A stretch of 64,000 nt of DNA, from the NCBI GenBank assembly GCA_021770445.1, contig JAETQY010000013.1:1-64000 (forward strand), read 5' to 3'. The notes beneath the pieces were generated by a model. The model ran no database searches. It saw nothing but the letters and a program-made list of their open reading frames with translations, and had not been told where the DNA came from. Of this stretch, positions 1 through 64,000 are shown piece by piece. The stretch is from Bacillota bacterium. Its GTDB lineage: Bacteria > Bacillota > Clostridia > Oscillospirales > Oscillospiraceae. Each line of letters opens with the position of its first letter. Position 1 is the first letter of the stretch. The position numbers and the translations under genes are program-made.

Positions 1-372
1 ACACCCACCTGCGACTGGAGTGCCTTCCCGGAGGTGGAGGTCCCCAAGGTCGAGGTCAGGCACTTTGCCCACGACGACGGGGACTCCATGTTCATCCGCA
101 ACATCTACGAAACCCGCAGAATGCAGTACACCATCTACAACGCCATCGGCAGGGAGCCCAGCGCATGGCGGGACGACAAGCCCCTGATGACCATTGCGCT
201 GACCATCGCCCCGGCGGACGAGCCCTGGGTAAAGACGTCCTGGCCCTGGCGTGCCTCCGACCTGGAGGACCTGGTCCACAGCCGCCCCAACAGCCACTAC
301 TACGTGGAAGCCTGGGACTACTACAGCAAGGGCATCTTCCAATATACCCGCTACTGTGTCGCATCCCTGTAA
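1..372 (+). CDS. Partial hypothetical protein, 5' end outside window
   Basis: The reading frame is open from base 1 to a TAA at 370-372, so the gene starts upstream of the window and only its last 123 codons are seen. The fragment is hydrophilic and rich in Trp, Tyr and Asp (WPWRASDLEDLV, YYVEAWDYYSKGIFQYTR). I see no membrane segment or catalytic motif and do not recognise the family. It precedes the recombinase cassette by about 220 bases and is followed by a hairpin terminator, so it probably belongs to the same mobile element but ends its own transcript. Confidence 0.6.
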   Translation, partial: TPTCDWSAFPEVEVPKVEVRHFAHDDGDSMFIRNIYETRRMQYTIYNAIGREPSAWRDDKPLMTIALTIAPADEPWVKTSWPWRASDLEDLVHSRPNSHYYVEAWDYYSKGIFQYTRYCVASL

Positions 373-391
373 ACCCGAGTAATCCCCTACG

Positions 392-420
392 CCCTCTCTG
401 GAAACGGAGAGGGTATTTTA
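392..420 (+). terminator. Rho-independent terminator
   Basis: A 7-bp perfect stem (CCCTCTC / GAGAGGG) with an 8-base loop is followed by TATTTTATT, 20 bases after the stop of the partial gene. It ends that transcript before the recombinase cassette. Confidence 0.65.
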
Positions 421-595
421 TTCTCAAAATATCAAGCAGAGCGAAACCATGTCCGCCTAGCCGCCAACTGCACCAGTGTCTCCAAAGAGAATTGACGGCT
501 CCCAAATGATAAGTTTTTGATAACTCTGCTCAAATGGTATGGCTATTCAACTGCGGTTAGAGTATTGTGTGTTGCTGATAAGGAGGCGGGTAAAA

Positions 596-892
596 ATGAG
601 AAAAACTCTGGAAGACCTCTATTACGGCAACATCACACCCAACGAACAGCGGATGGTGCCTGGCTCAGAGATGGCGAAAGCGGTGGATCGTGTCGCCAGC
701 TGCGAAAAGCAGCTCATGGAGCAGCTCGGAGAAGTTGAGCAGGCGATCCTCACAAAATTCGTTCGGTCACAGCATGAGATCAACAGCATCACAGCAACCG
801 AAAATTTCATCCTGGGTTTCCGGCTGGGTGTCAGGCTGATAGCCGAGTGCATGGATGACAACGACGGTGATATTCGGATTGGAGGTGAATAA
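596..892 (+). CDS. DUF6809-like small protein
   Basis: A 98-residue hydrophilic, mostly helical protein that opens with MRKTLEDLYYGNITPNEQ and carries the C-terminal pattern SITATENFILGFRLG. I match this to the DUF6809 family from memory; its function is unknown. The ATG at 596 was chosen because AAGGAGG lies 9 bases upstream; the frame is open further upstream without a better start. It ends 3 bases before the IntA1 start, so the two are co-translated. A close paralogue lies at 16943-17239 in the same position before the second recombinase pair, including a nearly identical 5' leader. The strict linkage suggests an accessory or regulatory part of the recombination module, which is inference. 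Confidence 0.8.
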   Translation: MRKTLEDLYYGNITPNEQRMVPGSEMAKAVDRVASCEKQLMEQLGEVEQAILTKFVRSQHEINSITATENFILGFRLGVRLIAECMDDNDGDIRIGGE

Positions 893-895
893 CAA

Positions 896-2065
896 ATGGC
901 AAAGCGCAGACCGTCCGGCGACGGCATGGTGCGCAAGCGGGATGACGGCCGCTGGGAGGGGCGAATCGTGGTGGGCCACAAGAAGAACGGTGACTCCATC
1001 TTCCGCTACATCTACGCCGATACCCAGAAAGAGTTGACTGCAAAGCTCCGCCAGCACATCGACAGCTATCAGGGTGCCGACCTAACGGAACAGAGCAGGA
1101 TGACGCTCTCGGAGTGGCTGGATCAGTGGCTGGAAAGTATAGTGGACACGCTGCGGCCCAACACGCTGAGGAACTACCGCAGCTACGTCGAGAATCACAT
1201 CCGGCCCGGCCTGGGCGATAAACAGCTGGCCCGGCTCGCACCAAAAGACGTCCAACGATTCTATGAAAAGCTGGGCGACAGTCTGGCCAGCGGTACGGTG
1301 CGCCGCATCCACACCACGCTCCACGGCGCGCTGAAAGCGGCGCAGCAGGCTCACCTCATCGCCAGCAATCCCACCGAGCAGATTATCGCGCCCAAGTTCA
1401 GCTATGGAGCGAAACAAATCCTGACAGATGAGCAATTGGATGTGTTCATGAAGGTCATCGCAGAGGATGAAATCTGGTGTGACTTCTTCTACACCGAACT
1501 GACCACCGGCCTGCGCCGGGGTGAGATTTGCGGTCTAAAATGGATGGACTTCGATGAGATCAACGGCACTCTGAAGGTCTGCCGTACCGTCTACAGGGAA
1601 GATGGTGGTGGCCTGACTGCCGGGGATACCAAGACCAGCGCGGGCACTCGAAAAATCGTGCTGCCCTCCAGTACAGCACAGGTTCTCCGTGAGCGGAAAA
1701 GGTCTGCACTGACTGAGTGGATATTCCCCAACCCGCTGAGACCGGAGCAGCCCGCTGATCCCGGCTCAGCCTACCGTCGGCTAAAGGTCCTTCTGAAACA
1801 GGCAGGACTGCCCAGTATTCGCTTCCACGACTTGAGACACACCTTCGCGACCCATGCGCTGGCGTCAGGCGTGGATTTGAAAACCCTGTCCGGTATCCTG
1901 GGACATACCAGGGCTGCGTTTACGCTGGACACTTACACCCACACCACGGGCGATATGCAGAGGCGGGCCTCGGAAGTAGTGGGCAATTTCCTGACAGACA
2001 TCTTTGGAAAGGAGTTGAGACCGTGGGAAGAAAGCGCAAAGGCGGCGAGGGCACAGTCCGACTAA
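896..2065 (+). CDS. Tyrosine recombinase IntA1 (phage-type integrase)
   Basis: A 389-residue site-specific tyrosine recombinase for DNA strand exchange. Residues about 8-48 form an arm-type (AP2-like) DNA-binding domain (GMVRKRDDGRWEGRIVVGHK). Residues about 62-150 are the SAM-like core-binding domain. The catalytic domain carries the Arg in TGLRRGEICGL, the Lys in DTKTSAGTRK, HDLRH, LGHT and the Tyr nucleophile in LDTYTH, so the full catalytic set is present. The last 43 bases overlap IntB1, which starts with GTG in another frame; the two are probably translationally coupled. The first 22 residues are nearly identical at DNA level to IntA2 (17243), after which the two diverge strongly. Confidence 0.92.
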   Translation: MAKRRPSGDGMVRKRDDGRWEGRIVVGHKKNGDSIFRYIYADTQKELTAKLRQHIDSYQGADLTEQSRMTLSEWLDQWLESIVDTLRPNTLRNYRSYVENHIRPGLGDKQLARLAPKDVQRFYEKLGDSLASGTVRRIHTTLHGALKAAQQAHLIASNPTEQIIAPKFSYGAKQILTDEQLDVFMKVIAEDEIWCDFFYTELTTGLRRGEICGLKWMDFDEINGTLKVCRTVYREDGGGLTAGDTKTSAGTRKIVLPSSTAQVLRERKRSALTEWIFPNPLRPEQPADPGSAYRRLKVLLKQAGLPSIRFHDLRHTFATHALASGVDLKTLSGILGHTRAAFTLDTYTHTTGDMQRRASEVVGNFLTDIFGKELRPWEESAKAARAQSD

Positions 2066-3453
2066 GGAAAGATGGCCGCTGGGAAGGCCGGGTGGTCATT
2101 GGCTATGATGACAAGGGCCTGCCCAAGACAAAAAACGTGCTGGCCAAGACAAAAGCGGAGTGCGTGGAGAAGTTGAACGCTCTGAAAAACGCAGTAACTC
2201 CAATGACCGCTGTCAAGGTCAGGGCGGATATGCCCTTCGGTGAGTGGGTGGAGTTCTGGTACGAAAATTACAGCAAGCCAATGCTCCGCCCCAGTTCGCA
2301 ACGATCCTATGAAGGATTTATCCGGCTGTATATCCGCCCCAAGCTGGGAAGCATACCTCTGAACAAGCTGACCACCAACGATCTCCAGCAGTTCTATACC
2401 TGGATGAAGAAAGACGGCCGAGATCGGAACCGGGAGTCTAAAGGTGCCGGTCTCTCCGACAATATGCTCCAGAACTGTCACAGTCTCTGCCGCAGGGTGT
2501 TGGAGAAAGCGGTGGCAGAGGGGCTGATCCCGCAGAATCCGGCGCTCGGCTGTAAGCTGACTCCAGGCCGGCGAAAAGAGATGCAGGTGCTGTCCAGAGA
2601 GGAGATGCAGCGGCTGTTGATCCAGGCCAAGGCCGAGGGTTACTATGAAGTGTTTCTGCTGGAGCTGACCACCGGACTCCGCGTGGGAGAGCTGATGGCG
2701 CTCCGGTGGGATGATTTGAATTTCAGGACCGGAGAACTGCGGATCGAGCGGCAGGTTTATCAAATCAACGGTGAATTGATAATACAGCCACCCAAGACCA
2801 AGGCGTCGATCCGAACCGTGATTCTGCCTCCGCCCGTGGTTGAGGCTCTACGGATATATAAGCAGACTGTATCCTCACGATGGATATTTCCCTCACCCAA
2901 GAAGGAGGACGCCCCGCTGGCCCCGGCCGCCGCCAGTCACCGGCTGAGCATGATTCTAACCCACTCCGAATGTAAAAAAGTGAGATTCCATGATCTGAGA
3001 CACACTTTTGCCACCAACGCCCTGGAGCATGGGATGGATGTGAAAACACTGTCCACCATCATCGGTCATGTCTCCTCCGCCACCACGCTGAACGTCTACG
3101 CCCACGTCACGGACGATATGCAGAGACAGGCCGCCGCCAAAATCGACCAGGGTATTGGCAAAGTGGAGGCTCCCATAGAAATTCCCCAGGTAGAGGAAAG
3201 CCGCACTATGACGGACTTCAAGGCTCGGCGGGGCAGACATCGCTACTGGGGCAGCGGATGCCTGGGACAGCGAAAAGGCCGATGGGCTGGGCAGTACACC
3301 ATAAAATGGCCAGATGGGAGGAAAGTGACCCGGAGCGTCTACGCCAGCACAGAGGAGGAATGCGAAAGACTGCTGGCGGAGATGATAACGGCGATGAAAA
3401 CGGAGCTGGCCGCCGAAAAGAAGCGGCTGAGGACAGAGAATCAAGCAAGCTGA
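2023..3453 (+). CDS. Tyrosine recombinase IntB1 with an extra C-terminal arm-like domain
   Basis: A 476-residue tyrosine recombinase starting at GTG 2023 inside the end of IntA1, with AAGGAG about 9 bases upstream. It has an N-terminal arm-type domain (GTVRLRKDGRWEGRVVIGY), a core-binding domain, and a full catalytic set: TGLRVGEL, KTKASIRT, FHDLRHTFAT, IGHV and LNVYAH. About 85 residues follow the active-site Tyr. They contain GQRKGRWAGQYTIKWPDG and EEECERLL, which repeat the pattern of the N-terminal arm domain. Phage integrases normally stop soon after the Tyr, so this tail looks like a second DNA-binding module. The gene ends the cassette; no terminator is obvious right after it. Confidence 0.9.
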   Translation: MGRKRKGGEGTVRLRKDGRWEGRVVIGYDDKGLPKTKNVLAKTKAECVEKLNALKNAVTPMTAVKVRADMPFGEWVEFWYENYSKPMLRPSSQRSYEGFIRLYIRPKLGSIPLNKLTTNDLQQFYTWMKKDGRDRNRESKGAGLSDNMLQNCHSLCRRVLEKAVAEGLIPQNPALGCKLTPGRRKEMQVLSREEMQRLLIQAKAEGYYEVFLLELTTGLRVGELMALRWDDLNFRTGELRIERQVYQINGELIIQPPKTKASIRTVILPPPVVEALRIYKQTVSSRWIFPSPKKEDAPLAPAAASHRLSMILTHSECKKVRFHDLRHTFATNALEHGMDVKTLSTIIGHVSSATTLNVYAHVTDDMQRQAAAKIDQGIGKVEAPIEIPQVEESRTMTDFKARRGRHRYWGSGCLGQRKGRWAGQYTIKWPDGRKVTRSVYASTEEECERLLAEMITAMKTELAAEKKRLRTENQAS

Positions 3454-3734
3454 ACAGTACGCAGCCCGCTGGGATACCCCGGCGGGCTAGTTTTCGCTGT
3501 CTGTGGGCAAATATGTGGTCAAGGGGTGTTCGGCTATAGTAAACGAACAGAAATAGTCACAAGTATAGCGAGTTTTGGAAAATAATTGAGGAGTTTTAGC
3601 GCAATAAATCAACTGATATTCATGGGATAGCGTATCCGATGGTAGAAACAAAGAAAAGGCCTCTCATGACAGGTCAAGGGCCGCTCCCAGCGGAGCGGCC
3701 CCAACTTTTGAAACAAAGGTAATGTGCCCTGTAT
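3454..3734. other. Intergenic end of first element, with hairpin
   Basis: This stretch has no credible gene. It holds a perfect 9-bp hairpin at 3679-3700 (GGCCGCTCC, loop CAGC), which could serve either flanking gene as terminator. At 3511-3520 it carries ATGTGGTCAA, which also occurs near 21740 beside tRNA-Pro. The sequence after about 3530 becomes AT-richer. The element end (att site) probably lies in this stretch, but I cannot define it. Confidence 0.4.
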
Positions 3735-4616
3735 TTACTTACGGCGACTACCCCGAACAAACGGCGGTTCGACCGTTTCATCAAGCAGAAGTCCATACTT
3801 CTTCGGCCGTCGGAACGCGTTACCGTGTACTTCACTTTCCCGGTAACGTCGAAGCTGTTCCAAATCAAGCTCTGCGAGGTAAATACCCTCTGGGCCGCCC
3901 GCCTGTAAAACGCAGGTGTCTCTGGAACCTTTCAGTTCCGGGAGATAGGCCACGCCGTCAAAGAGGCTGGAGCCGCCGTTGCAGTCGGGCACTGAGTCCG
4001 GGTAGCTGCAGGTGGCAATGGCCAGCATATTCTCGTAGGCCCTGGCCCGCAGCTGTGAGAGACGGTTGATTTCCATGGGGCAGGCGTTGGGCACTAGGAT
4101 AAGCTCCGCACCCTTGAGCATCAGAATTCTGGCGCTCTCGGGGAACTCCCGGTCATAGCAGATCATGGCGCCAACTTTCACCTCGCCGTAGGCTGTGTCC
4201 AGCGTAGTGACATAGAAATCCTCGCCCGGCGTCAGGTCCCGCTCCACATCAAAGTCGCAGGTGTGGACTTTAGCATAGGTGATTTTCCGCTCCCCAAACC
4301 GATCAAATAAAACCATGGAATTGCGGGGGCCGCCCTCGTACTGCTCCAAGAAGGTAACGGCAATAGCCATGCCGAGCTCCTTGGCAAGTTCCCCAAAAAC
4401 GCTGACAAATTCGTTGCCAGCAGAGATCGCTTCCGCTTTCCATTCCTCTACAGGACGGCCATAAATGTTGTAGCCGTTGCTCCACATCTCGGGGAACAGC
4501 GCGATATCAGCGCCCAACTCCTTCGCTTTCCGGCAGGAGGCGATGCCCTTTTCAAGATTGTCCTCCAGTGTTCCGCGGGGAGCAATTTGCAGCAGGGCGA
4601 TTTTCAAAGTGGTCAT
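3735..4616 (-). CDS. Carbon-nitrogen hydrolase (nitrilase superfamily)
   Basis: A 293-residue enzyme of the nitrilase/omega-amidase superfamily, which hydrolyses non-peptide C-N bonds in amides or nitriles. The Glu-Lys-Cys triad is visible: Glu in LFPEMWSNGY (about 43), Lys in YAKVHTCDF (about 115) and Cys in MICYDREFPE (about 150). Length and motif spacing are normal, and no signal peptide is present, so it is cytoplasmic. The substrate cannot be told from sequence; the branch resembles N-carbamoyl-putrescine or omega-amidase types. It lies downstream of a GNAT gene and an esterase on the same strand with 30-base gaps, suggesting a small operon. Confidence 0.88.
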   Translation of the reverse strand: MTTLKIALLQIAPRGTLEDNLEKGIASCRKAKELGADIALFPEMWSNGYNIYGRPVEEWKAEAISAGNEFVSVFGELAKELGMAIAVTFLEQYEGGPRNSMVLFDRFGERKITYAKVHTCDFDVERDLTPGEDFYVTTLDTAYGEVKVGAMICYDREFPESARILMLKGAELILVPNACPMEINRLSQLRARAYENMLAIATCSYPDSVPDCNGGSSLFDGVAYLPELKGSRDTCVLQAGGPEGIYLAELDLEQLRRYRESEVHGNAFRRPKKYGLLLDETVEPPFVRGSRRK

Positions 4617-4646
4617 AGGTGCTTGTATCCTTTCTTCTCATTGCTG

Positions 4647-5414
4647 CTATAAAAAGGTTTCATACGCCGCATATTCGTGGGAAAAGCGGTAACCCAGCTT
4701 TTCGGCCAGCGCGGCGCTCCATGCATTGTGCGCGTCCCAGCTGGGGTACAAATTTCTCTTGAGACATTCCAAAATCAGCTTGGCCCCGCAGACCGTCGCA
4801 AGCCCTTCTCGACGATGATCTTCCCGGGTGTCGATCTCCACCTCGATCCCGGAACGGTAGGTGGAGTAGGAGGACGCTCCGCTGACCGGAACGCCGTCCT
4901 TCAGAATCAGAACGCCCAAGCCAAGGTCGGCATACTGCTCAAAGCTCTCATATTGCGACACAAGGTCTTTGCACCAACTCGTCTGCCCGCAATAGGAGTA
5001 CCAGAGCTGATCGATCATCGTCAGCCGGTACTCCTTAGGCAGACCTCTTACCAGGCTTTCCAGCTTCGGCAGGTCAAAGCCCTCTGTCTCCTTTTTGAAC
5101 GCATAGCGGGTCACCCGCCGACAATTTTCTCCGTAGCAGGCTTCGATTACCCTGCTCCACGACTCATCTTGCGGAACAAGAATCAGAAAATCCCGCTTGC
5201 AGACAGTTCTTTTTAACGCAAGGAGAAATTTCGTATCCGCCTGACCCGCCAAAAAGCCGAAATCACCCAGCAGCGCAATGGCAGCTGTTGGGCTTTTCGT
5301 GTCGTTGGCGCAGACACGGCCCATGACCTTTTGCAGACACGACCAGATGATCGTTTCTTCCCAACCGGCAAACAAATTTTCAATTGCCGGCGTCACTTCC
5401 AAGGCGATTTCCAT
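4647..5414 (-). CDS. GNAT family N-acetyltransferase
   Basis: A 255-residue protein. Its C-terminal third carries the acetyl-CoA binding pattern of GNAT enzymes (IEVEIDTREDHRREGLATVC), with the R-x-x-G-x-A loop, followed by AWSAALAEKLGYRF, typical of the last GNAT strand and helix. The N-terminal 130 residues are a less conserved extension, as in the GNAT subgroup around 250-270 residues long. The ATG at 5414 was chosen because GGGAGGAA lies directly upstream; an upstream in-frame TTG overlaps that site. It sits between an esterase and a nitrilase-type gene on the same strand. The acceptor is unknown. Confidence 0.8.
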   Translation of the reverse strand: MEIALEVTPAIENLFAGWEETIIWSCLQKVMGRVCANDTKSPTAAIALLGDFGFLAGQADTKFLLALKRTVCKRDFLILVPQDESWSRVIEACYGENCRRVTRYAFKKETEGFDLPKLESLVRGLPKEYRLTMIDQLWYSYCGQTSWCKDLVSQYESFEQYADLGLGVLILKDGVPVSGASSYSTYRSGIEVEIDTREDHRREGLATVCGAKLILECLKRNLYPSWDAHNAWSAALAEKLGYRFSHEYAAYETFL

Positions 5415-5444
5415 GTTTCTTCCTCCCAAAAGAATCCCCCTGTA

Positions 5445-6119
5445 TTACCTGCTCAGGAGCCAGGCGATGCCGGCGGCTGTGCGCTCCGCCGCGTGGTTAT
5501 AGTGATTGCCGGGATTCAACTGAAATACGGTATCGATCCCCGCGGCCCGATAGAAAGCGTAAATCTCCTCTGTGTCCCGCCGGACGCTCTTTAGGATTGG
5601 ATTGCGGGTCTTACTCTCCTTGTCCCCCAGCGAGAAGTATGCGCAGTCCGGCGGCCGTTTTGGCTCGTGCGTGAGGACGTAGTCCTTCCATCCGGAGAAC
5701 CACAGGGAGCCGGATATGCTGCCCACACGGGAAAAGATATCCGTCTGATAGATGGCGTACAGGGCAAACAGCCCACCCAGAGAGTAGCCGACGATTCCCT
5801 GCCACACCGGAGTGCCGATCAAGCCTTTCTCTGCCCTTGGCAGAATCTCTTCCACCAACAGACACAGGTATTTGTCCGCTCCTCCGGAGAACGGTTCCCC
5901 GCTCTTAAACGCTGCCGGACTGTCCCAAGGCGCCATGTCGCGGTTCCAGTCCGTACTGCCAATCGCGATCAAGGTAAACGGCGGACAGCCGGCGGCTTGT
6001 ACCGCTTGAAACACCTGCTGACCCTCGTCGGCGTAGGTGTTGAGATAGATCACGGGTGCGTCAGGTTCGGCGCTGGGAAAGACGGATACGCTTTTCCCAC
6101 CTATTCTAAATTCATACAT
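5445..6119 (-). CDS. Alpha/beta hydrolase, esterase-like
   Basis: A 224-residue serine hydrolase of the putative esterase (esterase-D-like) group. The nucleophile elbow is GYSLGG around residues 111-116. The acid is probably in the FSLGDKES segment, and the catalytic His in GNHYNH near the C-terminus. It has no signal peptide. It is the first gene of a three-gene minus-strand run with the GNAT and nitrilase-type genes. The family includes carbohydrate esterases and siderophore esterases; the real substrate is unknown. Confidence 0.8.
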   Translation of the reverse strand: MYEFRIGGKSVSVFPSAEPDAPVIYLNTYADEGQQVFQAVQAAGCPPFTLIAIGSTDWNRDMAPWDSPAAFKSGEPFSGGADKYLCLLVEEILPRAEKGLIGTPVWQGIVGYSLGGLFALYAIYQTDIFSRVGSISGSLWFSGWKDYVLTHEPKRPPDCAYFSLGDKESKTRNPILKSVRRDTEEIYAFYRAAGIDTVFQLNPGNHYNHAAERTAAGIAWLLSR

Positions 6120-6225
6120 AGCTTCACCTGCTCCTGTTCAATGCGTTGCTGCCCTTATTGTATCGAAACGAGGGAACTTTCGCAAGGCGGTACGCTGATT
6201 TTTTAGAGTCAGGTTAATAGACAAC

Positions 6226-6314
6226 TCCCAATTCGCTTTCGTGTCCCTATTGCCTATAGACCAATTGAAACGCAAGTGTTTAGACCCTACCAGGAACACA
6301 AAGTCGAATTGGGA
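6226..6314. repeat. Imperfect inverted repeat, about 23-base arms
   Basis: The left arm at 6226-6248 (TCCCAATTCGCTTTCG...) and the right arm at 6292-6314 are inverted copies with a few mismatches, 43 bases apart. The unit sits between divergently transcribed genes (esterase and Nudix). It may be a small non-autonomous element or a long hairpin; there is no coding potential inside. Confidence 0.5.
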
Positions 6315-6387
6315 CATAGACAAAAGGATATCTTCGTGCTAAGATTGACGGTAGTCCAAATATTTTCCGTATCTGGTGGTGAAAGCA

Positions 6388-6945
6388 ATGACAGAAGTAG
6401 TAGCGGCCCTGATTTGGTATCAGAACAGATTCATGATTTGCCAGCGTCCGGCCCACAAGGCCCGGGGACTCCTCTGGGAGTTTGTGGGCGGCAAGGTGGA
6501 GCCGGGGGAGACAAAGGAGCAGGCGCTCATCCGGGAGTGCCGGGAGGAACTGGCCGTTACCCTGAGCGTTGGGAACGTATTTATGGATGTGATTCATGGG
6601 TACCCGGACTTGACGGTCCACCTGACACTGTTCAACGCCGCGATTTCAGAGGGAACGCCTCAGATGCTGGAGCACAACGACATCCGCTGGATCACTGTGG
6701 ATGAGATCGACCAATTCTTACTGATCGCTCCGCCAACCATGTGCCGGGGAGAGTGGGTGCCGAACCAGCAGCTCATCGATAACTCCCGCATCTTTGCTCA
6801 GTGCTGTCGAGACCTGTCCGTGCGCCTGGGCATCCGCTTCGCCGACGCCGGGGCCTGGGACATCTCCCTGGCCTATGACGGCGTACACTTCACTGAGCAG
6901 GGCCATCGGGCCTTCGCCGCCGGACTTTTGGAGGTACTCAAATGA
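6388..6945 (+). CDS. Nudix hydrolase fused to the tail of an SGNH hydrolase
   Basis: A 185-residue chimera. Residues 1-110 are a MutT-like Nudix hydrolase with a Nudix box from GKVEPGETKEQALIRECREE, the fold that cleaves nucleoside diphosphate derivatives such as 8-oxo-dGTP. It stops at WITVDEIDQF, where MutT proteins normally have about 15 more residues. From about 6718 the frame continues as the end of an SGNH/GDSL lipase-like protein: LLIAPPTMCRGEW, then DGVHFTEQGHRAF with the block V Asp-x-x-His. The SGNH nucleophile block (GDS) is absent, so the second half cannot be a working esterase. The simplest reading is a deletion joining two genes in frame. The start is ATG 6388 after a GGTGGTG site. 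Confidence 0.78.
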   Translation: MTEVVAALIWYQNRFMICQRPAHKARGLLWEFVGGKVEPGETKEQALIRECREELAVTLSVGNVFMDVIHGYPDLTVHLTLFNAAISEGTPQMLEHNDIRWITVDEIDQFLLIAPPTMCRGEWVPNQQLIDNSRIFAQCCRDLSVRLGIRFADAGAWDISLAYDGVHFTEQGHRAFAAGLLEVLK

Positions 6946-7322
6946 AACGAATTGTGCCTGTACTATTCGCCCTTTTGCTGCTGACCGGATGCGGCGGAGG
7001 CGAAAACGAAGCCTCCTACCGGCAGATCAGCCAGGAGGAGGCCAAGGAGATGATGGATACCCAGGAGGTCATCATTCTGGATGTGCGGGAGCAGGAGGAA
7101 TATGACAGCGGCCACATTCCCGACGCCGTTCTGCTGCCGGTGGGGACCATTGACGAGGACACCGCCGCCGCAGTTATCCCTGAGAAAGATTCCACAGTCC
7201 TGGTGTACTGCCGCAGCGGGAACCGCAGCAAGACGGCCTCCGCCGCCCTGGCGGAGTTGGGATACACCGAGATCTATGAATTCGGCGGCATCAAAACCTG
7301 GCCCTACGAAACGGAGTCGTAG
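6942..7322 (+). CDS. Rhodanese-like lipoprotein
   Basis: A 126-residue surface lipoprotein. It has a signal peptide with lipobox LLTGC (Cys 17), then one rhodanese domain containing ILDVREQEEYDSGHIPDA and the active-site loop CRSGNRS. Rhodaneses transfer sulfur from thiosulfate or persulfides through the loop Cys; placed outside the membrane, this one may handle sulfane sulfur or thiol redox state. It overlaps the stop of the Nudix/SGNH chimera by 4 bases (ATGA), so it is translationally coupled, and its end overlaps the convergent yaaA by 19 bases. Confidence 0.88.
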   Translation: MKRIVPVLFALLLLTGCGGGENEASYRQISQEEAKEMMDTQEVIILDVREQEEYDSGHIPDAVLLPVGTIDEDTAAAVIPEKDSTVLVYCRSGNRSKTASAALAELGYTEIYEFGGIKTWPYETES

Positions 7323-8065
7323 AGCTGTTTCAGGAACACATAATGATTATCTGCGGACAGCTCCCCATGAAACCGATAACCCAATTGATCGAAGGCCCGG
7401 AGCTGTTCCGGGTCTTCGATTTTATGTTCAGCCATCCAGCGCACCATCTGACCCCGGGCCATCTTGCACTGGGTGCCTTTTTCTATAACCTTACCGTCCC
7501 TCCACTCGCCGAAGGTGCAGGTAAGAAAGCGGACGTTCCCGGGCAGATGGGGCTCCACCGCCTTGCTGTATTCCTTGGAGGCCAGGTTGAGCACAAAATC
7601 TGTCTCGGAGGCTAGTTGCCGGGCCAGACGGTCGCCCCAGAACTGGTACAGATCCCGGCAGCCGCCCACGGCCAGCTTGGCCTGCATCTCTAGCCGGTAG
7701 GGGGTCACGCCATCGAAGGGGCGCAGCAGTCCGTAAAACCCGGAGAGGATGCGCAGGTGCTCCCGGAGGTAGTCCAGGTGGGCCGTCTCCATCACACCGG
7801 GGGCCATGTAGCGGTACTGGATGCCCTCGTAGGCGATAATAGCCGGGGTGAGATTACAGCGCAGATCCATGTGCTCCAGCCGCTCCACATTTAACTTGGC
7901 GATGGCATCGTTGCACTTCCAGAGTTTCTGCAGTTCCTTGGGAGACATAGCCTGCAGGACGGTCTTCAGCCGCTCAGTTTGCTCCAAAAACTGGGGTAGG
8001 CTGTCCACGGCAAAGCTGTCCGTATCCACGATCATTTTCTTCGCCGGGGCGATGATAATGCGCAT
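7304..8065 (-). CDS. yaaA: Peroxide stress protein YaaA (DUF328/UPF0246)
   Basis: A 253-residue protein of the YaaA family, which lowers free intracellular iron and protects DNA and protein during peroxide stress in E. coli. It has the family opening MRIIIAPAKKM, the central YEGIQYRYM and SGFYGLLRPFDGVTPYRLEM, and the C-terminal GYRFHGELS. Length is normal. It lies 12 bases downstream of the deformylase gene on the same strand, so the two are co-transcribed, and its end overlaps the convergent rhodanese gene. Confidence 0.92.
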   Translation of the reverse strand: MRIIIAPAKKMIVDTDSFAVDSLPQFLEQTERLKTVLQAMSPKELQKLWKCNDAIAKLNVERLEHMDLRCNLTPAIIAYEGIQYRYMAPGVMETAHLDYLREHLRILSGFYGLLRPFDGVTPYRLEMQAKLAVGGCRDLYQFWGDRLARQLASETDFVLNLASKEYSKAVEPHLPGNVRFLTCTFGEWRDGKVIEKGTQCKMARGQMVRWMAEHKIEDPEQLRAFDQLGYRFHGELSADNHYVFLKQLYDSVS

Positions 8066-8077
8066 GGGAAAGTCCTC

Positions 8078-8488
8078 CTAAATGATGACACCCTCGCAGT
8101 GGTCGATCTCGTGCTGGATGATTTGGGCTGTCCAGCCGGTGAAGGTCTTGAAACGGGTCTGAAACTGCTCATTCTGGTACTGCACCTTGATGGACTGCCA
8201 GCGTTTGGCCTTCCGGGTGCCGGCGAGGGAGAGACAGCCCTCCTCAGCCTCGTAGGGCTGGGATTTTTTGATGATCTCCGGGTTAAACATGACCATGTAC
8301 CTGCCCTCGTTGTCAAAGACGATGATCCGCTTGTTGACGCCAATCATGTTGGCCGCCATGCCCACGCAGCCGGCTTTGTGGGCAGTTAGAGTGTCCAGCA
8401 GATCCTGAGCGACGAATAAATCGTCAGGTGTGGCGGGCTCCGCCTTTTGAGCGAGAAAGGCTTCGTCCTTCATAATATCTCGAATCAT
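8078..8488 (-). CDS. def: Peptide deformylase-like protein with altered motif 1
   Basis: A 136-residue member of the peptide deformylase family, which removes the formyl group from nascent N-terminal methionine using a bound metal ion. Motif 2 (EEGCLSL) and motif 3 (QHEIDHCEG) keep the metal-binding Cys and two His plus the catalytic Glu. Motif 1 reads GMAANMIG, with Asn where classical deformylases have Gln. This form recurs in short clostridial paralogues, so activity is likely but may be changed. The ATG at 8488 is preceded by GGAGGT; an upstream in-frame TTG overlaps that site. It is co-transcribed with yaaA. Confidence 0.85.
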   Translation of the reverse strand: MIRDIMKDEAFLAQKAEPATPDDLFVAQDLLDTLTAHKAGCVGMAANMIGVNKRIIVFDNEGRYMVMFNPEIIKKSQPYEAEEGCLSLAGTRKAKRWQSIKVQYQNEQFQTRFKTFTGWTAQIIQHEIDHCEGVII

Positions 8489-8530
8489 GATCTGTACCTC
8501 CGGCAAGAAAAAATGCTATTCTTCGGCTAC

Positions 8531-9373
8531 TTATCTCCGCCAATTTGCGAGGGGATAGCTTCCGTTTTTGGCTTTATAGTCTGCCAAAAGCTGTTTCTCC
8601 TGTGCTTCCGCATCCTCGCATTCCTCATATGCCAGCAGCAGCAAGCCGGCGTCCTCGATCTGCCAGATCGCCCGACCGCCTCTGTGGTTCGCGGCGTGAT
8701 CCCATCCGTAATTCATGTACTGCTTTAAACGCTGACGCAAACCGTTCTTTCCGTTCGCCTTCCCGATGTAAAGAATCTCCTGATCCGCGCAAGCCATGTA
8801 TTTTCTGGAAAGCTTCTCCGCCGGGTAGAGCTTCGCGGAACGATGATACGGATTCTCTGTAAAACGAATCATCATCCCTTCCGGTCGAAGTACCCGGTAA
8901 ACACCGGGCATCTCCGGGACACAGCCGCACCCACAGTTATAGAGTGTTTGAAGGGTGGTAGCCGGAGCCGCGGCAGGGCAGAGCAGCCGCAACCGGCGAA
9001 ACAATCGAAGCATAATTCCGTCCGCTATGCTCTGAGCGATAAGTGTTCCCTCACAAAAATGGTCTCTGCGAAAGTGCCAGGCGATGCAGGCCAATACACA
9101 TAAATAAGGCTGTGTCTCCAGCCACGCAGGGTCAGCGTCCGCAACGCTCCGCTTTTCAAGCTGCCATCTTTGAAGGACCTCTTGATAGTTTGAGATGACC
9201 AGCCCGTTCTCGTAGGCCCCGTCCATAAAGCCCATCAAATCCCGGAACAGTTCTTCCTGCCCTGGGTTGGAAGCATATACTGAGTAATTGTGACACCATG
9301 TTTTCTTTTCCTGAGAGCTTTCAATTTGCTCCAGCAGAGTAATTGCCCAGTTCAAAAACAAGTGTCCCGTCAT
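8531..9373 (-). CDS. DUF6508 domain fused to GIY-YIG nuclease domain
   Basis: A 280-residue two-domain protein. The N-terminal half (about 1-140) has the pattern VLACIAWHFRRDHFCEGTLIAQSIADG, which I match to DUF6508, a family of unknown function. The C-terminal half has PGVYRV, then EILYIGKANG with LRQRLKQY, the core of a GIY-YIG nuclease (here PGVYRV plus LYIGKA). A Glu in WQIEDAGLLLLAYEECEDAEA may supply the metal ligand. The start is ATG 9373 behind GGGAGGTT. Such nucleases act in repair, mobile elements or restriction; the DUF6508 fusion gives no clear role. Confidence 0.7.
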   Translation of the reverse strand: MTGHLFLNWAITLLEQIESSQEKKTWCHNYSVYASNPGQEELFRDLMGFMDGAYENGLVISNYQEVLQRWQLEKRSVADADPAWLETQPYLCVLACIAWHFRRDHFCEGTLIAQSIADGIMLRLFRRLRLLCPAAAPATTLQTLYNCGCGCVPEMPGVYRVLRPEGMMIRFTENPYHRSAKLYPAEKLSRKYMACADQEILYIGKANGKNGLRQRLKQYMNYGWDHAANHRGGRAIWQIEDAGLLLLAYEECEDAEAQEKQLLADYKAKNGSYPLANWRR

Positions 9374-9415
9374 AGAAGAAACCTCCCTGTTTCCGCTCAT
9401 TCAAGGGGAAATGAG

Positions 9416-10396
9416 TTACTTTGTCCCTTCTTGCTTTCCACCATAATACTTTTTAGGAAAATACTCTTTTCCAAACTGCCATAAGTATTTGTCAATCTCT
9501 TTCAGAGAAAACTGTTCTAAGCCATAATAGGCTCGGAACGTCATCAGAATTTCTTTGAATCTTTTGTAATTCTTTAATTCTTCCGTGCGGAAACTGGTAA
9601 AGCAGTCAGTGTCACGGAAGTAACGAAGAACCTCATCTACGTAGCTGTCATAAATCGGGTATGCATTGGGCCTGTGGTGGCTGCAGTATTTGCTGGCAAA
9701 GGAATAAAAGTTTTTTGTCTTCCCATTGAGCTCTACGATTCTGATATCATCAACAAGGGACTCGTCGCCCGCTTTCAAACGCATATCAATATCCAGCGCC
9801 TTGATATGCTCAGCCACAGGGTAAACGGAGAAGATATTGGTGCTGTAAAACTGATTCAGCGCAGTTACCTTGAGGAGAATGTCCGCAATATCTTTATTCT
9901 CCGGCGCCAGCTCAAAAAACAAGCGATTCAGCGCACACTCCTGCTCTCTGTAAGAATCTAACTTCTCCCAAGTTCCCTGATAATGAACGACCTCACGGAT
10001 ACTGGGGACCGGAATATTGGCCTGTGGTTGCTTTGCTGTTCCGTGCTTTTCATTTTGATACATATGGTTCTTGGGGACTTCAGGAGGTTCTTCATTCGAA
10101 TAGAGGAATTTTCGGAATCGGCGCAGATGTGACATGTAACTGCTAATATTAGAAGCGGTGTTACCCTTATAGTTTGCATTTAAAGCAGCCTGTAGGCGAG
10201 CAAGCGCTTCTGTCTCAAAATTCTCAGATCGAAGCATTGCCCAAAAATCCAGGGAGGGATCGTGGCGCAGCAAATAAAACGTATCTGATCGGGCCGTTTG
10301 GACTGTAAGCGGAGACAGCTTCTGCGTCTGTAAGTATTCCGTGTATCGATCCCGGATCTCTTCAAAGGACAAGCCCTCCATTTGATTCAACACCAT
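9416..10396 (-). CDS. Conserved hypothetical protein with recombinase-like N-terminus
   Basis: A 326-residue protein I cannot assign to a named family. Residues about 10-110 (YTEYLQTQKLSPLTVQTARSD, then NISSYMSHLRRFRKFL) resemble the helical core-binding domain of tyrosine recombinases. The rest has no recombinase catalytic motifs. The C-terminal 170 residues have a recognisable conserved style (ALNQFYSTNIFSVYPVAEHI, FYSFASKYCSHHRPNAYPIYD, KEYFPKKYYGGK). It is AT-richer than its neighbours, a sign of recent transfer. Its start overlaps the end of a truncated TIGR04076-like frame. Confidence 0.6.
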   Translation of the reverse strand: MVLNQMEGLSFEEIRDRYTEYLQTQKLSPLTVQTARSDTFYLLRHDPSLDFWAMLRSENFETEALARLQAALNANYKGNTASNISSYMSHLRRFRKFLYSNEEPPEVPKNHMYQNEKHGTAKQPQANIPVPSIREVVHYQGTWEKLDSYREQECALNRLFFELAPENKDIADILLKVTALNQFYSTNIFSVYPVAEHIKALDIDMRLKAGDESLVDDIRIVELNGKTKNFYSFASKYCSHHRPNAYPIYDSYVDEVLRYFRDTDCFTSFRTEELKNYKRFKEILMTFRAYYGLEQFSLKEIDKYLWQFGKEYFPKKYYGGKQEGTK

Positions 10397-10521
10397 ATTG
10401 CCCACCCTTTTTTTAAATTTGCAAAGAAGTATGTTCCGGACTTGGGGGCAGCAAGATACTGCTCCTGAAACTCCGGAAAAACTTTCGTATCTAATATGGT
10501 GATCTTACATTCGTGCTGCAT
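10387..10521 (-). pseudogene. Truncated TIGR04076-like gene
   Basis: A 44-codon frame starting at ATG 10521 reads MQHECKITILDTKVFPEFQE, then QYLAAPKSG, the start of the TIGR04076 family as I remember it. The family normally continues for 40-60 more residues with a Cys-Pro-Phe segment. Here it runs into unrelated sequence and stops at 10387-10389, overlapping the start of the 9416-10396 gene by 10 bases. A clean ribosome site (GAGGAAAG) precedes the ATG. I read it as the remaining 5' part of a gene cut by the arrival of its neighbour. Confidence 0.55.
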
Positions 10522-10550
10522 AGTGCTTTCCTCCACATCTCTGAAAAGAG

Positions 10551-10754
10551 TCAACTGCTTTCTTCGGCATTTTCCAGAACAGTTAATTCCGTGAAATCAT
10601 TCCTTGAATGAATATAGCTGCGTCTTAAGTAGTCTAAACCTCCATCAACACTACAGCAGCCACACTTGCAGGTGACAAAATTGTGTCTGTGTGTGGATTC
10701 AATAATATCCCCGCACAAATTGCATTGTATGGCGTTCTTGATAATCTTCTGCAT
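10551..10754 (-). CDS. Small zinc-ribbon-like protein (DUF7695-like)
   Basis: A 67-residue protein with two Cys pairs: CNLCGDIIES and TCKCGCCSVDGG, a likely zinc ribbon. The pattern matches small proteins I recall as DUF7695, of unknown function. The start is ATG 10754, preceded by GGGGTGG; an upstream in-frame GTG lies in that site. It may be co-transcribed with the truncated frame and the recombinase-like gene downstream. Confidence 0.6.
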   Translation of the reverse strand: MQKIIKNAIQCNLCGDIIESTHRHNFVTCKCGCCSVDGGLDYLRRSYIHSRNDFTELTVLENAEESS

Positions 10755-10879
10755 TGTTACCACCCCAACCCATAGTACACCTATATCACCACAAAAACAA
10801 GTAAAGGCTACTCTTTTCCTCGCTGCGCCTCAGATTTTCGGAACCCTATGTTGTGTCTTCCAGAAAATCTAATATTTGA

Positions 10880-10908
10880 TTGAGAAGAATAAAGCTGTGT
10901 GGTAAAAT
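10880..10908 (+). promoter_or_regulatory. Promoter of the macro-domain cluster
   Basis: TTGAGA, a 17-base spacer and TAAAAT lie 36 bases before the macro-domain start codon and fit a housekeeping sigma promoter. Confidence 0.6.
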
Positions 10909-10943
10909 AGGTATGGAAACTCAGAGAAAGAGAAGGTGATCCC

Positions 10944-11966
10944 ATGCCTTTTACCATCGTCCGTCAGGACATCACGAAAATGGCCGTTGACGCCATCGTC
11001 AACGCCGCCAACACCGAGCTGCAGATGGGCGGCGGGGTCTGCGGCGCCATCTTCCGGGCGGCGGGTGCGAGGGAGCTCCAGGCGGCCTGCGACAAAGTGG
11101 CTCCGATCCAGACAGGAGAAGCGGCCATTACCCCCGGCTTCGGGCTGCCGGCCAAGTATGTGATCCACGCCGCCGGGCCGGTGTACAGTTTTATGCGCAG
11201 AAGGCAGTGCCGGGAGCAACTCCGCTCGGCCTACATAGAATCCCTGAAGCTGGCATTGGAGAACGGCTGCGAGAGCATCGCTTTTCCGCTCATCTCCAGC
11301 GGTATCTACGGCTACCCCAAGGACGAGGCCCTGGAGGTGGCCCGGTCGTCCATCGAGGAGTTCCTGCGGAATCACGACATGGAGATCTATCTGGCGGTCT
11401 TTGACAAGTCCTCCTTCCAGATCAGCAAAGCCCTGTTGGGGAAGGTGGGCAGCTATATCGACCAGCACTATGTGGATGCCCACCAGGTCGGCAGGCGGAA
11501 GCTCCTGGATGTGGAAAAAGATGCGCTATATCAGGCGGAAACGTCAAATCTGAGCGCTTTTCTGCCCCCTGCGGCGGCGCCTATGGCCATGCCCGCCCAA
11601 GGCTTGGACGATTTGACGGAACACCTGGACGAGCCCTTTTCGGACACCCTTCTGAAACTGATCGACAGGAAGGGGAAAACCGATGTGGAGGTCTACAAAA
11701 GGGCAAACATGGACCGCAAGCTCTTCTCCAAGATCCGCACCGGCAAGGGTTATACCCCCAAAAAGCCCACTATTCTGGCCCTGGCCATCGCGCTGGAGCT
11801 GACCCTCCCCGAGACGGACGACCTGCTGGAGCGGGCGGGCTACGCTTTGTCCCACGCCAGCAAGTTCGACGTGATCGTGGAGTACTTCATCGTGAACCGG
11901 AAATACGATATCTTTGAGATCAACGAGGTGTTGTTCACCTACGACCAGCCGCTGCTGGGCGCATGA
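10944..11966 (+). CDS. Macro domain protein with C-terminal helical DNA-binding-like domain
   Basis: A 340-residue protein. Residues 1-170 form a macro domain, which binds or hydrolyses ADP-ribose derivatives: VDAIVNAANTELQMGGGVCG and the phosphate loop ISSGIYGYPKDEA are clear. A variable linker with a Pro/Ala-rich stretch follows. Residues about 235-320 (DTLLKLIDRKGKTDVEVYKR, then KIRTGKGYTPKKPTILALA) resemble a helix-turn-helix domain often found at the end of such clostridial macro proteins. It is followed by VWA and ADP-ribosylglycohydrolase genes, so it probably belongs to an ADP-ribose signalling or repair set. The start is ATG 10944 behind GAAGGTGAT. Confidence 0.87.
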   Translation: MPFTIVRQDITKMAVDAIVNAANTELQMGGGVCGAIFRAAGARELQAACDKVAPIQTGEAAITPGFGLPAKYVIHAAGPVYSFMRRRQCREQLRSAYIESLKLALENGCESIAFPLISSGIYGYPKDEALEVARSSIEEFLRNHDMEIYLAVFDKSSFQISKALLGKVGSYIDQHYVDAHQVGRRKLLDVEKDALYQAETSNLSAFLPPAAAPMAMPAQGLDDLTEHLDEPFSDTLLKLIDRKGKTDVEVYKRANMDRKLFSKIRTGKGYTPKKPTILALAIALELTLPETDDLLERAGYALSHASKFDVIVEYFIVNRKYDIFEINEVLFTYDQPLLGA

Positions 11967-12046
11967 TTTTGTCGCTTTGCAAGCGACCTCACGGCCTCCT
12001 GTATGAGCTAAAATAAAGCCATCAAAACAATAGGAGGTCATTCCCT

Positions 12047-12700
12047 ATGAAAAAGAATTTGACGGAACTGGTATTCATCCTGGACAAGAGTGGCTCCATG
12101 GCGGGACTGGAGCACGATACCATCGGCGGGTTCAACTCCATGCTCCGCAAGCAAAAGGCCCTGGATGGGGAGTGCCGGATCACCACGGTGCTGTTCGACA
12201 ACTGTTACCAACTGCTCCATGACCGCATCGACATCCGGGCGGTCAGCCCCATGACGGAGAAGGAGTATCAGGTAGGCGGCTCCACCGCCCTGCTGGACGC
12301 CATCGGGCGGACTGTCCAAAAGCTGGCCGGCGTCCAGAAGAACACGGCAGAGGAGTACCGGGCCGAGAACGTGATGTTCGTCATCATCACCGACGGGGAG
12401 GAGAATGCCAGCCGGGAGTATTCCCCTCAGAAGGTCAAGGCCATGATCCAGGAGGAGCGGGAGAAGTACGGCTGGGAGTTTGTGTTCTTGGGAGCCAACA
12501 TCGATGCCGTGGAGACGGCGGGCCGGTTCGGGATCGCCCCCGACCGGGCGGTGGATTATGTGCCCGACAGTACGGGGACGGAGCTGAACTTCCAAGCGAT
12601 GTCCGAGACAGTGGCCTGCTTCCGGGCGACCGGTGCTGTTCCCGCCGCGCCCATGGAGGCCATCCGCAGGGATATGAAAAGAAGGGGGTGGCGCAGATGA
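12047..12700 (+). CDS. VWA domain protein (TerY-like)
   Basis: A 217-residue cytoplasmic von Willebrand factor A domain. The MIDAS metal site is visible as DKSGSM near residue 13, with the conserved GGSTALLDAIG and VIITDGEENAS segments. It has no signal peptide or membrane segment. Such VWA proteins resemble TerY of tellurite-resistance-type clusters and act as protein-interaction scaffolds. It starts behind AGGAGG and ends in an ATGA overlap with the ADP-ribosylglycohydrolase, so the two are translationally coupled. Confidence 0.87.
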   Translation: MKKNLTELVFILDKSGSMAGLEHDTIGGFNSMLRKQKALDGECRITTVLFDNCYQLLHDRIDIRAVSPMTEKEYQVGGSTALLDAIGRTVQKLAGVQKNTAEEYRAENVMFVIITDGEENASREYSPQKVKAMIQEEREKYGWEFVFLGANIDAVETAGRFGIAPDRAVDYVPDSTGTELNFQAMSETVACFRATGAVPAAPMEAIRRDMKRRGWRR

Positions 12701-13467
12701 TCGGGGCTATCATTGGAGATATCGTGGGTTCGGTCTACGAGTGGAACAACATCAAGACCAAGGAATTTCCGTTCTTCCAGGACAAGTGCTTTTTCACGGA
12801 CGATACGGTGATGACCGTTGCCGTGGCCGAGGGACTGATGAACGGCGGGACGAAGAACGACTTCATCGACGCCATGAAAAAATACGGCAGGATGTACCCA
12901 AGCGCCGGCTACGGCGGACGTTTTGGAAGCTGGCTCTTTTCGGAGGATAGGAAACCTTACCACTCCTGGGGCAACGGCTCCGCCATGCGGACCGCTGCGG
13001 TGGGCTGGTACTTTGACAGCCTGGAGGAGACCAGAAAGATGGCCGCATTGGCGGCGGGGGTGACCCACGACCACCCGGAGGGGATCAAGGGGGCCGAGAG
13101 TACGGCGGCGGCTATTTTCCTGGCCCGGACCGGGCACGGCAAGGCGGAGATCAAAGAGTATGTGGAGCGGGAGTTTGGCTATGACCTGAGCCGCACCCTG
13201 GACGAGATCCGGCCCGGCTACCGATTCAACGAGAACTGTCAGGACACCGTCCCCCAGGCCATCATCGCCTTCCTGGAGAGCACGGATTTTGAGGACGCCA
13301 TTCGCAGCGCCATCTCCCTGGGCGGGGACAGCGATACCCTAGCCGCCATCACCGGCAGTGTCGCCGAGGCCGCCTACGGTGTGCCGCAGGAACTGAAAGA
13401 CAAGGCGTGGAAGTACCTGGACGAGCCTTTGCGTTCGGTACTGCGCCGCTGGGAAAAAGGAGTGTGA
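12697..13467 (+). CDS. ADP-ribosylglycohydrolase family protein
   Basis: A 256-residue enzyme of the ADP-ribosylglycohydrolase (DraG/ARH) family, which removes ADP-ribose from protein or nucleic acid targets. It shows GAIIGDIVGSVYEW at the N-terminus, the metal-binding FTDDTVM, and the C-terminal SLGGDSDTLAAITGSVAEA with the paired Asp residues of the dinuclear metal site. The start at ATG 12697 overlaps the VWA stop; an upstream GTG at 12688 is the alternative. With the macro and VWA proteins it makes a plausible ADP-ribose handling unit. Confidence 0.9.
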   Translation: MIGAIIGDIVGSVYEWNNIKTKEFPFFQDKCFFTDDTVMTVAVAEGLMNGGTKNDFIDAMKKYGRMYPSAGYGGRFGSWLFSEDRKPYHSWGNGSAMRTAAVGWYFDSLEETRKMAALAAGVTHDHPEGIKGAESTAAAIFLARTGHGKAEIKEYVEREFGYDLSRTLDEIRPGYRFNENCQDTVPQAIIAFLESTDFEDAIRSAISLGGDSDTLAAITGSVAEAAYGVPQELKDKAWKYLDEPLRSVLRRWEKGV

Positions 13468-13474
13468 TGAAACT

Positions 13475-13831
13475 ATGACCTTTATCTGCTATCCCAAATG
13501 TACCACCTGCCAGAAGGCCCGAAAGTGGCTGGACGAAAACCAGATTGCGTATGCGTTCCGGGACATCAAAATGGAGCACCCGACCTATGACGAGCTGGCA
13601 GAGTGGCACAAGCGCAGCGGTCTGCCGCTGAAGAAATTTTTCAACACCAGCGGACTGCTGTATAAGTCCATGGGGTTGAAGGACAAGCTGCCCGGCATGA
13701 GCGAGGAGGAGATGCTGCGCCTTCTCGCCACGGACGGAATGCTGGTCAAACGTCCGCTGTTGATCGGGGACGATTTTGTCCTTGTGGGCTTCAAGGAGAC
13801 CGAGTGGGCGAGCCGTCTGAAAACCAAATAG
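13475..13831 (+). CDS. ArsC/Spx family protein
   Basis: A 118-residue thioredoxin-fold protein of the arsenate reductase-like/Spx family. It has the redox pair C-T-T-C in YPKCTTCQKARKWL and the family segments FRDIKMEHPT and KRPLLIG. This subgroup includes Spx/MgsR-like regulators and reductases of unknown target; the sequence does not settle which. It lies 7 bases after the ADP-ribosylglycohydrolase and is the last gene of the macro cluster. Confidence 0.85.
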   Translation: MTFICYPKCTTCQKARKWLDENQIAYAFRDIKMEHPTYDELAEWHKRSGLPLKKFFNTSGLLYKSMGLKDKLPGMSEEEMLRLLATDGMLVKRPLLIGDDFVLVGFKETEWASRLKTK

Positions 13832-13876
13832 GATACTGAGAAAGCGGGCAAAAAAACTGCCTCGCTATAGACAAAG

Positions 13877-13912
13877 AATACGGGATCGGCTGTGCGGCCG
13901 GTCCCGTATTTT
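13877..13912. terminator. Bidirectional terminator
   Basis: A long stem (AATACGGGA...TCCCGTATT) with GGC/GCC inner pairs and flanking A and T runs lies between the Spx-like gene and the convergent DUF6076 gene. It can serve both. Confidence 0.75.
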
Positions 13913-13925
13913 CTGTCTTGGGCAC

Positions 13926-14891
13926 TCAGGGGTGCTTTAGCCAGTCCACATATTCCTCCAAGGTAATGATGTCCCGATCACATTTCTTTTTCATCTCTCT
14001 GGCCTGCTCGCTCCAGGCGTAGAAATCGGTATCGGAGATGCGCCCGGCCCTGATCCAGGCAAAGCGCCGCTTGTACTCCTTGCGATAGGCCTTGAACACC
14101 GGGTCGTCGGATTGCTTCTTTGTCCACCGCCGGAAGGCACCTGCCTCCCGGCAGGTCTGCTGTCCCCGAGGAACCGGACGCTCGCAGTACTCCGCGCTGA
14201 CCCGACCGGTCTGAGGAAACCAGCGTCCGCAGTTCTTGCAGCGCCGCACAGTGACGTCTCGTTCCACGCAGCTGCGCAGAGAGTAGTCGATCATGTCCTT
14301 GATGCTACCGGAGTACAGCACCGGCGAGCACCGCCCCGGCTCCACCGGCTCAAAACTGAGAGGGATGGGGTGGAAGGCAAACAGCTCCGGGTCCTTCGGC
14401 GCGTCGTACAGATAGTTCTGGGACGCCTGCTGCTGGGGGTCGCGCCCCGCACTGTCCACATCCAGGACCAGCTCGAAGAACCGCCGGATCTGTTTCTGGT
14501 ACAGGGGTAGCTGTTCCGGGAGACGCCGCAGCTCCTCCAGCATCTGCCGGTCCTCCTCGCTTCCCCGGTCGCCGAAAACACCCATCCTGGTCATGCGGTC
14601 ATACCAGCGCGTGTACAAAAGCTGAAGATAAATGTGCCGGCTTCCCAGACCGCCCAACTCCATCATGGCGTTCGTCCCGGCCTGACGGTCATCCTCTGTG
14701 ATTAGGCGATTCCAGTCCTCAGCAATCCGCCGAAGTGTGGGCGTAAGTTCCTCACAGTTCATCTCCAGGAAGGAGAGCAGGCTCTCCAGAAACGGAAGCT
14801 CACGGGACACAGACGGCAGGCCCTGCATTCCCGCCGCGTCATATTGAAAGAACTCCCGTTTCTCCGAGAAATACATTTTGGCGTACCACAT
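13926..14891 (-). CDS. DUF6076-like protein with C-terminal zinc finger
   Basis: A 321-residue protein that I match to the DUF6076 family of Clostridia. The first 200 residues are helical without clear motifs. Near residue 225 a putative zinc site begins: RRCKNCGRWFPQTGR, then EYCERP and QTCREAGAFRRW, similar in layout to CGNR-type fingers. Its role is unknown; a nucleic-acid binding regulator is possible. ATG 14891 was chosen because GGAGGAG lies just upstream; an ATG 24 bases earlier is in frame. It is monocistronic, with its 3' end at a shared terminator. Confidence 0.6.
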   Translation of the reverse strand: MWYAKMYFSEKREFFQYDAAGMQGLPSVSRELPFLESLLSFLEMNCEELTPTLRRIAEDWNRLITEDDRQAGTNAMMELGGLGSRHIYLQLLYTRWYDRMTRMGVFGDRGSEEDRQMLEELRRLPEQLPLYQKQIRRFFELVLDVDSAGRDPQQQASQNYLYDAPKDPELFAFHPIPLSFEPVEPGRCSPVLYSGSIKDMIDYSLRSCVERDVTVRRCKNCGRWFPQTGRVSAEYCERPVPRGQQTCREAGAFRRWTKKQSDDPVFKAYRKEYKRRFAWIRAGRISDTDFYAWSEQAREMKKKCDRDIITLEEYVDWLKHP

Positions 14892-15044
14892 ACTCGTCTC
14901 CTCCAAAATAGACAATCGTAAAAATATGTTAAAATAGACTTGACAAGAGGCAAGGAACGTGTTAGCATAAGTCCATGCGCGGACTGTCTAGTTGCTGTTA
15001 CAATAAGTCTAACATTGGAGAAGCGGTTTGTCAATGGGAAAATT

Positions 15045-15340
15045 CAGCCGCCCTCTGTGCACCTCGACAACTGAATACCCATCACCAGAGATGATACTCG
15101 CCGGGGAAGTGACGCCGGGACGCTGAGATTAGCCGAGCGCGCCAAGGTCGAAGAAAACGCCGTGGAGGTCAAACAAGGCCACAGGGCAGGAACGGGTATG
15201 GTGCATGGCCTGTCAAAATCATAAGACAGTCAACGCAAAAGAAAGGCCGCTGAACTGCTGCAACAGTTCAACGGCCCGCCGCGTTTCGGAAAACACAGCT
15301 TGATCTGGTTACAGTCTAACAGAGTGGCCTCCGAAACGCA
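15045..15340 (+). ncRNA. Candidate structured leader / non-coding RNA of second element
   Basis: A 470-base gap (14892-15364) without a gene ends at the excisionase-like start. From about 15045 it is GC-rich and contains several possible stems. One is a strong hairpin at 15245-15276 (GGCCG.TGAACTG / CAGTTCA.CGGCC). Another is a perfect 10-bp long-range stem, GCGTTTCGGA at 15281-15290 with TCCGAAACGC at 15330-15339, closing a 39-base loop. The block 15060-15215 (CTCGACAACTGAATA, GCCGGGACGCTGAGA, CAGGAACGGGTATGG) has the look of a conserved leader I associate with clostridial conjugative elements, though I cannot name it. It may be an RNA regulator of the element or part of its end. Confidence 0.45.
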
Positions 15341-15364
15341 AGAAAATTTTTCAGGAGGTTGAAT

Positions 15365-15574
15365 ATGAAAACGTCAGTCTGTAAAAGTTACGACGAACTG
15401 CCGCTGTTCCTCAACGCAAATCTGGTGTCGCAGGTGCTGGGAGTGTCTATCTCTACCGCCTACGAGTTGATGAACGAACCCGGATTCCCGGTGCTGCGTG
15501 TGGGCAGCCGCATGGTAGTACCGAAAGAAAAGTTTGTGGAGTGGGTGGATGCGCAAACTGGAGGTGCCACATGA
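15365..15574 (+). CDS. xis: Excisionase / MerR-type helix-turn-helix protein
   Basis: A 69-residue DNA-binding protein: NANLVSQVLGVSISTAYELM is a winged-helix recognition motif, followed by FPVLRVGSRMVVPKEKFVEW, the wing typical of excisionases of the helix-turn-helix 17 family. Such proteins bend att DNA and steer the integrase toward excision. The start is ATG 15365 behind CAGGAGG. It overlaps the next gene by 4 bases (ATGA). It opens the second element, which ends in the DUF6809-IntA2-IntB2 cassette. Confidence 0.82.
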   Translation: MKTSVCKSYDELPLFLNANLVSQVLGVSISTAYELMNEPGFPVLRVGSRMVVPKEKFVEWVDAQTGGAT

Positions 15575-16041
15575 GGAAACAGAGTTGGATCAAACGAGAT
15601 CCGATCAAGAACTACTTCCCTCTGCCAAACGAAATCTACTCCCTGGGTCTGTCCTCCACCGCCATCGCCGCCTACGGCTATCTGCTCTATCGAGAGGACC
15701 GGAAGACGTATGAGTGCCTGGCCAGCTACCGGATGATCGGGGAGGCCATTGGGAAGAGTGTGACGACGGTACGGAAGTATGTGGCCGAGTTGGAGGAGCG
15801 CGGTCTCATCACCACGGAGCGCACCTCGATCATAACCAAGGATGGGCGCAAGTGGAACGGATGCCTGCGGTATCACATCCTGCCCATCCGGTCGGCGATA
15901 AAGCAGTTCAACGAGCGTCAGCTCGGGGCGGCGGAGCTGGGCTGGGCGCGGCAGAAGGCGCAGGCCAAGCTGTCACGGCGATGTGCAACACAGAAGCCGT
16001 CTTTGTTGCCAAGTCGACCCACAGCACCCACGGCAGTATGA
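15571..16041 (+). CDS. Winged-helix protein, replication-initiator-like
   Basis: A 156-residue protein. The N-terminal 100 residues form a winged helix: FPLPNEIYSLGLSSTAIAAY, MIGEAIGKSVTTVRKYVAEL and ERGLITTERTS. This fold is common in mobile-element replication initiators and primosomal proteins. The C-terminal 45 residues are basic and low in complexity, and may differ from the ancestral end. It overlaps xis by ATGA and is translationally coupled to it. There is no relaxase or conjugation gene in this element. Confidence 0.65.
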   Translation: MRKQSWIKRDPIKNYFPLPNEIYSLGLSSTAIAAYGYLLYREDRKTYECLASYRMIGEAIGKSVTTVRKYVAELEERGLITTERTSIITKDGRKWNGCLRYHILPIRSAIKQFNERQLGAAELGWARQKAQAKLSRRCATQKPSLLPSRPTAPTAV

Positions 16042-16382
16042 AACGGCGTGTCGAGGCGGTGCGCCCGGTGTGTAAAGCAGCTGACCTCAACAACTCGCCG
16101 GGCGGCCAGAAGAACCAGGGGGTCGATTTTTTTGCAGGTTAAAGGCGTGGCGCCTTGCGCCGCCCCGCCGGGTCACACCGTCCCGCAACGCGGGTCGGAT
16201 GGACGAAATAACACACTTTAGGCCGGTTTTCACAACCTTTTGAAAAAGCGGTGTGGCTCCTTATTTTAAGGGTTGGCCCCTTTTTTGGCTCCTGAAGTCC
16301 GGCTATTCCCTGCGGTTGAGCCAAAATTGATGGCTCAGATTTGGTTCCTTGGGGCAAAAAATACGATTTTGGAGGGGAAATT
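16042..16382 (+). other. Non-coding stretch with an oriT-like nic motif
   Basis: No gene is visible in these 341 bases. At 16209-16220 the strand reads TAACACACTTTA; its complement AAGTGTGTTA matches nine of ten positions of the pMV158-type nic region TAGTGTGTTA. Short inverted repeats surround it. The stretch could be the origin of transfer that lets a helper element mobilise this unit. It is followed by a GGAGGGG ribosome site for the next gene. Confidence 0.35.
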
Positions 16383-16787
16383 ATGTCAGAAGAAAAAACC
16401 CGCATCCACACCAGAATCAATGCGGATACCGAGCGAAAAATCACGGCAGCGATGCCGCTGGCAAACTGTCGCAGCCAGAACGAGTTCGTGCAGAAGGCGC
16501 TCAATTTTTATTGTGACTACCTGACAGCCGGCGATTGTACGTCCGTGCTGCCGCCAATCTACCTGTCCGCGCTCAAGGCCACCATCAAAGCTACAGAGGA
16601 ACGCATCTCCCGCCTGATGTTCAAGCAGTCGGTGGAGATGGACATGATGATGAATGTGCTGGCGGCGGGGATGGAGATCAGCGAGGACACACTGCAGGAT
16701 CTCCGGGGACACTGCGTCCAGAATGTGAAGAAGACCAACGGCAGTGTCACCCTGGAAAAGGCCGTGGAGTTCCAGCGAGGCGGATGA
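16383..16787 (+). CDS. Ribbon-helix-helix-like protein of the element
   Basis: A 134-residue protein. Its N-terminal segment (TRIHTRINADTERKITAAMP, then CRSQNEFVQKALNFYCDYL) fits the ribbon-helix-helix DNA-binding fold: one beta strand, two helices. The middle is a helical stretch rich in Met (RLMFKQSVEMDMMMNVLAAG). Small proteins of this kind in mobilisable elements are relaxosome accessory (MobC-like) proteins or repressors. It lies just after the oriT-like motif, which favours a relaxosome role. The start is ATG 16383 behind GGAGGGG. Confidence 0.6.
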   Translation: MSEEKTRIHTRINADTERKITAAMPLANCRSQNEFVQKALNFYCDYLTAGDCTSVLPPIYLSALKATIKATEERISRLMFKQSVEMDMMMNVLAAGMEISEDTLQDLRGHCVQNVKKTNGSVTLEKAVEFQRGG

Positions 16788-16942
16788 TCTGAGCGGCAGC
16801 TTATGAGCAGGCATATCAAATCCTGTCACGCTAAGACAAAGATAAAACCACACGGGAAAAGTTCTCAAAAAAGTTTCCGATTAGGGGTAGCTATTGCGGC
16901 GGAGTTAGGGTATTGTGTGTTGCTGATAAGGAGGTAGTGGAC

Positions 16943-17239
16943 ATGAGAAAAACTCTGGAGGATCTCTACTACGGCAACATTATACCCAACGAACAGCGGA
17001 TGACCCCTGGCTCAGAGATGGAGAAAGCGATAGCTCGTGTTACCAGCTGCGAAAAGCAGCTCATGGAACAACTCGGGGAAGCTGAGCAAGAGACTCTTAC
17101 AAAACTCATCCGGTCACAGCATGAGATCAACAGTATCACAGCAACCGAAAATTTCATCCTGGGCTTCCGCCTGGGTGTCAGGATCATGGCAGAGTGCATG
17201 GATGACAATGACGGTGATATTCAAACGGGAGGTGAATGA
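16943..17239 (+). CDS. DUF6809-like small protein, second copy
   Basis: A 98-residue paralogue of the protein at 596-892, with the same opening (MRKTLEDLYYGNI) and the same SITATENFILGFRLGVR segment; most differences are single conservative changes. Even the 28 bases before the start (TATTGTGTGTTGCTGATAAG and the ribosome site) are shared. It ends 3 bases before IntA2. Finding the same trio twice in 16 kb supports a functional link between this small protein and the two recombinases. Confidence 0.8.
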   Translation: MRKTLEDLYYGNIIPNEQRMTPGSEMEKAIARVTSCEKQLMEQLGEAEQETLTKLIRSQHEINSITATENFILGFRLGVRIMAECMDDNDGDIQTGGE

Positions 17240-17242
17240 CAA

Positions 17243-18445
17243 ATGGCAAAGCGCAGACCGTCCGGCGACGGCATGGTGCGCAAACGGGATGACGGCCGCT
17301 GGGAAGGGCGTATTGTAATAGGGCACAAGGAAAGCGGTCAGCCTATCTTCCGTTACGCACTGGCCAAGACGCAGAAGGAGCTGCTGGACAAGCTCCACCG
17401 GGACATGGAGCTCTATCAGGACGTGGAGCTCACCGAGGACAGCCGCATGACGCTGGGCCAGTGGCTGGACCGCTGGATGGAGGACTACGCCGCGGACACT
17501 CTGCGGCCCAACACCCTGCGCAGCTATGAGCAGTACATCCGCTGCTACATCAAGCCCTATCTGGGAGACAAGGTAGTCTCCCGCGTTACCTCGCAGGACG
17601 TTCAGAAGCTGTACACCAGGCTGAAACGGGAGGGCCGGGTTCACGACCACCCGGAGCACGGGCATGAGCTGTCCGATACCATGGTGCGCCGTATCCATGC
17701 CATGCTTCACCGCTGTCTGCGGGATGCCGAGGCGGCCCACGTCATTCCACGCAACCCAGCCGCCAGAGCCGCACTGCCAAAGGCCAATCCCAGGCCCCGG
17801 CAAATTCTGACGCGGGAGCAGGTGCAGGCCTTCCTGGCGGCGGTGGACGGCAACGAGGTCTGGCGGGACTTCTTCTACACGGAGCTGACCACCGGCCTGC
17901 GCCGGGGTGAGATCTGCGGACTCATGTGGCAGGACTTCGACGAGCGCACCGGGACGCTGAAGATCGTCCGCTCGGTGAACACGCCCAAGGCCGGGCTGCT
18001 GGAGATCGGCGAGACCAAGACTGACCGAGGAAGACGCACCATCCGCCTCCCGCCCAGCACCGTCCAGCGGCTGAAGGAGCGGAAGAAGCACGCCGTTAGT
18101 CAGTGGATCTTCCCGGAGCCGCTGGCGCCGGAGAAGCCGGTCCGTCCCAGCGCCGCCTACTACTGGATGAAACGCATTCTAAAGGAGGCCAGCCTGCCGG
18201 ACATCACTCTCCACGGACTGCGTCACACATTTGCCACCCATGCGCTGGCCAGCGGGGTGGACGCCAAGACACTGGCCGGCATCCTGGGTCACACCAACGC
18301 CAGCTTCACTCTGGACACCTATACCCACGTGACGCCGGATATGCAGAGAGCCGCCAGCGGTATCGTGGGCGGCTTCCTGGAGAATCTTCTGGGAAAGGAG
18401 CTGAGACCGTGGCAAACAGGCGAAAGAGCGGCACCGGCACCGTAA
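17243..18445 (+). CDS. Tyrosine recombinase IntA2
   Basis: A 400-residue tyrosine recombinase with an arm-type domain, a core-binding domain and a complete catalytic set: TGLRRGEICGL, ETKTDRGRRT, LHGLRHTFATHAL, LGHT and LDTYTH. The DNA for the first 22 residues is almost the same as in IntA1, then identity falls to a distant-paralogue level, suggesting recombination between copies. The last 37 bases overlap IntB2. Confidence 0.92.
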   Translation: MAKRRPSGDGMVRKRDDGRWEGRIVIGHKESGQPIFRYALAKTQKELLDKLHRDMELYQDVELTEDSRMTLGQWLDRWMEDYAADTLRPNTLRSYEQYIRCYIKPYLGDKVVSRVTSQDVQKLYTRLKREGRVHDHPEHGHELSDTMVRRIHAMLHRCLRDAEAAHVIPRNPAARAALPKANPRPRQILTREQVQAFLAAVDGNEVWRDFFYTELTTGLRRGEICGLMWQDFDERTGTLKIVRSVNTPKAGLLEIGETKTDRGRRTIRLPPSTVQRLKERKKHAVSQWIFPEPLAPEKPVRPSAAYYWMKRILKEASLPDITLHGLRHTFATHALASGVDAKTLAGILGHTNASFTLDTYTHVTPDMQRAASGIVGGFLENLLGKELRPWQTGERAAPAP

Positions 18446-19986
18446 GGCAGCGGAAGGATGGCCGATGGGAGGGGCGGACGGTGGTCGGTTACGATGAGAA
18501 GGGCCTGCCCAAGACGAAAAATGTCCTGGCCAAGACCAAGCGGGAGTGCCAGGAGAAGCTGAAGAAGTTGCTGGAGACGGTGAGCGGCTCCAAATCAGAG
18601 AAGGTCAGTCCGGAGATGACCTTCGGGGAGTGGCTGGACTTCTGGTATCAGAACTACACCAAGCCCAGGCTGCGCCCCACCACCCAGGCCTGCTACGAGG
18701 GGCGCATCTATCAGCACATCATCCCGGAGCTGGGGAAGCTCCCCCTGAACCAGCTGAGTCAGAAAGACCTCCAGCAGTTCTATACCCGTTTGAAAAAGAG
18801 CGGGCGGCTCATTCGCACAGAGCAGTTCGGCGCGGGACTGTCCGACAGTATGGTGCGGGGCTGTCACGTCACCTGCCGGGCGGCGCTGGAAAAGGCGGTG
18901 CAGGAGGGATTGATGCGGAGCAACCCTACCGCCGGCTGTAAACTGCCGCCCAAGCGGGGGCGGGAGATGCAGGTGCTGGGTCGGGAGGAGCTCCAGCGCT
19001 TTCTCCTCCAGGCTCAGGCCGAGGGATACTTCGAGCTGTTCCTGTTGGACCTGTGTACTGGCCTGCGGCGCGGGGAGCTGCTGGCCCTCCAGTGGGGCGA
19101 CCTGGACTTTGATACCGGGACGCTGACAGTAGAAAAGCAGGTCTACGAGGTCAAGGGCCAGCTTCAAGTGAGTGTCCCCAAGACCAGAGCGTCCATCCGT
19201 AAACTGGTGCTGCCACCGGGGGTGGTGGAGGTGCTGCGGGAGTATCGGAGAAGTGTGGACTCCCGCTGGATGTTCCCCTCGCCCGTCAAGGAGGACGCTC
19301 CGCTCTCTCCCGGTGTGGCCCGCCGGCGGCTCCAGCGTATTCTGGAACGGGCAGGGTGCAGACACATCAGATTCCACGATATGAGACACGTTTTTGCCAC
19401 CCTGTCCCTGGAGAACGGAATGGACGTAAAAACCCTCTCCACCATGCTGGGCCATGTGTCGGCGGCGACCACCTTGGACATCTACACCCATGTCACCGAC
19501 GATATGCAGACGGAGGCGGCGGCCAGGATCGACCGCGGGCTGGGCAATGAGGTAGAGGAGGACACAGCGCCGTCGGGGGAACCACTGATGACCGACTTCC
19601 GGCCAGTGGCCGGCCGGATTCGGAGGTCCGGCACCGGGTGCATCACCGAAATCAACGACCACTTGTTTGAGGGACGCTACTCTCCCACCTGGCCAGACGG
19701 CAAGCGCTGTGCCAAAAATGTCTACGCCCAGACGAGGGCCGAGTGTGAGGAGAAGCTGGAGACCCTGATCCGTGAGATGCAGACGGAGCGGAAGCTGCTC
19801 CTGGATCAGATGCGTGGGATCGCCCCGCCGAAAAAACTCACCAAGAAGCAGAAACAGATCTGGGAGTACATGAAGTTCCACCCCAGGGAGACCAACCTGA
19901 GCGCCATCGCCAGAGGGGCTGGGGTAAACCGGCACACGGCGGCGAAGCACTATGGGCTGATCCGGGAGATGGTGGGGTGCGGATAG
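18409..19986 (+). CDS. Tyrosine recombinase IntB2 with second arm-like domain and HTH tail
   Basis: A 525-residue recombinase starting at GTG 18409 inside IntA2, behind AAAGGAG. The frame is open upstream, but that part is a shadow of IntA2. It has an N-terminal arm domain (GTVRQRKDGRWEGRTVVGYD), a core-binding domain, and catalytic residues in TGLRRGELLAL, KTRASIRK, FHDMRHVFAT, LGHV and LDIYTH. After the Tyr come about 160 more residues. One part repeats the arm pattern (EGRYSPTWPDGKRCAKNVYA, then AECEEKLETL). The last 55 residues form a helix-turn-helix (TKKQKQIWEYMKFHPRETNL, then RGAGVNRHTAAKHY). IntB1 has the repeat but not this final helix-turn-helix. This is an unusually DNA-binding-rich integrase. 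Confidence 0.9.
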   Translation: MANRRKSGTGTVRQRKDGRWEGRTVVGYDEKGLPKTKNVLAKTKRECQEKLKKLLETVSGSKSEKVSPEMTFGEWLDFWYQNYTKPRLRPTTQACYEGRIYQHIIPELGKLPLNQLSQKDLQQFYTRLKKSGRLIRTEQFGAGLSDSMVRGCHVTCRAALEKAVQEGLMRSNPTAGCKLPPKRGREMQVLGREELQRFLLQAQAEGYFELFLLDLCTGLRRGELLALQWGDLDFDTGTLTVEKQVYEVKGQLQVSVPKTRASIRKLVLPPGVVEVLREYRRSVDSRWMFPSPVKEDAPLSPGVARRRLQRILERAGCRHIRFHDMRHVFATLSLENGMDVKTLSTMLGHVSAATTLDIYTHVTDDMQTEAAARIDRGLGNEVEEDTAPSGEPLMTDFRPVAGRIRRSGTGCITEINDHLFEGRYSPTWPDGKRCAKNVYAQTRAECEEKLETLIREMQTERKLLLDQMRGIAPPKKLTKKQKQIWEYMKFHPRETNLSAIARGAGVNRHTAAKHYGLIREMVGCG

Positions 19987-20001
19987 GCAGAAAGGATGAG
20001 G

Positions 20002-20027
20002 GGCCGATACCGTGTGCGGTACCGGCC
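20002..20027. terminator. Terminator after IntB2
   Basis: The stem GGCCGATACC / GGTACCGGCC (one A-C mismatch) is followed by CCTCCCGATTTTATT, between IntB2 and the convergent membrane pseudogene. Confidence 0.7.
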
Positions 20028-20035
20028 TCCCGATT

Positions 20036-20701
20036 TTATTTGCATTCCCGTTTCATGGCAAAGTATCCAATGAGCACCATCCACACATAGGCGCAGGTCT
20101 TGGGGATCATCAGCATCCCAATCATGGGCACGGCGTCCGCCCACAGCACCACCGGGATGTAGAAGCCAAAGCTCAGCACAATGGTCAGCCACATCCAACG
20201 GAACGCCCTGTTCCTGTGCTCTCTTGCGTTGCGGTAGAACAGTACGATAATCAGAAGGCCCAGCAGGGCGAAGGGGATATTGCGGTAAATGCCCCAGGAA
20301 AGGGGCGCTTCGGCACTGAGCCACCGGTTCTGGGGCATCATGCACAGTGCAATCCGCACGCCGGCCAGGATGTACACAGTAGCGGTCAGGCCGCCCCGAC
20401 CGCTGATCTGATACCTCTGCCGCCAGACGTAGTAGAGCAGCACATAGAAGATTGTCATGGTCACCGAGGTAATCCACTTGCCAAGGCCCAGAGGGACAGT
20501 GTAGTTCTCCAGGCCGGTGGTACACAGGGCAATAGCCCGGGGAACCAGATGGAAAGCGTCTCCCGCTCACAGCACCGCCGCCATCCACCCGAACAGGAGG
20601 AACTGACGCTCCCCCTTGCTTCCTCGGATCATCAGAATTCCGACGGTGATGACCGTGATCAGATAGACAACGTCAAACAGGGTTTCTGCAACTGCCTGCA
20701 T
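20036..20701 (-). pseudogene. Multi-pass membrane protein with one nonsense codon
   Basis: From ATG 20701 the frame reads MQAVAETLFDVVYLITVITV through LFGWMAAVL, then meets TGA at 20567-20569 (codon 45). It continues without any other interruption as AGDAFHLVPRAIALC and on to the TAA at 20036-20038. The whole frame would give a 221-residue protein with about six or seven hydrophobic segments. The stop lies exactly where a small residue would precede AGDAFHLVPR, so a single base change (GGA to TGA) explains it. The part from an internal ATG at 20464 is still open. Function is unknown. Confidence 0.72.
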
Positions 20702-20725
20702 CTTTTATTCTTTATGAGTGGGATT

Positions 20726-20993
20726 TTAATGGAGGGCCCTGCGGACGATCTCCAGTACGGCGGCGGGATCATGGTCCTGCCGTAGCAGGGCGGGCAGCAT
20801 CAGGGAAAACAGGCCATCCACAAATCTTTATGACGTAAACTGTTCCGTAAAGGCGTCGGTCCGAACCTTGGTATCCTGCTTTAAGATGAAATGCAGTTCG
20901 TCTATAATATACCTCCAGGCCTGCTGCATTCTCCGTTTCCCATACCTCAATATGAACAACGTTCAACATAGGGATGTATCTCCGTATTGTCAA
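20726..20993 (-). pseudogene. TetR-type regulator relic (C-terminal part)
   Basis: Two frames together read like the C-terminal ligand domain of a TetR-type regulator: PMLNVVHIEVWETENAAGLE in one frame, then after a frame change ELHFILKQDTKVRTDAFTEQ, a stop (TAA), and VDGLFSLMLPALLRQDHDPA with ALH at the end before the TAA at 20726-20728. The N-terminal DNA-binding domain is missing. It lies just upstream of the membrane pseudogene on the same strand; the two may have been a regulator and its target. Confidence 0.5.
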
Positions 20994-21418
20994 ACGTATT
21001 TTTTAGAAATGGAGGAGAGGAATCATGCTTTCATAGGGCAGGTCCATCTGATTTTAACACGCTATAGACAAAGAAATAAGAGAAACAGGAAAACGCGTTT
21101 GAATCAGAGTCATTACTGCTTAAAGCTGTTTTGTCTTTCCTGTGAACTTTAAATGTAGACAAGACTATAGTGGAGTATTTCTAATAAAATGGATTAAATG
21201 GTACTGTAACCATTTTCTCCGCATGATATGGGCATTTGATGGCAAAAAATGTGTAAATTAGCTTGACACGGTTTAGTAACACTCCGGCATCCAAACATTT
21301 TTCCCGGCTTCAGTGAGGTCATGAACGCAATTGATAAGCACCGCATTTCTCCCAAAAACTGTTTGATTGGTATTGGATTCAGTAGGGACCAAGGTGGAAA
21401 CCAAACTATAGATAGTGT
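20994..21418. other. Gene-free decayed stretch
   Basis: I see no credible gene in these 425 bases. The sequence is AT-richer than the surroundings, and short frames on either strand lack ribosome sites or family resemblance. It lies between a TetR relic and an IS256-type fragment and looks like degraded mobile DNA. Confidence 0.4.
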
Positions 21419-21545
21419 CAAGAGGCTATCCCAAAGTTTGTGTAAACTTTCAATGTGGAGTACCATATTGGAGGTTTTAGAAATGGCCAGAAAGAAACGT
21501 ACACCAAAGGAAACGTCCGTTGAGAGAAGATATGAAAACTGCTGC
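21419..21545 (+). mobile_element. IS256-type (mutator) insertion sequence 5' end relic
   Basis: The stretch AGAGGCTATCCCAAAG, followed by TTTGTGTAAACTTTC, resembles the terminal inverted repeat of clostridial IS256-type elements. About 35 bases later a ribosome site (GGAGG) and ATG 21483 open a frame MARKKRTPKETS, the usual start of mutator-type transposases. It ends after 19 codons. Only the left end remains. Confidence 0.55.
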
Positions 21546-21635
21546 TGAAAAGGGAGTCGAGTCCCAATAACTTTTATTAAATTTTGCGTCACACAATGCA
21601 AAAAGCCCTTGAAATCATGCGATTCCAAGGGCCTT

Positions 21636-21711
21636 TGGTCCGAGTGGGGAGACTCGAACTCCCGGCATCTTGCTCCCAAAGCAAGCGCGCTACCAACTGC
21701 GCTACACCCGG
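21636..21711 (-). tRNA. tRNA-Pro (anticodon UGG)
   Basis: The minus strand folds into a full cloverleaf: acceptor CCGGGTG / CACTCGG (one G-U), D-arm GCGCAGTTGGTAGCGC, anticodon stem CTTGC / GCAAG with loop TTTGGGA (anticodon TGG), T-arm CCGGGAGTTCGAGTCTCCC-like, discriminator A and an encoded CCA at 21638-21636. It lies next to a relic of the same tRNA type and 1.6 kb from the end of the second element. Confidence 0.93.
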
Positions 21712-21834
21712 TTATGGAATTTTTAACTGTGGTCAAACATGTGGTCAACGCCGGTTTTTGACCAGTTACCAGCGAGGAAGAAACTGCTGTTGTCCCGTGT
21801 GTCCCAAGGGTTTCCGGACTTTCCGGGTGCTGCG

Positions 21835-21893
21835 GCCCGAACCCAGGCCTCCTGCTCCCAAAGCAGGCGCGCTACCAACTGCTCAACGCTCCG
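21835..21893 (-). pseudogene. tRNA-Pro relic (5' two thirds)
   Basis: The minus strand from 21893 reads CGGAGCGT, a D-arm-like GAGCAGTTGGTAGC, then a perfect anticodon arm CCTGC / GCAGG with loop TTTGGGA. The T-arm is damaged and the 3' acceptor strand that should pair with CGGAGCG is missing. It is a second tRNA-Pro(UGG)-type gene that lost its 3' end, as happens at sites used by integrating elements. Confidence 0.55.
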
Positions 21894-22135
21894 TCATTCA
21901 ATTTTGCTAGCAGACCTAACACAGACCCTCTGCCAGCCGTATGGTCTTTGCCAACCCGTGTGAGTTATCTAGAACACATCTCCAGGTAATGGGCACAGAC
22001 CCCAAGCTCTTACCCCTCTCAACAGTAATAGTATAATATATTCCAAAAACAATTGCAAGCATTCCTTAGGCCTTGATCAATATTTTCACGTTCCAACCTC
22101 ACAGTAATCCATTACCTACTGCTATCTGATTCCAG

Positions 22136-22180
22136 AAAACAGGCAGCGGCGCCGCTACTGAAGCACGCCGCTGTCTGTTA
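22136..22180 (-). terminator. Terminator of the pilus operon
   Basis: The minus strand after the pilO stop forms ACAGACAGCGGCG / CGCCGCTGCCTGT with one mismatch, followed by TTTTCT. It is the likely end of the type IV pilus transcript. Confidence 0.75.
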
Positions 22181-22187
22181 AGCATTT

Positions 22188-22721
22188 TTACTGGTACTCA
22201 AAGAACACAATGGTGCTGTCCACAGAGATAAGACCGTCTCCCTCCTGGCCCACTGAAACACTGACGCTATCCAGCATACAGCGGTAGGCACTGTCGTGGA
22301 GCCGCTGGAGGATCTCCCTGGCCGCAGCGTAGCTGCCAGCGGTGTAGCTCAGGGAAATGCTTCGGCGCACGATAGGCTCTTCCGTGTCCACCGTGCCGAA
22401 GGACAGGCTGTAATCCTCCGCTCCGTTCAGAATAGTGTGAAGCTCCATCATCACCGGTTGGAGGTTATCATAGGGGGCCAGACCCAGCGGCTCCTCCGGC
22501 TGGGAAAAGATCTCCTCCAGCTCCCGCTCCATGCGCCGCTTTTCCTCCAGGCGCAGCTGGACGGCCTCCAGCTCCAGCTGGCAGACCTCCGCCTCGCCCA
22601 GAGCGCTATCCCGCTGGGCAGTGACGGGCATATAGAACAGCATGACATAGCCGCTGACCCCGACCAGCAGGGCCAGCACCCCCAACAGGACCCACTCTCG
22701 GACCGTCAATTTCCGTCTCAT
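22188..22721 (-). CDS. pilO: PilO-like type IV pilus alignment protein
   Basis: A 177-residue inner-membrane protein: one N-terminal transmembrane segment (VLLGVLALLVGVSGYVMLFY), a coiled coil (about 38-70) and a ferredoxin-like C-terminal domain. This layout and its place after pilM and pilN identify PilO despite weak sequence. With PilM and PilN it joins the cytoplasmic motor to the pilus base. It overlaps pilN by 4 bases and is the last gene of the operon. Confidence 0.82.
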   Translation of the reverse strand: MRRKLTVREWVLLGVLALLVGVSGYVMLFYMPVTAQRDSALGEAEVCQLELEAVQLRLEEKRRMERELEEIFSQPEEPLGLAPYDNLQPVMMELHTILNGAEDYSLSFGTVDTEEPIVRRSISLSYTAGSYAAAREILQRLHDSAYRCMLDSVSVSVGQEGDGLISVDSTIVFFEYQ

Positions 22722-23275
22722 CCCCCGTCCGCCTCCTTTTGCAGATAGATCAAGATACTGGTCTGGACCAGCGCCCCGGCGCTCTCAGTGGTGGCGGCTG
22801 TGTTCACCACGGTGCCCGAGACCATAGGGGAGCTCTCCAGAACACGGACGATCTGTGCCGTCTGGGCCAGGGTTGCCCCGGAAAACTGCACCTGGGCGGT
22901 GTCGCCGCTGATAGACACGCTGTCCAGCCGGGCGGTGCCGGCGGAAGCCTGGTCCAGCAGGTCCAGCACCTGGAGGCGGTCGATGAGGGCCCGCTCCTCC
23001 TCGGTGGCGGAATACCGGCTGTACCGCTCCCGGACCTCGCCGTAATCCGACAGCTGCTCCTTGGCGCTGTCCAACTGATCCTGCACCGCGGCCAGGGCCT
23101 GCTGGGCCTCCCGGTTCTCCGCCCACAGGTCGTACACCAGCAGCTTGGACAGCCCCAGCAGACAGGTGAGGGCAAACAGCACATATAGCGCCACAGTGGC
23201 GGGCTTGGTGGTGCGGTCGGGCTTATAAAACAGGTTCATGGACGTCTTGGTGGGATAGGCCGACTTTCTGTTCAT
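22718..23275 (-). CDS. pilN: PilN-like type IV pilus alignment protein
   Basis: A 185-residue protein: a short cytoplasmic N-terminus (with NLFYKPDRTT), one transmembrane segment (ATVALYVLFALTCLLGLSKL), a coiled coil, and a C-terminal domain with alternating strands (SVSISGDTAQVQFSGATLAQ). The start is ATG 23275, one base after the pilM stop; frames further upstream are shadows of pilM. It is the partner of PilM and PilO in the alignment complex. Confidence 0.85.
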   Translation of the reverse strand: MNRKSAYPTKTSMNLFYKPDRTTKPATVALYVLFALTCLLGLSKLLVYDLWAENREAQQALAAVQDQLDSAKEQLSDYGEVRERYSRYSATEEERALIDRLQVLDLLDQASAGTARLDSVSISGDTAQVQFSGATLAQTAQIVRVLESSPMVSGTVVNTAATTESAGALVQTSILIYLQKEADGG

Positions 23276-23276
23276 C

Positions 23277-24257
23277 TCATTTCCCTCCCATGGCCGCACC
23301 GGCGGCAAAGACGCCCGCCGCCGCCCGCTCACCTGCACCGGGCAACAGCCGGCCGGGCGGCAGCAGGGGCAGGCCCACCGTATCCTCAATGGCCTTGCGC
23401 AGGCAGGGCAGGGCGGCCCCGCCACCCACCAGGTAGACCCCATCCAGGCTGCTGGAGCGGTAAGTAAACTGGTAGAAATTGATCACCTTCAAGATCTCCA
23501 CCGCGATCCGGTCACACACTTCCGCCACGCCCTGATCGGCCTGCACATCCTGATAATTGCTCATCTTGTAGGTGTTGGCCAGGAAGGCGTCCACCCCCAG
23601 GCTGTCGGCCACCGCCAGGTCCATATTCCGGCCGCCCAGGGCGATCTGCCGGGTAGCCTGGACCCGGTCCCGCCAGACCACGGTGATGCGGGTGCTCTGG
23701 TGGCCCAGGTCCACAAAGCAGAACTCCTCCGTCCCCTCTCTGCGCCCCTTCACCAGGCTGATGAGGGCCATCTCCTGGGGAAGAACGGTTTTGAGCCGGA
23801 TGCCCGCCCGGGAGAACATCCGGGCATACTCCGCCAGCGTCTGCTTGGAGGCGGCCGCCGCCATCATAGGCACCCCCTGCTCCTCGCTCTCCCCCTCGCC
23901 GGTGGAGCACAGGGCGTAGTCGCAGAAATACTGGTCGGGCACCCCCTGGATGAAGTCGGTGAACTCATAAGGCAGGTTCATCATCAGCTGCTGGGTGGTC
24001 ATTTTGGGCATGGTCACCAGCCGGCAAATCACCTGGCTGGGGGGCAGCACCAGCGACGCCGGAGCGCCGGGCAGGGACAGCTCCTTTTTCGTCTGCCGCA
24101 AAAACTGGACGAAGGCATGGGGCAGGACAATGCCGCCGTTTCCGTCCACCATGTTCTCAGGCAGACGGACCTCCTCCACCCGGAGCGCCTCCCCCCGGAG
24201 GACCGCCACCTTCATACTGCTGCTTCCAATGTCGAAGCCCAGCTGTGTTCTCGCCAT
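23277..24257 (-). CDS. pilM: PilM, actin-like pilus assembly ATPase
   Basis: A 326-residue cytoplasmic protein of the FtsA/PilM actin-like fold. It shows the phosphate 1 loop FDIGSSSMK (9-17), the phosphate 2 segment FVDLGHQSTRITVV and the adenosine motif YLVGGGAALP. PilM binds the cytoplasmic tail of PilN and anchors the assembly ATPase to the pilus base. Length is slightly below the usual 350. It heads the pilM-N-O unit, with ATG 24257 after GGAAGGAAA. Confidence 0.9.
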   Translation of the reverse strand: MARTQLGFDIGSSSMKVAVLRGEALRVEEVRLPENMVDGNGGIVLPHAFVQFLRQTKKELSLPGAPASLVLPPSQVICRLVTMPKMTTQQLMMNLPYEFTDFIQGVPDQYFCDYALCSTGEGESEEQGVPMMAAAASKQTLAEYARMFSRAGIRLKTVLPQEMALISLVKGRREGTEEFCFVDLGHQSTRITVVWRDRVQATRQIALGGRNMDLAVADSLGVDAFLANTYKMSNYQDVQADQGVAEVCDRIAVEILKVINFYQFTYRSSSLDGVYLVGGGAALPCLRKAIEDTVGLPLLPPGRLLPGAGERAAAGVFAAGAAMGGK

Positions 24258-24320
24258 AGTTTCCTTCCTCTCTGTGTATTGCCCGGGGGCCGCCGAGGGC
24301 GGCGGCCCCTACAAACCGCG

Positions 24321-25094
24321 TCAAAACAGACTGAAATACCACTGGATGACCGGGTCCCCAAAATATACCGTCAGGGCGGCGCCCGCCGCCAAAAATGGCC
24401 CGAAGGGCACCGCCGTCCCCTGCCGTCCCCCCGCCAGAGCTGCCCAGACCAGCCCCGTCAGGCAGCCGGCCAGCAGAGCCAGCAGAAGCTGGGCCCAGCT
24501 CAGGTACAGGGCCAGCACGAAGAGCAGCTTGATGTCCCCGCCGCCCATGACCTCCCGGCCCGTGACCTTCTCGGCCAGCAGCACCAGCGCCAGCAGGGCC
24601 AGCGGGACAAGGCAGGCCTTGAAAACGTCAAAAACCGCGCTGAGGTCCTCTCTCAGGACCAAAAACCACACCAGACGGTTGGCCGCCAGGGCCAGCAGGA
24701 GCGGGTCGGGGATGATCCGCCTGGCCCCGTCGGTGAGGGATAGGCACAGCAACAGCGCCCACCAGATCAGCCACTGGCCCAGCTCCGGGCTCAGCCCGAA
24801 GCGCACTCCCGCACATACAAAGCCAGCCGCCCCCGCCAGCTCGGAGACCAGGCAGTCCGCCGGGATGGGTTCCCCGCAGTATCTGCACCTTCCCCGGCGG
24901 AAGAGCCAGCTGAACACCGGGACCAGGTCCCCGGCCCCCAGCACATGGCCGCAGGCGGCGCATTTCGACCGGCCTGCGAACATCCGCTCCCCCGCCGCCC
25001 AGCGGGAGACGGCGCAGTCGGCAAAGCTGGCCCATACCACGCCCATGACCCCCAGCCAGAAGCAGAGGTAAATTGTCAAAATCGTCTCTTCCAT
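24321..25094 (-). CDS. pilD: Prepilin peptidase (type IV leader peptidase)
   Basis: A 257-residue membrane aspartic protease that cuts prepilins after the leader Gly and usually methylates the new N-terminus. The zinc-binding cysteines C45, C48, C70 and C73 lie in the N-terminal loop (CAACGHV, CRYCGE). The two catalytic aspartates fit D122 (SLTDGARR) and D187 (MGGGDIKL). About eight hydrophobic segments are visible. Substrates are encoded in the same operon: PilA and four other prepilins. Confidence 0.92.
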   Translation of the reverse strand: MEETILTIYLCFWLGVMGVVWASFADCAVSRWAAGERMFAGRSKCAACGHVLGAGDLVPVFSWLFRRGRCRYCGEPIPADCLVSELAGAAGFVCAGVRFGLSPELGQWLIWWALLLCLSLTDGARRIIPDPLLLALAANRLVWFLVLREDLSAVFDVFKACLVPLALLALVLLAEKVTGREVMGGGDIKLLFVLALYLSWAQLLLALLAGCLTGLVWAALAGGRQGTAVPFGPFLAAGAALTVYFGDPVIQWYFSLF

Positions 25095-25121
25095 CGTCCC
25101 TCCATCGTCCCCCGCAGGAAC

Positions 25122-25277
25122 AAGGCTTCCCCTTTAGGGGAAGCTGTCGAGCGAAGCGAGACTGATGAGGCGTTTCGCCGCAGGCGAAACATACGAAGTA
25201 TCCGAAGGCTGTACGGAAACGGCCTCATCCGTCATTTGCTTCGCAAATGCCACCTTCTCCTAAAGGGGAAGGCTTTT
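25122..25277. repeat. Palindromic interspersed repeat, copy 1
   Basis: A 156-base unit whose ends are inverted copies (AAGGCTTCCCCTTTAGGGGA at the left, TCCTAAAGGGGAAGGCTTTT at the right) with inner hairpins, for example GAGCGAAGCGAG and ATTTGCTTCGCAAAT. A related unit lies at 60724-60843, sharing the end pattern AAGGCT...GGCTTTT and the segment CCGTCAT...GCTTCGC...ATGCCACCT. It sits between pilA and pilD and could fold in the operon mRNA. Confidence 0.75.
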
Positions 25278-25383
25278 TCCGTCCCGCAGACGCCCTCCAA
25301 GAAGCGCAGGCCCCCGCGCCCCTTGGAGGACGCCCGCTTTCGCGGGCTGTCCAGTTTTCTACGCTATTCGTTAGGTGCATCAG

Positions 25384-25827
25384 TCAATTGGGCATCTCCC
25401 CAAACTTTGCTTGGACCTTTCCTGTAGCAGAGACTTTGATAAAAATACCCTTGCCGGCATTATCACCGGACTTTCCGTAATCAAAGCCAGTGGCGCCATT
25501 GGTCTGCGCAGTTCCTGTAAGTGTACCCTGTCCCTCTTTGATAACATAGTAAGCGCTTCCGCCATCGGTTCCGATACCAGACTCTGGCGCAGGATTACTA
25601 GTTGCTGCCTTAGTAGCAGAGAGGTACTCCACCGTAGCAGCGCCGATGGCGGCGCGCAGGTTCGCATCATCGGCGGCCTTCTTGGCATTGTCCAGAGAGC
25701 CGGTCACCATGGGAATGGACACCACCACCAAAATAGCGATGATGGCGACGACGATCAACATCTCGACGAGGGTAAAGCCGCCGTTTTTGCTGAGCTTGGC
25801 GTTCAGCTTTTCTTTGAGTTTTTTCAT
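25384..25827 (-). CDS. pilA: Major type IV pilin
   Basis: A 147-residue prepilin with a 17-residue basic leader ending in Gly. The conserved mature start FTLVEMLIVVAIIAILVVVS has the invariant Glu at +5 and the hydrophobic assembly helix. The C-terminal globular domain is short and rich in Ala, Gly, Thr and Ser (SNPAPESGIGTDGGSAYY). It has no Cys pair, as in many Gram-positive pilins. It lies between pilC and pilD with larger gaps than the other genes (about 137 bases upstream), so extra transcription control is possible. The canonical cleavage site marks it as the likely main subunit. Confidence 0.92.
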   Translation of the reverse strand: MKKLKEKLNAKLSKNGGFTLVEMLIVVAIIAILVVVSIPMVTGSLDNAKKAADDANLRAAIGAATVEYLSATKAATSNPAPESGIGTDGGSAYYVIKEGQGTLTGTAQTNGATGFDYGKSGDNAGKGIFIKVSATGKVQAKFGEMPN

Positions 25828-25964
25828 TTCATAACATCCTTTCTTTTAACGTTTTTATATTCGGGATAACCGCCTGTGCATGAGCGGAAAACCGTAAAAA
25901 CTGTCCCCCTTTCCTTTGCATCTGGAATGTATATATTCAGAGCACATATCAAGGCTCGGAATAC

Positions 25965-27176
25965 CTAACCAATACCGCCGTACATGCTGAACATAGGCAG
26001 ATAGACCGCCATAAGGATAAACACGACGAAGATGGCCAGAACGATGATGATGGCGGGCTCCAGGAGGGAGAGGGCCCGCTTGGTGCGCACCTCCACCTCG
26101 TTGTCGTAATACTCGGCCAGCACCCGGAGGGTGGATTCCATGGACCCGGTGGCCTCGCCCACGGCGGTCATCTGCACCAGCATGGCGGGCAGCTCCTTGG
26201 CGTAGCGCATACACTCCCCCAGGGGCCGGCCGCCCTCCACGCCGGGCAGGGTGTCCAGCACCTCCCCGGACATACACCGGTTGGTCATGGTCCGCCCGGA
26301 GACCTCGATGGCCTGGAGAATGGGCATCCCGGCGGTGAGGAGGGTGGACATGGTGTGGGCAAACTGGCTGGCCCCGGACATGCGGACGATGCCGCCTAAA
26401 ATGGGGAGGTTGAGCTGGGCCCGGGCCAACACCACCCCGCCCTTCTCCGTGGCGCCGTAGAGGCGGACCAGGAGGACGGCCAGGGCGATGAGGCCAATCA
26501 GCGTCAGGGTGTGCTTCTGGAAAAAGTTGGACATGGCGATCAGGGCCACCGTCACCCAGGGCAGCTCGATGTCCATGCTCTCAAACAGCCCGGTAAAGGT
26601 GGGCACGGCGTAGCCCATGATAATGGCCACCACGATCACCGCCACCACGATGACGAAGGCGGGGTAGGTCAGGGCGGACACCACGCTGTCCCGGGTCTTG
26701 CTCATGCGGTTGAAGTAGTCGGCCAGCCGGTTGAAGGAGGAGAGCAGGTCGCCCGACTCCTCCCCCGCCCGCACCGTCTCCCGGAAGGTGACAGGCAGCT
26801 TCCCTCCGCCCCGCTGCTCCAGGCTGTAGCTCAGCGGCCAGCCGTTGGACACGTCCTCCGACACCTGCCGCAGCAGCTGCTCCAATGCCTTGTCCCCGCA
26901 CTGTCCGGCCACCAGGTCCACCGTCTGCACCAGGGGCAGGCCGGCCTTTAGGATGATGGCGAACTGCCGGCAGGTCAGGGCCAGGCTCTTGGCGCCGATC
27001 TTCCGGAACCGGGCCAGGGGGTCCCGAGTGACCACCCGGGGCACCTCCTTCAGGGAGAGCACCACCTCGCAGTTCTGCCTGATCTGGGCCACGGCGTCAT
27101 TTTGGCTCACCGCCTCCACGATTCCCGTCACCCGCTCCCCGCTGGCGTAGGCCCCCTCGTACTTATATGTGGGCAT
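25965..27176 (-). CDS. pilC: PilC, type IV pilus platform membrane protein
   Basis: A 403-residue member of the type II secretion F / PilC family. It has the N-terminal PTYKYEGAYASGERVTG segment, then two copies of the T2SF domain (about 68-190 and 270-390) with three transmembrane helices. The motif LPLVQTVDLVA in the first copy repeats as MPILQAIEVSG in the second. It forms the inner-membrane platform turned by PilB and PilT. It lies 18 bases after pilT. Confidence 0.93.
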   Translation of the reverse strand: MPTYKYEGAYASGERVTGIVEAVSQNDAVAQIRQNCEVVLSLKEVPRVVTRDPLARFRKIGAKSLALTCRQFAIILKAGLPLVQTVDLVAGQCGDKALEQLLRQVSEDVSNGWPLSYSLEQRGGGKLPVTFRETVRAGEESGDLLSSFNRLADYFNRMSKTRDSVVSALTYPAFVIVVAVIVVAIIMGYAVPTFTGLFESMDIELPWVTVALIAMSNFFQKHTLTLIGLIALAVLLVRLYGATEKGGVVLARAQLNLPILGGIVRMSGASQFAHTMSTLLTAGMPILQAIEVSGRTMTNRCMSGEVLDTLPGVEGGRPLGECMRYAKELPAMLVQMTAVGEATGSMESTLRVLAEYYDNEVEVRTKRALSLLEPAIIIVLAIFVVFILMAVYLPMFSMYGGIG

Positions 27177-27194
27177 AAATCGTCTCCTTTTCCG

Positions 27195-28274
27195 TTACAG
27201 CGGCCGCTTGAAGCCAGGGGCCCGCAGACCGTTGGCCGGCGGGGGCGTCCCCTGGGACTGGTCCCGGAGGGCGGAGCGGTAGGTCTCCTCGGTGATGGTC
27301 CCGGCGGAGCGCAGGTTTTGCAGGCAGCGGTCCATAAGGATGTTGCCCACCGCCCCGGTGGTCTGAATGGCGTTGATGATCTGGGGGGTCTTGCCCTCCC
27401 GGATCAGGTTGCGGATGGCCCCGTCGGTCTTCATCACCTCGCAGGCCAGCACCCGGCCGCCCCCCACTCTGGGCAGGAGCTGCTGGGACAGGACCGCCTT
27501 CAAGGTCATGGAGAGCTGGAGGCGTATCTGCTGCTGCCGGGCCGCCGGGAACACGTCCACAATGCGGTCGATGGAGTCGGCGGCTGAGTTGGTGTGCACC
27601 GTGCCGAACACCAGATGGCCCGTCTCGGCGGCGGTGAGGGCGGTCTCGATGGTCTCCAGGTCCCGCATCTCGCCCACTAAGATGACGTCCGGGTCCTCCC
27701 GGAGGGCGGAGCGCAGGCCGGCGGCAAAGGACTGGGTGTCCTTACCCACCTCCCGCTGGTTGATCACGCACCGGTCCGGGGTATAGACGTACTCGATGGG
27801 GTCCTCCAGGGTGAGGATGTGCTTGCATTCCTTCCGATTGATCCGCTCCAGGATGGCCGCCAGAGTGGTGGACTTGCCCGAGCCGGTCTCACCGGTGATG
27901 AGCACTAGGCCCTGGCTGTAGCCGGGGAACTCCGCCGCCGCGGCGGGCAGGCCCAGCTCGCTCAGCTCAGGGATGTGGTCCTTCAACAGCCGGATGGCCG
28001 CCGACCACGCCCGCTGCTGCTGGAACAGATTCAACCGGCACCGCACCCCGGCGATGGTCATGGCCAGATCGACCTCCCCCGCCGCCCGGGCCCTGTTGAA
28101 GTCCGCCCCGGCCAGCTCCCGGGCAAAGTCCTCGCACTGCTGGGCCGTGAGCACCCCGCCGTCCATCTCCCGGATTTCTCCGTCCACACGGTACCGAGGG
28201 GTCAGCCCCCGTACCAGGTGGATGTCGGAGGCCCCGTCCAAGGCGGCCTTCGCCACCAGCTCTTCTACTGTCAT
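27195..28274 (-). CDS. pilT: PilT, pilus retraction ATPase
   Basis: A 359-residue hexameric ATPase that depolymerises the pilus. It has the Walker A ITGETGSGKSTT, the Asp box (TLEDPIEYVY), the Walker B region VILVGEMRDLETI and the His box GHLVFGTVHTNSAADSIDRI. The PilT-specific C-terminal pattern with RNLIREGKTPQ is present (the AIRNLIRE retraction motif). Its presence predicts retractile, twitching-capable pili. It sits between pilB and pilC. Confidence 0.95.
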   Translation of the reverse strand: MTVEELVAKAALDGASDIHLVRGLTPRYRVDGEIREMDGGVLTAQQCEDFARELAGADFNRARAAGEVDLAMTIAGVRCRLNLFQQQRAWSAAIRLLKDHIPELSELGLPAAAAEFPGYSQGLVLITGETGSGKSTTLAAILERINRKECKHILTLEDPIEYVYTPDRCVINQREVGKDTQSFAAGLRSALREDPDVILVGEMRDLETIETALTAAETGHLVFGTVHTNSAADSIDRIVDVFPAARQQQIRLQLSMTLKAVLSQQLLPRVGGGRVLACEVMKTDGAIRNLIREGKTPQIINAIQTTGAVGNILMDRCLQNLRSAGTITEETYRSALRDQSQGTPPPANGLRAPGFKRPL

Positions 28275-28298
28275 GCTATCCTTCCTTCCTATGCCCGG

Positions 28299-29987
28299 CT
28301 ATACGTCGCCCAGGACCCGCTGGACCTCCTCCACGGAGGTCACCCCGTCCAGGATCAGCCGGCGGCAGTTGGCCATAATGGGTTGAAAGTTGGCCCCCTC
28401 TACCGCCCGCTCCAGCTCCTTCAGGGAGCGGGCATGGATGGCCCGGCGCATATCGGAGGTGACCTCCAATATCTCAAAGGCCCCCGTCCGGCCCCGGTAA
28501 CCGGTGCCAAAGCACTCCCCACAGCCCTCACCCCGGTAGAAGGTGTAGTCCCCCGGCTCCATGCCCAGGGCGGCCAGCTCCTCCGGCGGAGGAGTATAGG
28601 GCTTCTTACAGTGGGGACACAGCCGCCGCACCAGCCGCTGGGATACGATGCCCTTCACCGCTCCGGCGATGAGGTAGGACTCCACCCCGATGTCCAGCAG
28701 GCGGTCCACCGAGGATACTGCGTTGTTGGTATGTACCGTGGAGAGCACCAGGTGGCCCGTCATGGCCGCCCGCATGGCGATCTCCGCCGTCTCCCCGTCT
28801 CGGATCTCGCCCACGGCGATGATATCCGGGTCCTGGCGCAGCACCGAGCGCAGGGCGCTGGCAAAGGTGAGGCCGGTCTTTTCGTTCACCTGCACCTGGC
28901 ACACGCCGTCGATGTGGTACTCCACCGGGTCCTCCAGAGAGACCAGATTGACCTCCTCACTCTTCAGCCGGTCGATGATGGCGTAGAGGGTGGAGGTCTT
29001 GCCCGAGCCGGTGGGGCCCACCATGAGGATGACCCCCTCGGTGGTGTGGTCCACTAGATCCCGCAGCCGCTCCCGGTTCTCCCCCTCCAGGCCGATACCC
29101 TCCAACGTGGCCAGCTCCGGGGTCTTGCGCAGCAGGCGGATGACCACCTTCTCCCCGTATATGGTGGGTAGGGTGGAGATTCGCAGGTCCAGCGTCTCCT
29201 GGCGGACGGTGACATTGGCCCGGCCGTCCTGGGGGAGCAGCTTCTGGGCGATGTCCATCCGGGCCATGATCTTCAAACGGGAGATGACCGCGTTTTGCAG
29301 CTTCCGGGGCACCGGGATGATGGGCCGCAGGGTGCCGTCAATGCGCATACGGATGGTCATGCTGTCCTCGCCGGGCTCCATGTGGATATCGCTGGCCCCC
29401 TCGGTACAGGCCCGGTCGATGATGGAGTTCACCAGGCGGATGGCCGGGGCGGCGTCGGCCTCGTCCTCGTCCACAGCCATGGACTGGACCAGGGCGGCGG
29501 AGTCCGCCCCGTACTGGAGCAGGTCCCGCTGCATGTCCTCAATGGCCCGCATGGCACCCTGGTTGCTGTACAGGTTCTGCACCGCCCGGTCCACCGCCGC
29601 TGAGGCGGCAATGAGGGGGATCACCCTGCGCCGGGTGACGGAGCGCACCTCCTCAATGGCCACAAAGTTCAGCGGGTCGGCCATCGCCAGGTAGACGTCG
29701 GTACGGGTCACCCGGATGGGGACCACCCCGTGTTTTTTCGCAATGCTTTTGGGCAGAATCTGGGCCATCTCGGAGGGGATGTTGTACCCGTTCAGGTCGA
29801 TAAATTCCACGCCCAGCTGGCTCATCAGGGTGTCGATCAGCTGTTTCTCGGTGATGAAGCCGTGCTTTTGCAGCACCGTGCCCAGCCGCTCCCCGGTGTC
29901 CGCCTGGAGCTTCAGCGCCTCGTTCAGCTGCTCCTGGGTGATGGTCCCGCTCTTGACCAGCAGGTCGCCCAACCGGATATACTTCAT
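28299..29987 (-). CDS. pilB: PilB, pilus extension ATPase
   Basis: A 562-residue GspE/PilB ATPase driving pilus polymerisation. The N-terminal 150 residues are a MshEN-type domain (GDLLVKSGTITQEQLNEAL), which in relatives can bind cyclic-di-GMP. The core has MVGPTGSGKTSTLYAII, the Asp box SLEDPVEYHI, the Walker B IIAVGEIRDGETAEI and the His box. The zinc-binding tetracysteine is CPHCKKPY with CGECFGTGYRGR. Its start overlaps the stop of the upstream minor prepilin by 4 bases. Confidence 0.95.
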   Translation of the reverse strand: MKYIRLGDLLVKSGTITQEQLNEALKLQADTGERLGTVLQKHGFITEKQLIDTLMSQLGVEFIDLNGYNIPSEMAQILPKSIAKKHGVVPIRVTRTDVYLAMADPLNFVAIEEVRSVTRRRVIPLIAASAAVDRAVQNLYSNQGAMRAIEDMQRDLLQYGADSAALVQSMAVDEDEADAAPAIRLVNSIIDRACTEGASDIHMEPGEDSMTIRMRIDGTLRPIIPVPRKLQNAVISRLKIMARMDIAQKLLPQDGRANVTVRQETLDLRISTLPTIYGEKVVIRLLRKTPELATLEGIGLEGENRERLRDLVDHTTEGVILMVGPTGSGKTSTLYAIIDRLKSEEVNLVSLEDPVEYHIDGVCQVQVNEKTGLTFASALRSVLRQDPDIIAVGEIRDGETAEIAMRAAMTGHLVLSTVHTNNAVSSVDRLLDIGVESYLIAGAVKGIVSQRLVRRLCPHCKKPYTPPPEELAALGMEPGDYTFYRGEGCGECFGTGYRGRTGAFEILEVTSDMRRAIHARSLKELERAVEGANFQPIMANCRRLILDGVTSVEEVQRVLGDV

Positions 29988-30502
29988 ACTCCTCCCCCCT
30001 TCCCCGGGTTCAGACAGCGCACTGTTACGCCCCCGTCGGGCGTTTGGGCGCTGATCGCTCCGTCTTTTGTCGCTACTGTAAGCTCAATGGTAAAATTAGG
30101 CTGAGTGTAGCTGATTTTTATATTCTTCACTTGGTAAGCTCCGTTCAGACCATAGGCCCCGGTGGACAGCAGCCGTTTCTCCTCATCCCCGACCCTTGCC
30201 ACGATCTGCCCGTCTGAATTGAGGTCCAGAGCGGTGTCCGCCCCAAAGGAGTCGCTGGTGTAGGTGAAGCCGTCCGTCCCATCCTCCGCCACGTCCCGGG
30301 CATAGCGCAGGTCGTCGGAGATCGCGTCCACGGCGGTGGACAGCAGCAGCTCCACCTCCGACTGGGCCACGATGGCCCGGTAGGTGCTCATGGCCATCTG
30401 CAAGCCAGTGTTCAGCAGCAGCCCCAGCAGAATCAGGATCACCACCGCGCACAGCATCTCCACCAGGGTCAGGCCGCTCTCGCTGTTCAGCTTCTTCCTC
30501 AT
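29984..30502 (-). CDS. Minor prepilin
   Basis: A 172-residue prepilin. The N-terminus (SESGLTLVEMLCAVVILILL) has the cleavage Gly, Glu +5 and a hydrophobic helix, with Leu instead of Phe after the cut. The rest is a small globular domain (YRAIVAQSEVELLLSTAVDA, then AISAQTPDGGVTVRCL). Its stop overlaps the pilB start and its start overlaps the previous prepilin stop, so translation is coupled across the cluster. It is probably part of the priming complex. Confidence 0.87.
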   Translation of the reverse strand: MRKKLNSESGLTLVEMLCAVVILILLGLLLNTGLQMAMSTYRAIVAQSEVELLLSTAVDAISDDLRYARDVAEDGTDGFTYTSDSFGADTALDLNSDGQIVARVGDEEKRLLSTGAYGLNGAYQVKNIKISYTQPNFTIELTVATKDGAISAQTPDGGVTVRCLNPGKGGGV

Positions 30503-30801
30503 CAGCCCGCCCTCTTGTAGGAGTACAAGCCCGTATCGCCGTATATCTCGATGGACAGGCTCCCCTCCATGCTGTTCTCTTTATTTTGGAGCTCTACTGT
30601 CCCGGGAGTTCCTGTCCCGGACTGCATCTCCGCGGCGGTGAGGGCCTTATAGTGCTCCTTGTCCAGCTTCTGGGCGTCCCGGTCCATGTTGGTGGAGGCC
30701 ATCACACAGCCGAACAGCAGCGCCACCGACAGGGAGGCGATGAGGATGGAGGCCAGCACCTCCACAAGGGTCTCTCCCCGGCTGTTATGGAGTTTCTTCA
30801 T
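30502..30801 (-). CDS. Minor prepilin (PilV/GspI-like)
   Basis: A 99-residue prepilin starting at ATG 30801; the longer frame upstream is a shadow of the neighbouring gene. The N-terminus (HNSRGETLVEVLASILIASL) has the cleavage Gly and Glu +5, but the residue after the cut is Glu rather than a hydrophobic one, which is unusual. The body is short, as in PilV/GspI minor pilins. It overlaps the upstream gene by 17 bases. Confidence 0.8.
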   Translation of the reverse strand: MKKLHNSRGETLVEVLASILIASLSVALLFGCVMASTNMDRDAQKLDKEHYKALTAAEMQSGTGTPGTVELQNKENSMEGSLSIEIYGDTGLYSYKRAG

Positions 30802-31576
30802 CCGCCGCCTCCTTCTTGACGATGCGGTCCAGGGTCCACCGAACAGGCTTGGTCTCATAGGAACCGCTCGCTCCGTGGCTGCTCGGGACAAGGAGCTGTT
30901 CCAGCTTGCCGTTTGGCTTCATCACAGCCTCCATGATATACTCCGAATGGGCCGTTAAGGAGGCGGTCAGGGTGAGCTCGCCCTTGGCGTCCAGCACGGC
31001 CACTACCGTGACCTCATCGGTAAGCCCGCCGTAGGTATCCGCGTCCACATCCGCCTTAAGGGTTACGGTGTGGGGGCTCGTGGGCTGGATAGTGCTCGTC
31101 CCCAGAGGCTCGTAAGAATACTCGTCGATGGGGCTCAGCTGTCTTATGGGTACCTTGAACTGACCGGCAAAGTGGATGTCCAGGTCGTTGTACAGGGGCA
31201 GGACCTGTTTCAGTCCCCACTCGATGCCGCCCTTCCGAAGCTCACCCGTCTGCTGGGTGTAGCTGTGCTTATAGTGATCCAGGACCTTTTGTTCCTTCCC
31301 TTCCGCGTCTATTTCCGTAATATAGACAGGAGTTTTCGTGTATTCGTACTTCCCCACGTACTCCACGCTTTCCAGCTCGTCACAGATCAGGGTCAGGGCT
31401 GAGGACAGGGTCAGGTACTTCTGCTGCTCCTCCCGGTTGCTCCTGATCTTGCCCGCGTTGGAGGACGCCGCCATCAGCACCGACGCCCCCACCATCATGC
31501 ACACCAGCAGAAACAGCAGCGCCATCAGGATAGAGGCCCCCTGGCTGCTCTTCCATTTTTTCCACAGCGCTTTCAA
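30785..31576 (-). CDS. PilX/GspK-like minor pilus protein
   Basis: A 263-residue protein whose N-terminus (SSQGASILMALLFLLVCMMV) is a prepilin-like helix without the strict Glu +5, as in PilX-type minor pilins that carry general assembly signals. A helical stretch and a long beta-rich domain follow. The start is TTG 31576 behind GGAGGGA. The first 197 bases lie inside the frame of the giant prepilin upstream. It ends with an acidic tail (RIVKKEAADEETP) overlapping the next prepilin. Confidence 0.8.
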   Translation of the reverse strand: MKALWKKWKSSQGASILMALLFLLVCMMVGASVLMAASSNAGKIRSNREEQQKYLTLSSALTLICDELESVEYVGKYEYTKTPVYITEIDAEGKEQKVLDHYKHSYTQQTGELRKGGIEWGLKQVLPLYNDLDIHFAGQFKVPIRQLSPIDEYSYEPLGTSTIQPTSPHTVTLKADVDADTYGGLTDEVTVVAVLDAKGELTLTASLTAHSEYIMEAVMKPNGKLEQLLVPSSHGASGSYETKPVRWTLDRIVKKEAADEETP

Positions 31577-34500
31577 TGGGGCGCTCCCTCCTCTCCTGCT
31601 CAGCGTTCTCTTCCGGTTTGGGCTGTACGGTGATGACCAGCTCGTGGGTCAGGCCCTCCATCGTCAGGGTGACATTCAGCTTGACGCCCTCCGCCGGGAA
31701 GTCGGCGCCCGCGGTCCTCGTCAGCTTGATGACCGTCCCCTCAACCTTAGGTGTGAAGTCTGTAAGGGTGCTGTCCGCAAGAGTTGGCTGGGAGATCACA
31801 GGGGCATAGGCATCGAAGTCCATGGTCCAGACTGTACCGGCCTCGTCCCACTTGCCCTCCGGGAGCTCCAGAAGGTCCACTTCTATCTGGTGCAGCTCAT
31901 TTTCCTTGGGATAGTCGCTCTGGGTGTAGGTATAGGTCACCTCCGCCCGCCGTCTGGTATCCTCGGTCTCCTCGCCGGTCCGGGTCAGCCTGACGCCGCT
32001 CCCGTCGATCTTCGCCGAGACCGGAGCGCTCACGCCCTCCGCCTTTAGCAGGTCCAGCGTCCCGTTGAGAGACACATCGAAGGTCTGCTCCTCCGGCCTC
32101 CTGCCCCAGGCCGTCAGCGGCACAAGCACCTTGTCGTTGGGGAAAATACTCACCGTATTGGGGCGCAGCTCTATCCTTGCGGTGACGTAGACCGTGATGG
32201 GTAGGGAATACTCCGTCCCGTTCGTCTCCTCGAAGGTGACGGTCACGGTTACAGGTGTGTCGCTGGCTTTCAGGGCCGTTACGGTCAGCTTCCCGTCCAC
32301 GACTTGCGCTTTCACTACACCGTCGCCGAAGGTCGTTTCGGTGCTGGGTCCCCAGGTCCCGCTGCCGGTGGCGGTCAGTTGCTCGGTGTGGGTCCGCCAG
32401 TCCTTCCTGGTGCCATTCTCGTCGGTCCAGGCGAACATATCCAGCTCGATGGGCCGGTTACCATTGGGGCGCATGATGCCGTTGAGCTCCCACTCGCCGT
32501 AGTGGACGTTAAATACCATGCCGTCCGACACCCGGGTCTGGGTCAGCACAGTGGGGAAGGGATAGTCCATGCCTCGCAGGTCCAGACGGTCCTTGGGTGC
32601 GTAGCTAAACCGGCCCGCCATGGCCAGCCCGCCTACCTCGGAGGTCACCGGGCTGTAGGGCGCGGGCGTCTGTCCCGCGTTCAGCAGAGCATAGATCGAC
32701 TGGCCGCCAATCTCCTCTTTGCCCGCAAGCTGCTGGTAGGTGACTGCCCGCTGGCCGCTCACATTGTCCGCCGTGCCGCTCAGATAGTAGTTGTTGTTGC
32801 CCAAATCTACCGTACCGGTGCCATTATCACGCCCGGTCCCGCCGATGTTGTACACCTCCTTGACCTCTCCCCCCGTGTTGGGCAGGGTCAGGTAGCTGTA
32901 GCAGCTTTTGACGGCGGCTGTGTTTTCCGCTGCGCCAAGGGGCTCCATGCCCACGCCGCCGATGAGACGGCCGGCATAGATGGATGCGTCTTGGGCAGTT
33001 ACCTTGATCTCTCCGCCGGTGTAGCAGTTAGTCACGCTGGCCGTGGTGGAGCCTACCAGACCGCCCACTCGAATAGGCGACGCACTGCCGCTCTTGCTAT
33101 GCTCGCAGACGATTTCAATGACTGCGGCTGCGGTACAGCCTGTCAGCTCCTTGTCGGTCATACCCACAAGACCGCCGATTGCACCGCCCATATCTGAGGG
33201 CCGAGCATATGTCGTCTCATCCCGGATAGTATATCCGGCCACGGCGCAGTTGGAAATCGTACTATTCCTGGCTACGCCCACCAAAACGCCGCCAGCGTAC
33301 CAGGCATACGCATTGTTTTGCAGCGTAACACTGCCATCACCGGTGTGTTTATCCCTCGATCTTCCTCTTACCTTTACCACATCCTGCCCGGATTCAGAAA
33401 ACATCACTATATCCGTCAACGTGGCATCTTGTACATACCCGAAAAGCCCCATGGTATTGATCTGATAGTTATACTCGTTTATGTCAATATTGAAATTTTT
33501 TAAGGTATAACTGCCGCCGTCATAAGTACCTCCGAACCAACCAGACACCGTCCCGGTGTCATTTCTAACGAAGCCTTGGGCAATAGGGAAAAACACGCCA
33601 TTTTCATTGTCTTTCTCACCATTCTTATAGGGATCATAGGACTTTCTCTCCGCAACCCAGTCGATATCGTGGGTCTGCTTCCAGTAATAGTCTTTGTTCA
33701 AATAGGGGAAGCGTGTAACACTGTAATTTCCCAGGCCCACAGGCACGTCGGTATAAGCCGTGTCATACCAGTTGATATCCTGAAGCTGGAGGCCGCTACG
33801 CACCTGATAGGGATTCTCCTTCACCGTACCGGGGGCCTTGTCGGAAGCTCCACCAGTTATCGTCAGTCCCCCTGCGTTCTGCACCGACATAGCGTCCGCA
33901 AATTGGGGATTAACGATAAACTCCACCTGTAGAGTGCCTTGCTTCAATTTAAAAACTCCGCTATTGGGATCGAGCGGCTTACTGCTGTCCTTCCTAAACA
34001 AGCACAACCCGGATACAGTTTTTTTCGCACGGTAAATATCATCATTTTCATTCGCCGCCTTCGGGGCTTCGCGATAAGTATTCCAGCAACGGAACGTATA
34101 GCCCGTTATTAACTCAGACAGACCTTTCTCTGCCGCAGTCTCCCTCGCTTTGGAGTCCGCCTCACCTTCCTTTATGGCTTTAAGTTTTTGGGGATCATCG
34201 TTTTCATAAAATTCTCGTTCTTTATTAGGATCCAACTTATTAAAATTTTCAAAATTAAGGTATGTATTGTCGTCTCGATGGCTCCAAAGCATATACGGAG
34301 TATTACCGATATTTTCCGCCTCCAACGTGACATTCTCCGCAACATCTTTGCTGGAATAGTAGCCGTAGCCATACTCGGTGACCACCCGACCGTCGCCGTG
34401 GGCCTCGGACAGGGTGCTCTGCTTGGTAATGGTCTTTTTCTCAATGTCCACAGCCAGGGCGCTCATGTGGTAGGTGGGATTTCCGCCGCCCTCGGCGTCC

Positions 34501-37500
34501 ACCAGCTTCTCCCAGTAGAACACCCCCATCTCTCCCAGAGGCATGGGCTCGGGCCACTGGCCATAGTGGACATACTGCCCCTCTCTGTTCTTCACGGCGG
34601 CAGGATAGGGGAATTCCTTTTCCGGGTCCGGCTTATCTCCCTGCCAGACCGTACCCATGCCCATATCGCCCGCCTTTTCCTTGGTGGCCAGGTCCGTGTA
34701 CCGGGTCGAAGCAGCCTTGTCGTCCGTCCGGGAATAGTTGGCGGCGTAGGCGGAACCTCGATAGGAGAAGTTCCCCTGGTCCAGGTAAGCGGTCCCGCTC
34801 TGGCTGCCCGCCCTCACACCGCAGAAGCCGTAGGCCTCCACCTTGTCGCCGCTGGACTGTAGATCCACCGCCGCGTAGGAATTGGAGATACTGCCGTAGT
34901 TCCACCCCACAAAGCCGCAGATTCGGGCGATCGTGACGTTGCTGTCTACCTCAATGTCGATACAGCCCACCGCGTAGGAGCTGGTAATGGTACGGGAGGC
35001 GGCGTTCTCGCCCACCAGACCGCCCATATAGACGCTGGCAAAGTTGAGGCAGTTCGCGCTGAGCCGGGCAGTCTCCGCCGCGCAGTTCCGGATAATCCCC
35101 TGATTCTGCCCCACCAGGCCCCCTACATAGAGCCGCACACCGGAGGCTCCCGCCCGCAGGTTGGCCCCGGAAACGGCACAGTTGTACACCGTGCCTGCGT
35201 TGCCGCCCACCAGGGCGCCCACATACAGGTTCTCGGCGGCACTGCCCAGATAGGCCACCACCTGGTACTCCGCATCCATCTCATAGACAATGTTCCGCAG
35301 CGTACCTGTGGAGTATCCGAACAGCCCCGCATACCGGCGGCCCGTAAGGTCATCCACCTTGAACACCACGTTTTTGATGACGTTGCAGTCCCCGTCGTAG
35401 GTCCCCTCAAAGGCGTCGATCTTGCCCGTCTTGGGATCGGTCTTGCCGCTGCCGATGGGCTGCTGGACAAAAGGCCTTCCATCTAAGGGCTTTCCGTCTT
35501 CGGTCTTCTGGAGCAGGCCGTTATACCCGGTGTAGGCGGAGTAGTCCAAGTCCAGAATCTGGTGGAACACGTTCCGCCGGGTGTAATATTCCTTAAACTG
35601 GCTCAGGTCGTACAGATGCCGCGGGGTGCGGAGCTTGATCTCATCCATGGACGCGGCCAGTTGGTTGGCGCGCTCCGTCACGCTCTCCTCGGTCCAGCCG
35701 CCCTCCACGCCATCACTTGAAACAACAGGCGTCACTGTCTCGGCAAAGTGGGGGTTGTAGAAGTATTCGCCGCTCCGCGCCCCGGTGTCCTCGTCCTCGC
35801 CCTTGCCCAGGTTCAGGTCGAACTTCAAATACCGGTAGAAGCAGCTCTGCGCGTAATCGTCCTCCTCACCGATGCAGGTCACATTGTCGGGCAGGGGGAT
35901 CATGTAGTAATCCGCCGTATTGCCCTCGTCGTTTGTCCACTTTGTTTCGGTCAGGTCTTTTTTAGCATATGTCTTGGCCAGGTTTTTTTCTTCTCCGTCC
36001 TTGTTCCGGTATGTGTACGTGACTGTAACAAATTCCGCATTTAAATCACTCTGCAAAAAGGCCACGGCGTAGCCGTCCGACAGGACGGTTTTTTTGTCGG
36101 ACAGGCTGTTGATCAGGTCTCTGGCGTTGCCGCCGGAGACGCCCCAGGTATTGTCGCTGTACTCCTCGTAGTAGACCAGGCTGGGCTCCTTGAACTCCGC
36201 GCCCCAGTCGCCGTAGTGAGGCAGGTTCTTCAGGCCGGGGAAGCTGTAGGCGTCCAGCGTCAGGTGCTCCCGGAGGTTGTAGGGGTGGCTATCGTCCTTC
36301 TTCCACCCGAAGGCCTCACCCATTTCTCTACGAAACTCTTCTGAGGTCATCTCGGTGTAGATCGTACTCTCAATGCCCCCAACCATCTGTGATTCCTTGC
36401 CCAAAAAGTGGGTGTTGGTGAAGCTGTCACTGCTCTGATTCCCTGTCAGAAATGCAAGTGTATCCTCAATGTTCCGTTTAGGATACCGCATGGCGGAGTA
36501 GACGTTCGTTGCCGTGGTTTTCCCGGCGCCCAGGCACAGCCCAGCGGCGCTGCTCCCACCCATGATGTACCCGGCGGCGTAGCAGTTTTTCAATTCAGCG
36601 TGTCCCATTTTCAGGTCGCCGATTAAACCGGCGGCCTTCGCGCTGTCGCCCCCGGTTAAATAGCAGTCGGCGTAAGAATACTTGACCGTTACCGTACCGC
36701 CATCAAATTGGCCAACCAAGCCGCCGGCACAGCCCGTTCCACTTACCAGTGTGGCGGCCAAACTGCTGGTGATGGTGCAGTTGCCCTTTGAATATCCCAC
36801 CAGGCCACCGGCGCTGTCCCCGTTGACCTGATATTGGTAGTGGTCCTCGCCGCCCACGTCGCTGCCCAGCACATCCTTCAGATCGGTTATGTCCCCATCC
36901 GGCTCCCAGTAGACCCAGCAGTTTTTGATGACGGCGTTCTCCGCCTCGCCCACCAGAGCGCCGGCAGACTTGCCGTTCGCTTTCACCGCCGCGTTGACCA
37001 AGCGGATGTTTTGGAGGGTCGTCCCGCTCACTTGCCCAAACAGCCCGGCGGGGCCGGCGCTCTCCACATACAGGTTTCTAATCTCGTTGGCCCGGCCGTT
37101 GTAGTCGGTCAGCTTTGAGTTATTGATCGGAACAAAGGCCTTATATTCCCCGTCCGCCCCGTAAGTCTCGTTGTCCTTGCAGCGAATATCAGCGGTCTGT
37201 TCAGCCTTGGTCTTGCCCGTCACCCCGGAAAAGGTGCTGTCTAAATTTTGCAGGTGCCGCAGACACTTGATATAGGCGGTGTCACCGTCGCTTCTCGCCT
37301 GGAAGAGGCTGTTGTTATCGTCATAGGCGGAGGCCTCCGCAAAGGACTTGCCGTCCTGGGGGGCGATCTCAGCCGTGACGGTGAAGTTCTCGCCGGGGGT
37401 GACGCCGGTATCGCCTAGCTCCTTGAATTTTCCCGCTGTCAGGCTGTCCAGCACCCAGGTGCAGGTATAAGCAGTGCCGTTGGTGCCGTTTTGGATCCTT

Positions 37501-38195
37501 TCGTCCCGCTTCCTGGCGTCATATGTACTGTCGGTCAGCTCAACATTCCCCAGCTCTACCGACAGCTCCGCCGGACCGGGGGCGGTGTACTCCACCGTTA
37601 CGGTGAGCTCCTCCCCGTTGTCGATCATCACCTTGATGGTGGGCTCCTCTGGGATGTCCAGCTCCACATCCTCACCCTGGGCGGCCTGGCCGTTGTACCA
37701 GCCCACCAGCATCTGGTTCTTCATCTCCAGGCGCTCAGAACGGCTCTTGGCCCAGTTCTCATAGAATTTGTCAAAGCCATCGGTCATAAGGCCATCCATG
37801 GAGCTCTCGGCGTAAAACACATCGGTGACGCTGCCGCTCTTCCGGTCGTAGACAATGTAAAAGTCACCATCCCGCAGGGCCGGGTCGATGCTCCCCGTGG
37901 GCAGCAGTTCCTCTTTCATCGAGGTCTTTGACACATAATCAAATTTTGAATTCGGGGCTTTCTCGCCAAGCTGGTTGTTCAGCCGCCGGGCCCCAGACAG
38001 CAGCACCACCCGGTTCTCCGCGGCCATGTAAATTTCCCGGGCCGCGTTGTCCAGCTCGGTAATTTTTAATAGGTCCCGGTAACCGGCTGCGGCCACCATG
38101 GAGATGCCCAGCAGGATCACAAGGATCGCCACCACTGCCAGCATCTCCACCAAGGAAAATCCTCTGCTGTTGTTGTTCAAACGTCTTGTCTCCAT
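31380..38195 (-). CDS. Giant prepilin-anchored GLUG-repeat surface protein (putative pilus tip adhesin)
   Basis: A 2,271-residue protein, first gene of the pilus operon. Residues 1-40 are a class III prepilin signal: SRGFSLVEMLAVVAILVILL with cleavage after Gly 12 and Glu +5. Three blocks of GLUG-type repeats follow, with motifs such as SAGGLVGYSKG, YVGGLVGQNQG and RVGGLVGSTT (about 380-570, 950-1100 and 1585-1750, at least 14 copies). These form beta-solenoid adhesins elsewhere. Near the C-terminus lie Ig-like segments (VTVTVTFEETNGTEYSLPIT). The region around 33.3-34.3 kb is AT-richer than its surroundings. The last 65 codons overlap the next gene out of frame and are Gly-rich, so the native end may be near residue 2206. 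Tip adhesin is inference. Confidence 0.85.
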   Translation of the reverse strand: METRRLNNNSRGFSLVEMLAVVAILVILLGISMVAAAGYRDLLKITELDNAAREIYMAAENRVVLLSGARRLNNQLGEKAPNSKFDYVSKTSMKEELLPTGSIDPALRDGDFYIVYDRKSGSVTDVFYAESSMDGLMTDGFDKFYENWAKSRSERLEMKNQMLVGWYNGQAAQGEDVELDIPEEPTIKVMIDNGEELTVTVEYTAPGPAELSVELGNVELTDSTYDARKRDERIQNGTNGTAYTCTWVLDSLTAGKFKELGDTGVTPGENFTVTAEIAPQDGKSFAEASAYDDNNSLFQARSDGDTAYIKCLRHLQNLDSTFSGVTGKTKAEQTADIRCKDNETYGADGEYKAFVPINNSKLTDYNGRANEIRNLYVESAGPAGLFGQVSGTTLQNIRLVNAAVKANGKSAGALVGEAENAVIKNCWVYWEPDGDITDLKDVLGSDVGGEDHYQYQVNGDSAGGLVGYSKGNCTITSSLAATLVSGTGCAGGLVGQFDGGTVTVKYSYADCYLTGGDSAKAAGLIGDLKMGHAELKNCYAAGYIMGGSSAAGLCLGAGKTTATNVYSAMRYPKRNIEDTLAFLTGNQSSDSFTNTHFLGKESQMVGGIESTIYTEMTSEEFRREMGEAFGWKKDDSHPYNLREHLTLDAYSFPGLKNLPHYGDWGAEFKEPSLVYYEEYSDNTWGVSGGNARDLINSLSDKKTVLSDGYAVAFLQSDLNAEFVTVTYTYRNKDGEEKNLAKTYAKKDLTETKWTNDEGNTADYYMIPLPDNVTCIGEEDDYAQSCFYRYLKFDLNLGKGEDEDTGARSGEYFYNPHFAETVTPVVSSDGVEGGWTEESVTERANQLAASMDEIKLRTPRHLYDLSQFKEYYTRRNVFHQILDLDYSAYTGYNGLLQKTEDGKPLDGRPFVQQPIGSGKTDPKTGKIDAFEGTYDGDCNVIKNVVFKVDDLTGRRYAGLFGYSTGTLRNIVYEMDAEYQVVAYLGSAAENLYVGALVGGNAGTVYNCAVSGANLRAGASGVRLYVGGLVGQNQGIIRNCAAETARLSANCLNFASVYMGGLVGENAASRTITSSYAVGCIDIEVDSNVTIARICGFVGWNYGSISNSYAAVDLQSSGDKVEAYGFCGVRAGSQSGTAYLDQGNFSYRGSAYAANYSRTDDKAASTRYTDLATKEKAGDMGMGTVWQGDKPDPEKEFPYPAAVKNREGQYVHYGQWPEPMPLGEMGVFYWEKLVDAEGGGNPTYHMSALAVDIEKKTITKQSTLSEAHGDGRVVTEYGYGYYSSKDVAENVTLEAENIGNTPYMLWSHRDDNTYLNFENFNKLDPNKEREFYENDDPQKLKAIKEGEADSKARETAAEKGLSELITGYTFRCWNTYREAPKAANENDDIYRAKKTVSGLCLFRKDSSKPLDPNSGVFKLKQGTLQVEFIVNPQFADAMSVQNAGGLTITGGASDKAPGTVKENPYQVRSGLQLQDINWYDTAYTDVPVGLGNYSVTRFPYLNKDYYWKQTHDIDWVAERKSYDPYKNGEKDNENGVFFPIAQGFVRNDTGTVSGWFGGTYDGGSYTLKNFNIDINEYNYQINTMGLFGYVQDATLTDIVMFSESGQDVVKVRGRSRDKHTGDGSVTLQNNAYAWYAGGVLVGVARNSTISNCAVAGYTIRDETTYARPSDMGGAIGGLVGMTDKELTGCTAAAVIEIVCEHSKSGSASPIRVGGLVGSTTASVTNCYTGGEIKVTAQDASIYAGRLIGGVGMEPLGAAENTAAVKSCYSYLTLPNTGGEVKEVYNIGGTGRDNGTGTVDLGNNNYYLSGTADNVSGQRAVTYQQLAGKEEIGGQSIYALLNAGQTPAPYSPVTSEVGGLAMAGRFSYAPKDRLDLRGMDYPFPTVLTQTRVSDGMVFNVHYGEWELNGIMRPNGNRPIELDMFAWTDENGTRKDWRTHTEQLTATGSGTWGPSTETTFGDGVVKAQVVDGKLTVTALKASDTPVTVTVTFEETNGTEYSLPITVYVTARIELRPNTVSIFPNDKVLVPLTAWGRRPEEQTFDVSLNGTLDLLKAEGVSAPVSAKIDGSGVRLTRTGEETEDTRRRAEVTYTYTQSDYPKENELHQIEVDLLELPEGKWDEAGTVWTMDFDAYAPVISQPTLADSTLTDFTPKVEGTVIKLTRTAGADFPAEGVKLNVTLTMEGLTHELVITVQPKPEENAEQERRERPIESAVEKMEEQPGGLYPDGAAVSAGVHDGGGVGADGGVLQRGQDQEQPGGAAEVPDPVLSPDPDL

Positions 38196-38239
38196 TGCGC
38201 TACCTCAAGCAGACTGTTCCTGTCGAAAAATCTGTTTGT

Positions 38240-38256
38240 ATATCCGATTCGGATAT
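38240..38256. promoter_or_regulatory. Palindromic operator 1 of the pilus promoter
   Basis: A perfect 17-base palindrome, ATATCCGA-T-TCGGATAT, directly at the predicted transcription start of the pilus operon. Its twin lies 32 bases away centre to centre, about three DNA turns. Confidence 0.75.
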
Positions 38257-38263
38257 GTGGAAC

Positions 38264-38292
38264 ATTTTAACATGTCCGATTCGGATATACAA
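38264..38292 (-). promoter_or_regulatory. Promoter of the pilus operon
   Basis: Minus strand TTGTAT (38292-38287), 17-base spacer, TAAAAT (38269-38264). The spacer is filled by operator 2 and the start site abuts operator 1, a classical repression layout. Confidence 0.65.
38272..38288. promoter_or_regulatory. Palindromic operator 2 in the promoter spacer
   Basis: ATGTCCGA-T-TCGGATAT, the same palindrome as operator 1 with one mismatch. It overlaps the spacer between -35 and -10 of the pilus promoter. The divergent XRE protein at 38423 is the likely ligand. Confidence 0.72.
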
Positions 38293-38422
38293 TAACAATG
38301 TTGGAAATTTTTATCTCCAATCCGCCTTTGCACTCCTGATGTTGGGAACCGCCTCGTGATGTCTGCTCTGGGGGCGGAAACGCAAAACCGAATTGGGATT
38401 ACTCTTAAGGAGGGGATAAAAA

Positions 38423-38776
38423 ATGAGGCTTGACTATCAGGCGATCGGCGTCAGAGTCCGCCGCCTGCGGAAGGCCAAGGGGCTGACCCAGCAGGCGCTG
38501 GCAGAGCTTTCAGAACAGGAGCCTTCCAACATCTCTCACATCGAGCGGGGGGCCACCAAGCTGAGCCTGCCCACTCTCGTCAGCCTGGCCAACGCCCTGA
38601 ATGTAACGGCGGACCAGCTGCTGTGTGACAGCCTGCCGGCCTCCCAGTCCGTCTTTCAGCGGGAGGCGGAGCACCTGCTGGCCGACTGCTCCCACTCGGA
38701 GCTGCAAATCATCACTGAGACCATCCGCACCCTGAAGGACAGCCTGCGGCGGACCCGCCACGCGTCAGGAAAGTAG
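38423..38776 (+). CDS. XRE-family transcriptional regulator of the pilus region
   Basis: A 117-residue protein. Residues 8-65 are a Cro/CI-type helix-turn-helix (RRLRKAKGLTQQALAELSEQ, then SNISHIERGATKLSLPTLV). The C-terminal 45 residues are a short helical domain, probably for dimerisation. It is transcribed away from the giant prepilin gene, and two matching palindromes lie between them at the pilus promoter. I infer that it represses or times pilus expression; no target test exists in the sequence. The start is ATG 38423 behind AAGGAGGGG. Confidence 0.87.
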   Translation: MRLDYQAIGVRVRRLRKAKGLTQQALAELSEQEPSNISHIERGATKLSLPTLVSLANALNVTADQLLCDSLPASQSVFQREAEHLLADCSHSELQIITETIRTLKDSLRRTRHASGK

Positions 38777-38972
38777 TCGTTTCCGGCTCTCCGGAAACGA
38801 CGGAGGGGATATCCCCTCCTAGCTCTTTTAGTATATCAAGAATGAGCGGCGATTTCTCACTCCGAACGCGAAATGTCGGTTTTTCGTCGTGAAATACAAA
38901 ACCCTGCTTGTCTCTTCCAGATAATTCATTTTATGGAAATGACGCCTCGCCCGCTCCTCCGAGGTCAGGTGT

Positions 38973-39164
38973 TCATTTCGAATCTCGGCGGGACTTGGGC
39001 AGCTTAATGACACCATACTGCCGTTCGTAGCCGCTGATATATTCGGACAAGGTGTATTCGATCTGCATGTTGACTGACCGGCGCTCAACAAATGCCAGAT
39101 ATCGGATCTTTTCATAGATCTCTTCTGGCAGCCGCAGCGTGGTGGACCTTTTTCCAGACGCCAT
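38973..39164 (-). CDS. Small ribbon-helix-helix (Arc/CopG-like) protein
   Basis: A 63-residue protein: KRSTTLRLPEEIYEKIRYLA is a beta strand plus first helix of the ribbon-helix-helix fold, and RRSVNMQIEYTLSEYISGYE is the second helix. The C-terminus is basic. ATG 39164 was chosen because AGGAGGG lies 10 bases upstream; the upstream frame has no ribosome site. Two copies of a palindrome lie 80-215 bases upstream and may be its operators. Confidence 0.75.
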   Translation of the reverse strand: MASGKRSTTLRLPEEIYEKIRYLAFVERRSVNMQIEYTLSEYISGYERQYGVIKLPKSRRDSK

Positions 39165-39245
39165 ATTAAAATTCCCTCCTGGTTTTTTGATCCTGTCCGG
39201 CCGTTTCAGCTCTTCCGCTGCCGGCTTTGACAGGTTATGCCGTTT

Positions 39246-39377
39246 CAAAAAGTGTACTTTTTCGAAAGGCACTCTTAATGTGGAAAATTGCCAGTTGGGT
39301 ATTGAAAAAAGGCCGTATTTATGGTATTCTAAAACAGGAAATTAGGGAACTTATTATTTCGAAAAAGTACACTTTTC
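39246..39377. repeat. Pair of inverted palindromic sites flanking a promoter
   Basis: AAAAAGTGTACTTTTTCGAAA at about 39247-39266 recurs in inverse orientation at about 39357-39377. The core of each is itself a near-perfect palindrome (AAAAGT-GT-ACTTTT). Between them a plus-strand promoter is visible: TTGAAA (39302-39307), 17 bases, TATTCT (39325-39330). The arrangement looks like operators of the neighbouring ribbon-helix-helix protein controlling a transcript into 39340-39480, which has no gene. Confidence 0.55.
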
Positions 39378-39586
39378 TGTAAAATCATTAGTATATCACC
39401 TGTTTTATGAAAAATTCGCCGGCCGCACGAATGGTAGGATTTCAGCCGTGAAATGCAGTCGGCGTTCTTTTTGGGCCTGCCGGAGGACAGGCGTTTTCTT
39501 CATTGTCTCCCTCCGCCGGCTGCCATATCAACTATTATGTCTGTTATATTGATTATTGCAATCTGCAATTTTGTCTTAAGCATGTA
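39378..39586 (+). other. Gene-free stretch, possible small RNA
   Basis: No gene is visible. After the 39302-39330 promoter the sequence reaches nested stems: ATTTCA-GCCG-TGAAAT inside GCCG...CGGC, followed by GTTCTTTTT near 39475, like a terminator. A short RNA of about 130 bases could be made. The rest is AT-rich and featureless. Confidence 0.35.
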
Positions 39587-39623
39587 AAAAATGAACGCAC
39601 CGGCTTTCGGTGCGTTCATTTTT
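39587..39623 (-). terminator. Terminator of the glutamate dehydrogenase pair
   Basis: AAAAATGAACGCACCG, a 5-base loop and CGGTGCGTTCATTTTT form a 16-bp stem just after the downstream gdh stop on the minus strand. Confidence 0.85.
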
Positions 39624-39638
39624 CACAATAAAGTCCTC

Positions 39639-40982
39639 TTATAATCCTTGGGCGACCATGGCCTCGGAGATCTTCTTGAAGGCGGCGATGTCGTTGCCGG
39701 CGATGAGGTCGTCCCCCAGGCCGTACTCCTGGGCCGCCGCCGCAGAGGCGTCATAGATGGCGCCCATGATCTGACGCAGCTTGTCGTCCACCTCGGCCCG
39801 GGTCCAGTTATAGCGGATGGAGTTCTGGGCCATCTCCAGGGCGGACACCGCCACGCCGCCGGAGCCGGAGGCCTTGGCCCCTGCGGCCAGAATCTTGGGA
39901 CTGCGGCGCAGCAGCTTCATGGCGTCGGCAGTGGCGGGCATGTTGGCCCCCTCCACATAGTAGCGCACGTCGTTGGCCAGGATGCAGATGGCGTCCTCCA
40001 CGTCCAGCTCGTTCTGGGTGGCGCAGGGGATCACGATATCCGCTTTCACCTCCCAGGGCTTCCGGCCCGGGAAGAACTCCACGCCAAACTTCCCCGCGTA
40101 GGCGGACACCCGGTCCTTGCCGCTGTCCCGCATCTCCAGCAGGAAGTCCTGCTTCTCCTTGGTGGCGACTCCCTCCGGGTCGTAGATATAGCCGTCAGGG
40201 CCAGAGAGGGTGACTACCTTGGCCCCCAGCTGGGCCGCCTTGCGGCACACACCCCAGGACATGTTGCCGAAGCCCGAGACCGCGATGGTCTTACCCTCCA
40301 GGCTGTCCCCCTTGCTCTCCAGCATCCGAGCCAGGAAGTAGACTACCCCCGACCCGGCGGCCTCCAGGCGGACCTTGCTACCGCCGTAGGTGAGCCCCTT
40401 GCCGGTGAGGGCGGAGCTCTCCGCCTTGCCCAGCAGGCGCTTGTACTGGCCGTAGAGATAGCCGATCTCCCGGGCCCCCACGCCGATGTCGCCGGCAGGG
40501 ATGTCGGTGTCCGCGCCGATGTAGCGGTACAGGGCGTTCATGAAGGACTGGCAGAAGCGCATGATCTCCCGGTCGGACTTGCCTCTGGGGTCGAAGTCGG
40601 CCCCGCCCGAGGCCCCGCCGATGGGCAGGCCGGTGAGGGCGTTTTTATAGGTCTGCTCAAAGCCCAGGAATTTCACTACGCTCTCGTTCACCGAGGGGTG
40701 GAACCGCAGGCCGCCCTTGTAGGGGCCGATGGCGCTGTTGAACTGCACCCGGTAGCCGTGGTTGGTGTGGGCGTTCCCCTGGTCGTCCACCCAGGGCACC
40801 AGGAAGGTGACCATCCGCTCGGGCTCCACCATGCGGGTGAGCAGGTCCAGCTTCTCGTAGCGGGGGTCGTCCAGAGCGGGGTCGATCATCTCCAGCCAGG
40901 TCTGTACCGACTGGAGGTACTCCCCCTCGCCGGGGTACTTCTGACGGAGCCGCTCCAATACACGGGCCGCATAGTTATTCAT
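39639..40982 (-). CDS. gdhA: Glutamate dehydrogenase paralogue with altered active site
   Basis: A 447-residue hexameric-type glutamate dehydrogenase by full-length similarity: FNSAIGPYKGGLRFHPSVNE, IPAGDIGVGAREIGY and a Rossmann GFGNMSWG. In the Clostridium symbiosum numbering, which this protein follows exactly, Lys89, Lys113 and Asp165 are kept. The catalytic Lys125 is Ser (GGASGGADFDP in place of GGxKGGSDFDP; codon TCG). EATGYG is EAAGSG and KAxNAGG is KASGSGG. It therefore probably cannot carry out normal oxidative deamination. It lies 12 bases after an intact paralogue and keeps a good ribosome site (AAGGAGGG), so it is expressed and open over its full length. Confidence 0.85.
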   Translation of the reverse strand: MNNYAARVLERLRQKYPGEGEYLQSVQTWLEMIDPALDDPRYEKLDLLTRMVEPERMVTFLVPWVDDQGNAHTNHGYRVQFNSAIGPYKGGLRFHPSVNESVVKFLGFEQTYKNALTGLPIGGASGGADFDPRGKSDREIMRFCQSFMNALYRYIGADTDIPAGDIGVGAREIGYLYGQYKRLLGKAESSALTGKGLTYGGSKVRLEAAGSGVVYFLARMLESKGDSLEGKTIAVSGFGNMSWGVCRKAAQLGAKVVTLSGPDGYIYDPEGVATKEKQDFLLEMRDSGKDRVSAYAGKFGVEFFPGRKPWEVKADIVIPCATQNELDVEDAICILANDVRYYVEGANMPATADAMKLLRRSPKILAAGAKASGSGGVAVSALEMAQNSIRYNWTRAEVDDKLRQIMGAIYDASAAAAQEYGLGDDLIAGNDIAAFKKISEAMVAQGL

Positions 40983-40994
40983 AGGGGTCCCTCC

Positions 40995-42341
40995 TTACAC
41001 CAGGCCGTAGGCCAGCATGGAGTCAGCCACCTTCAGGAAGCCGGCGATGTTGGCCCCCGCCACCAGGTTGCCCGCCATGCCGAACTGCTCGGCGGCCCGG
41101 GCGGCGTTGTGGTACAGGTCGGTCATGATGGTCTTGAGCCGGTCGTCCACCTCCTGGAAGGTCCAGGAGAAGCGCATGGAGTTCTGGCTCATCTCCAGGG
41201 CGGACACTGCCACGCCGCCGGCGTTGGCGGCCTTGGAGGGGGCGAAGAGCACGCCGGCCTCCTGGAGGGCGTCCATGGCCTCAGGGGTGGAGGGCATGTT
41301 GGCCCCCTCCACCACGGCGAAGCAGCCGTTCTTGATGAGGGCCTTGGCCCCCTCCAGGGGCAGCTCGTTCTGGGTGGCGCAGGGCAGGGCGATGTCACAG
41401 GGGACATTCCAGATGTTGACGCAGCCCTCGTGGTACTCCGCGCCGGGCTTGCGGGCGGCGTACTCCTTGATGCGGCCCCGCTCCACCTCCTTGATCTGCT
41501 TCATCAGGTCCAGGTCGATACCGTCCTTGTCATAGACATAGCCGTTGGAGTCGGACATGGCCACCACCTTGCCCCCCAGCTGGGTAGCCTTGTCGCAGGC
41601 GTAGATGGCCACGTTGCCGGAGCCAGACACCACCACGGTGGAGCCCTCAAAGCCCTTGCCGTTATCCTTGAGCAGGCAGTCGGCCAGGTAGCACAGGCCG
41701 TAGCCGGTGGCCTCCTTCCGGGCCAGAGAGCCACCGTAGGTGAGCCCCTTGCCGGTGAGCACGCCGGTAAACTCGTTGCGCAGCCGCTTGTACTGGCCGA
41801 ACAGATAACCGATCTCCCGGGCGCCCACACCGATGTCGCCGGCGGGCACGTCGGTGTCGGGGCCGATATACTTGAACAGCTCGTTCATGAAGGACTGGCA
41901 GAACCGCATGACCTCCGCCTCAGACTTGCCCTTGGGGTCGAAGTCGGAGCCGCCCTTGCCGCCGCCGATGGGCAGGCCGGTGAGGCTGTTCTTGAAGGTC
42001 TGCTCAAAGCCCAGGAACTTGATGATGCTCTCGTTGACGGAGGGGTGGAAGCGCAGGCCGCCCTTGTAGGGGCCGATGGCGCTGTTGAACTGGATGCGGT
42101 AGCCCCGGTTGACGTGGATGTTCCCCTTGTCGTCCTCCCAGGGTACACGGAACTTAATGGTCCGCTCGGGCTCCACCAGGCAGTCCATGACGCCCTCGCG
42201 AATCAGCTCAGGCCGGGCGTTGGCAACAGGGGCCAGAGAGGTGAGCACCTCCCGCACCGCCTGGTGAAATTCCTTTTCGCCGGGGTCGCGCTGGATGACC
42301 CGCTCCATCAAACCGTTCAAATACTCATTCTGAATGCTCAT
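40995..42341 (-). CDS. gdhA: Glutamate dehydrogenase (catalytic set intact)
   Basis: A 448-residue glutamate dehydrogenase interconverting glutamate and 2-oxoglutarate plus ammonia. All active-site segments are canonical: GPYKGGLRFHPSVNES, FEQTFKNSLTGLPIGGGKGG, DFDPKGKS, VPAGDIGVGAREIGY, KEATGYG and KAANAGG. The start is ATG 42341 behind GGAGGAAGA; the 32 upstream codons have no ribosome site. Coenzyme preference is not certain from sequence. It is the first gene of a two-gene unit with the altered paralogue. Confidence 0.94.
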   Translation of the reverse strand: MSIQNEYLNGLMERVIQRDPGEKEFHQAVREVLTSLAPVANARPELIREGVMDCLVEPERTIKFRVPWEDDKGNIHVNRGYRIQFNSAIGPYKGGLRFHPSVNESIIKFLGFEQTFKNSLTGLPIGGGKGGSDFDPKGKSEAEVMRFCQSFMNELFKYIGPDTDVPAGDIGVGAREIGYLFGQYKRLRNEFTGVLTGKGLTYGGSLARKEATGYGLCYLADCLLKDNGKGFEGSTVVVSGSGNVAIYACDKATQLGGKVVAMSDSNGYVYDKDGIDLDLMKQIKEVERGRIKEYAARKPGAEYHEGCVNIWNVPCDIALPCATQNELPLEGAKALIKNGCFAVVEGANMPSTPEAMDALQEAGVLFAPSKAANAGGVAVSALEMSQNSMRFSWTFQEVDDRLKTIMTDLYHNAARAAEQFGMAGNLVAGANIAGFLKVADSMLAYGLV

Positions 42342-42566
42342 ACTCTCTTCCTCCCGAAAGTTGTCCCGCCGGAACTTGCTTCTCCCTCTCCTCCGACGGA
42401 TTGTTAATACATTAACATGATTATTTTTGCAAGTCAATCCCCCATTCCCTGCAAATCACATTTTTGTTTAATGCGCTAAAGTAATAGTTTACTGCTGCGC
42501 TACTTTCGGCATTTTGCCATACACCAAAAGGGCCGCCGGCTCTCTCCCTTGCAGAGGGATTTTCTA

Positions 42567-42595
42567 TTGTATTTTCCCGATCATTGTGATATAAT
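42567..42595 (+). promoter_or_regulatory. Promoter of the CAT-like gene
   Basis: TTGTAT, a 17-base spacer and a perfect TATAAT end 46 bases before the start codon. Confidence 0.75.
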
Positions 42596-42641
42596 GCAGC
42601 TCCTTTGCATTTAGACCGCAGTTTTGAGAGGAGGAAACAAG

Positions 42642-43250
42642 ATGAGATCGGTAGACCCGGCCCAGACCGGACGGGCAGAGGCCTTCGCGCTGTGGATGAA
42701 GGCCCCTATGCCTATGGTGACGCTGTTCAAGACGCTGGACGTCACCCCCCTGGTGCAACAGCGCCACAAATTCAATATGCTGATGTGTTGGTGCATCGGC
42801 AAGGCCGCCTCCCAGGTGGAGCAGTTCTACCTGCTACCCGTGGGGGACGGGATGGTGGAGTACGACCGGCTGGCGGTGAGTACGGTAGTCGATGTGGGAG
42901 ATGGGGAGATCAGCACCTGCGACGTCCCCTTCTCCCCTGACCTGGAGCAGTTTGAAGCGGATTACCTGCGCCTCACCGCCCTTGTCCGGGACAGCCGCCG
43001 GCCCCATGACCTGGAGGACCATATGGTCATCGGCACCTCCGCCCTGGTCCAGACCGAGATCGACGGAGCGGTGAATATCTACGCCGGGTGCTACAACAAT
43101 CCCTTTATGATCTGGGGCCAGTACCGGAAAAAGTGGCTCAGGACCCTTCTCCCGGTCTCCTTCCAGTTCCATCACACCCAGATGGACGGCGCCCACGCCG
43201 CCCGGTTTTTGGAGCTTTTGCAGGAGGAGATCAGAAAATTTTCCCTGTAA
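42642..43250 (+). CDS. Chloramphenicol acetyltransferase-like (CatA-type) enzyme
   Basis: A 202-residue acetyl-CoA-dependent O-acetyltransferase of the CatA fold. The catalytic segment is FHHTQMDGAHAARFLELL, with the HHxxxDG motif near the C-terminus. The N-terminal strands (FKTLDVTPLVQQRHKFNMLM) fit the family. Chromosomal CAT-like proteins of Clostridia often have unknown natural substrates, so resistance cannot be claimed. It has its own promoter and terminator. The start is ATG 42642 behind GAGGAGG. Confidence 0.85.
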   Translation: MRSVDPAQTGRAEAFALWMKAPMPMVTLFKTLDVTPLVQQRHKFNMLMCWCIGKAASQVEQFYLLPVGDGMVEYDRLAVSTVVDVGDGEISTCDVPFSPDLEQFEADYLRLTALVRDSRRPHDLEDHMVIGTSALVQTEIDGAVNIYAGCYNNPFMIWGQYRKKWLRTLLPVSFQFHHTQMDGAHAARFLELLQEEIRKFSL

Positions 43251-43258
43251 ACAGAAAG

Positions 43259-43285
43259 CAGCCCCGCCCAATTCGGGCGGGGCTG
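43259..43285. terminator. Terminator between CAT-like and XRE genes
   Basis: CAGCCCCGCCC and GGGCGGGGCTG form a perfect 11-bp stem between two convergent genes. Confidence 0.75.
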
Positions 43286-43289
43286 CGGG

Positions 43290-43508
43290 TCAGTTTCTTT
43301 CGTCCGTACGCTCCAGAATATAGTCCACACTGACCTGGTGAAAATCGGCCAGGGCACACAGAACCCAAGGTGGGATCATCCGCTGACCGGCTTCATAGTA
43401 GGCGTAGGTCCGCTGCGGAACGTTGATCGCGGCCCCTAGCTCAGCCTGTGTTAAATCCTTATCTTCCCGCAAATCTCGAATCCGTCTGTATCGTATCACT
43501 GTAATCAC
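43290..43508 (-). CDS. Small XRE-family regulator
   Basis: A 72-residue protein made almost wholly of a Cro/CI helix-turn-helix (RDLREDKDLTQAELGAAINV, then RTYAYYEAGQRMIPPWVLCA). It is divergent from a 52-codon frame at 43592. A 15-base inverted repeat across the shared promoter is its likely operator. Confidence 0.85.
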   Translation of the reverse strand: MITVIRYRRIRDLREDKDLTQAELGAAINVPQRTYAYYEAGQRMIPPWVLCALADFHQVSVDYILERTDERN

Positions 43509-43525
43509 CCGGTTACAGCATACGC

Positions 43526-43571
43526 TAGAACAATTTATTCTATTGACATATTGAATAAGTTGTTCTAAGAT
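43526..43571 (+). promoter_or_regulatory. Promoter with long inverted-repeat operator
   Basis: TTGACA (43543-43548), 17 bases, TAAGAT (43566-43571). The arms TAGAACAATTTATTC (43526-43540) and GAATAAGTTGTTCTA (43553-43567) form an inverted repeat with one mismatch that brackets the -35 box and reaches into the -10 box. Confidence 0.72.
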
Positions 43572-43591
43572 GAACGTAAGAGGTGATATCT

Positions 43592-43750
43592 GTGCCGGAC
43601 TATAAAAAGATGTATCTGACCCTGTTCAACGCCACCGAGGAGGCGGTCGACCTTCTGATCGCCGCCCAGCGCGAGTGCGAGGAGCTGTACATATCCTCTG
43701 AGGAGCCCGGGCTCATTCTACTGCCCTCCGAACATGACAAGACCCCCTGA
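43592..43750 (+). CDS. Small hypothetical protein divergent from XRE regulator
   Basis: A 52-residue frame starting at GTG 43592 behind AGAGGTG: it reads VPDYKKMYLTLFNATEEAVD and later AAQRECEELYISSEEPG. This style (short, acidic, with KMYLxLFNAxTxA) is typical of small clostridial proteins found beside phage-like repressors. It has a strong promoter and its stop lies in a strong terminator, so it forms a full transcription unit. Function is unknown. Confidence 0.68.
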   Translation: MPDYKKMYLTLFNATEEAVDLLIAAQRECEELYISSEEPGLILLPSEHDKTP

Positions 43751-43778
43751 CGCGGCCCTGTTCTGCCCGTCAGGGGGT
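43741..43778 (+). terminator. Terminator after the small ORF
   Basis: GACCCCCTGACG and CGTCAGGGGGTC form a 12-bp stem followed by ATTTTT. It also faces the end of leuA. Confidence 0.8.
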
Positions 43779-43783
43779 CATTT

Positions 43784-45469
43784 TTATGCTCTTTTCGCCC
43801 GGTTGATGGCAGCCAGGATGGCCCGGAGGGGGGCCAGGTTGATGTTGTGGCTGAGGCCCACGCCCCAGTACTGCTTTCCGGTGCGCTGGTCCTGGAGGAG
43901 GATATAGGCCACGCCCTGGGAGTCGGAGCCATCGGTGATGGCGTGGGAGGCGTAGTCCAGGAAGGTGAAGCGGGAGATCTTCTCCCCCTGGATGGCGTTG
44001 AAGAAGGCGTCGATGGGGCCGTTGCCCTCGCCGGACACCTCAAACACGGTGTCGGTGTGGCGCAGGGTGCCCTGGAACGCCACGTGGGAGTGGCCCTCCT
44101 CGTCCACCGTCTCCTTAAAGGCGTGCTTGAGCAGCTGGTAGGGCTCCTTCACGTCGATATATTCCTGGTGGAACAGCTCGCTAATCCGCTCCGGAGGGAT
44201 CTCCTTGCCCACCTTGTCGGTCTCCACCTGGACGATGTGGCCAAACTCCGGGTGCATGGACTTGGGCAGGTCGAAGCCGAAGTCGTGCTCCATGATATAG
44301 GCCGCGCCCCCCTTGCCCGACTGGGAGTTGATGCGGATGATGGGCTCGTACTCTCTCCCCACGTCGGCGGGGTCGATGGGCAGGTAGGGAATTTCCCAGT
44401 ACTCAGTGCCCGAGGACTTCATATACTGCACGCCCTTGTTGATGGCGTCCTGGTGGCTGCCGGAGAAGGCGGTAAAGACCAGCTTACCCACGTAGGGCTG
44501 GCGGTCGCCCACCGGCATCTTGGTGCACCGCTCGAACATCTCTTTAATCTTGTTGATGTTGGAGAAGTCCAGCTCCGGGTCAACGCCTTGCGTGTACATG
44601 TTCATGGCCAGGGTGACCATGTCCACGTTGCCAGTGCGCTCGCCGTTGCCGAAGAGGGTAGCCTCCACCCGGTCGGCCCCGGCCAGCAGGCCCATCTCGG
44701 TGGTGGCCACGCCGCAGCCCCGGTCGTTGTGGGGGTGGAGGGAGATAATGGCGCTGTCCCGTCCGGGCAGCTTGCGGATGAAATACTCCAGCATGTCGGC
44801 GAACTGGTTGGGCATACAGTTCTCCACCGTGGTGGGCAGGTTGAGGATAACCTTGTTGTCCGGGGTGGCGTGGAGATGGTCCAGCACCGCCTGGCAGATC
44901 TCCACGGCGTAGTCCATCTCGGTGCCCATAAAGGACTCCGGAGAGTATTCAAACCGCAGATTCATACCCTCTTTAATCATGGGCTGGGACATCTCGTAGA
45001 TCAAGTCGGCGGCGTCGGTGGCGATCTTGGTGATGCCGTCGCAGTCCATGTGGAACACCACCTTCCGCTGAAGGGTGGAGGTGGAGTTGTAGAAGTGCAA
45101 AATGACGTTCTTGGCCCCTTTAATGGCCTCAAAGGTCTTTTTAATCAGGTGCTCCCGGGCCTGGACCAGCACCTGGATGGTCACGTCGTCGGGAATGTGG
45201 CCCCCCTCGATCAGCTCCCGGCAAATTTCATACTCCGTCTCGCTGGCGGAGGGGAAGCCGATCTCGATCTCCTTCACCCCGATGTCCACCAGGGTGTGGA
45301 AATACTCCAGCTTCTCGGCCAGGTTCATGGGGTCCACCAACGCCTGATTGCCGTCCCGCAGGTCCACAGAGCACCAGACAGGGGCCTTTTTGATGACCCG
45401 GTCAGGCCAGGTGCGGCCCCGGATGGGCTGAGGCTGGAAGGGAATGTACTTTTCAAATTTGGGTTTCAT
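43784..45469 (-). CDS. leuA: 2-isopropylmalate synthase (long, type 2 LeuA)
   Basis: A 561-residue enzyme condensing acetyl-CoA with 2-ketoisovalerate, the first committed step of leucine synthesis. It has the HMGL-like TIM barrel with the metal and substrate segment WCSVDLRDGNQALVDPMN near residue 35, the SLHPHNDRGCGVATTEMG motif, and a C-terminal LeuA regulatory domain (about 430-561) for leucine feedback. Length and the opening segment place it with the fungal-like long form. The start is ATG 45469 behind TAAGGAGG. A T-box leader precedes it; other leu genes are not in the window. Confidence 0.93.
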   Translation of the reverse strand: MKPKFEKYIPFQPQPIRGRTWPDRVIKKAPVWCSVDLRDGNQALVDPMNLAEKLEYFHTLVDIGVKEIEIGFPSASETEYEICRELIEGGHIPDDVTIQVLVQAREHLIKKTFEAIKGAKNVILHFYNSTSTLQRKVVFHMDCDGITKIATDAADLIYEMSQPMIKEGMNLRFEYSPESFMGTEMDYAVEICQAVLDHLHATPDNKVILNLPTTVENCMPNQFADMLEYFIRKLPGRDSAIISLHPHNDRGCGVATTEMGLLAGADRVEATLFGNGERTGNVDMVTLAMNMYTQGVDPELDFSNINKIKEMFERCTKMPVGDRQPYVGKLVFTAFSGSHQDAINKGVQYMKSSGTEYWEIPYLPIDPADVGREYEPIIRINSQSGKGGAAYIMEHDFGFDLPKSMHPEFGHIVQVETDKVGKEIPPERISELFHQEYIDVKEPYQLLKHAFKETVDEEGHSHVAFQGTLRHTDTVFEVSGEGNGPIDAFFNAIQGEKISRFTFLDYASHAITDGSDSQGVAYILLQDQRTGKQYWGVGLSHNINLAPLRAILAAINRAKRA

Positions 45470-45499
45470 AGCGGCGTCCTCCTTAACAAAATGTGTGTT

Positions 45500-45785
45500 G
45501 GATGCGTCAGGGGACAGCAAAAAGCCCCCGACTTTTTCAAGTCAGGGGCGTGATCTTCACACGCGGTACCACCCTGGTTCAGCGGACAGTCGCCTGCCCA
45601 CCCTCATAGCCTCCAACAAGGCTTCGGCCGGTAACGGGGCCATACGTCCCGCCCTACTGTTTTCCGTTCAGGCGGACTGCTCGGGGGCCAGTCATCCACA
45701 GCCGCTCCTCACGCCGGCTCGCACCGCCCGCCGGCTCTCTGAGTGGGAGAAGGCTGTCTTTTTCCCCTTCATCACATTTGCTTGT
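45500..45785 (-). promoter_or_regulatory. T-box leader of leuA
   Basis: The minus-strand leader carries the T-box AGGGTGGTACCGCG (45575-45562), which pairs with the acceptor end of uncharged tRNA. A terminator stem (GCCCCTGACT / AGTCGGGGGC, then TTTTT) follows at 45550-45519, with stem I and CCTGAACGG...GTAGGGCGG elements upstream. A CTG leucine triplet at 45691-45689 lies about where the specifier loop is expected (before GCCCCCGAGC). This fits a tRNA-Leu sensing switch that opens leuA when leucine is short. The specifier call is tentative. Confidence 0.88.
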
Positions 45786-45790
45786 TGGGT

Positions 45791-45819
45791 ATTTTAACGG
45801 ATAACGCCCCGCCTGTCAA
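45791..45819 (-). promoter_or_regulatory. Promoter of the leuA T-box transcript
   Basis: Minus strand TTGACA (45819-45814), 17-base spacer, TAAAAT (45796-45791). Confidence 0.78.
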
Positions 45820-45862
45820 GAGGGAATTTCTTTTTTGGGGGTAAAAAATTTTGAAAAACCAG

Positions 45863-45891
45863 TTGATTTTCCCCCGGAACTATGTTATGAT
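45863..45891 (+). promoter_or_regulatory. Promoter of rpmE
   Basis: TTGATT, a 17-base spacer and TATGAT lie 52 bases before the rpmE start codon. Confidence 0.65.
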
Positions 45892-45943
45892 ACCAGTTGC
45901 GTTTACAAGAATACCCTCACGAGGAGAAAGAGGTGAAGATAAA

Positions 45944-46147
45944 ATGAAGGAAGGCCTCCACCCCAACTATCAACAGACCACCATCCGGTGCGCCTGCGGC
46001 AATGTGATCGAGACCGGCTCCACCAAGAAGGACATCCGCGTAGAAGTTTGCTCCAAGTGTCACCCCTTCTACACCGGCAAGCAGAAGATGGTGGACACCG
46101 GTGGCCGTGTCAGCCGCTTCAACAAGAAGTTTGGCCTCGACAAGTAA
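45944..46147 (+). CDS. rpmE: Ribosomal protein L31
   Basis: A 67-residue 50S subunit protein. It opens with [20 protein letters not shown] and keeps the zinc-binding cysteines ([15 protein letters not shown]), so it is the C+ type. The basic end SRFNKKFGL is standard. The start is ATG 45944 behind GAGGAGAAAGAGG; the upstream in-frame codons are leader. It is followed by a strong terminator. Confidence 0.97.
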
Positions 46148-46159
46148 GACCCTGAGTCC

Positions 46160-46192
46160 AAAAGCCGCACCGTGTATTCGGTGCGGCTTTTT
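46160..46192 (+). terminator. Terminator of rpmE
   Basis: AAAAGCCGCACCG, loop TGTATT, CGGTGCGGCTTTTT; a perfect 13-bp stem with a T run. Confidence 0.9.
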
Positions 46193-46237
46193 GTGCATAT
46201 ACTATTTGTGAATTGCTAAATTTAGGAGGAAACCACC

Positions 46238-46735
46238 ATGCGCAAGATCGACCCCAAACAGCTTGACAAGAACGTCTTTTCCGCCATCGGAGATCAGTGG
46301 ATGCTCATTACCGCCGGAACTGTGGAACACTGCAACACCATGACCGCCTCCTGGGGCGGGCTGGGGGTGATCTGGGGGGCTCCGGCGGCCACCTGCTACA
46401 TCCGTCCCCAGCGGTACACCAAGGAGTTTGTAGACCGGGAGGAATACTTTACTTTGGCCTTCTTCGGCGAGGAGCACCGCAAGGCCCTGGCCCTGTGCGG
46501 CTCCAAGAGCGGCCGGGACATCGACAAGGTGAAGGAGTGCGGCTTTACCGTCAAGGCGGCGGAGTGCGGCGCGCCCTATTTCGAGGAGGCCGAGCTGGTG
46601 CTGGTATGCCGCAAGCGGTTCGCCCAGCCCATGGAAGAGGCCAACATCCCCCAGGAGATTAAGGACAAGTGGTACCCGGAGAAGGACTACCACACCCTGT
46701 ATATTGGAGAAATTATTGAAGTTTTAGCGAGGTAA
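46238..46735 (+). CDS. Flavin reductase-like protein
   Basis: A 165-residue protein of the flavin reductase-like split-barrel fold. It has GVIWGAPAATCYIRPQRYT and FVDREEYFTLAFFGEEHRKA, with a Cys-rich middle (ALALCGSKSGRD). Members bind FMN and reduce flavins or electron carriers; the partner is unknown. The TAA ends 1 base before hflX, so the two are one operon with the GNAT gene behind. Confidence 0.82.
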   Translation: MRKIDPKQLDKNVFSAIGDQWMLITAGTVEHCNTMTASWGGLGVIWGAPAATCYIRPQRYTKEFVDREEYFTLAFFGEEHRKALALCGSKSGRDIDKVKECGFTVKAAECGAPYFEEAELVLVCRKRFAQPMEEANIPQEIKDKWYPEKDYHTLYIGEIIEVLAR

Positions 46736-46736
46736 T

Positions 46737-48029
46737 ATGACAGATAACATTACAAAGGAAACAAAATTTAACCGCGCCGTCCTGGTAGGGCTGAGCGCCT
46801 TCAGCCTCAGCCGGGAGGAGAACGCCGACGAGGAGAGCATGGAGGAGCTGGCCGCCCTGCTGGAGACGGCGGGGGGTGAGACGGTGGGGGTAGTGACCCA
46901 GTCCAAGGACAGCCCCGACCCCCGCACCTTCATCGGCGAAGGTAAGGTGGCCGAGGTAAAGGAGCTGGTGGAGGCCACGGACGCCGACATGGTCATCTTC
47001 GACAACCCCCTGTCCCCCTCCCAGCAGCGCAACCTGGCCGAGGAGCTGAAAGTCAGTGTACTGGACCGGTCCGCCCTGATTCTGGACATCTTCGCCCAGC
47101 GGGCCCGGACCCGGGAGGGCCGGCTCCAGGTGGAGTTGGCCCAGTACAAGTATCTGCTGCCCCGTCTGCTGGGCATGTGGAAACACCTGGAGCGCCAGGA
47201 GGGCGCCATCGGTACCCGTGGCCCCGGCGAGACCCAGCTGGAGAGCGACCGGCGGATTTTAGGCCGGAAGATCGCCAAGCTGGAGAGTGAGCTGAAGGAC
47301 GTGCGCCGGGTCCGGGCCACCCAGCGGGAACGGCGGATCAAAAACGAGGTACCGGTGGTGGCCATCGTGGGCTACACCAACGCAGGCAAGTCCACCTTGC
47401 TGAACTACCTCACCGGGGCGGACATCCCCGCCAACAACCGGCTCTTCGACACCCTGGACACCACCACCCGGACGCTGGAGATCTCCGACACCTGTACGGT
47501 CCTGCTGTCCGACACGGTGGGCTTTATCCGTAAGCTGCCCCATCACCTGGTAGAGGCCTTCAAGGCCACCCTAGAGGAGTTGGAGTACGCCGATCTGCTC
47601 CTCCACGTGATTGACTCCTCCAGCCCCCAGTGGCGGGAGCAGGCCGAGGTGGTGGAACAGCTTATCCACGAGCTGGGGGCCGACCAGACCCCCCGCATCG
47701 AGGTGTTCAACAAGTGCGACCTGTGGACGGGGGATATCCGCCCCCACGGGGAGGGGCGGGTGTCCATCTCCGCCAAGACCGGGGAGGGCGTGCCTGACCT
47801 GCTAGCCGCCATCGGGAAGGTGCTGGACAACGGAGCCAGAAAGGTCACCATCCACCTGCCCTACGACAGGGGCGGGCTGCTGGACAAGCTCTATCTGGAG
47901 GCCAAGGTGGAGTCCGTGGAGTACGGCGAGACCATCGACGTGGTCGCCACCTGCACCCCCAAGGTCATCGGCCAGCTGGGCCCCCTGGTGGAGGGCTGGA
48001 AGCCCCACAAGGAGTTTTGGGAGGAATAA
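46737..48029 (+). CDS. hflX: GTPase HflX
   Basis: A 430-residue ribosome-associated GTPase that splits stalled or hibernating 70S ribosomes. The N-terminal HflX domain (about 20-190) has DNPLSPSQQRNLAEEL and GTRGPGETQLESDRR. The G domain has GYTNAGKSTLLN (G1), DTVGF (G3) and NKCD (G4). It sits between a flavin reductase and a GNAT gene with 1-base gaps. Confidence 0.95.
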   Translation: MTDNITKETKFNRAVLVGLSAFSLSREENADEESMEELAALLETAGGETVGVVTQSKDSPDPRTFIGEGKVAEVKELVEATDADMVIFDNPLSPSQQRNLAEELKVSVLDRSALILDIFAQRARTREGRLQVELAQYKYLLPRLLGMWKHLERQEGAIGTRGPGETQLESDRRILGRKIAKLESELKDVRRVRATQRERRIKNEVPVVAIVGYTNAGKSTLLNYLTGADIPANNRLFDTLDTTTRTLEISDTCTVLLSDTVGFIRKLPHHLVEAFKATLEELEYADLLLHVIDSSSPQWREQAEVVEQLIHELGADQTPRIEVFNKCDLWTGDIRPHGEGRVSISAKTGEGVPDLLAAIGKVLDNGARKVTIHLPYDRGGLLDKLYLEAKVESVEYGETIDVVATCTPKVIGQLGPLVEGWKPHKEFWEE

Positions 48030-48030
48030 C

Positions 48031-48543
48031 ATGGACTTTACGCTGAGAGAGTGGCGGCAGTCGGACGCCGCCGACGTGGCCCGGTACGCCGACAACGAGA
48101 AGATCGCCCAAAACCTGCGGGACGTGTTTCCCCACCCCTACACCCTGGCCGACGCCCGGGGCTTTGTGGACATCTGCGTCGCCGGGGATCCGGAGATCAC
48201 GCTGTTCCGGGCCATTGAAACGGACGGCCATGTGATTGGCAGCATTGCCCTGTCCCGGGGGAGTGACGTGTACCAAAAGACCGCCGAGCTGGGCTACTGG
48301 CTGGCGGAGGAGTTCTGGGGCAAGGGCATCATGACCCGGGCCGTCCGGCAGCTCTGCCGGGAGGGCTTCTCCTGCTGGGATATCCAGCGCATCTACGCCG
48401 AGCCCTTCGCCCACAACGCCGGCTCACGCCGGGTGCTGGAGAAGGCCGGCTTTTCCCTGGAGGGCGTCATGCGCCGGGGTGTGTACAAGCGGGGTCAGGT
48501 CTGCGACTTCTGTATGTACGCCCTGCTGCGGGAGGAGGAGTAG
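48031..48543 (+). CDS. GNAT acetyltransferase (RimJ/RimL-like)
   Basis: A 170-residue acetyltransferase. It shows MDFTLREWRQSDAADVARYA at the start, the core LGYWLAEEFWGKGIMTRAVR with the acetyl-CoA loop, and the end motif NAGSRRVLEKAGFSLEGVMR, all typical of the RimJ/RimL subgroup that modifies protein N-termini or small amines. It is the last gene of the flavin reductase-hflX operon and is followed by a strong terminator. Confidence 0.88.
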   Translation: MDFTLREWRQSDAADVARYADNEKIAQNLRDVFPHPYTLADARGFVDICVAGDPEITLFRAIETDGHVIGSIALSRGSDVYQKTAELGYWLAEEFWGKGIMTRAVRQLCREGFSCWDIQRIYAEPFAHNAGSRRVLEKAGFSLEGVMRRGVYKRGQVCDFCMYALLREEE

Positions 48544-48569
48544 GTTCTCCCGTTTATCCCGATCTCAAT

Positions 48570-48609
48570 ACGGCCCTGTCTCCGGGAAAACCGGAGGCGG
48601 GGCCGTTTC
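48570..48609 (+). terminator. Terminator of the hflX operon
   Basis: ACGGCCC...CTCCGG with CCGGAG...GGGGCCGT and TTTCT: a long stem with one bulge. Confidence 0.85.
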
Positions 48610-48660
48610 TGGGTCTAATCCGGCGTTCCGTGCAAAATCTGCCTGAAAATTTGTTCATTT

Positions 48661-48691
48661 TTGTACTGGACCGGTCAGGCGGTCCTGTAGT
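48661..48691 (+). promoter_or_regulatory. Candidate long-spacer promoter of the MATE gene
   Basis: TTGTAC (48661-48666) and TGTAGT (48686-48691) are 19 bases apart and enclose a perfect interrupted palindrome GGACCG-GTCAGG-CGGTCC. A 19-base spacer with a dyad is the pattern used by MerR-type activators of efflux genes. The -10 is weak, so the call is tentative. Confidence 0.4.
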
Positions 48692-48746
48692 AAGATGGTC
48701 TGGCTGCAAAACAGCTTTTTCTTTTGTTAAAGGGGAATCGCAAACC

Positions 48747-50159
48747 GTGAGAAAACAACATACCATCGACATGTGTGAAGGATCATTGGCAGATAAGATC
48801 CTTCTCTTTGCTTTACCTCTGATGGCCTCCAGCCTGCTCCAGCTGCTGTTCAACGCCGCCGACGTAGTGGTGGTGGGCCGCTTCGCCGGCAAGGAGGCGC
48901 TGGCCGCGGTGGGCTCCAACACCTCCCTCATCAACCTGCTCATCAACCTGTTCGTGGGCTTGTCGGTGGGCACCAATGTGGTGGTGGCCCGGGACCTGGG
49001 GGCCGGACGCCATGACCGGGTGTCGGCCAGCGTCCATACCGCCATGACCCTAGCCCTCATCAGTGGAATCGCCATGTCGGTGTTCGGCGTGGTTATGGCC
49101 CGGCAGCTACTGGAGTGGATGTCCTCCCCCACCGACGTGATCGACCTGGCCGGCGTGTACTTACGCATCTACTTCCTGGGCCTGCCCGCCAACTTCGTCT
49201 ACAATTTCGGCGCGGCCATCCTCCGGGCCCAGGGCGACACCCAGCGCCCCCTCTACTTTCTCACCTTCGCCGGCGCGGTCAACGTGGTCCTCAACCTGAT
49301 CTTCGTCATCCCGCTCCGGATGGACGTGGCTGGCGTCGCCCTGGCCACCATCATCTCCCAGTACATCTCCGCCGCTCTGGTGGTACGGTGCATGGTGTTG
49401 GAACAGGGCCCCCTTCACTTGGAGCTGAGACAGCTGGGCCTGAAGGGCCGGGTGGTGCGCCAAATTATCCAAGTGGGCCTGCCCGCCGGGTTCCAGGGGG
49501 TGGTGTTCTCCCTGTCCAATGTGGTAATCCAGTCCTCCCTCAACTCCTTCGATGACGCGGTGCTGGTGGCCGGCTCTTCCGCTGGGGCCAATATCGAGGG
49601 CTTTGTCTACGTCTCCATGAACGCCTTCTACCAGGCCGCCATCACCTTTGTGGGCCAGAACTACGGCGCGGCCAAGTGCGACCGGGTGGACAGAGTGGCC
49701 TGGCAGTGTATCGGCTTCTCTGTCCTCTTTGGGCTGGTGCTGGGCAACCTGGCCTACCTCTTCGGCGCCCCTCTGGCCAGCATCTACGCCCCCGGCGAGC
49801 CCGACGTGATCCACCAGGCCGTAGTCCGCATGTCCGTGATCTGCTGCTTCTACTTTCTCTGCGGCATCATGGACACCCTGGTGGGGATACTGCGGGGACT
49901 GGGCAGCTCGGTGATCCCCATGTTCACCTCTATTATAGGGGCCTGCGGCCTGCGGCTGCTCTGGGTGGCCACTGTGTTCTCCCGCTACCGCACCCCCATC
50001 TGCCTCTATCTCTCCTATCCCGTCACGTGGACGGTCACCGCCCTGTTCCACTTTCTCTTCCTCATGCTGGTGGTCCGCAAGCGGGCCTTCGCCAAGGTCA
50101 GGAGCAGCGGCCCAGCCTATCTGGCCACCGAGGGCCAGCACCCGGAGGCTAAGACTTGA
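48747..50159 (+). CDS. MATE family efflux transporter
   Basis: A 470-residue membrane protein with about 12 hydrophobic segments in two similar halves (LFNAADVVVVGRFAGKEALA in the first, VYVSMNAFYQAAITFVGQNY in the second), the pattern of MATE Na+ or H+ coupled exporters. The start GTG 48747 follows AAGGGGA; a methionine 8 codons later is the alternative. It is monocistronic, with a possible drug-responsive promoter. The substrate is unknown. Confidence 0.92.
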   Translation: MRKQHTIDMCEGSLADKILLFALPLMASSLLQLLFNAADVVVVGRFAGKEALAAVGSNTSLINLLINLFVGLSVGTNVVVARDLGAGRHDRVSASVHTAMTLALISGIAMSVFGVVMARQLLEWMSSPTDVIDLAGVYLRIYFLGLPANFVYNFGAAILRAQGDTQRPLYFLTFAGAVNVVLNLIFVIPLRMDVAGVALATIISQYISAALVVRCMVLEQGPLHLELRQLGLKGRVVRQIIQVGLPAGFQGVVFSLSNVVIQSSLNSFDDAVLVAGSSAGANIEGFVYVSMNAFYQAAITFVGQNYGAAKCDRVDRVAWQCIGFSVLFGLVLGNLAYLFGAPLASIYAPGEPDVIHQAVVRMSVICCFYFLCGIMDTLVGILRGLGSSVIPMFTSIIGACGLRLLWVATVFSRYRTPICLYLSYPVTWTVTALFHFLFLMLVVRKRAFAKVRSSGPAYLATEGQHPEAKT

Positions 50160-50170
50160 GCTTTCAACAT

Positions 50171-50198
50171 GATTCCCCCGCCCAAGGGCGGGGGAATC
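50171..50198 (+). terminator. Terminator of the MATE gene
   Basis: GATTCCCCCGCCC and GGGCGGGGGAATC form a perfect 13-bp stem with a 2-base loop; no clear T run follows. Confidence 0.6.
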
Positions 50199-50249
50199 AA
50201 CACTGAATAGGAGCTCAAAAATTCCCCGGGAAATTTTACGGAAAAGGGT

Positions 50250-50286
50250 TTGACAAACGGTAACAAATATGTTACAATTCGGTTAC
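50250..50286 (+). promoter_or_regulatory. Promoter with three WalR-like half-sites
   Basis: TTGACA (50250-50255), 17 bases, TACAAT (50273-50278). Three direct half-sites, GGTAAC (50259), TGTTAC (50270) and GGTTAC (50281), are spaced exactly 11 bases. The WalR/YycF box is two TGTWAH half-sites with 5 bases between; here each pair fits except T to G at the first position of two half-sites. It drives the small gene at 50317 and probably the NlpC/P60 hydrolase. Confidence 0.55.
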
Positions 50287-50316
50287 AGTTTTCAATTCGA
50301 CATAAAGGAGTACACC

Positions 50317-50607
50317 ATGGCAAACAACGATCTGCCCCTCACCTATAAGGGCCATCCCCTGCGTAGGAAGGACAACCTCATCTACTACGGAACGATGGCG
50401 GAAAAATATATTATTATGCTCCAGGTTCTTTCCAGCAAGGACCACAGCGGACTGTCTGTGGCGGACAAGGTCTCCGTTCAGCTCCAGCTCACCGACCCCG
50501 ACCTGAAAAGCCGGGACCGAGTGGTCAAGAAGAGTGAAAAGGACAGCCTCTACGCCGCCATGGATGTGGCCTCCGTCTGGCTGGACCGGGCCCTGTCCGG
50601 AAAGTAA
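50317..50607 (+). CDS. Conserved hypothetical protein
   Basis: A 96-residue cytoplasmic protein: PLTYKGHPLRRKDNLIYYGT, then AEKYIIMLQVLSSK and VSVQLQLTDPDLKSRDRVVK. I do not recognise a named domain; the pattern looks conserved in Oscillospiraceae. The start is ATG 50317 behind AAAGGAG. It is the first gene after a strong promoter with WalR-like sites and lies 48 bases before the cell-wall hydrolase gene, hinting at a link with the envelope. Confidence 0.7.
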   Translation: MANNDLPLTYKGHPLRRKDNLIYYGTMAEKYIIMLQVLSSKDHSGLSVADKVSVQLQLTDPDLKSRDRVVKKSEKDSLYAAMDVASVWLDRALSGK

Positions 50608-50655
50608 CCTTTACACTTACGAAAGCCGTCTATATAGAAATAGGAGGACGCCAAT

Positions 50656-51588
50656 ATGGATCTCAAGCGTACCGCTTCCCGCCTGACCGCCTGCCTGCTG
50701 CTGGCTGGCACCCTGATTACTCCCGCCCTGGCCACCTCCGGCACCGTCAACACCGAGGGCAGCTACCTGCGCCTTCGCTCTGAGGCCAGCACCAAAGGCT
50801 CCGTCCTGAGAAACCTGGCCCACAGCACCCAGGTGGAGGTTCTGGAGAAGCTGGACAACGGCTGGTGCCGGGTCTCCTACGATGGCGTGACCGGCTATGT
50901 GTCCGGCCAATACCTCACCCTCTCCGGAGAAGAAGCCGTGGAGGAGGAGGACGCCCCCGAGGCGGAGGAGGCCGCTCCCGAGGCCCAGTCCGACGAGGAG
51001 GAGGCCCCCGCCAATGAGGAGGACGCGCTGTACGTCAAGGTCACCACTGGTACGCTGAACATCCGCTCCGGCCCCAGCACCGACACCGCCAAGGTGGGCA
51101 CCCTCCACGCCGGCCGCGTGGTTCGGGTCCTGGAGGTCCTGGACGGCTGGTACCGCATCGATGAGGGCTGCATCAGCTCCGAGTACGCCGTTCAGGTGGA
51201 CCCCTCCCAGGTCAGCAAGGGCCAGGAGATCGCCGACTACGCCCTCCAGTTCCTGGGTTACCGCTACGTTCATGGCGGCACCTCCCCCAAGGGCTTTGAT
51301 TGCTCCGGCCTCACCACCTATGTGTACAAGCAGTTCGGCTACACCCTGAACCGTACCTGCTCCGGCCAGCTGGACAACGGGACCCCCGTCTCCATGAGCG
51401 AGCTCCAGCCCGGCGACATCGTGATCTTCCGCAAGGGCAACTCCTCCAAGAAGGCCACCCATGTGGGTCTGTACATCGGCAACAACCAGTTTATCCACGC
51501 CTCCACCCCCACCAAGGGCGTGATTATCAGCAAGATGAGCGACTCCTATTACACCTCTGGCTTTGTGGGCGGCCGCCGTATCGTCTGA
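50656..51588 (+). CDS. Secreted NlpC/P60 peptidoglycan endopeptidase with two SH3 domains
   Basis: A 310-residue exported cell-wall hydrolase. The signal peptide is about 1-26 (LTACLLLAGTLITPALA). A first bacterial SH3 domain follows (about 30-90), then an acidic linker of about 35 residues rich in Glu, Ala and Pro. A second SH3 domain comes next (TGTLNIRSGPSTDTAKVGTL). The NlpC/P60 domain (about 200-310) has catalytic Cys in GFDCSGLTTYVY and His in KATHVGLYIG. Such enzymes cut D-Glu-meso-DAP type bonds in peptide stems. The start is ATG 50656 behind AGGAGG, with its own terminator. Confidence 0.94.
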   Translation: MDLKRTASRLTACLLLAGTLITPALATSGTVNTEGSYLRLRSEASTKGSVLRNLAHSTQVEVLEKLDNGWCRVSYDGVTGYVSGQYLTLSGEEAVEEEDAPEAEEAAPEAQSDEEEAPANEEDALYVKVTTGTLNIRSGPSTDTAKVGTLHAGRVVRVLEVLDGWYRIDEGCISSEYAVQVDPSQVSKGQEIADYALQFLGYRYVHGGTSPKGFDCSGLTTYVYKQFGYTLNRTCSGQLDNGTPVSMSELQPGDIVIFRKGNSSKKATHVGLYIGNNQFIHASTPTKGVIISKMSDSYYTSGFVGGRRIV

Positions 51589-51600
51589 GACATAACAAAT

Positions 51601-51622
51601 CCCTCCGGCTCACGCCGGAGGG
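51601..51622 (+). terminator. Terminator of the NlpC/P60 gene
   Basis: CCCTCCGGC, loop TCAC, GCCGGAGGG, then ATCAATTTTAAGTTTTT. Confidence 0.85.
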
Positions 51623-51640
51623 ATCAATTTTAAGTTTTTA

Positions 51641-51671
51641 GGTATTCCCCGCCCGAAGGGCGGGGAATACC
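51641..51671 (-). terminator. Terminator of the YitT gene
   Basis: GGTATTCCCCGCCC and GGGCGGGGAATACC form a perfect 14-bp stem with a 3-base loop. On the minus strand it follows the YitT stop and leads into AAAAAC. Confidence 0.6.
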
Positions 51672-51684
51672 TGTATCTATTCGC

Positions 51685-52563
51685 TTAATCTCTTGGTCTC
51701 CGGTAGAACTTGCCTACCACCCGTTCGGTGCGCAGCACATTGACAAAGGCCTTGGGGTCGGACTGACGGATCTTCCGAGCCAGGGAGCGGACCTCACTGT
51801 CCGACACCACCGAGTAGATCATCACACAGGGGTCCCCGTTGTACAGCCCCACCCCCTCGATGAGGGTAGCGGTATGGTTGGTCTCCTGGATCTGGGCACA
51901 GACGCCGCCAGCACTCTCCCGACCGGTAATGATGAGCAAGGTGGCCCGCCGGCCGTCCGGGTCCAGCATCTTGATGACCTGGGTGGTGGCGTACTGGAAC
52001 AGCATGGAGTACAGGGCCTTGTCCCAGCCAAAGAGCGCGCCCGCGATCCCCAGCATCACCACATTTCCGCACAGAATATAGTTCCAGGCGTCCACATTCT
52101 TCCGCTCCGACAGGGAGATGGCAATAAAATCGGTGCCGCCGCTGGTCACCCGTACCCACAGGCACAGGCAGCCCGCAAAGCCGTTTATCATCCCGCCGAA
52201 GATGCAGATCAGCAGTGTGTCCTCGGTAATGGTCAGCGCGGGCACCAGATCGGTAAAAATACTGGTGAGCACGATGGTCAGGCAGGAGTAGAGGGTAAAC
52301 CGCTTGCCTACCAGCTTATAGCTGATGGCCGCCGGGATGGCGTTCAGGGCCAGATTGATGGGGCCGAAGGGCAGCTCCACCCCGCCGAACTCCAGGGCGC
52401 ACCGCTGGATCAACCGGGTGATGCCGGTAAAGCCGCCGGGGAACAGGTCCCCCGCCGCCACAAAGCTCTTCAGGTTGACGGCCACGATCAGGGAGGACAG
52501 GGTAATCACCGCTACCCGGGTGATAAACTCCTTCAGCCTGGCCTGTTGGTTGGCAGTTGTCAT
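51685..52563 (-). CDS. YitT family membrane protein (DUF2179)
   Basis: A 292-residue membrane protein with five to six hydrophobic segments in the first 200 residues (for example VAVITLSSLIVAVNLKSFVA) and a C-terminal cytoplasmic DUF2179 domain (GVGLYNGDPCVMIYSVVSDS). The glycine-rich motif LFPGGFTGITRLIQ is typical of YitT proteins. Function in the family is not well established. It is the last gene of the minus-strand recA run. Confidence 0.9.
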   Translation of the reverse strand: MTTANQQARLKEFITRVAVITLSSLIVAVNLKSFVAAGDLFPGGFTGITRLIQRCALEFGGVELPFGPINLALNAIPAAISYKLVGKRFTLYSCLTIVLTSIFTDLVPALTITEDTLLICIFGGMINGFAGCLCLWVRVTSGGTDFIAISLSERKNVDAWNYILCGNVVMLGIAGALFGWDKALYSMLFQYATTQVIKMLDPDGRRATLLIITGRESAGGVCAQIQETNHTATLIEGVGLYNGDPCVMIYSVVSDSEVRSLARKIRQSDPKAFVNVLRTERVVGKFYRRPRD

Positions 52564-52576
52564 GGACGCCTCCTCT

Positions 52577-53101
52577 TCATTTGGCCTGGGCCAGAATGTC
52601 CGCGTTCTTCATAAAGTATTCCACCCCGGAGTAGATGGTGGTCAGCACGATCACAGCGGTGCAAATCTCGTTTACCACAGGCGGGATCGGCAGCAGCATG
52701 AGGATGATACACACCATGGTGGCGGCGGTCTTCACCTTGCCCGACCAGCCGGCGGCGATGACCCGGCCCTTGTCGGCGGCCACCATCCGCAGCCCGGACA
52801 CACCGAACTCCCGGACGGCTACGATGAGCAGGGCCCAGGCGGGCATTTGGCCCACCTCCACAAACCACAGCATGGCGGCAAACACCAAGCACTTGTCGGC
52901 GAGAGGGTCCATAAACTTGCCGAAGTCGGTGATCTGGTTGTAGTGCCGGGCGATGTAGCCGTCCAGGGTGTCGGTGATGCTGGCGGCGGCGAAGATGGCC
53001 AGGGCCCAGTAGTTGGCGCAGGGCACGTCCAGGTACAGCACCAGCAGGAAGGCAGGGATCATCACCACCCGGAGGATGGTCAGCTTATTGGCGGTATTCA
53101 T
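52577..53101 (-). CDS. pgsA: CDP-diacylglycerol-glycerol-3-phosphate 3-phosphatidyltransferase
   Basis: A 174-residue membrane enzyme making phosphatidylglycerol phosphate. It opens with ANKLTILRVVMIPAFLLVLY and has the CDP-alcohol phosphotransferase motif as DTLDGYIARHYNQITDFGKFMDP, split here, with all conserved Asp residues (D-x2-DG-x2-AR-x8-G-x3-D-x3-D). It lies 15 bases after rimO and 13 before YitT. Confidence 0.94.
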   Translation of the reverse strand: MNTANKLTILRVVMIPAFLLVLYLDVPCANYWALAIFAAASITDTLDGYIARHYNQITDFGKFMDPLADKCLVFAAMLWFVEVGQMPAWALLIVAVREFGVSGLRMVAADKGRVIAAGWSGKVKTAATMVCIILMLLPIPPVVNEICTAVIVLTTIYSGVEYFMKNADILAQAK

Positions 53102-53116
53102 GGCAGTTTACCTCTA

Positions 53117-54442
53117 TTATTCCTCAATTTCACCGGTCAAGTCCCCGTCGGAAACCCCGGTGATGCGCACATTGACAAACTCCCCCGCGGGGACCACCCC
53201 GGCGGCGGTAAAGAGCACTCGGCCGTCGATATCCACTGAGTCGGCGTAGGTGCGGCCGGCGTAACAGCCCTCGGCAGGGTCGAAGCCCTCGCACAGGACC
53301 TCCATCACCGTGCCCAGCCGCGCCTCGTTGTACTCGTCCATAATCCGGGACTGGAGGTCCACCACCAGCTCCACCCGGCGCTCGGCGGTGTCCGGGTCCA
53401 CCTGGTCCTCCATTTTGGCGGCCAGGGTACCCTCCTCCGGGGAGAACCGGAACACCCCCACCCGCTGGAGCCTCTGCTCCCGGAGAAAGGCGCACAGCTC
53501 CTCGAACTCCGCCTCCCCCTCGCCGGGCAGGCCGCAGATCAGGGAGGTGCGGAGCACCACGTCTGGCATGGCGGTCCGGAGCTTGGCAAACAACGCCTCC
53601 AGCTCCGCCCGGGTGTTCCTCCGGCGCATAGCCTTCAAAATACCGTCGTTGCAGTGCTGGATGGGGATGTCCAGGTAGTGGAGCACCTTGGGCTCGCTGG
53701 CAATCACGTCGATCAGCTCGTCGGTGATGGCCTCCGGGTACAGGTAGTGCAGGCGAATCCAGTGGAAATCAAGTTTACATAACTCTCGCACCAGCCGGGC
53801 CAGGGAGGTTTTCGGCTCCAGGTCCAGCCCGTACCGGGTGATGTCCTGGGCGATGACGATGAGCTCCCTCACCCCGGAGGCGGCCAGCTTCTCGGCCTCG
53901 GCCAGCAGGGCCTCCAGGGAGCGGCTTCTGTAGCGGCCCCGCAATTTCGGGATGATGCAGAAGGCACAGCCGTTGGAGCAGCCTTCGGCAATTTTCAGGT
54001 AGGCGGTATAGGGCGGCGTGGTGACAAGGCGCGCCCCGTCCTCATAGGTACGGTGGATGTCGCCAAAATATTCCGGCTTCTCCCCCGCCATCAGCTCCTC
54101 CACGGCGGACACCACGTCGGTGTAGCTCCCGGTGCCCAGCAGGCCATCCACCTCGGGCAGCTCTGCCCGGATGTCGTCGGGGTAGCGCTGGCTGAGACAG
54201 CCCGTCACCAGCAGCTTTTTCAGCTTCCCGGCCTGTTTCAGTCCGGCCAGCTCCAGAATGTTGTCGATAGCCTCGCTCTTGGCCGACTCGATGAAGCCGC
54301 AGGTGTTCAGCACCGCCACGTCGGCCCCCTCCGGGTCTCCCGTGACGGTGTGTCCCGCCGCCCGGGTTAGTGCCATCATCTGCTCGGTGTTCACCAGATT
54401 TTTGGCGCAGCCCAGGGAAATGAACGCGATTCGATATGGCAT
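53117..54442 (-). CDS. rimO: Ribosomal protein S12 methylthiotransferase RimO
   Basis: A 441-residue radical SAM enzyme adding a methylthio group to Asp89 of ribosomal protein S12. The N-terminal UPF0004 domain has SLGCAKNLVNTE plus two more Cys for an auxiliary cluster. The radical SAM triad is CSNGCAFC. The C-terminal TRAM domain (about 375-441) ends the protein. Its place before pgsA is common in Firmicutes. Confidence 0.95.
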   Translation of the reverse strand: MPYRIAFISLGCAKNLVNTEQMMALTRAAGHTVTGDPEGADVAVLNTCGFIESAKSEAIDNILELAGLKQAGKLKKLLVTGCLSQRYPDDIRAELPEVDGLLGTGSYTDVVSAVEELMAGEKPEYFGDIHRTYEDGARLVTTPPYTAYLKIAEGCSNGCAFCIIPKLRGRYRSRSLEALLAEAEKLAASGVRELIVIAQDITRYGLDLEPKTSLARLVRELCKLDFHWIRLHYLYPEAITDELIDVIASEPKVLHYLDIPIQHCNDGILKAMRRRNTRAELEALFAKLRTAMPDVVLRTSLICGLPGEGEAEFEELCAFLREQRLQRVGVFRFSPEEGTLAAKMEDQVDPDTAERRVELVVDLQSRIMDEYNEARLGTVMEVLCEGFDPAEGCYAGRTYADSVDIDGRVLFTAAGVVPAGEFVNVRITGVSDGDLTGEIEE

Positions 54443-54463
54443 ATTCCTAACTCCTATGTGAAA

Positions 54464-54823
54464 TTACGGCTTAAGGACTTTGAGCGCGCCGTCCTTTCGC
54501 TCCACCGCCTCTGTCACCGCCAGCGGGAAAGGCCCCCAGCCTAGTTCCAGACGAATATACTGGTCATAATTGTCCTCCTCCAGCTTCCCGACCGCCTCAA
54601 AACTGCGGTATTTCACGCCAAAGGGCGGCGGGAATGCCTGCCAGTTTTCGCACTCCACCACCTGGACAACGTCATATTCCGGGGCGCTGCGCCCCAAGTA
54701 GCTGCGGGCCGTCCGTTCCGCCATCCAGGCGGGGCCGGGGCTGAGATTCCAGATGGCAAGGGCGGCGATCACGACGGCCACACAGCACAACAGGATCAAC
54801 GCGGCTTTTTTTACTCGTCCCAT
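54464..54823 (-). CDS. Hypothetical single-pass membrane protein
   Basis: A 119-residue protein with a basic start, one transmembrane segment (AALILLCCVAVVIAALAIW) and an 85-residue outer domain (ESVDVVQVV-like strand, then GVKYRSFEAVGKLEEDNYDQ). I do not recognise the family. Its start overlaps the recX end by 13 bases, so it is translated with recX. Confidence 0.6.
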   Translation of the reverse strand: MGRVKKAALILLCCVAVVIAALAIWNLSPGPAWMAERTARSYLGRSAPEYDVVQVVECENWQAFPPPFGVKYRSFEAVGKLEEDNYDQYIRLELGWGPFPLAVTEAVERKDGALKVLKP

Positions 54824-55431
54824 GACCTTTCCTCTCTATACCGCTCCAGCGCCGCCGAGATTTCCTCCCAGCCGTAGCCCCGGCGGGCCAGGGCGTCGGA
54901 GGCCCTTTTGATCTCCTTCGGGTCGCGGCTTCCCTTGAGCTTCTTCTCTAAGAAGGCGTTGATGGCCTCGGAATTGTCCTCGATCTGGCCCAGCGCCTCG
55001 TCCCACAGCTCCCGGGGGACCCCCCGGCGGTAGAGCTCGTCCCGGAGCTTCCGCTCCCCGAAGCCCTTGGCGGCGTAGTGACGGACGATCCGCCCGGCGT
55101 ACTCCGCCTCATTGAGATAGCCCAGCTCCTCCAGCCGGTCGCAGATGGCCTCGGCCTCCTCCTGGGAGGCCTCCCACTCCAACAGCTTCCGCCCCAGTTC
55201 CTTTCGGGACTGGGGTTTTCGCATCAGCAGCTCGATGGCTTTCCTCTTCCACTCTCCCCGGCGGGCGGCTTCCTGGAGGCGCTCCGCCTCCTCATCGGAC
55301 AGCTCCCGACCGGCGTAGAGAGCGAAGTCCACCACCTCGCCCTCGCCGATCCGGAGAATGGAGCCATCCTCCAGCACCGCCAGCCAGCGGCCCTCCACAT
55401 GCTTGGAGGGTTTCAGCTCCTGGATGACCAT
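54811..55431 (-). CDS. recX: Regulatory protein RecX
   Basis: A 206-residue all-helical protein that caps and modulates RecA filaments. It has the three-repeat architecture: KAIELLMRKPQSRKELGRKL, YLNEAEYAGRIVRHYAAKGF and RASDALARRGYGWEEISAAL. The start directly follows the recA stop (ATG 55431), the usual recA-recX coupling. Confidence 0.92.
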   Translation of the reverse strand: MVIQELKPSKHVEGRWLAVLEDGSILRIGEGEVVDFALYAGRELSDEEAERLQEAARRGEWKRKAIELLMRKPQSRKELGRKLLEWEASQEEAEAICDRLEELGYLNEAEYAGRIVRHYAAKGFGERKLRDELYRRGVPRELWDEALGQIEDNSEAINAFLEKKLKGSRDPKEIKRASDALARRGYGWEEISAALERYREERSWDE

Positions 55432-56541
55432 TTACCCCTCACCGTCATCAAAGTCATCGGCGGACACGTCCACCGCCCGGCCGGCGGCTTTGGCGGCCAC
55501 CTGGGACTGCTTGCTCATCAGCTTGAAGGCGTTGGCCCGGACCTCGGCCTCCACCTTGTCGGCCACATCAGGGTTGTCCTTCAAATACTGCTTGGCGGCG
55601 TCCCGGCCCTGGCCGATACGGGTCTCCCCCATGGCAAACCAGGAGCCCGACTTCTGGATGATGTCCAGCTTGACCGCCAGGTCCACCAGCTCGCCCCACT
55701 TGGAGATGCCCTCGCCGTAGAGGATATCGAACTCCGCCTCCCGGAAGGGAGGGGCCACCTTGTTCTTGACGATCTTGGCGCGGGTTCGGTTACCGATGAT
55801 CTCAGAGCCACTCTTGATGGCCTCGACCCGCCGCACGTCGATGCGGACGGAGGCGTAGAATTTCAGCGCCCGGCCGCCGGTGGTGACCTCCGGATTGCCG
55901 TACATCACTCCCACCTTCTCCCGAAGCTGGTTGATGAAGATGACGATGCAGTTGGTCTTGGCGATGGAACCAGCCAGTTTGCGCAGGGCCTGGCTCATGA
56001 GCCGGGCCAGCAGGCCCACGTGGCTGTCTCCCATGTCGCCCTCGATCTCCGCCCGGGGGGTCAGGGCGGCCACAGAGTCCACCACCACCACGTCGATGGC
56101 GCCGGAGCGGACCAATGCCTCGCAGATCTCCAGCCCCTGTTCACCGGTGTCTGGCTGGGAGATGAGCATGGAGTCGATATCCACCCCCAGGGCCCGGGCA
56201 TAGCTGGGGTCCAGGGCGTGCTCGGCGTCGATGAAGGCCACCTCGCCCCCCCGCTTCTGGGCCTCGGCCACGATGTGCAGGGCCAGGGTGGTCTTACCGG
56301 AAGACTCGGGGCCGTAGACCTCGATGATGCGCCCCTTGGGCACACCGCCGATACCCAGGGCGATGTCCAGAGACAGGGAACCGGTGGGGATGGCGTCCAC
56401 CACCACGCCGGTGTTCTCCCCCAGGCGCATGATGGAGCCCTTGCCGTAGGTCCGCTCGATCTGGGCCATAGCGGTCTCCAGCGCCTTCTTCTTATCGGAG
56501 GCCGGCGCGGCCGACTCGATCATGGGTTTCTTCTGTGCCAT
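55432..56541 (-). CDS. recA: Recombinase RecA
   Basis: A 369-residue ATP-dependent strand exchange protein, central to homologous recombination and the SOS response. It has Walker [13 protein letters not shown], the core [20 protein letters not shown], loop L2 around [20 protein letters not shown] and an acidic C-terminus. ATG 56541 was chosen over one 9 bases upstream because AAAGGA is then well placed. No intein or insertion is present. recX follows at once. I did not find a clear LexA box in the short leader. Confidence 0.97.
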
Positions 56542-56631
56542 GTCAATCATCCTTTCCCGCCGGCGGCTCAGGGCCCCCGGCCTCTTGCTGTCCCATATAT
56601 TACTCTTTTAACTGTCCGATAAACCGTACTT

Positions 56632-57495
56632 TTAGTTGTTGACCGTTCCCTCCACCACGCGCAGGATGTTCTGGGTGTCCGGGAGGACCTTGATGTCCTC
56701 GTAGCCGTTCTCCTCCAGAATGTCCTCCACGGCGGCGGCCTGGCCGATGCCCACCTCAAAAATCAGGGTGCCTCCCAGCCGCAGGGCGGGCTTCCACTTG
56801 GCCGCGATGGCCCGGTAGTAGTCCAAGCCGTCCTGGCCCCCGTCCAGGGCCATCCGGGGCTCGTAGTCCCGCACGGAGATATCCAGCGCCTCAATGTCCA
56901 CCGTGGGTATGTAAGGGGGGTTGCACACGATGGCGTCAAAGTCCCACAGGGTGGAACTGGGATTCTCCAGTGCATCTACCGACAGACAGGTCACCCGGGC
57001 ATTGAGCTCGTTGCGGCGGACGTTCTGCTTGCACACCCGCAGGGCCCCCTCGGATAGCTCGCCCAGCACCACCCGGCACTCGGGGGCGTTGGCGGCGATG
57101 GCCAGCCCCACACAGCCGCTGCCGGCGCACAGGTCCAGCACCCTGGCCTCCTCGCCGGACTCCCGGGCCTTGAGGATGCCCCGCTCCGCCAGCAGCTCGG
57201 TGTCCAACCGGGGGATGAGCACGTCCCGGGAGATGTCCAGGGGCAGGCCATAGAACTCCCACTCCCCGATAATGTAGGCCACCGGTTCCCCCGCCAGACG
57301 GCGCTGGACCAGGTCCTCCACCCTCTGCTCCATCTCCCTGGAGACGTAGAGGGACATATCCCGGTAGAACTGCTCCCGGCTCTTGTCGGCGGCGAAGCAG
57401 ATAATCTCTCGGGCCTCCAGCTGGGCCGACTCCACCCCCGCCTTCTTCAGCCGGGCACGGGTGTCCAGGAATAGGTTGTTGTATGTGGTGGCCAT
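56632..57495 (-). CDS. prmC: Release factor glutamine methyltransferase PrmC
   Basis: A 287-residue SAM-dependent enzyme that methylates the Gln of the GGQ motif in release factors RF1 and RF2. It has the helical N-terminal domain, the SAM loop VLDLCAGSGCVGLAIA and the catalytic VCNPPYIPT. It lies 22 bases after the DUF1385 gene, a common pair in Clostridia, and about 90 bases before recA. Confidence 0.94.
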   Translation of the reverse strand: MATTYNNLFLDTRARLKKAGVESAQLEAREIICFAADKSREQFYRDMSLYVSREMEQRVEDLVQRRLAGEPVAYIIGEWEFYGLPLDISRDVLIPRLDTELLAERGILKARESGEEARVLDLCAGSGCVGLAIAANAPECRVVLGELSEGALRVCKQNVRRNELNARVTCLSVDALENPSSTLWDFDAIVCNPPYIPTVDIEALDISVRDYEPRMALDGGQDGLDYYRAIAAKWKPALRLGGTLIFEVGIGQAAAVEDILEENGYEDIKVLPDTQNILRVVEGTVNN

Positions 57496-57517
57496 TCATA
57501 TCTCCCCTAATTATGAT

Positions 57518-58495
57518 TTACCATTCATCCTCGCCCCTGACCTCGGGCAGTACCAGCTCTAGGGCTTTGATCCCCACCTCGATCATGGAGTCGTCGGGCT
57601 CAAAGGTGGTAAAGTTTTGCAGCCACAGCCCGGGCGCGATAAAGAACCGGGTGATGGGGCCGTCGTGGCGGCCGGCCCAGCGGTTGATCTCATAGCTAAT
57701 CCCCACGATGAGGGGCAGCATGGCCAGGTGGGCCAGAAAACGCAGGATCACGTTATACACCGGCCAGATGGCAAAGACCACGGTGGACACCAGGATGGAG
57801 ATAGCAATCACCATAAACAGAAAGCTGGTCCCGCACCGGGGGTGGTGCCGGGGCTGGACGCGCACGTTCTCCACCGTGAGAGGCAGGCCGGCCTCGTAGC
57901 AGAAGATGGTCTTATGCTCCGCTCCGTGGTAGGAAAAGACCCGCTTCATCTCCCCCATATGGGAGCACAGGGCCAGGTAGGCCACGAAAATCAGAATCTT
58001 CAAAAGGCTCTCTGTCAGATTCCGGGCCAGCATGTTCCCCGGAAGCACCACGTTGACCACCCCGCCCAGCAGGGTGGGCAGGAAGAAAAACAGCCCGATG
58101 GACATGCCTACCCCCAGGATCACCGCCAAGGTGGTGATGAGGGCGGTAAACTTTTCGGTGCCCAGCTTGTCGTTGAGCCAGGCCTCAAATTTAGAGGGCT
58201 CCTCTTCCTCCTCCTCCCCGTCCTCGGGGAAGAACTCGGCGGAGTACATCAGGGCGGTGACGCCGTTGTACATGGAGTCGGCGAAGTTCACCACCCCCCG
58301 GATGAGGGGCCAGCCCAGAATGGGGTACTTGTCCTTGATGAACCTGAGCTCCTTCTCCTGGACCTCCAGCTCACCGTCCGGCTTGCGGACCACCACGGCC
58401 TGCTTTTTAGGACCGCGCATCATGATCCCCTCAATGAGGGCCTGTCCTCCACACATGGTCTTGAATTTGGGGCATTGGCAATTTTGCTTGGACAT
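57518..58495 (-). CDS. DUF1385 family membrane protein
   Basis: A 325-residue protein. It starts with a Cys-rich segment (CQCPKFKTMCGGQALIEGIM) and the family motif MMRGPKKQAVVVRKPDG. It then has about four transmembrane segments, with FSYHGAEHKTIFCYEAG and RHHPRCGTSFLFMV between them; the conserved His and Cys suggest metal binding. Function is unknown. It is paired with prmC, as in many Firmicutes. Confidence 0.9.
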   Translation of the reverse strand: MSKQNCQCPKFKTMCGGQALIEGIMMRGPKKQAVVVRKPDGELEVQEKELRFIKDKYPILGWPLIRGVVNFADSMYNGVTALMYSAEFFPEDGEEEEEEPSKFEAWLNDKLGTEKFTALITTLAVILGVGMSIGLFFFLPTLLGGVVNVVLPGNMLARNLTESLLKILIFVAYLALCSHMGEMKRVFSYHGAEHKTIFCYEAGLPLTVENVRVQPRHHPRCGTSFLFMVIAISILVSTVVFAIWPVYNVILRFLAHLAMLPLIVGISYEINRWAGRHDGPITRFFIAPGLWLQNFTTFEPDDSMIEVGIKALELVLPEVRGEDEW

Positions 58496-58540
58496 TCGGG
58501 TTCTCCTTTGGATTTCTTAAATATTGTAACAAAATACGGG

Positions 58541-59968
58541 CTAATTTTCAACTGGCAGCCGGATGGTCACCTGGAAGCCGCCGCCCTCGGCGTTGCCCAC
58601 CTCCAGCCTTCCATCATGGCGGGTGATGATCTCCTCGCACACGGCCAGGCCGATGCCGGACCCCCGGGCCTTGGAGCTGCCCTTGTAGAACTTGTTCTTC
58701 AGGAAGGGCAGCTCCTCCTCCGGGGCGCCCGGGCCGTAGTCCCGGATGCGGATGACGGCCTCGTCCCCCTCCTGGAAGAGAGTGACCAGGATCCGCTTGC
58801 CGGCCCCGCCGTGCTTAGCCGCGTTGTCCAGCAGGTTGCAGAACACCTGCCTCAGCCGGTGGGGGTCTCCGGAGATGGGCAGCATCTCCTCCGGGCCGTC
58901 CTGATACTCCAGGGTGATGCCCTCCTTGCGGAAGAACTCGGTATAGGTATAGACGGCGTCCTCCAGCTCCGCCTTCAGGTCCAGGGGCTCCACCGACAGG
59001 GTGAAGCGGCCATCCTCGATGCGGGAGAACTCCAGCAGCTCCTCTACCATATTGCCCAACCGTTTGGACTCAGACACGATGATACCCATGCCCTTCTTGA
59101 TGTCGCCGGCGGAACGGCACTCCCCGTTCTGGATGGTCTCCGCCCAGCCGGTAATGGCTGTCAGCGGGGTGCGCAGCTCGTGGGAGACGGAGGAGATGAA
59201 CTCGCTCTGGGTCTTTTCCGCCTGGGCGATCTTGATGGACATATCGTTGATGGCGTTTGTCAGCTCCCCGATCTCATCATCGAACTTTTTCTCGATCTGT
59301 ACCCCGTAGCTGCCGTCGGCGATGACTTTGGTGATCTCGGTAATGGCGGCCAGAGGCTCTACAATGGAGCGGACGAAGTAGAGATTGGAGAAGTACACCA
59401 TGGCGAAAATGGCCAGGGCGATGGCGGTGATGACCGTCATGGTAAAGATAAACTGCCGGTCGATGCGGGACAGAGAGGTGACATAGCGGATGACCCCCAC
59501 CACCTCCCCCTGGTAGATCACCGGGCTGGAGGCGGCCAGGATGCGCTCCCCGGTGTCCGGGTCCCGCCCCCGCCAGGGGCTGGCCGTCCGCTCGTTCAGG
59601 GCCTTCTGGATGTCCGGGGTGCTGGGGGTGGAGCCGGCGGTGAGGTCGTTGCCTGAGTAGAGCACCGCGCCGGTGGTATCCAAAAATTGCAGCTCCAGCC
59701 GGCTCTTGTCCTCGTAGCTGTTCACCGTCTGCTGGGCGGCCGCCCGGTAGTCGGAGCGGGTGTACATGCGGAAGCCGTTGGCCGAGGAGGTGGCCTTGCG
59801 CTCCAGGTCGTCCGCCGTGCCGCCGTAGTAGTAGCTGTAGAGCATGGCGGCAAAGGCCCCCACCGCCAGGGCCAGGATCAGCAGCACAATGGCCACGCTG
59901 TTCACCAGCCACCGGCGCCGGATGCCTCGGATTTTCACCTGGTCCTGTAATCTTGTGGGCTTGGCCAT
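58541..59968 (-). CDS. Sensor histidine kinase
   Basis: A 475-residue membrane kinase: TM1 about 20-45, an extracellular PAS-like sensor (46-172), TM2 about 173-197, HAMP, HisKA with His263 (SSVSHELRTPLT) and an HATPase domain with the N box (NLLDNAAKHG) and G boxes (GPGAPEEE, GSGIGLAV). The layout resembles PhoR/ResE/WalK-type kinases. It lies 50 bases after its response regulator. The signal is unknown. Confidence 0.93.
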   Translation of the reverse strand: MAKPTRLQDQVKIRGIRRRWLVNSVAIVLLILALAVGAFAAMLYSYYYGGTADDLERKATSSANGFRMYTRSDYRAAAQQTVNSYEDKSRLELQFLDTTGAVLYSGNDLTAGSTPSTPDIQKALNERTASPWRGRDPDTGERILAASSPVIYQGEVVGVIRYVTSLSRIDRQFIFTMTVITAIALAIFAMVYFSNLYFVRSIVEPLAAITEITKVIADGSYGVQIEKKFDDEIGELTNAINDMSIKIAQAEKTQSEFISSVSHELRTPLTAITGWAETIQNGECRSAGDIKKGMGIIVSESKRLGNMVEELLEFSRIEDGRFTLSVEPLDLKAELEDAVYTYTEFFRKEGITLEYQDGPEEMLPISGDPHRLRQVFCNLLDNAAKHGGAGKRILVTLFQEGDEAVIRIRDYGPGAPEEELPFLKNKFYKGSSKARGSGIGLAVCEEIITRHDGRLEVGNAEGGGFQVTIRLPVEN

Positions 59969-60018
59969 CGCACATTCACCTGCCTTCCCAGAATATCTGT
60001 ATCCTCGCCGTCAGAGGG

Positions 60019-60708
60019 TCAACTCCCCCACTTGTACCCGTAGCCCCACACGGTATTGACGAAGGTTGGCTTCTGGGCGTTGTCCTCGATCTTGATACGC
60101 AGACGGCGGATATTCACGTCCACGATCTTCAGCTCGCCGAAGTAGTCCTTGCCCCAGACGGTGTCCAAAATCTCCTCCCGGGACAGGGCCTTGCCGGGGT
60201 TCTCCATAAACAGCTTGACGATGGAATACTCCACCTGGGTGAGCTTGACCCGCTGGCCGTTCTTCTCCAAAGTGCGGTTGCGGGTGTTGAGCAAAAAGGG
60301 CGGGTCACTGATCTCGTCGGGGGATAGGGCCGCCTCGTCCCCGCCGGTGCGGCGGAAGAGGGCGTCCACCCGGGCGGTGAGCTCCGCCGGGGAGAAGGGC
60401 TTTGTCACATAGTCGTCCGCCCCGGTCATCAGGCCGGTGACCTTGTCCATCTCCTGAGTGCGGGCGGTGAGCATGATAATGCCGATCTTATTGTCCATGG
60501 CCCGCAGACGGCGGCACACCTCGAAGCCGTCGATGCCGGGCAGCATGATATCCAGAAGAGCCACCTTGATATCCGGGTTGTCCCGGACGGCCTCCAGGGC
60601 CTCCTCGCCGGTGCCCGCCTCCACCGTCTGATAGCCCGCCCGCTTCAGGTTGATGACCACAAAGCTGCGGATATTTTCCTCGTCCTCCAGGACCAATACC
60701 TTTCTCAT
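60019..60708 (-). CDS. OmpR-family response regulator
   Basis: A 229-residue regulator. The receiver has acidic residues ED near the start, phosphoacceptor Asp53 (ALLDIMLPG) and Lys103 (VTKPFSP). The winged-helix DNA-binding domain covers 130-229 (LTQVEYSIVKLFMENPGKAL, then VDVNIRRLRIKIED). It is transcribed first in the pair with the kinase. A WalR/PhoP-like role is possible; see the WalR-like sites at 50259. Confidence 0.94.
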   Translation of the reverse strand: MRKVLVLEDEENIRSFVVINLKRAGYQTVEAGTGEEALEAVRDNPDIKVALLDIMLPGIDGFEVCRRLRAMDNKIGIIMLTARTQEMDKVTGLMTGADDYVTKPFSPAELTARVDALFRRTGGDEAALSPDEISDPPFLLNTRNRTLEKNGQRVKLTQVEYSIVKLFMENPGKALSREEILDTVWGKDYFGELKIVDVNIRRLRIKIEDNAQKPTFVNTVWGYGYKWGS

Positions 60709-60723
60709 GGCTTCCTCCTATCC

Positions 60724-60843
60724 AAAGGCTCCCTCTCTGAGGGAGCTGTCACCGCCAGGGGCGGTGACTGAGGGAGTTCTCCGTTCATAGTCTCCCTCCG
60801 TCATCCGCTTCGCGGATGCCACCTCCCTCAAGGAGGGAGGCTT
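60724..60843. repeat. Palindromic interspersed repeat, copy 2
   Basis: A 120-base unit: left end AAGGCTCCCTCTCTGAGGGA, right end CCTCAAGGAGGGAGGCTTTT, inner hairpins CACCGCC-AGG-GGCGGTG and CATCCGCTTCGCGGATG. It shares its layout and the segment CCGTCAT...GATGCCACCT with the unit at 25122-25277. The lipoprotein stop codon touches its right end. Confidence 0.72.
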
Positions 60844-62286
60844 TTACTCGCTGTACCAGCTGCGCCGGATGGTGTCGAACCGCTCCAGCAGGTCCATCTC
60901 CTCCAGACCGCTGTCCCAGCTGTCCTCGTGGAAACGGGCGGCGTAGATAATATTTTCCTCCTCCCGGAGCACCAACCAGCCGTCCTCCTCCAGATCGGAG
61001 CTGCGGCTGCTGGACACCCGGTAGATAGACAGGAAGGGCTCCGGCTCCTTGTCCTCCCCTCTCCAGTGGGAGAACACCACCTCCCGCCGGCCGGTAACCT
61101 GGTCGTTGCGGGAAATGGTAATCTGGTCCCGCCAGCTCTCGGGGATGGTGAGATACCAGCCGTCGCTCACATTGTGGTAGGTGGTAAGCACGTGGCTGCG
61201 CCGGCCCCGCTCGTCATACTGCACCCAGTCGATGAGCCAGAAGTTGCTGGAGGGGCTCTCCCCGTAGCTGGGCAGGGGGTAGGGCGAGGGCAGCTCCGCC
61301 ACCGAGTCCCGATTGATGTCGGTGGGGTTGATATCGGTGTAGCCCTGGATGACCTCCCGGCTGACCCCTCCGTCCCCCATGGACACATTGGTCAGCTGAC
61401 CGTTCAGCCAGGCCACCACGTCGATGGCCCGTCCCCCCTCGGCCAGGGTGCTGGTGACATAGAGGGCGGGCTGGTTATAGCCGCCGGCCAGATAGCTGGT
61501 GCGGATGCGGTTGATGGCGCTGATGCCGGTCGACAGGTCAGCCATCCCCAGAGAGGCCATCGCCCCGTCCACCCAGCCGTAGATCTCCACTTGGCTCACC
61601 GGTCCGCCGGCGTCCATCCGGGTGACCAGTACCTCGATGCGGGTGTCTTTATCAATATCCAGCAGGCGGCAGCCGCTGGAGCCGTCGGTGGCCACGCTGC
61701 ACCGGGTCAGCAGCCGCTCAGTACCCGTCAGGCTGGCCCGGGTCATGGCCCGCACCGCCGCCAAGGTCTCCTCGCCGTCTCCGGCGGGCAGGTCCACGTC
61801 GTCCAGGGTGTAGATTCCCAGCTGATAGGCACCCGAGCTGATCTGCCAGTTGACGGCTACCTCCTTGCGCCCCTCCCCGTTGATCTGGGCGTAGTCGATG
61901 GCGTAGATGGCGTTGCCCTCGCCCTCCACCACGCCGGTGGGTACGTATTCCTCCCCGATCTGGGAGAAGATGTATATCTTGATGGGCTTCTCGATGCCGG
62001 GCACCCGGAAAAAGGTGACTGCGCTCTCCCGCCGGCCATCTCCGTCCAGGTCCTGGAGCTGGATGTTGGCGGTGTTGTCCCCCGCCATAATGGTCACGTC
62101 CTCTACCCGGACGGCAAACTCCGTCTCCAGCCCGGTGCGCACCGCCCGGATGGCCGCGTTGAGCTGCTCATAGCCCGCCGACTTCTCCGGCTGGCGGTAC
62201 AGATCGTCGGGAGAGCGGAACAGGCAGCCGCTGAGCAGCGCCGCCATAACCAGCATCATTCCCAGCAAGGTCCACCTTCTGCCCAC
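60844..62286 (-). CDS. Lipoprotein of the two-component region
   Basis: A 480-residue lipoprotein: MGRRWTLLGMMLVMAALLSGC with the lipobox Cys near 21. The body has FG-GAP-like short repeats with Asp-rich turns (QLQDLDGDGRRESAV, LLDIDKDTRIEVLV, INPTDINRDSVAEL), the look of a calcium-binding beta-propeller. GTG 62286 was chosen because AAGGAGG lies 9 bases upstream; an in-frame ATG at 62307 would place that site inside the gene. It lies between two sensor-kinase loci and may modulate one of them. Confidence 0.75.
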   Translation of the reverse strand: MGRRWTLLGMMLVMAALLSGCLFRSPDDLYRQPEKSAGYEQLNAAIRAVRTGLETEFAVRVEDVTIMAGDNTANIQLQDLDGDGRRESAVTFFRVPGIEKPIKIYIFSQIGEEYVPTGVVEGEGNAIYAIDYAQINGEGRKEVAVNWQISSGAYQLGIYTLDDVDLPAGDGEETLAAVRAMTRASLTGTERLLTRCSVATDGSSGCRLLDIDKDTRIEVLVTRMDAGGPVSQVEIYGWVDGAMASLGMADLSTGISAINRIRTSYLAGGYNQPALYVTSTLAEGGRAIDVVAWLNGQLTNVSMGDGGVSREVIQGYTDINPTDINRDSVAELPSPYPLPSYGESPSSNFWLIDWVQYDERGRRSHVLTTYHNVSDGWYLTIPESWRDQITISRNDQVTGRREVVFSHWRGEDKEPEPFLSIYRVSSSRSSDLEEDGWLVLREEENIIYAARFHEDSWDSGLEEMDLLERFDTIRRSWYSE

Positions 62287-62400
62287 GGCCTCCGCCCTCC
62301 TTTCCATATCACATCCACTACATACGGGTGGTATTTATCATCATACCACAATTCCTGAAAAAAGCCATAGCTTTTTGGAATTTTTCTTGGGAGCAAAAAA

Positions 62401-62426
62401 CCGCCCATCCCCTTCGGGATGGGCGG
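62401..62426 (-). terminator. Terminator of the second histidine kinase
   Basis: CCGCCCATCCC, loop CTTC, GGGATGGGCGG; on the minus strand it is followed by TTTTTTGC. Confidence 0.85.
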
Positions 62427-62443
62427 TTCAAAGGTCTCTATGG

Positions 62444-64000
62444 TCAATTCGCCTGGGGCAGAGTCACAATGGCCTTGAACAGGTCGCCGTCCACAGCCAG
62501 CTCAAAGGTTCCCCCCTGGAGCTCGGTGAGGGACCGGGCGATGGACAGCCCCAGTCCGGACCCCTCGGTGGACCGAGACTCCTCCCCCCGGACGAACCGC
62601 TCCATCAGCCGCTCGGCGGGGACGTTCAGCGGATCCCGGGAGATGTTCTTCACCGACAGCGTAACCTGTCCCTTCCCCCGTTCCAGGTCCAGATAGACCC
62701 GGGTGCCCTCCATGGCGTATTTGGAGCAGTTGGACAGCAGGTTGTCGATGACCCGCCACAGGTGACGGCCGTCGGCGTACACCCAGGTCTCCCCCTCAGG
62801 GAGGGTGGTCACCAGGGCGAGTTTTCGGTCGTTCAATTTCTCCTCCCACTCGCCCAGGGCCTGGTCAATAAGCTGGCCCATGCCGATCTTCTCCCGGGTC
62901 ACCGACAGCACACCCGTGGAGGCCTTGGAGGCCTCCACCAGGTCCTCGGTGAGCTTTTTCAGCCGCTGGGACTTCCGGTCCAGCACCTCAATATACTCCT
63001 GGGCCTTGGGGTCGGTCTGTTCGGTGGTCTTGAGCAGGTCCACATAGTTGATGATGGAGGTCAGCGGGGTCTTTAAATCATGGGAGACGTTGGTGATGAG
63101 CTCGGCCTTGAACCGCTCGCTCTTCATCTTCTCGTCCACCGCCGCCGACAGCCCGGCGGAGATGTTGTTCAGGTCCTCCGCCTGGAGGCGCAGGTCGTAG
63201 GGCATGCGGCGGGTGTCGATCTGATACTCCAGATCGCCTCCCACGATGGTCTTGGTGCCCTGGCGCAGACGGTAGTAGCCATAGGCCCACCAGGACAGAA
63301 ACAGCAGCAGGGCAATCTGCACCAGGAACCAGGCCAGGATCCAGCCTCCGTCGTACCAGAGCTGTGTGAGCAGCCAGAAAGAGAACATCGTATAGATCAA
63401 AAATCCCAGCACCACCTTCCAGGTGAGGGGCAGGAAGCGAATAAAGTCATGGATGGTCCTCACCATCCATGTGACCACCCTGCACAGCAGGGTGGTTTTT
63501 CCCAAGCAGCGGGCCTTGAGCCGGACAGTAAAGGTCCTCAGCAGCAGGGAGCCGCACCCCACCCCGGCGGCGAAGAGGGCTCCCGCCCCCATGACGCCCA
63601 GCTTGAAGAAGGAGTCGTAGCTCTCACTCTGCACCGCGTAGAGGCTGGTGGAGCTCCAGTAGAGCTGTTCCGTCACCCCAATCGTGCAGAAGGCCAGCGT
63701 CACCACGGCGGCGATCATGGCGGCAGCGTACAGGTCAAACCAGATCCGCTCCTGCCAGGTGGTGACGATCTCCGACCTACCCTTTTTGTGCCCCGCGGAC
63801 CAGAGGACCCAGAGCAGGGCAATCACAGCCAGCGCTCCCAGGTTCAGGAAGCCGGTGAGGAACTGGTCGAAGGAGACCCGGTCGTTCTCATAGGCCTGCC
63901 AGATGTGATAAAACTCATCCTGAATCTCGACGTTGGTGATCTCCTCGGGTACGCCGTACTCCAGCACCAGCCTGCGGGGCTGGACCGCCTGGGTATCATC
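62444..64000 (-). CDS. Sensor histidine kinase, 5' end outside window
   Basis: The frame is open to the window edge, so at least 518 codons are present and the start lies beyond. Several transmembrane segments are seen (FLNLGALAVIALLWVLWSAG; VVLGFLIYTMFSFWLLTQLW; AWFLVQIALLLFLSWWAYGY), then a HAMP-like linker, HisKA with NVSHDLKTPLTSIINY, and HATPase with NLLSNCSKYAM and GSGLGLSIA. Its multi-pass sensor differs from the kinase at 58541. A response regulator probably lies just outside the window. Confidence 0.92.
   Translation of the reverse strand, partial: DDTQAVQPRRLVLEYGVPEEITNVEIQDEFYHIWQAYENDRVSFDQFLTGFLNLGALAVIALLWVLWSAGHKKGRSEIVTTWQERIWFDLYAAAMIAAVVTLAFCTIGVTEQLYWSSTSLYAVQSESYDSFFKLGVMGAGALFAAGVGCGSLLLRTFTVRLKARCLGKTTLLCRVVTWMVRTIHDFIRFLPLTWKVVLGFLIYTMFSFWLLTQLWYDGGWILAWFLVQIALLLFLSWWAYGYYRLRQGTKTIVGGDLEYQIDTRRMPYDLRLQAEDLNNISAGLSAAVDEKMKSERFKAELITNVSHDLKTPLTSIINYVDLLKTTEQTDPKAQEYIEVLDRKSQRLKKLTEDLVEASKASTGVLSVTREKIGMGQLIDQALGEWEEKLNDRKLALVTTLPEGETWVYADGRHLWRVIDNLLSNCSKYAMEGTRVYLDLERGKGQVTLSVKNISRDPLNVPAERLMERFVRGEESRSTEGSGLGLSIARSLTELQGGTFELAVDGDLFKAIVTLPQAN

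Follow-up and report, generated by a model that had tools for sequence, protein, structure and literature searches.

An NAD-type glutamate dehydrogenase homologue without the catalytic lysine, encoded directly behind an NADP-type glutamate dehydrogenase in the Oscillospiraceae: a putative regulatory subunit

The window analysed here, a stretch of 64,000 nt from an Oscillospiraceae genome, carries two adjacent glutamate dehydrogenase (GDH) genes, and the product of the second, which we refer to as the pseudo-GDH, lacks the catalytic Lys125. Judging from sequence comparisons and from an analogy with the GDHs of Thermus, we propose with a probability of roughly 0.57 that the pseudo-GDH is a non-catalytic subunit made in step with the upstream NADP-GDH (its partner), which it would join in mixed hexamers and whose activity it would tune. 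The features concerned are as follows.

39639–40982, minus strand: pseudo-GDH gene, 447 aa, NAD-type lineage, without catalytic Lys125 (open reading frame, 1bgv alignment, tree, clade comparison)
40608–40610, minus strand: codon 125, TCG (Ser), replacing the catalytic lysine (sequence, motif search, 1bgv alignment)
40356–40358, minus strand: codon 209, GCC (Ala), replacing Thr209 of the nicotinamide pocket (1bgv alignment; Ala in all 50 distinct clade members)
39864–39866, minus strand: codon 373 (Gly), replacing Asn373 of the nicotinamide pocket (1bgv alignment; Gly in all 50 distinct clade members)
40983–40994, minus strand: 12-nt junction, with the Shine-Dalgarno sequence GGAGGG immediately after the partner TAA (sequence)
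40995–42341, minus strand: gene of the active-type partner, an NADP-type GDH that has the catalytic residues (open reading frame, alignment, family profile)
39588–39622, minus strand: hairpin of 15 bp, U-rich on its 3′ side, shortly after the pseudo-GDH stop, a candidate terminator of the two-gene operon (folding)

The start of the partner gene is placed at the ATG of MSIQNEY, picked by eye, and the junction reads TAA-GGAGGGACCCCT-ATG, with 12 nt between the genes; this is the strong ribosome site that the initial annotation had described ahead of the pseudo-GDH. The hairpin has a folding energy of -22.8 kcal/mol (z -6.07); it is absent from the list produced by a consensus scan, which also contains no promoter before the first GDH gene. 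A crude terminator script, with 31 hits, 15 misses and one case at an edge, is given no weight. From the short gap and the hairpin directly 3′ of the second gene we infer that both genes are co-transcribed, and the layout is consistent with a two-gene operon in which translation of the downstream gene is coordinated with that of the upstream one. Antisense to both GDH genes is an open frame of 919 aa (39648–42407, plus strand), in all likelihood a consequence of GC-rich codon usage. Beside the gdh operon, a divergent ORF (42624–43250, plus strand) has, by eye, a chloramphenicol acetyltransferase-type look, and elsewhere in the window a 2271-aa ORF (31380–38195, minus strand) resembles a prepilin at its N-terminus (GFSLVEMLAVVAILVILL) and contains recurring GGLVG segments, also seen by eye.

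The region of the catalytic lysine reads ...LTGLPIGGASGGADFDP in the pseudo-GDH and ...LTGLPIGGGKGGSDFDP in the partner, with the catalytic motif GGASGG in the former and GGGKGG in the latter, and the lysine-less motif pattern has one match in the window and none in 100 shuffles. The initial annotation had reported a serine at the catalytic lysine, retention of Lys89, Lys113 and Asp165, and changed loops at EAAGSG and ASGSGG, and alignment with Clostridium symbiosum GDH (1bgv) agrees throughout. The serine is residue 125 in both its own and the C. symbiosum numbering, and its codon falls inside the quoted interval 40606–40617; the three other residues are retained; and the two changed loops are confirmed, reflecting the substitutions Thr209 to Ala and Asn373 to Gly. 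The protein is full length, as had been stated, with residues 3–447 aligning with 1bgv at 58% identity over 442 columns. The C. symbiosum NAD-GDH (1bgv/1hrd) is its closest solved relative and has the same fold, the same adenosine residues (Phe238, Pro262 and Asp263) and the same substrate clamps; unlike it, the pseudo-GDH has no Lys125, Thr209 or Asn373 and is encoded in an operon next to an NADP-type GDH. Mutation of Lys125 leaves C. symbiosum GDH with almost no activity. An AlphaFold2 model of the monomer (mean pLDDT 83.3, pTM 0.85) has C. symbiosum GDH as its best PDB matches, and in this model the pseudo-GDH keeps the GDH fold, with pLDDT below 50 at residues 122–128, around the lost lysine, and at 193–202.

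In terms of what defines a catalytic hexameric GDH, the fold and profile, the clamps Lys89, Lys113 and Ser380 and the catalytic Asp165 are all present, and Lys125 and the nicotinamide-pocket residues Thr209 and Asn373 are missing. The pseudo-GDH nonetheless passes the cut-off of the NCBIfam profile PRK09414 (NF006929, NADP-specific glutamate dehydrogenase) with 611.5 bits against 536, although it lacks the catalytic lysine and belongs to the NAD-type lineage. Several close homologues are named NADP-specific GDH in public records, a label that is probably wrong for the pseudo-GDH in both function and coenzyme class.

Residue 125 was followed through relatives found by protein similarity, with no use of the motif, and lysine occurs there in none of the 120 closest listed proteins (the best 120 of 8000 scored), none of 18 other same-genus genomes and none of six further family genomes. 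The same best 120 all have Ala at position 209 and Gly at 373. Searching 60 relatives by protein similarity located the gene in 18 of 36 other same-genus genomes at 72–94% identity, with Ser at residue 125 in 12, Ala in four and Gly in two; one of the genomes (G009) additionally carries a 40-aa end piece of the gene. For comparison across the clade we grouped sequences at an identity of at least 66% (64 rows, with no row between 63% and 70%; an earlier set picked by the absence of lysine and the presence of Gly373 likewise had 64 rows), and with a partial duplicate dropped (L047 of L004) there are 50 distinct full-length members, which have Ala (25), Ser (22) or Gly (3) at residue 125. Conservation of Ser125 had been suggested as a check, and in the best 120 of 8000 homologues it is nearly complete (Ser 119, Ala 1), so that random decay is not borne out, but Ala and Gly also occur in the wider clade. 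A new catalytic serine is thereby ruled out as the trait, which across the alignment is the loss of lysine, and new Ser-based chemistry is unlikely since members have Ala, Ser or Gly at this position. The earlier suggestion of a pseudoenzyme thus stands insofar as we find a conserved, selected and probably inactive GDH linked to an active-type one, but not in the weight it gave to the serine itself.

The remaining active-site positions fall into two groups. Residues 209 and 373 are Ala and Gly in all 50 distinct members, their codons (GCN and GGN) varying synonymously while the amino acids stay constant; Thr209 and Asn373 are invariant in all of 75 distinct lysine-bearing GDHs. We take C. symbiosum Asn347, Asn373, Thr209 and Asn240 to be the counterparts of Asn312, Asn337, Thr185 and Asn216 of Arabidopsis GDH1, as mapped by spacing and motif. 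These four Arabidopsis residues make up the nicotinamide site, according to PMC7326016. Two of the four (Thr209 and Asn373) are thus lost from the pseudo-GDH pocket, and Asn240 and Asn347 are kept. Also kept in 50 of 50 members are Lys89, Gly91, Gln110, Lys113, Arg205, Val377 and Ser380, together with Phe238, Pro262 and Asp263 at the NAD-type adenosine end, and Asp165 is present in 49 (the other has an X). Partner proteins have the NADP-type Ser238 and Ser262 in 49 of 49 rows, which were chosen by Ser262; replacing Phe238 and Pro262 with Ser boosts NADPH use in C. symbiosum GDH, as given in PMC3157743. More broadly, 109 of 134 columns conserved among the 75 lysine-bearing GDHs are retained in the pseudo-GDH clade, which has near-fixed residues of its own at Trp28, Gly368 and Asp431.

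Substitution patterns in the 37 species that have full-length copies of both genes (666 pairs) show the pseudo-GDH diverging 1.18 times as fast as its partner, with mean identities of 0.806 and 0.836 respectively. The median dN/dS is 0.220 for the pseudo-GDH and 0.189 for the partner (466 pairs with dS of 0.1–1.0, by simple counting; the pairs are not independent), values which clearly point to maintenance of the pseudo-GDH by long-term purifying selection. In a tree of 83 GDHs, built with columns 125, 209 and 373 excluded, the pseudo-GDH clade is a single branch (100/100) adjoining NAD-type GDHs including that of C. symbiosum, and the partners lie in the NADP-type half; the pair therefore joins two old paralogues. 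The initial annotation had spoken of tandem gdh genes, and although the genes are adjacent, this placement rules out a tandem duplication of the partner. The two proteins of the pair are 54% identical, which permits mixed hexamers and does not guarantee them.

The wider distribution was surveyed in a collection of 84,980 species, each represented by a single genome, with a DNA pattern for lysine-less motifs, which excludes lysine by design and misses codons starting with A (first base not A), giving 82 loci, 60 in the pseudo-GDH clade and 22 outside it. Titles of the clade loci include Oscillibacter, Lawsonibacter, Flintibacter, Pseudoflavonifractor and Colidextribacter, with the named strains Flintibacter muris DSM 110149 and Oscillibacter valericigenes An411 among them, and by their titles many of the collection genomes concerned are gut samples. 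In 56 of the 60 the ORF immediately upstream, in the same orientation, is a GDH, the other four having no more than 36 upstream bases in the sequence, and no pseudo-GDH locus with upstream sequence is without a partner. The upstream ORF is lysine-bearing in all 49 cases with the motif in the sequence, seven being too short to include it, and the junction is 10–14 nt long in 55 of 64 rows, mostly of the TAA-GGAGG-ATG type. The gdhA and gdhB genes of Thermus are also adjacent. Within the family the gene is patchy and not universal, being found in seven of 300 sampled genomes (best five or fewer candidates per genome); the 13 matches at E 1e-190 in this sample comprise these seven clade members, the window's own included, and six lysine-bearing NAD-type GDHs. 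Two same-genus genomes (G019 and G023) have a partner-clade GDH and no pseudo-GDH, despite 1.8 and 2.9 kb of downstream sequence, and the pseudo-GDH is thus dispensable. Their partner proteins are not evolving faster relative to LeuA (1.69 and 2.04, against 0.33–2.16 in nine others), and there is therefore no sign of a released interface constraint. Three of the 19 genomes that carry the pseudo-GDH (G000, G014 and G028) have the partner and no match to a third GDH beyond a 32%-identity piece in G028, which makes the adjacent gene the likely partner, an argument weakened by the incomplete assemblies.

Elsewhere, lysine-less GDHs have independent origins, two of them likewise following an active-type copy, and the tree requires seven changes at residue 125. 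The 22 loci outside the clade consist of 16 titled as Desulfobacterota/Deltaproteobacteria kin, two from Zixibacteria, and one each from Tindallia, Bacteroidales, other Clostridia and Anaerolineae; the last (L090) has no GDH ORF and is taken as a chance match. The forms in Tindallia (Lys to Gln, with Thr209 to Ala) and in a Bacteroidales MAG (Lys to Glu) are each encoded directly behind a lysine-bearing GDH. Seven of the best 120 proteins for the Tindallia form are without lysine, five having Thr together with Thr209 to Ala and Ser or Gly at 373, and two having Gln with Thr209 to Ala. For the Bacteroidales form, 118 ids (of the best 120, two being already in the Tindallia-form search) have Glu (23), Gln (1) or Lys (94), the lysine-bearing ones including some with identities of at least 80%, and this case is therefore labile. 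Losses of Lys125 and Thr209 go in the same direction in 3–4 of seven independent pairs and never in opposite ones, too few for significance. No neighbour is shared among 14 of the lysine-less loci outside the clade (gene calls, by eye). Several individual forms can be recorded here. The Desulfobacterota loci make up a separate lysine-less group, in which seven (L031, L054, L059, L062, L070, L092 and L103) combine Lys to Ala with Thr209 to Ala and two others (L034 and L036) combine Lys to Gln with Asp165 to Gly. Five of seven lysine-less Desulfobacterota genomes searched also have a GDH with the usual residues among the subset of matches inspected; in that subset G061 has no such GDH and G063 has only one with Asp165 to Gly. 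The Zixibacteria proteins (L066:6120-7646 and L112:3979-5499) have His for Lys125, Ala for Lys89, Arg for Lys113 and Ala for Ser380, most of the active site being replaced. The only matched GDH of a Clostridia MAG (L050:4188-5552) has Lys125 to Glu with the other checked residues intact, possibly a sequence error. Two proteins near the Tindallia group (P0128 and P0150) keep Lys125 and have Ala at 209, with Gly at 373 in P0150 also, and are perhaps intermediates.

With Lys125 and half of the nicotinamide pocket missing, GDH catalysis by the pseudo-GDH is very unlikely, and a regulatory subunit fits because the ligand sites are kept and the gene is closely coupled to that of one particular GDH. 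The nearest precedent is the GdhA-GdhB heterohexamer of Thermus, in which, according to PMC9570180, one subunit type is inactive and regulatory. In Thermus thermophilus an inactive GDH homologue works with an active one, activity being set by ligand (same source), and the pseudo-GDH gene has an active-type GDH neighbour in 56 of 56 loci with upstream sequence. The two systems differ in that the Thermus GDHs form a distant branch (3aoe chains A and B, 29–30% identity by Foldseek) and that the present pair spans two GDH lineages, the inactive member being NAD-type with the triple loss of Lys125, Thr209 and Asn373 and the active one NADP-type. We infer that the pseudo-GDH associates physically with its partner and regulates it: without GDH activity of its own, as its residue losses predict, it would assemble with the partner into mixed hexamers and bind glutamate or 2-oxoglutarate and/or an adenine nucleotide with no turnover, and closure of its domains may set how active the partner is, in the way that GdhA acts on GdhB in Thermus. 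A more specific version, speculative and on balance unlikely, is that an NAD-type GDH has turned into a receptor, with the catalytic lysine and nicotinamide contacts deleted and the adenosine end and dicarboxylate clamp frozen. NAD(H) or another adenine nucleotide, with 2-oxoglutarate or glutamate, would then gate an NADPH-dependent GDH in mixed hexamers and the catabolic redox pool would control ammonia assimilation, a design that may have arisen repeatedly, each time in a separate line of GDHs.

Other explanations can be accommodated to varying degrees. The pseudo-GDH could be a homohexameric pseudoenzyme sensor or moonlighting protein that binds ligands alone and acts on another target, with the operon only matching its level to that of GDH. 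Retention of most family-wide conserved columns and of the ligand residues is compatible with this, as is the existence of partners without a pseudo-GDH; however, subunit exchange is a simpler explanation of the tight junction (55/64 rows), the adjacency in all 56 loci with upstream sequence and the pairing in two other lineages, and we find a free-standing role doubtful. An enzyme with a changed activity, using another substrate or a reaction not needing Lys125, would account for the strong purifying selection, the retained Asp165 and substrate clamps and the clade-specific Trp28, Gly368 and Asp431. Yet every distinct member has lost two of the four residues of the nicotinamide pocket, which argues against another hydride transfer and so against the other dehydrogenase activity that had been suggested initially, and with Ala, Ser and Gly interchanging at residue 125 the position has acquired no fixed catalytic side chain; such an enzyme seems quite improbable.

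As a stabiliser or dosage decoy, the pseudo-GDH would be an inactive filler that senses no ligand and either dilutes active sites or helps its partner to fold, for which the conserved columns and a junction suggestive of coupled translation could be cited, but pure filler gives no reason for the strict retention in 50 of 50 members of Lys89, Lys113, Arg205, Phe238, Pro262, Asp263 and Ser380, and we regard it as very improbable. The loss of catalytic residues might also be put down to a decaying gene or an assembly error, an explanation left with hardly any credibility by the median dN/dS of 0.220 and the same losses in 60 loci, named strains included.

We found no published description of such an inactive GDH control layer in the open-access papers searched. 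GDH stands between carbon and nitrogen metabolism and, if the proposed role of the pseudo-GDH as a regulatory subunit is true, a selected inactive GDH coupled to an active-type gene in 60 loci would be an additional layer of control. The pattern predicts mixed hexamers, and metabolic models would be misled by the automatic name of NADP-specific GDH. Since the same positions have been lost repeatedly, these proteins would provide a natural experiment on the passage from enzyme to regulator.
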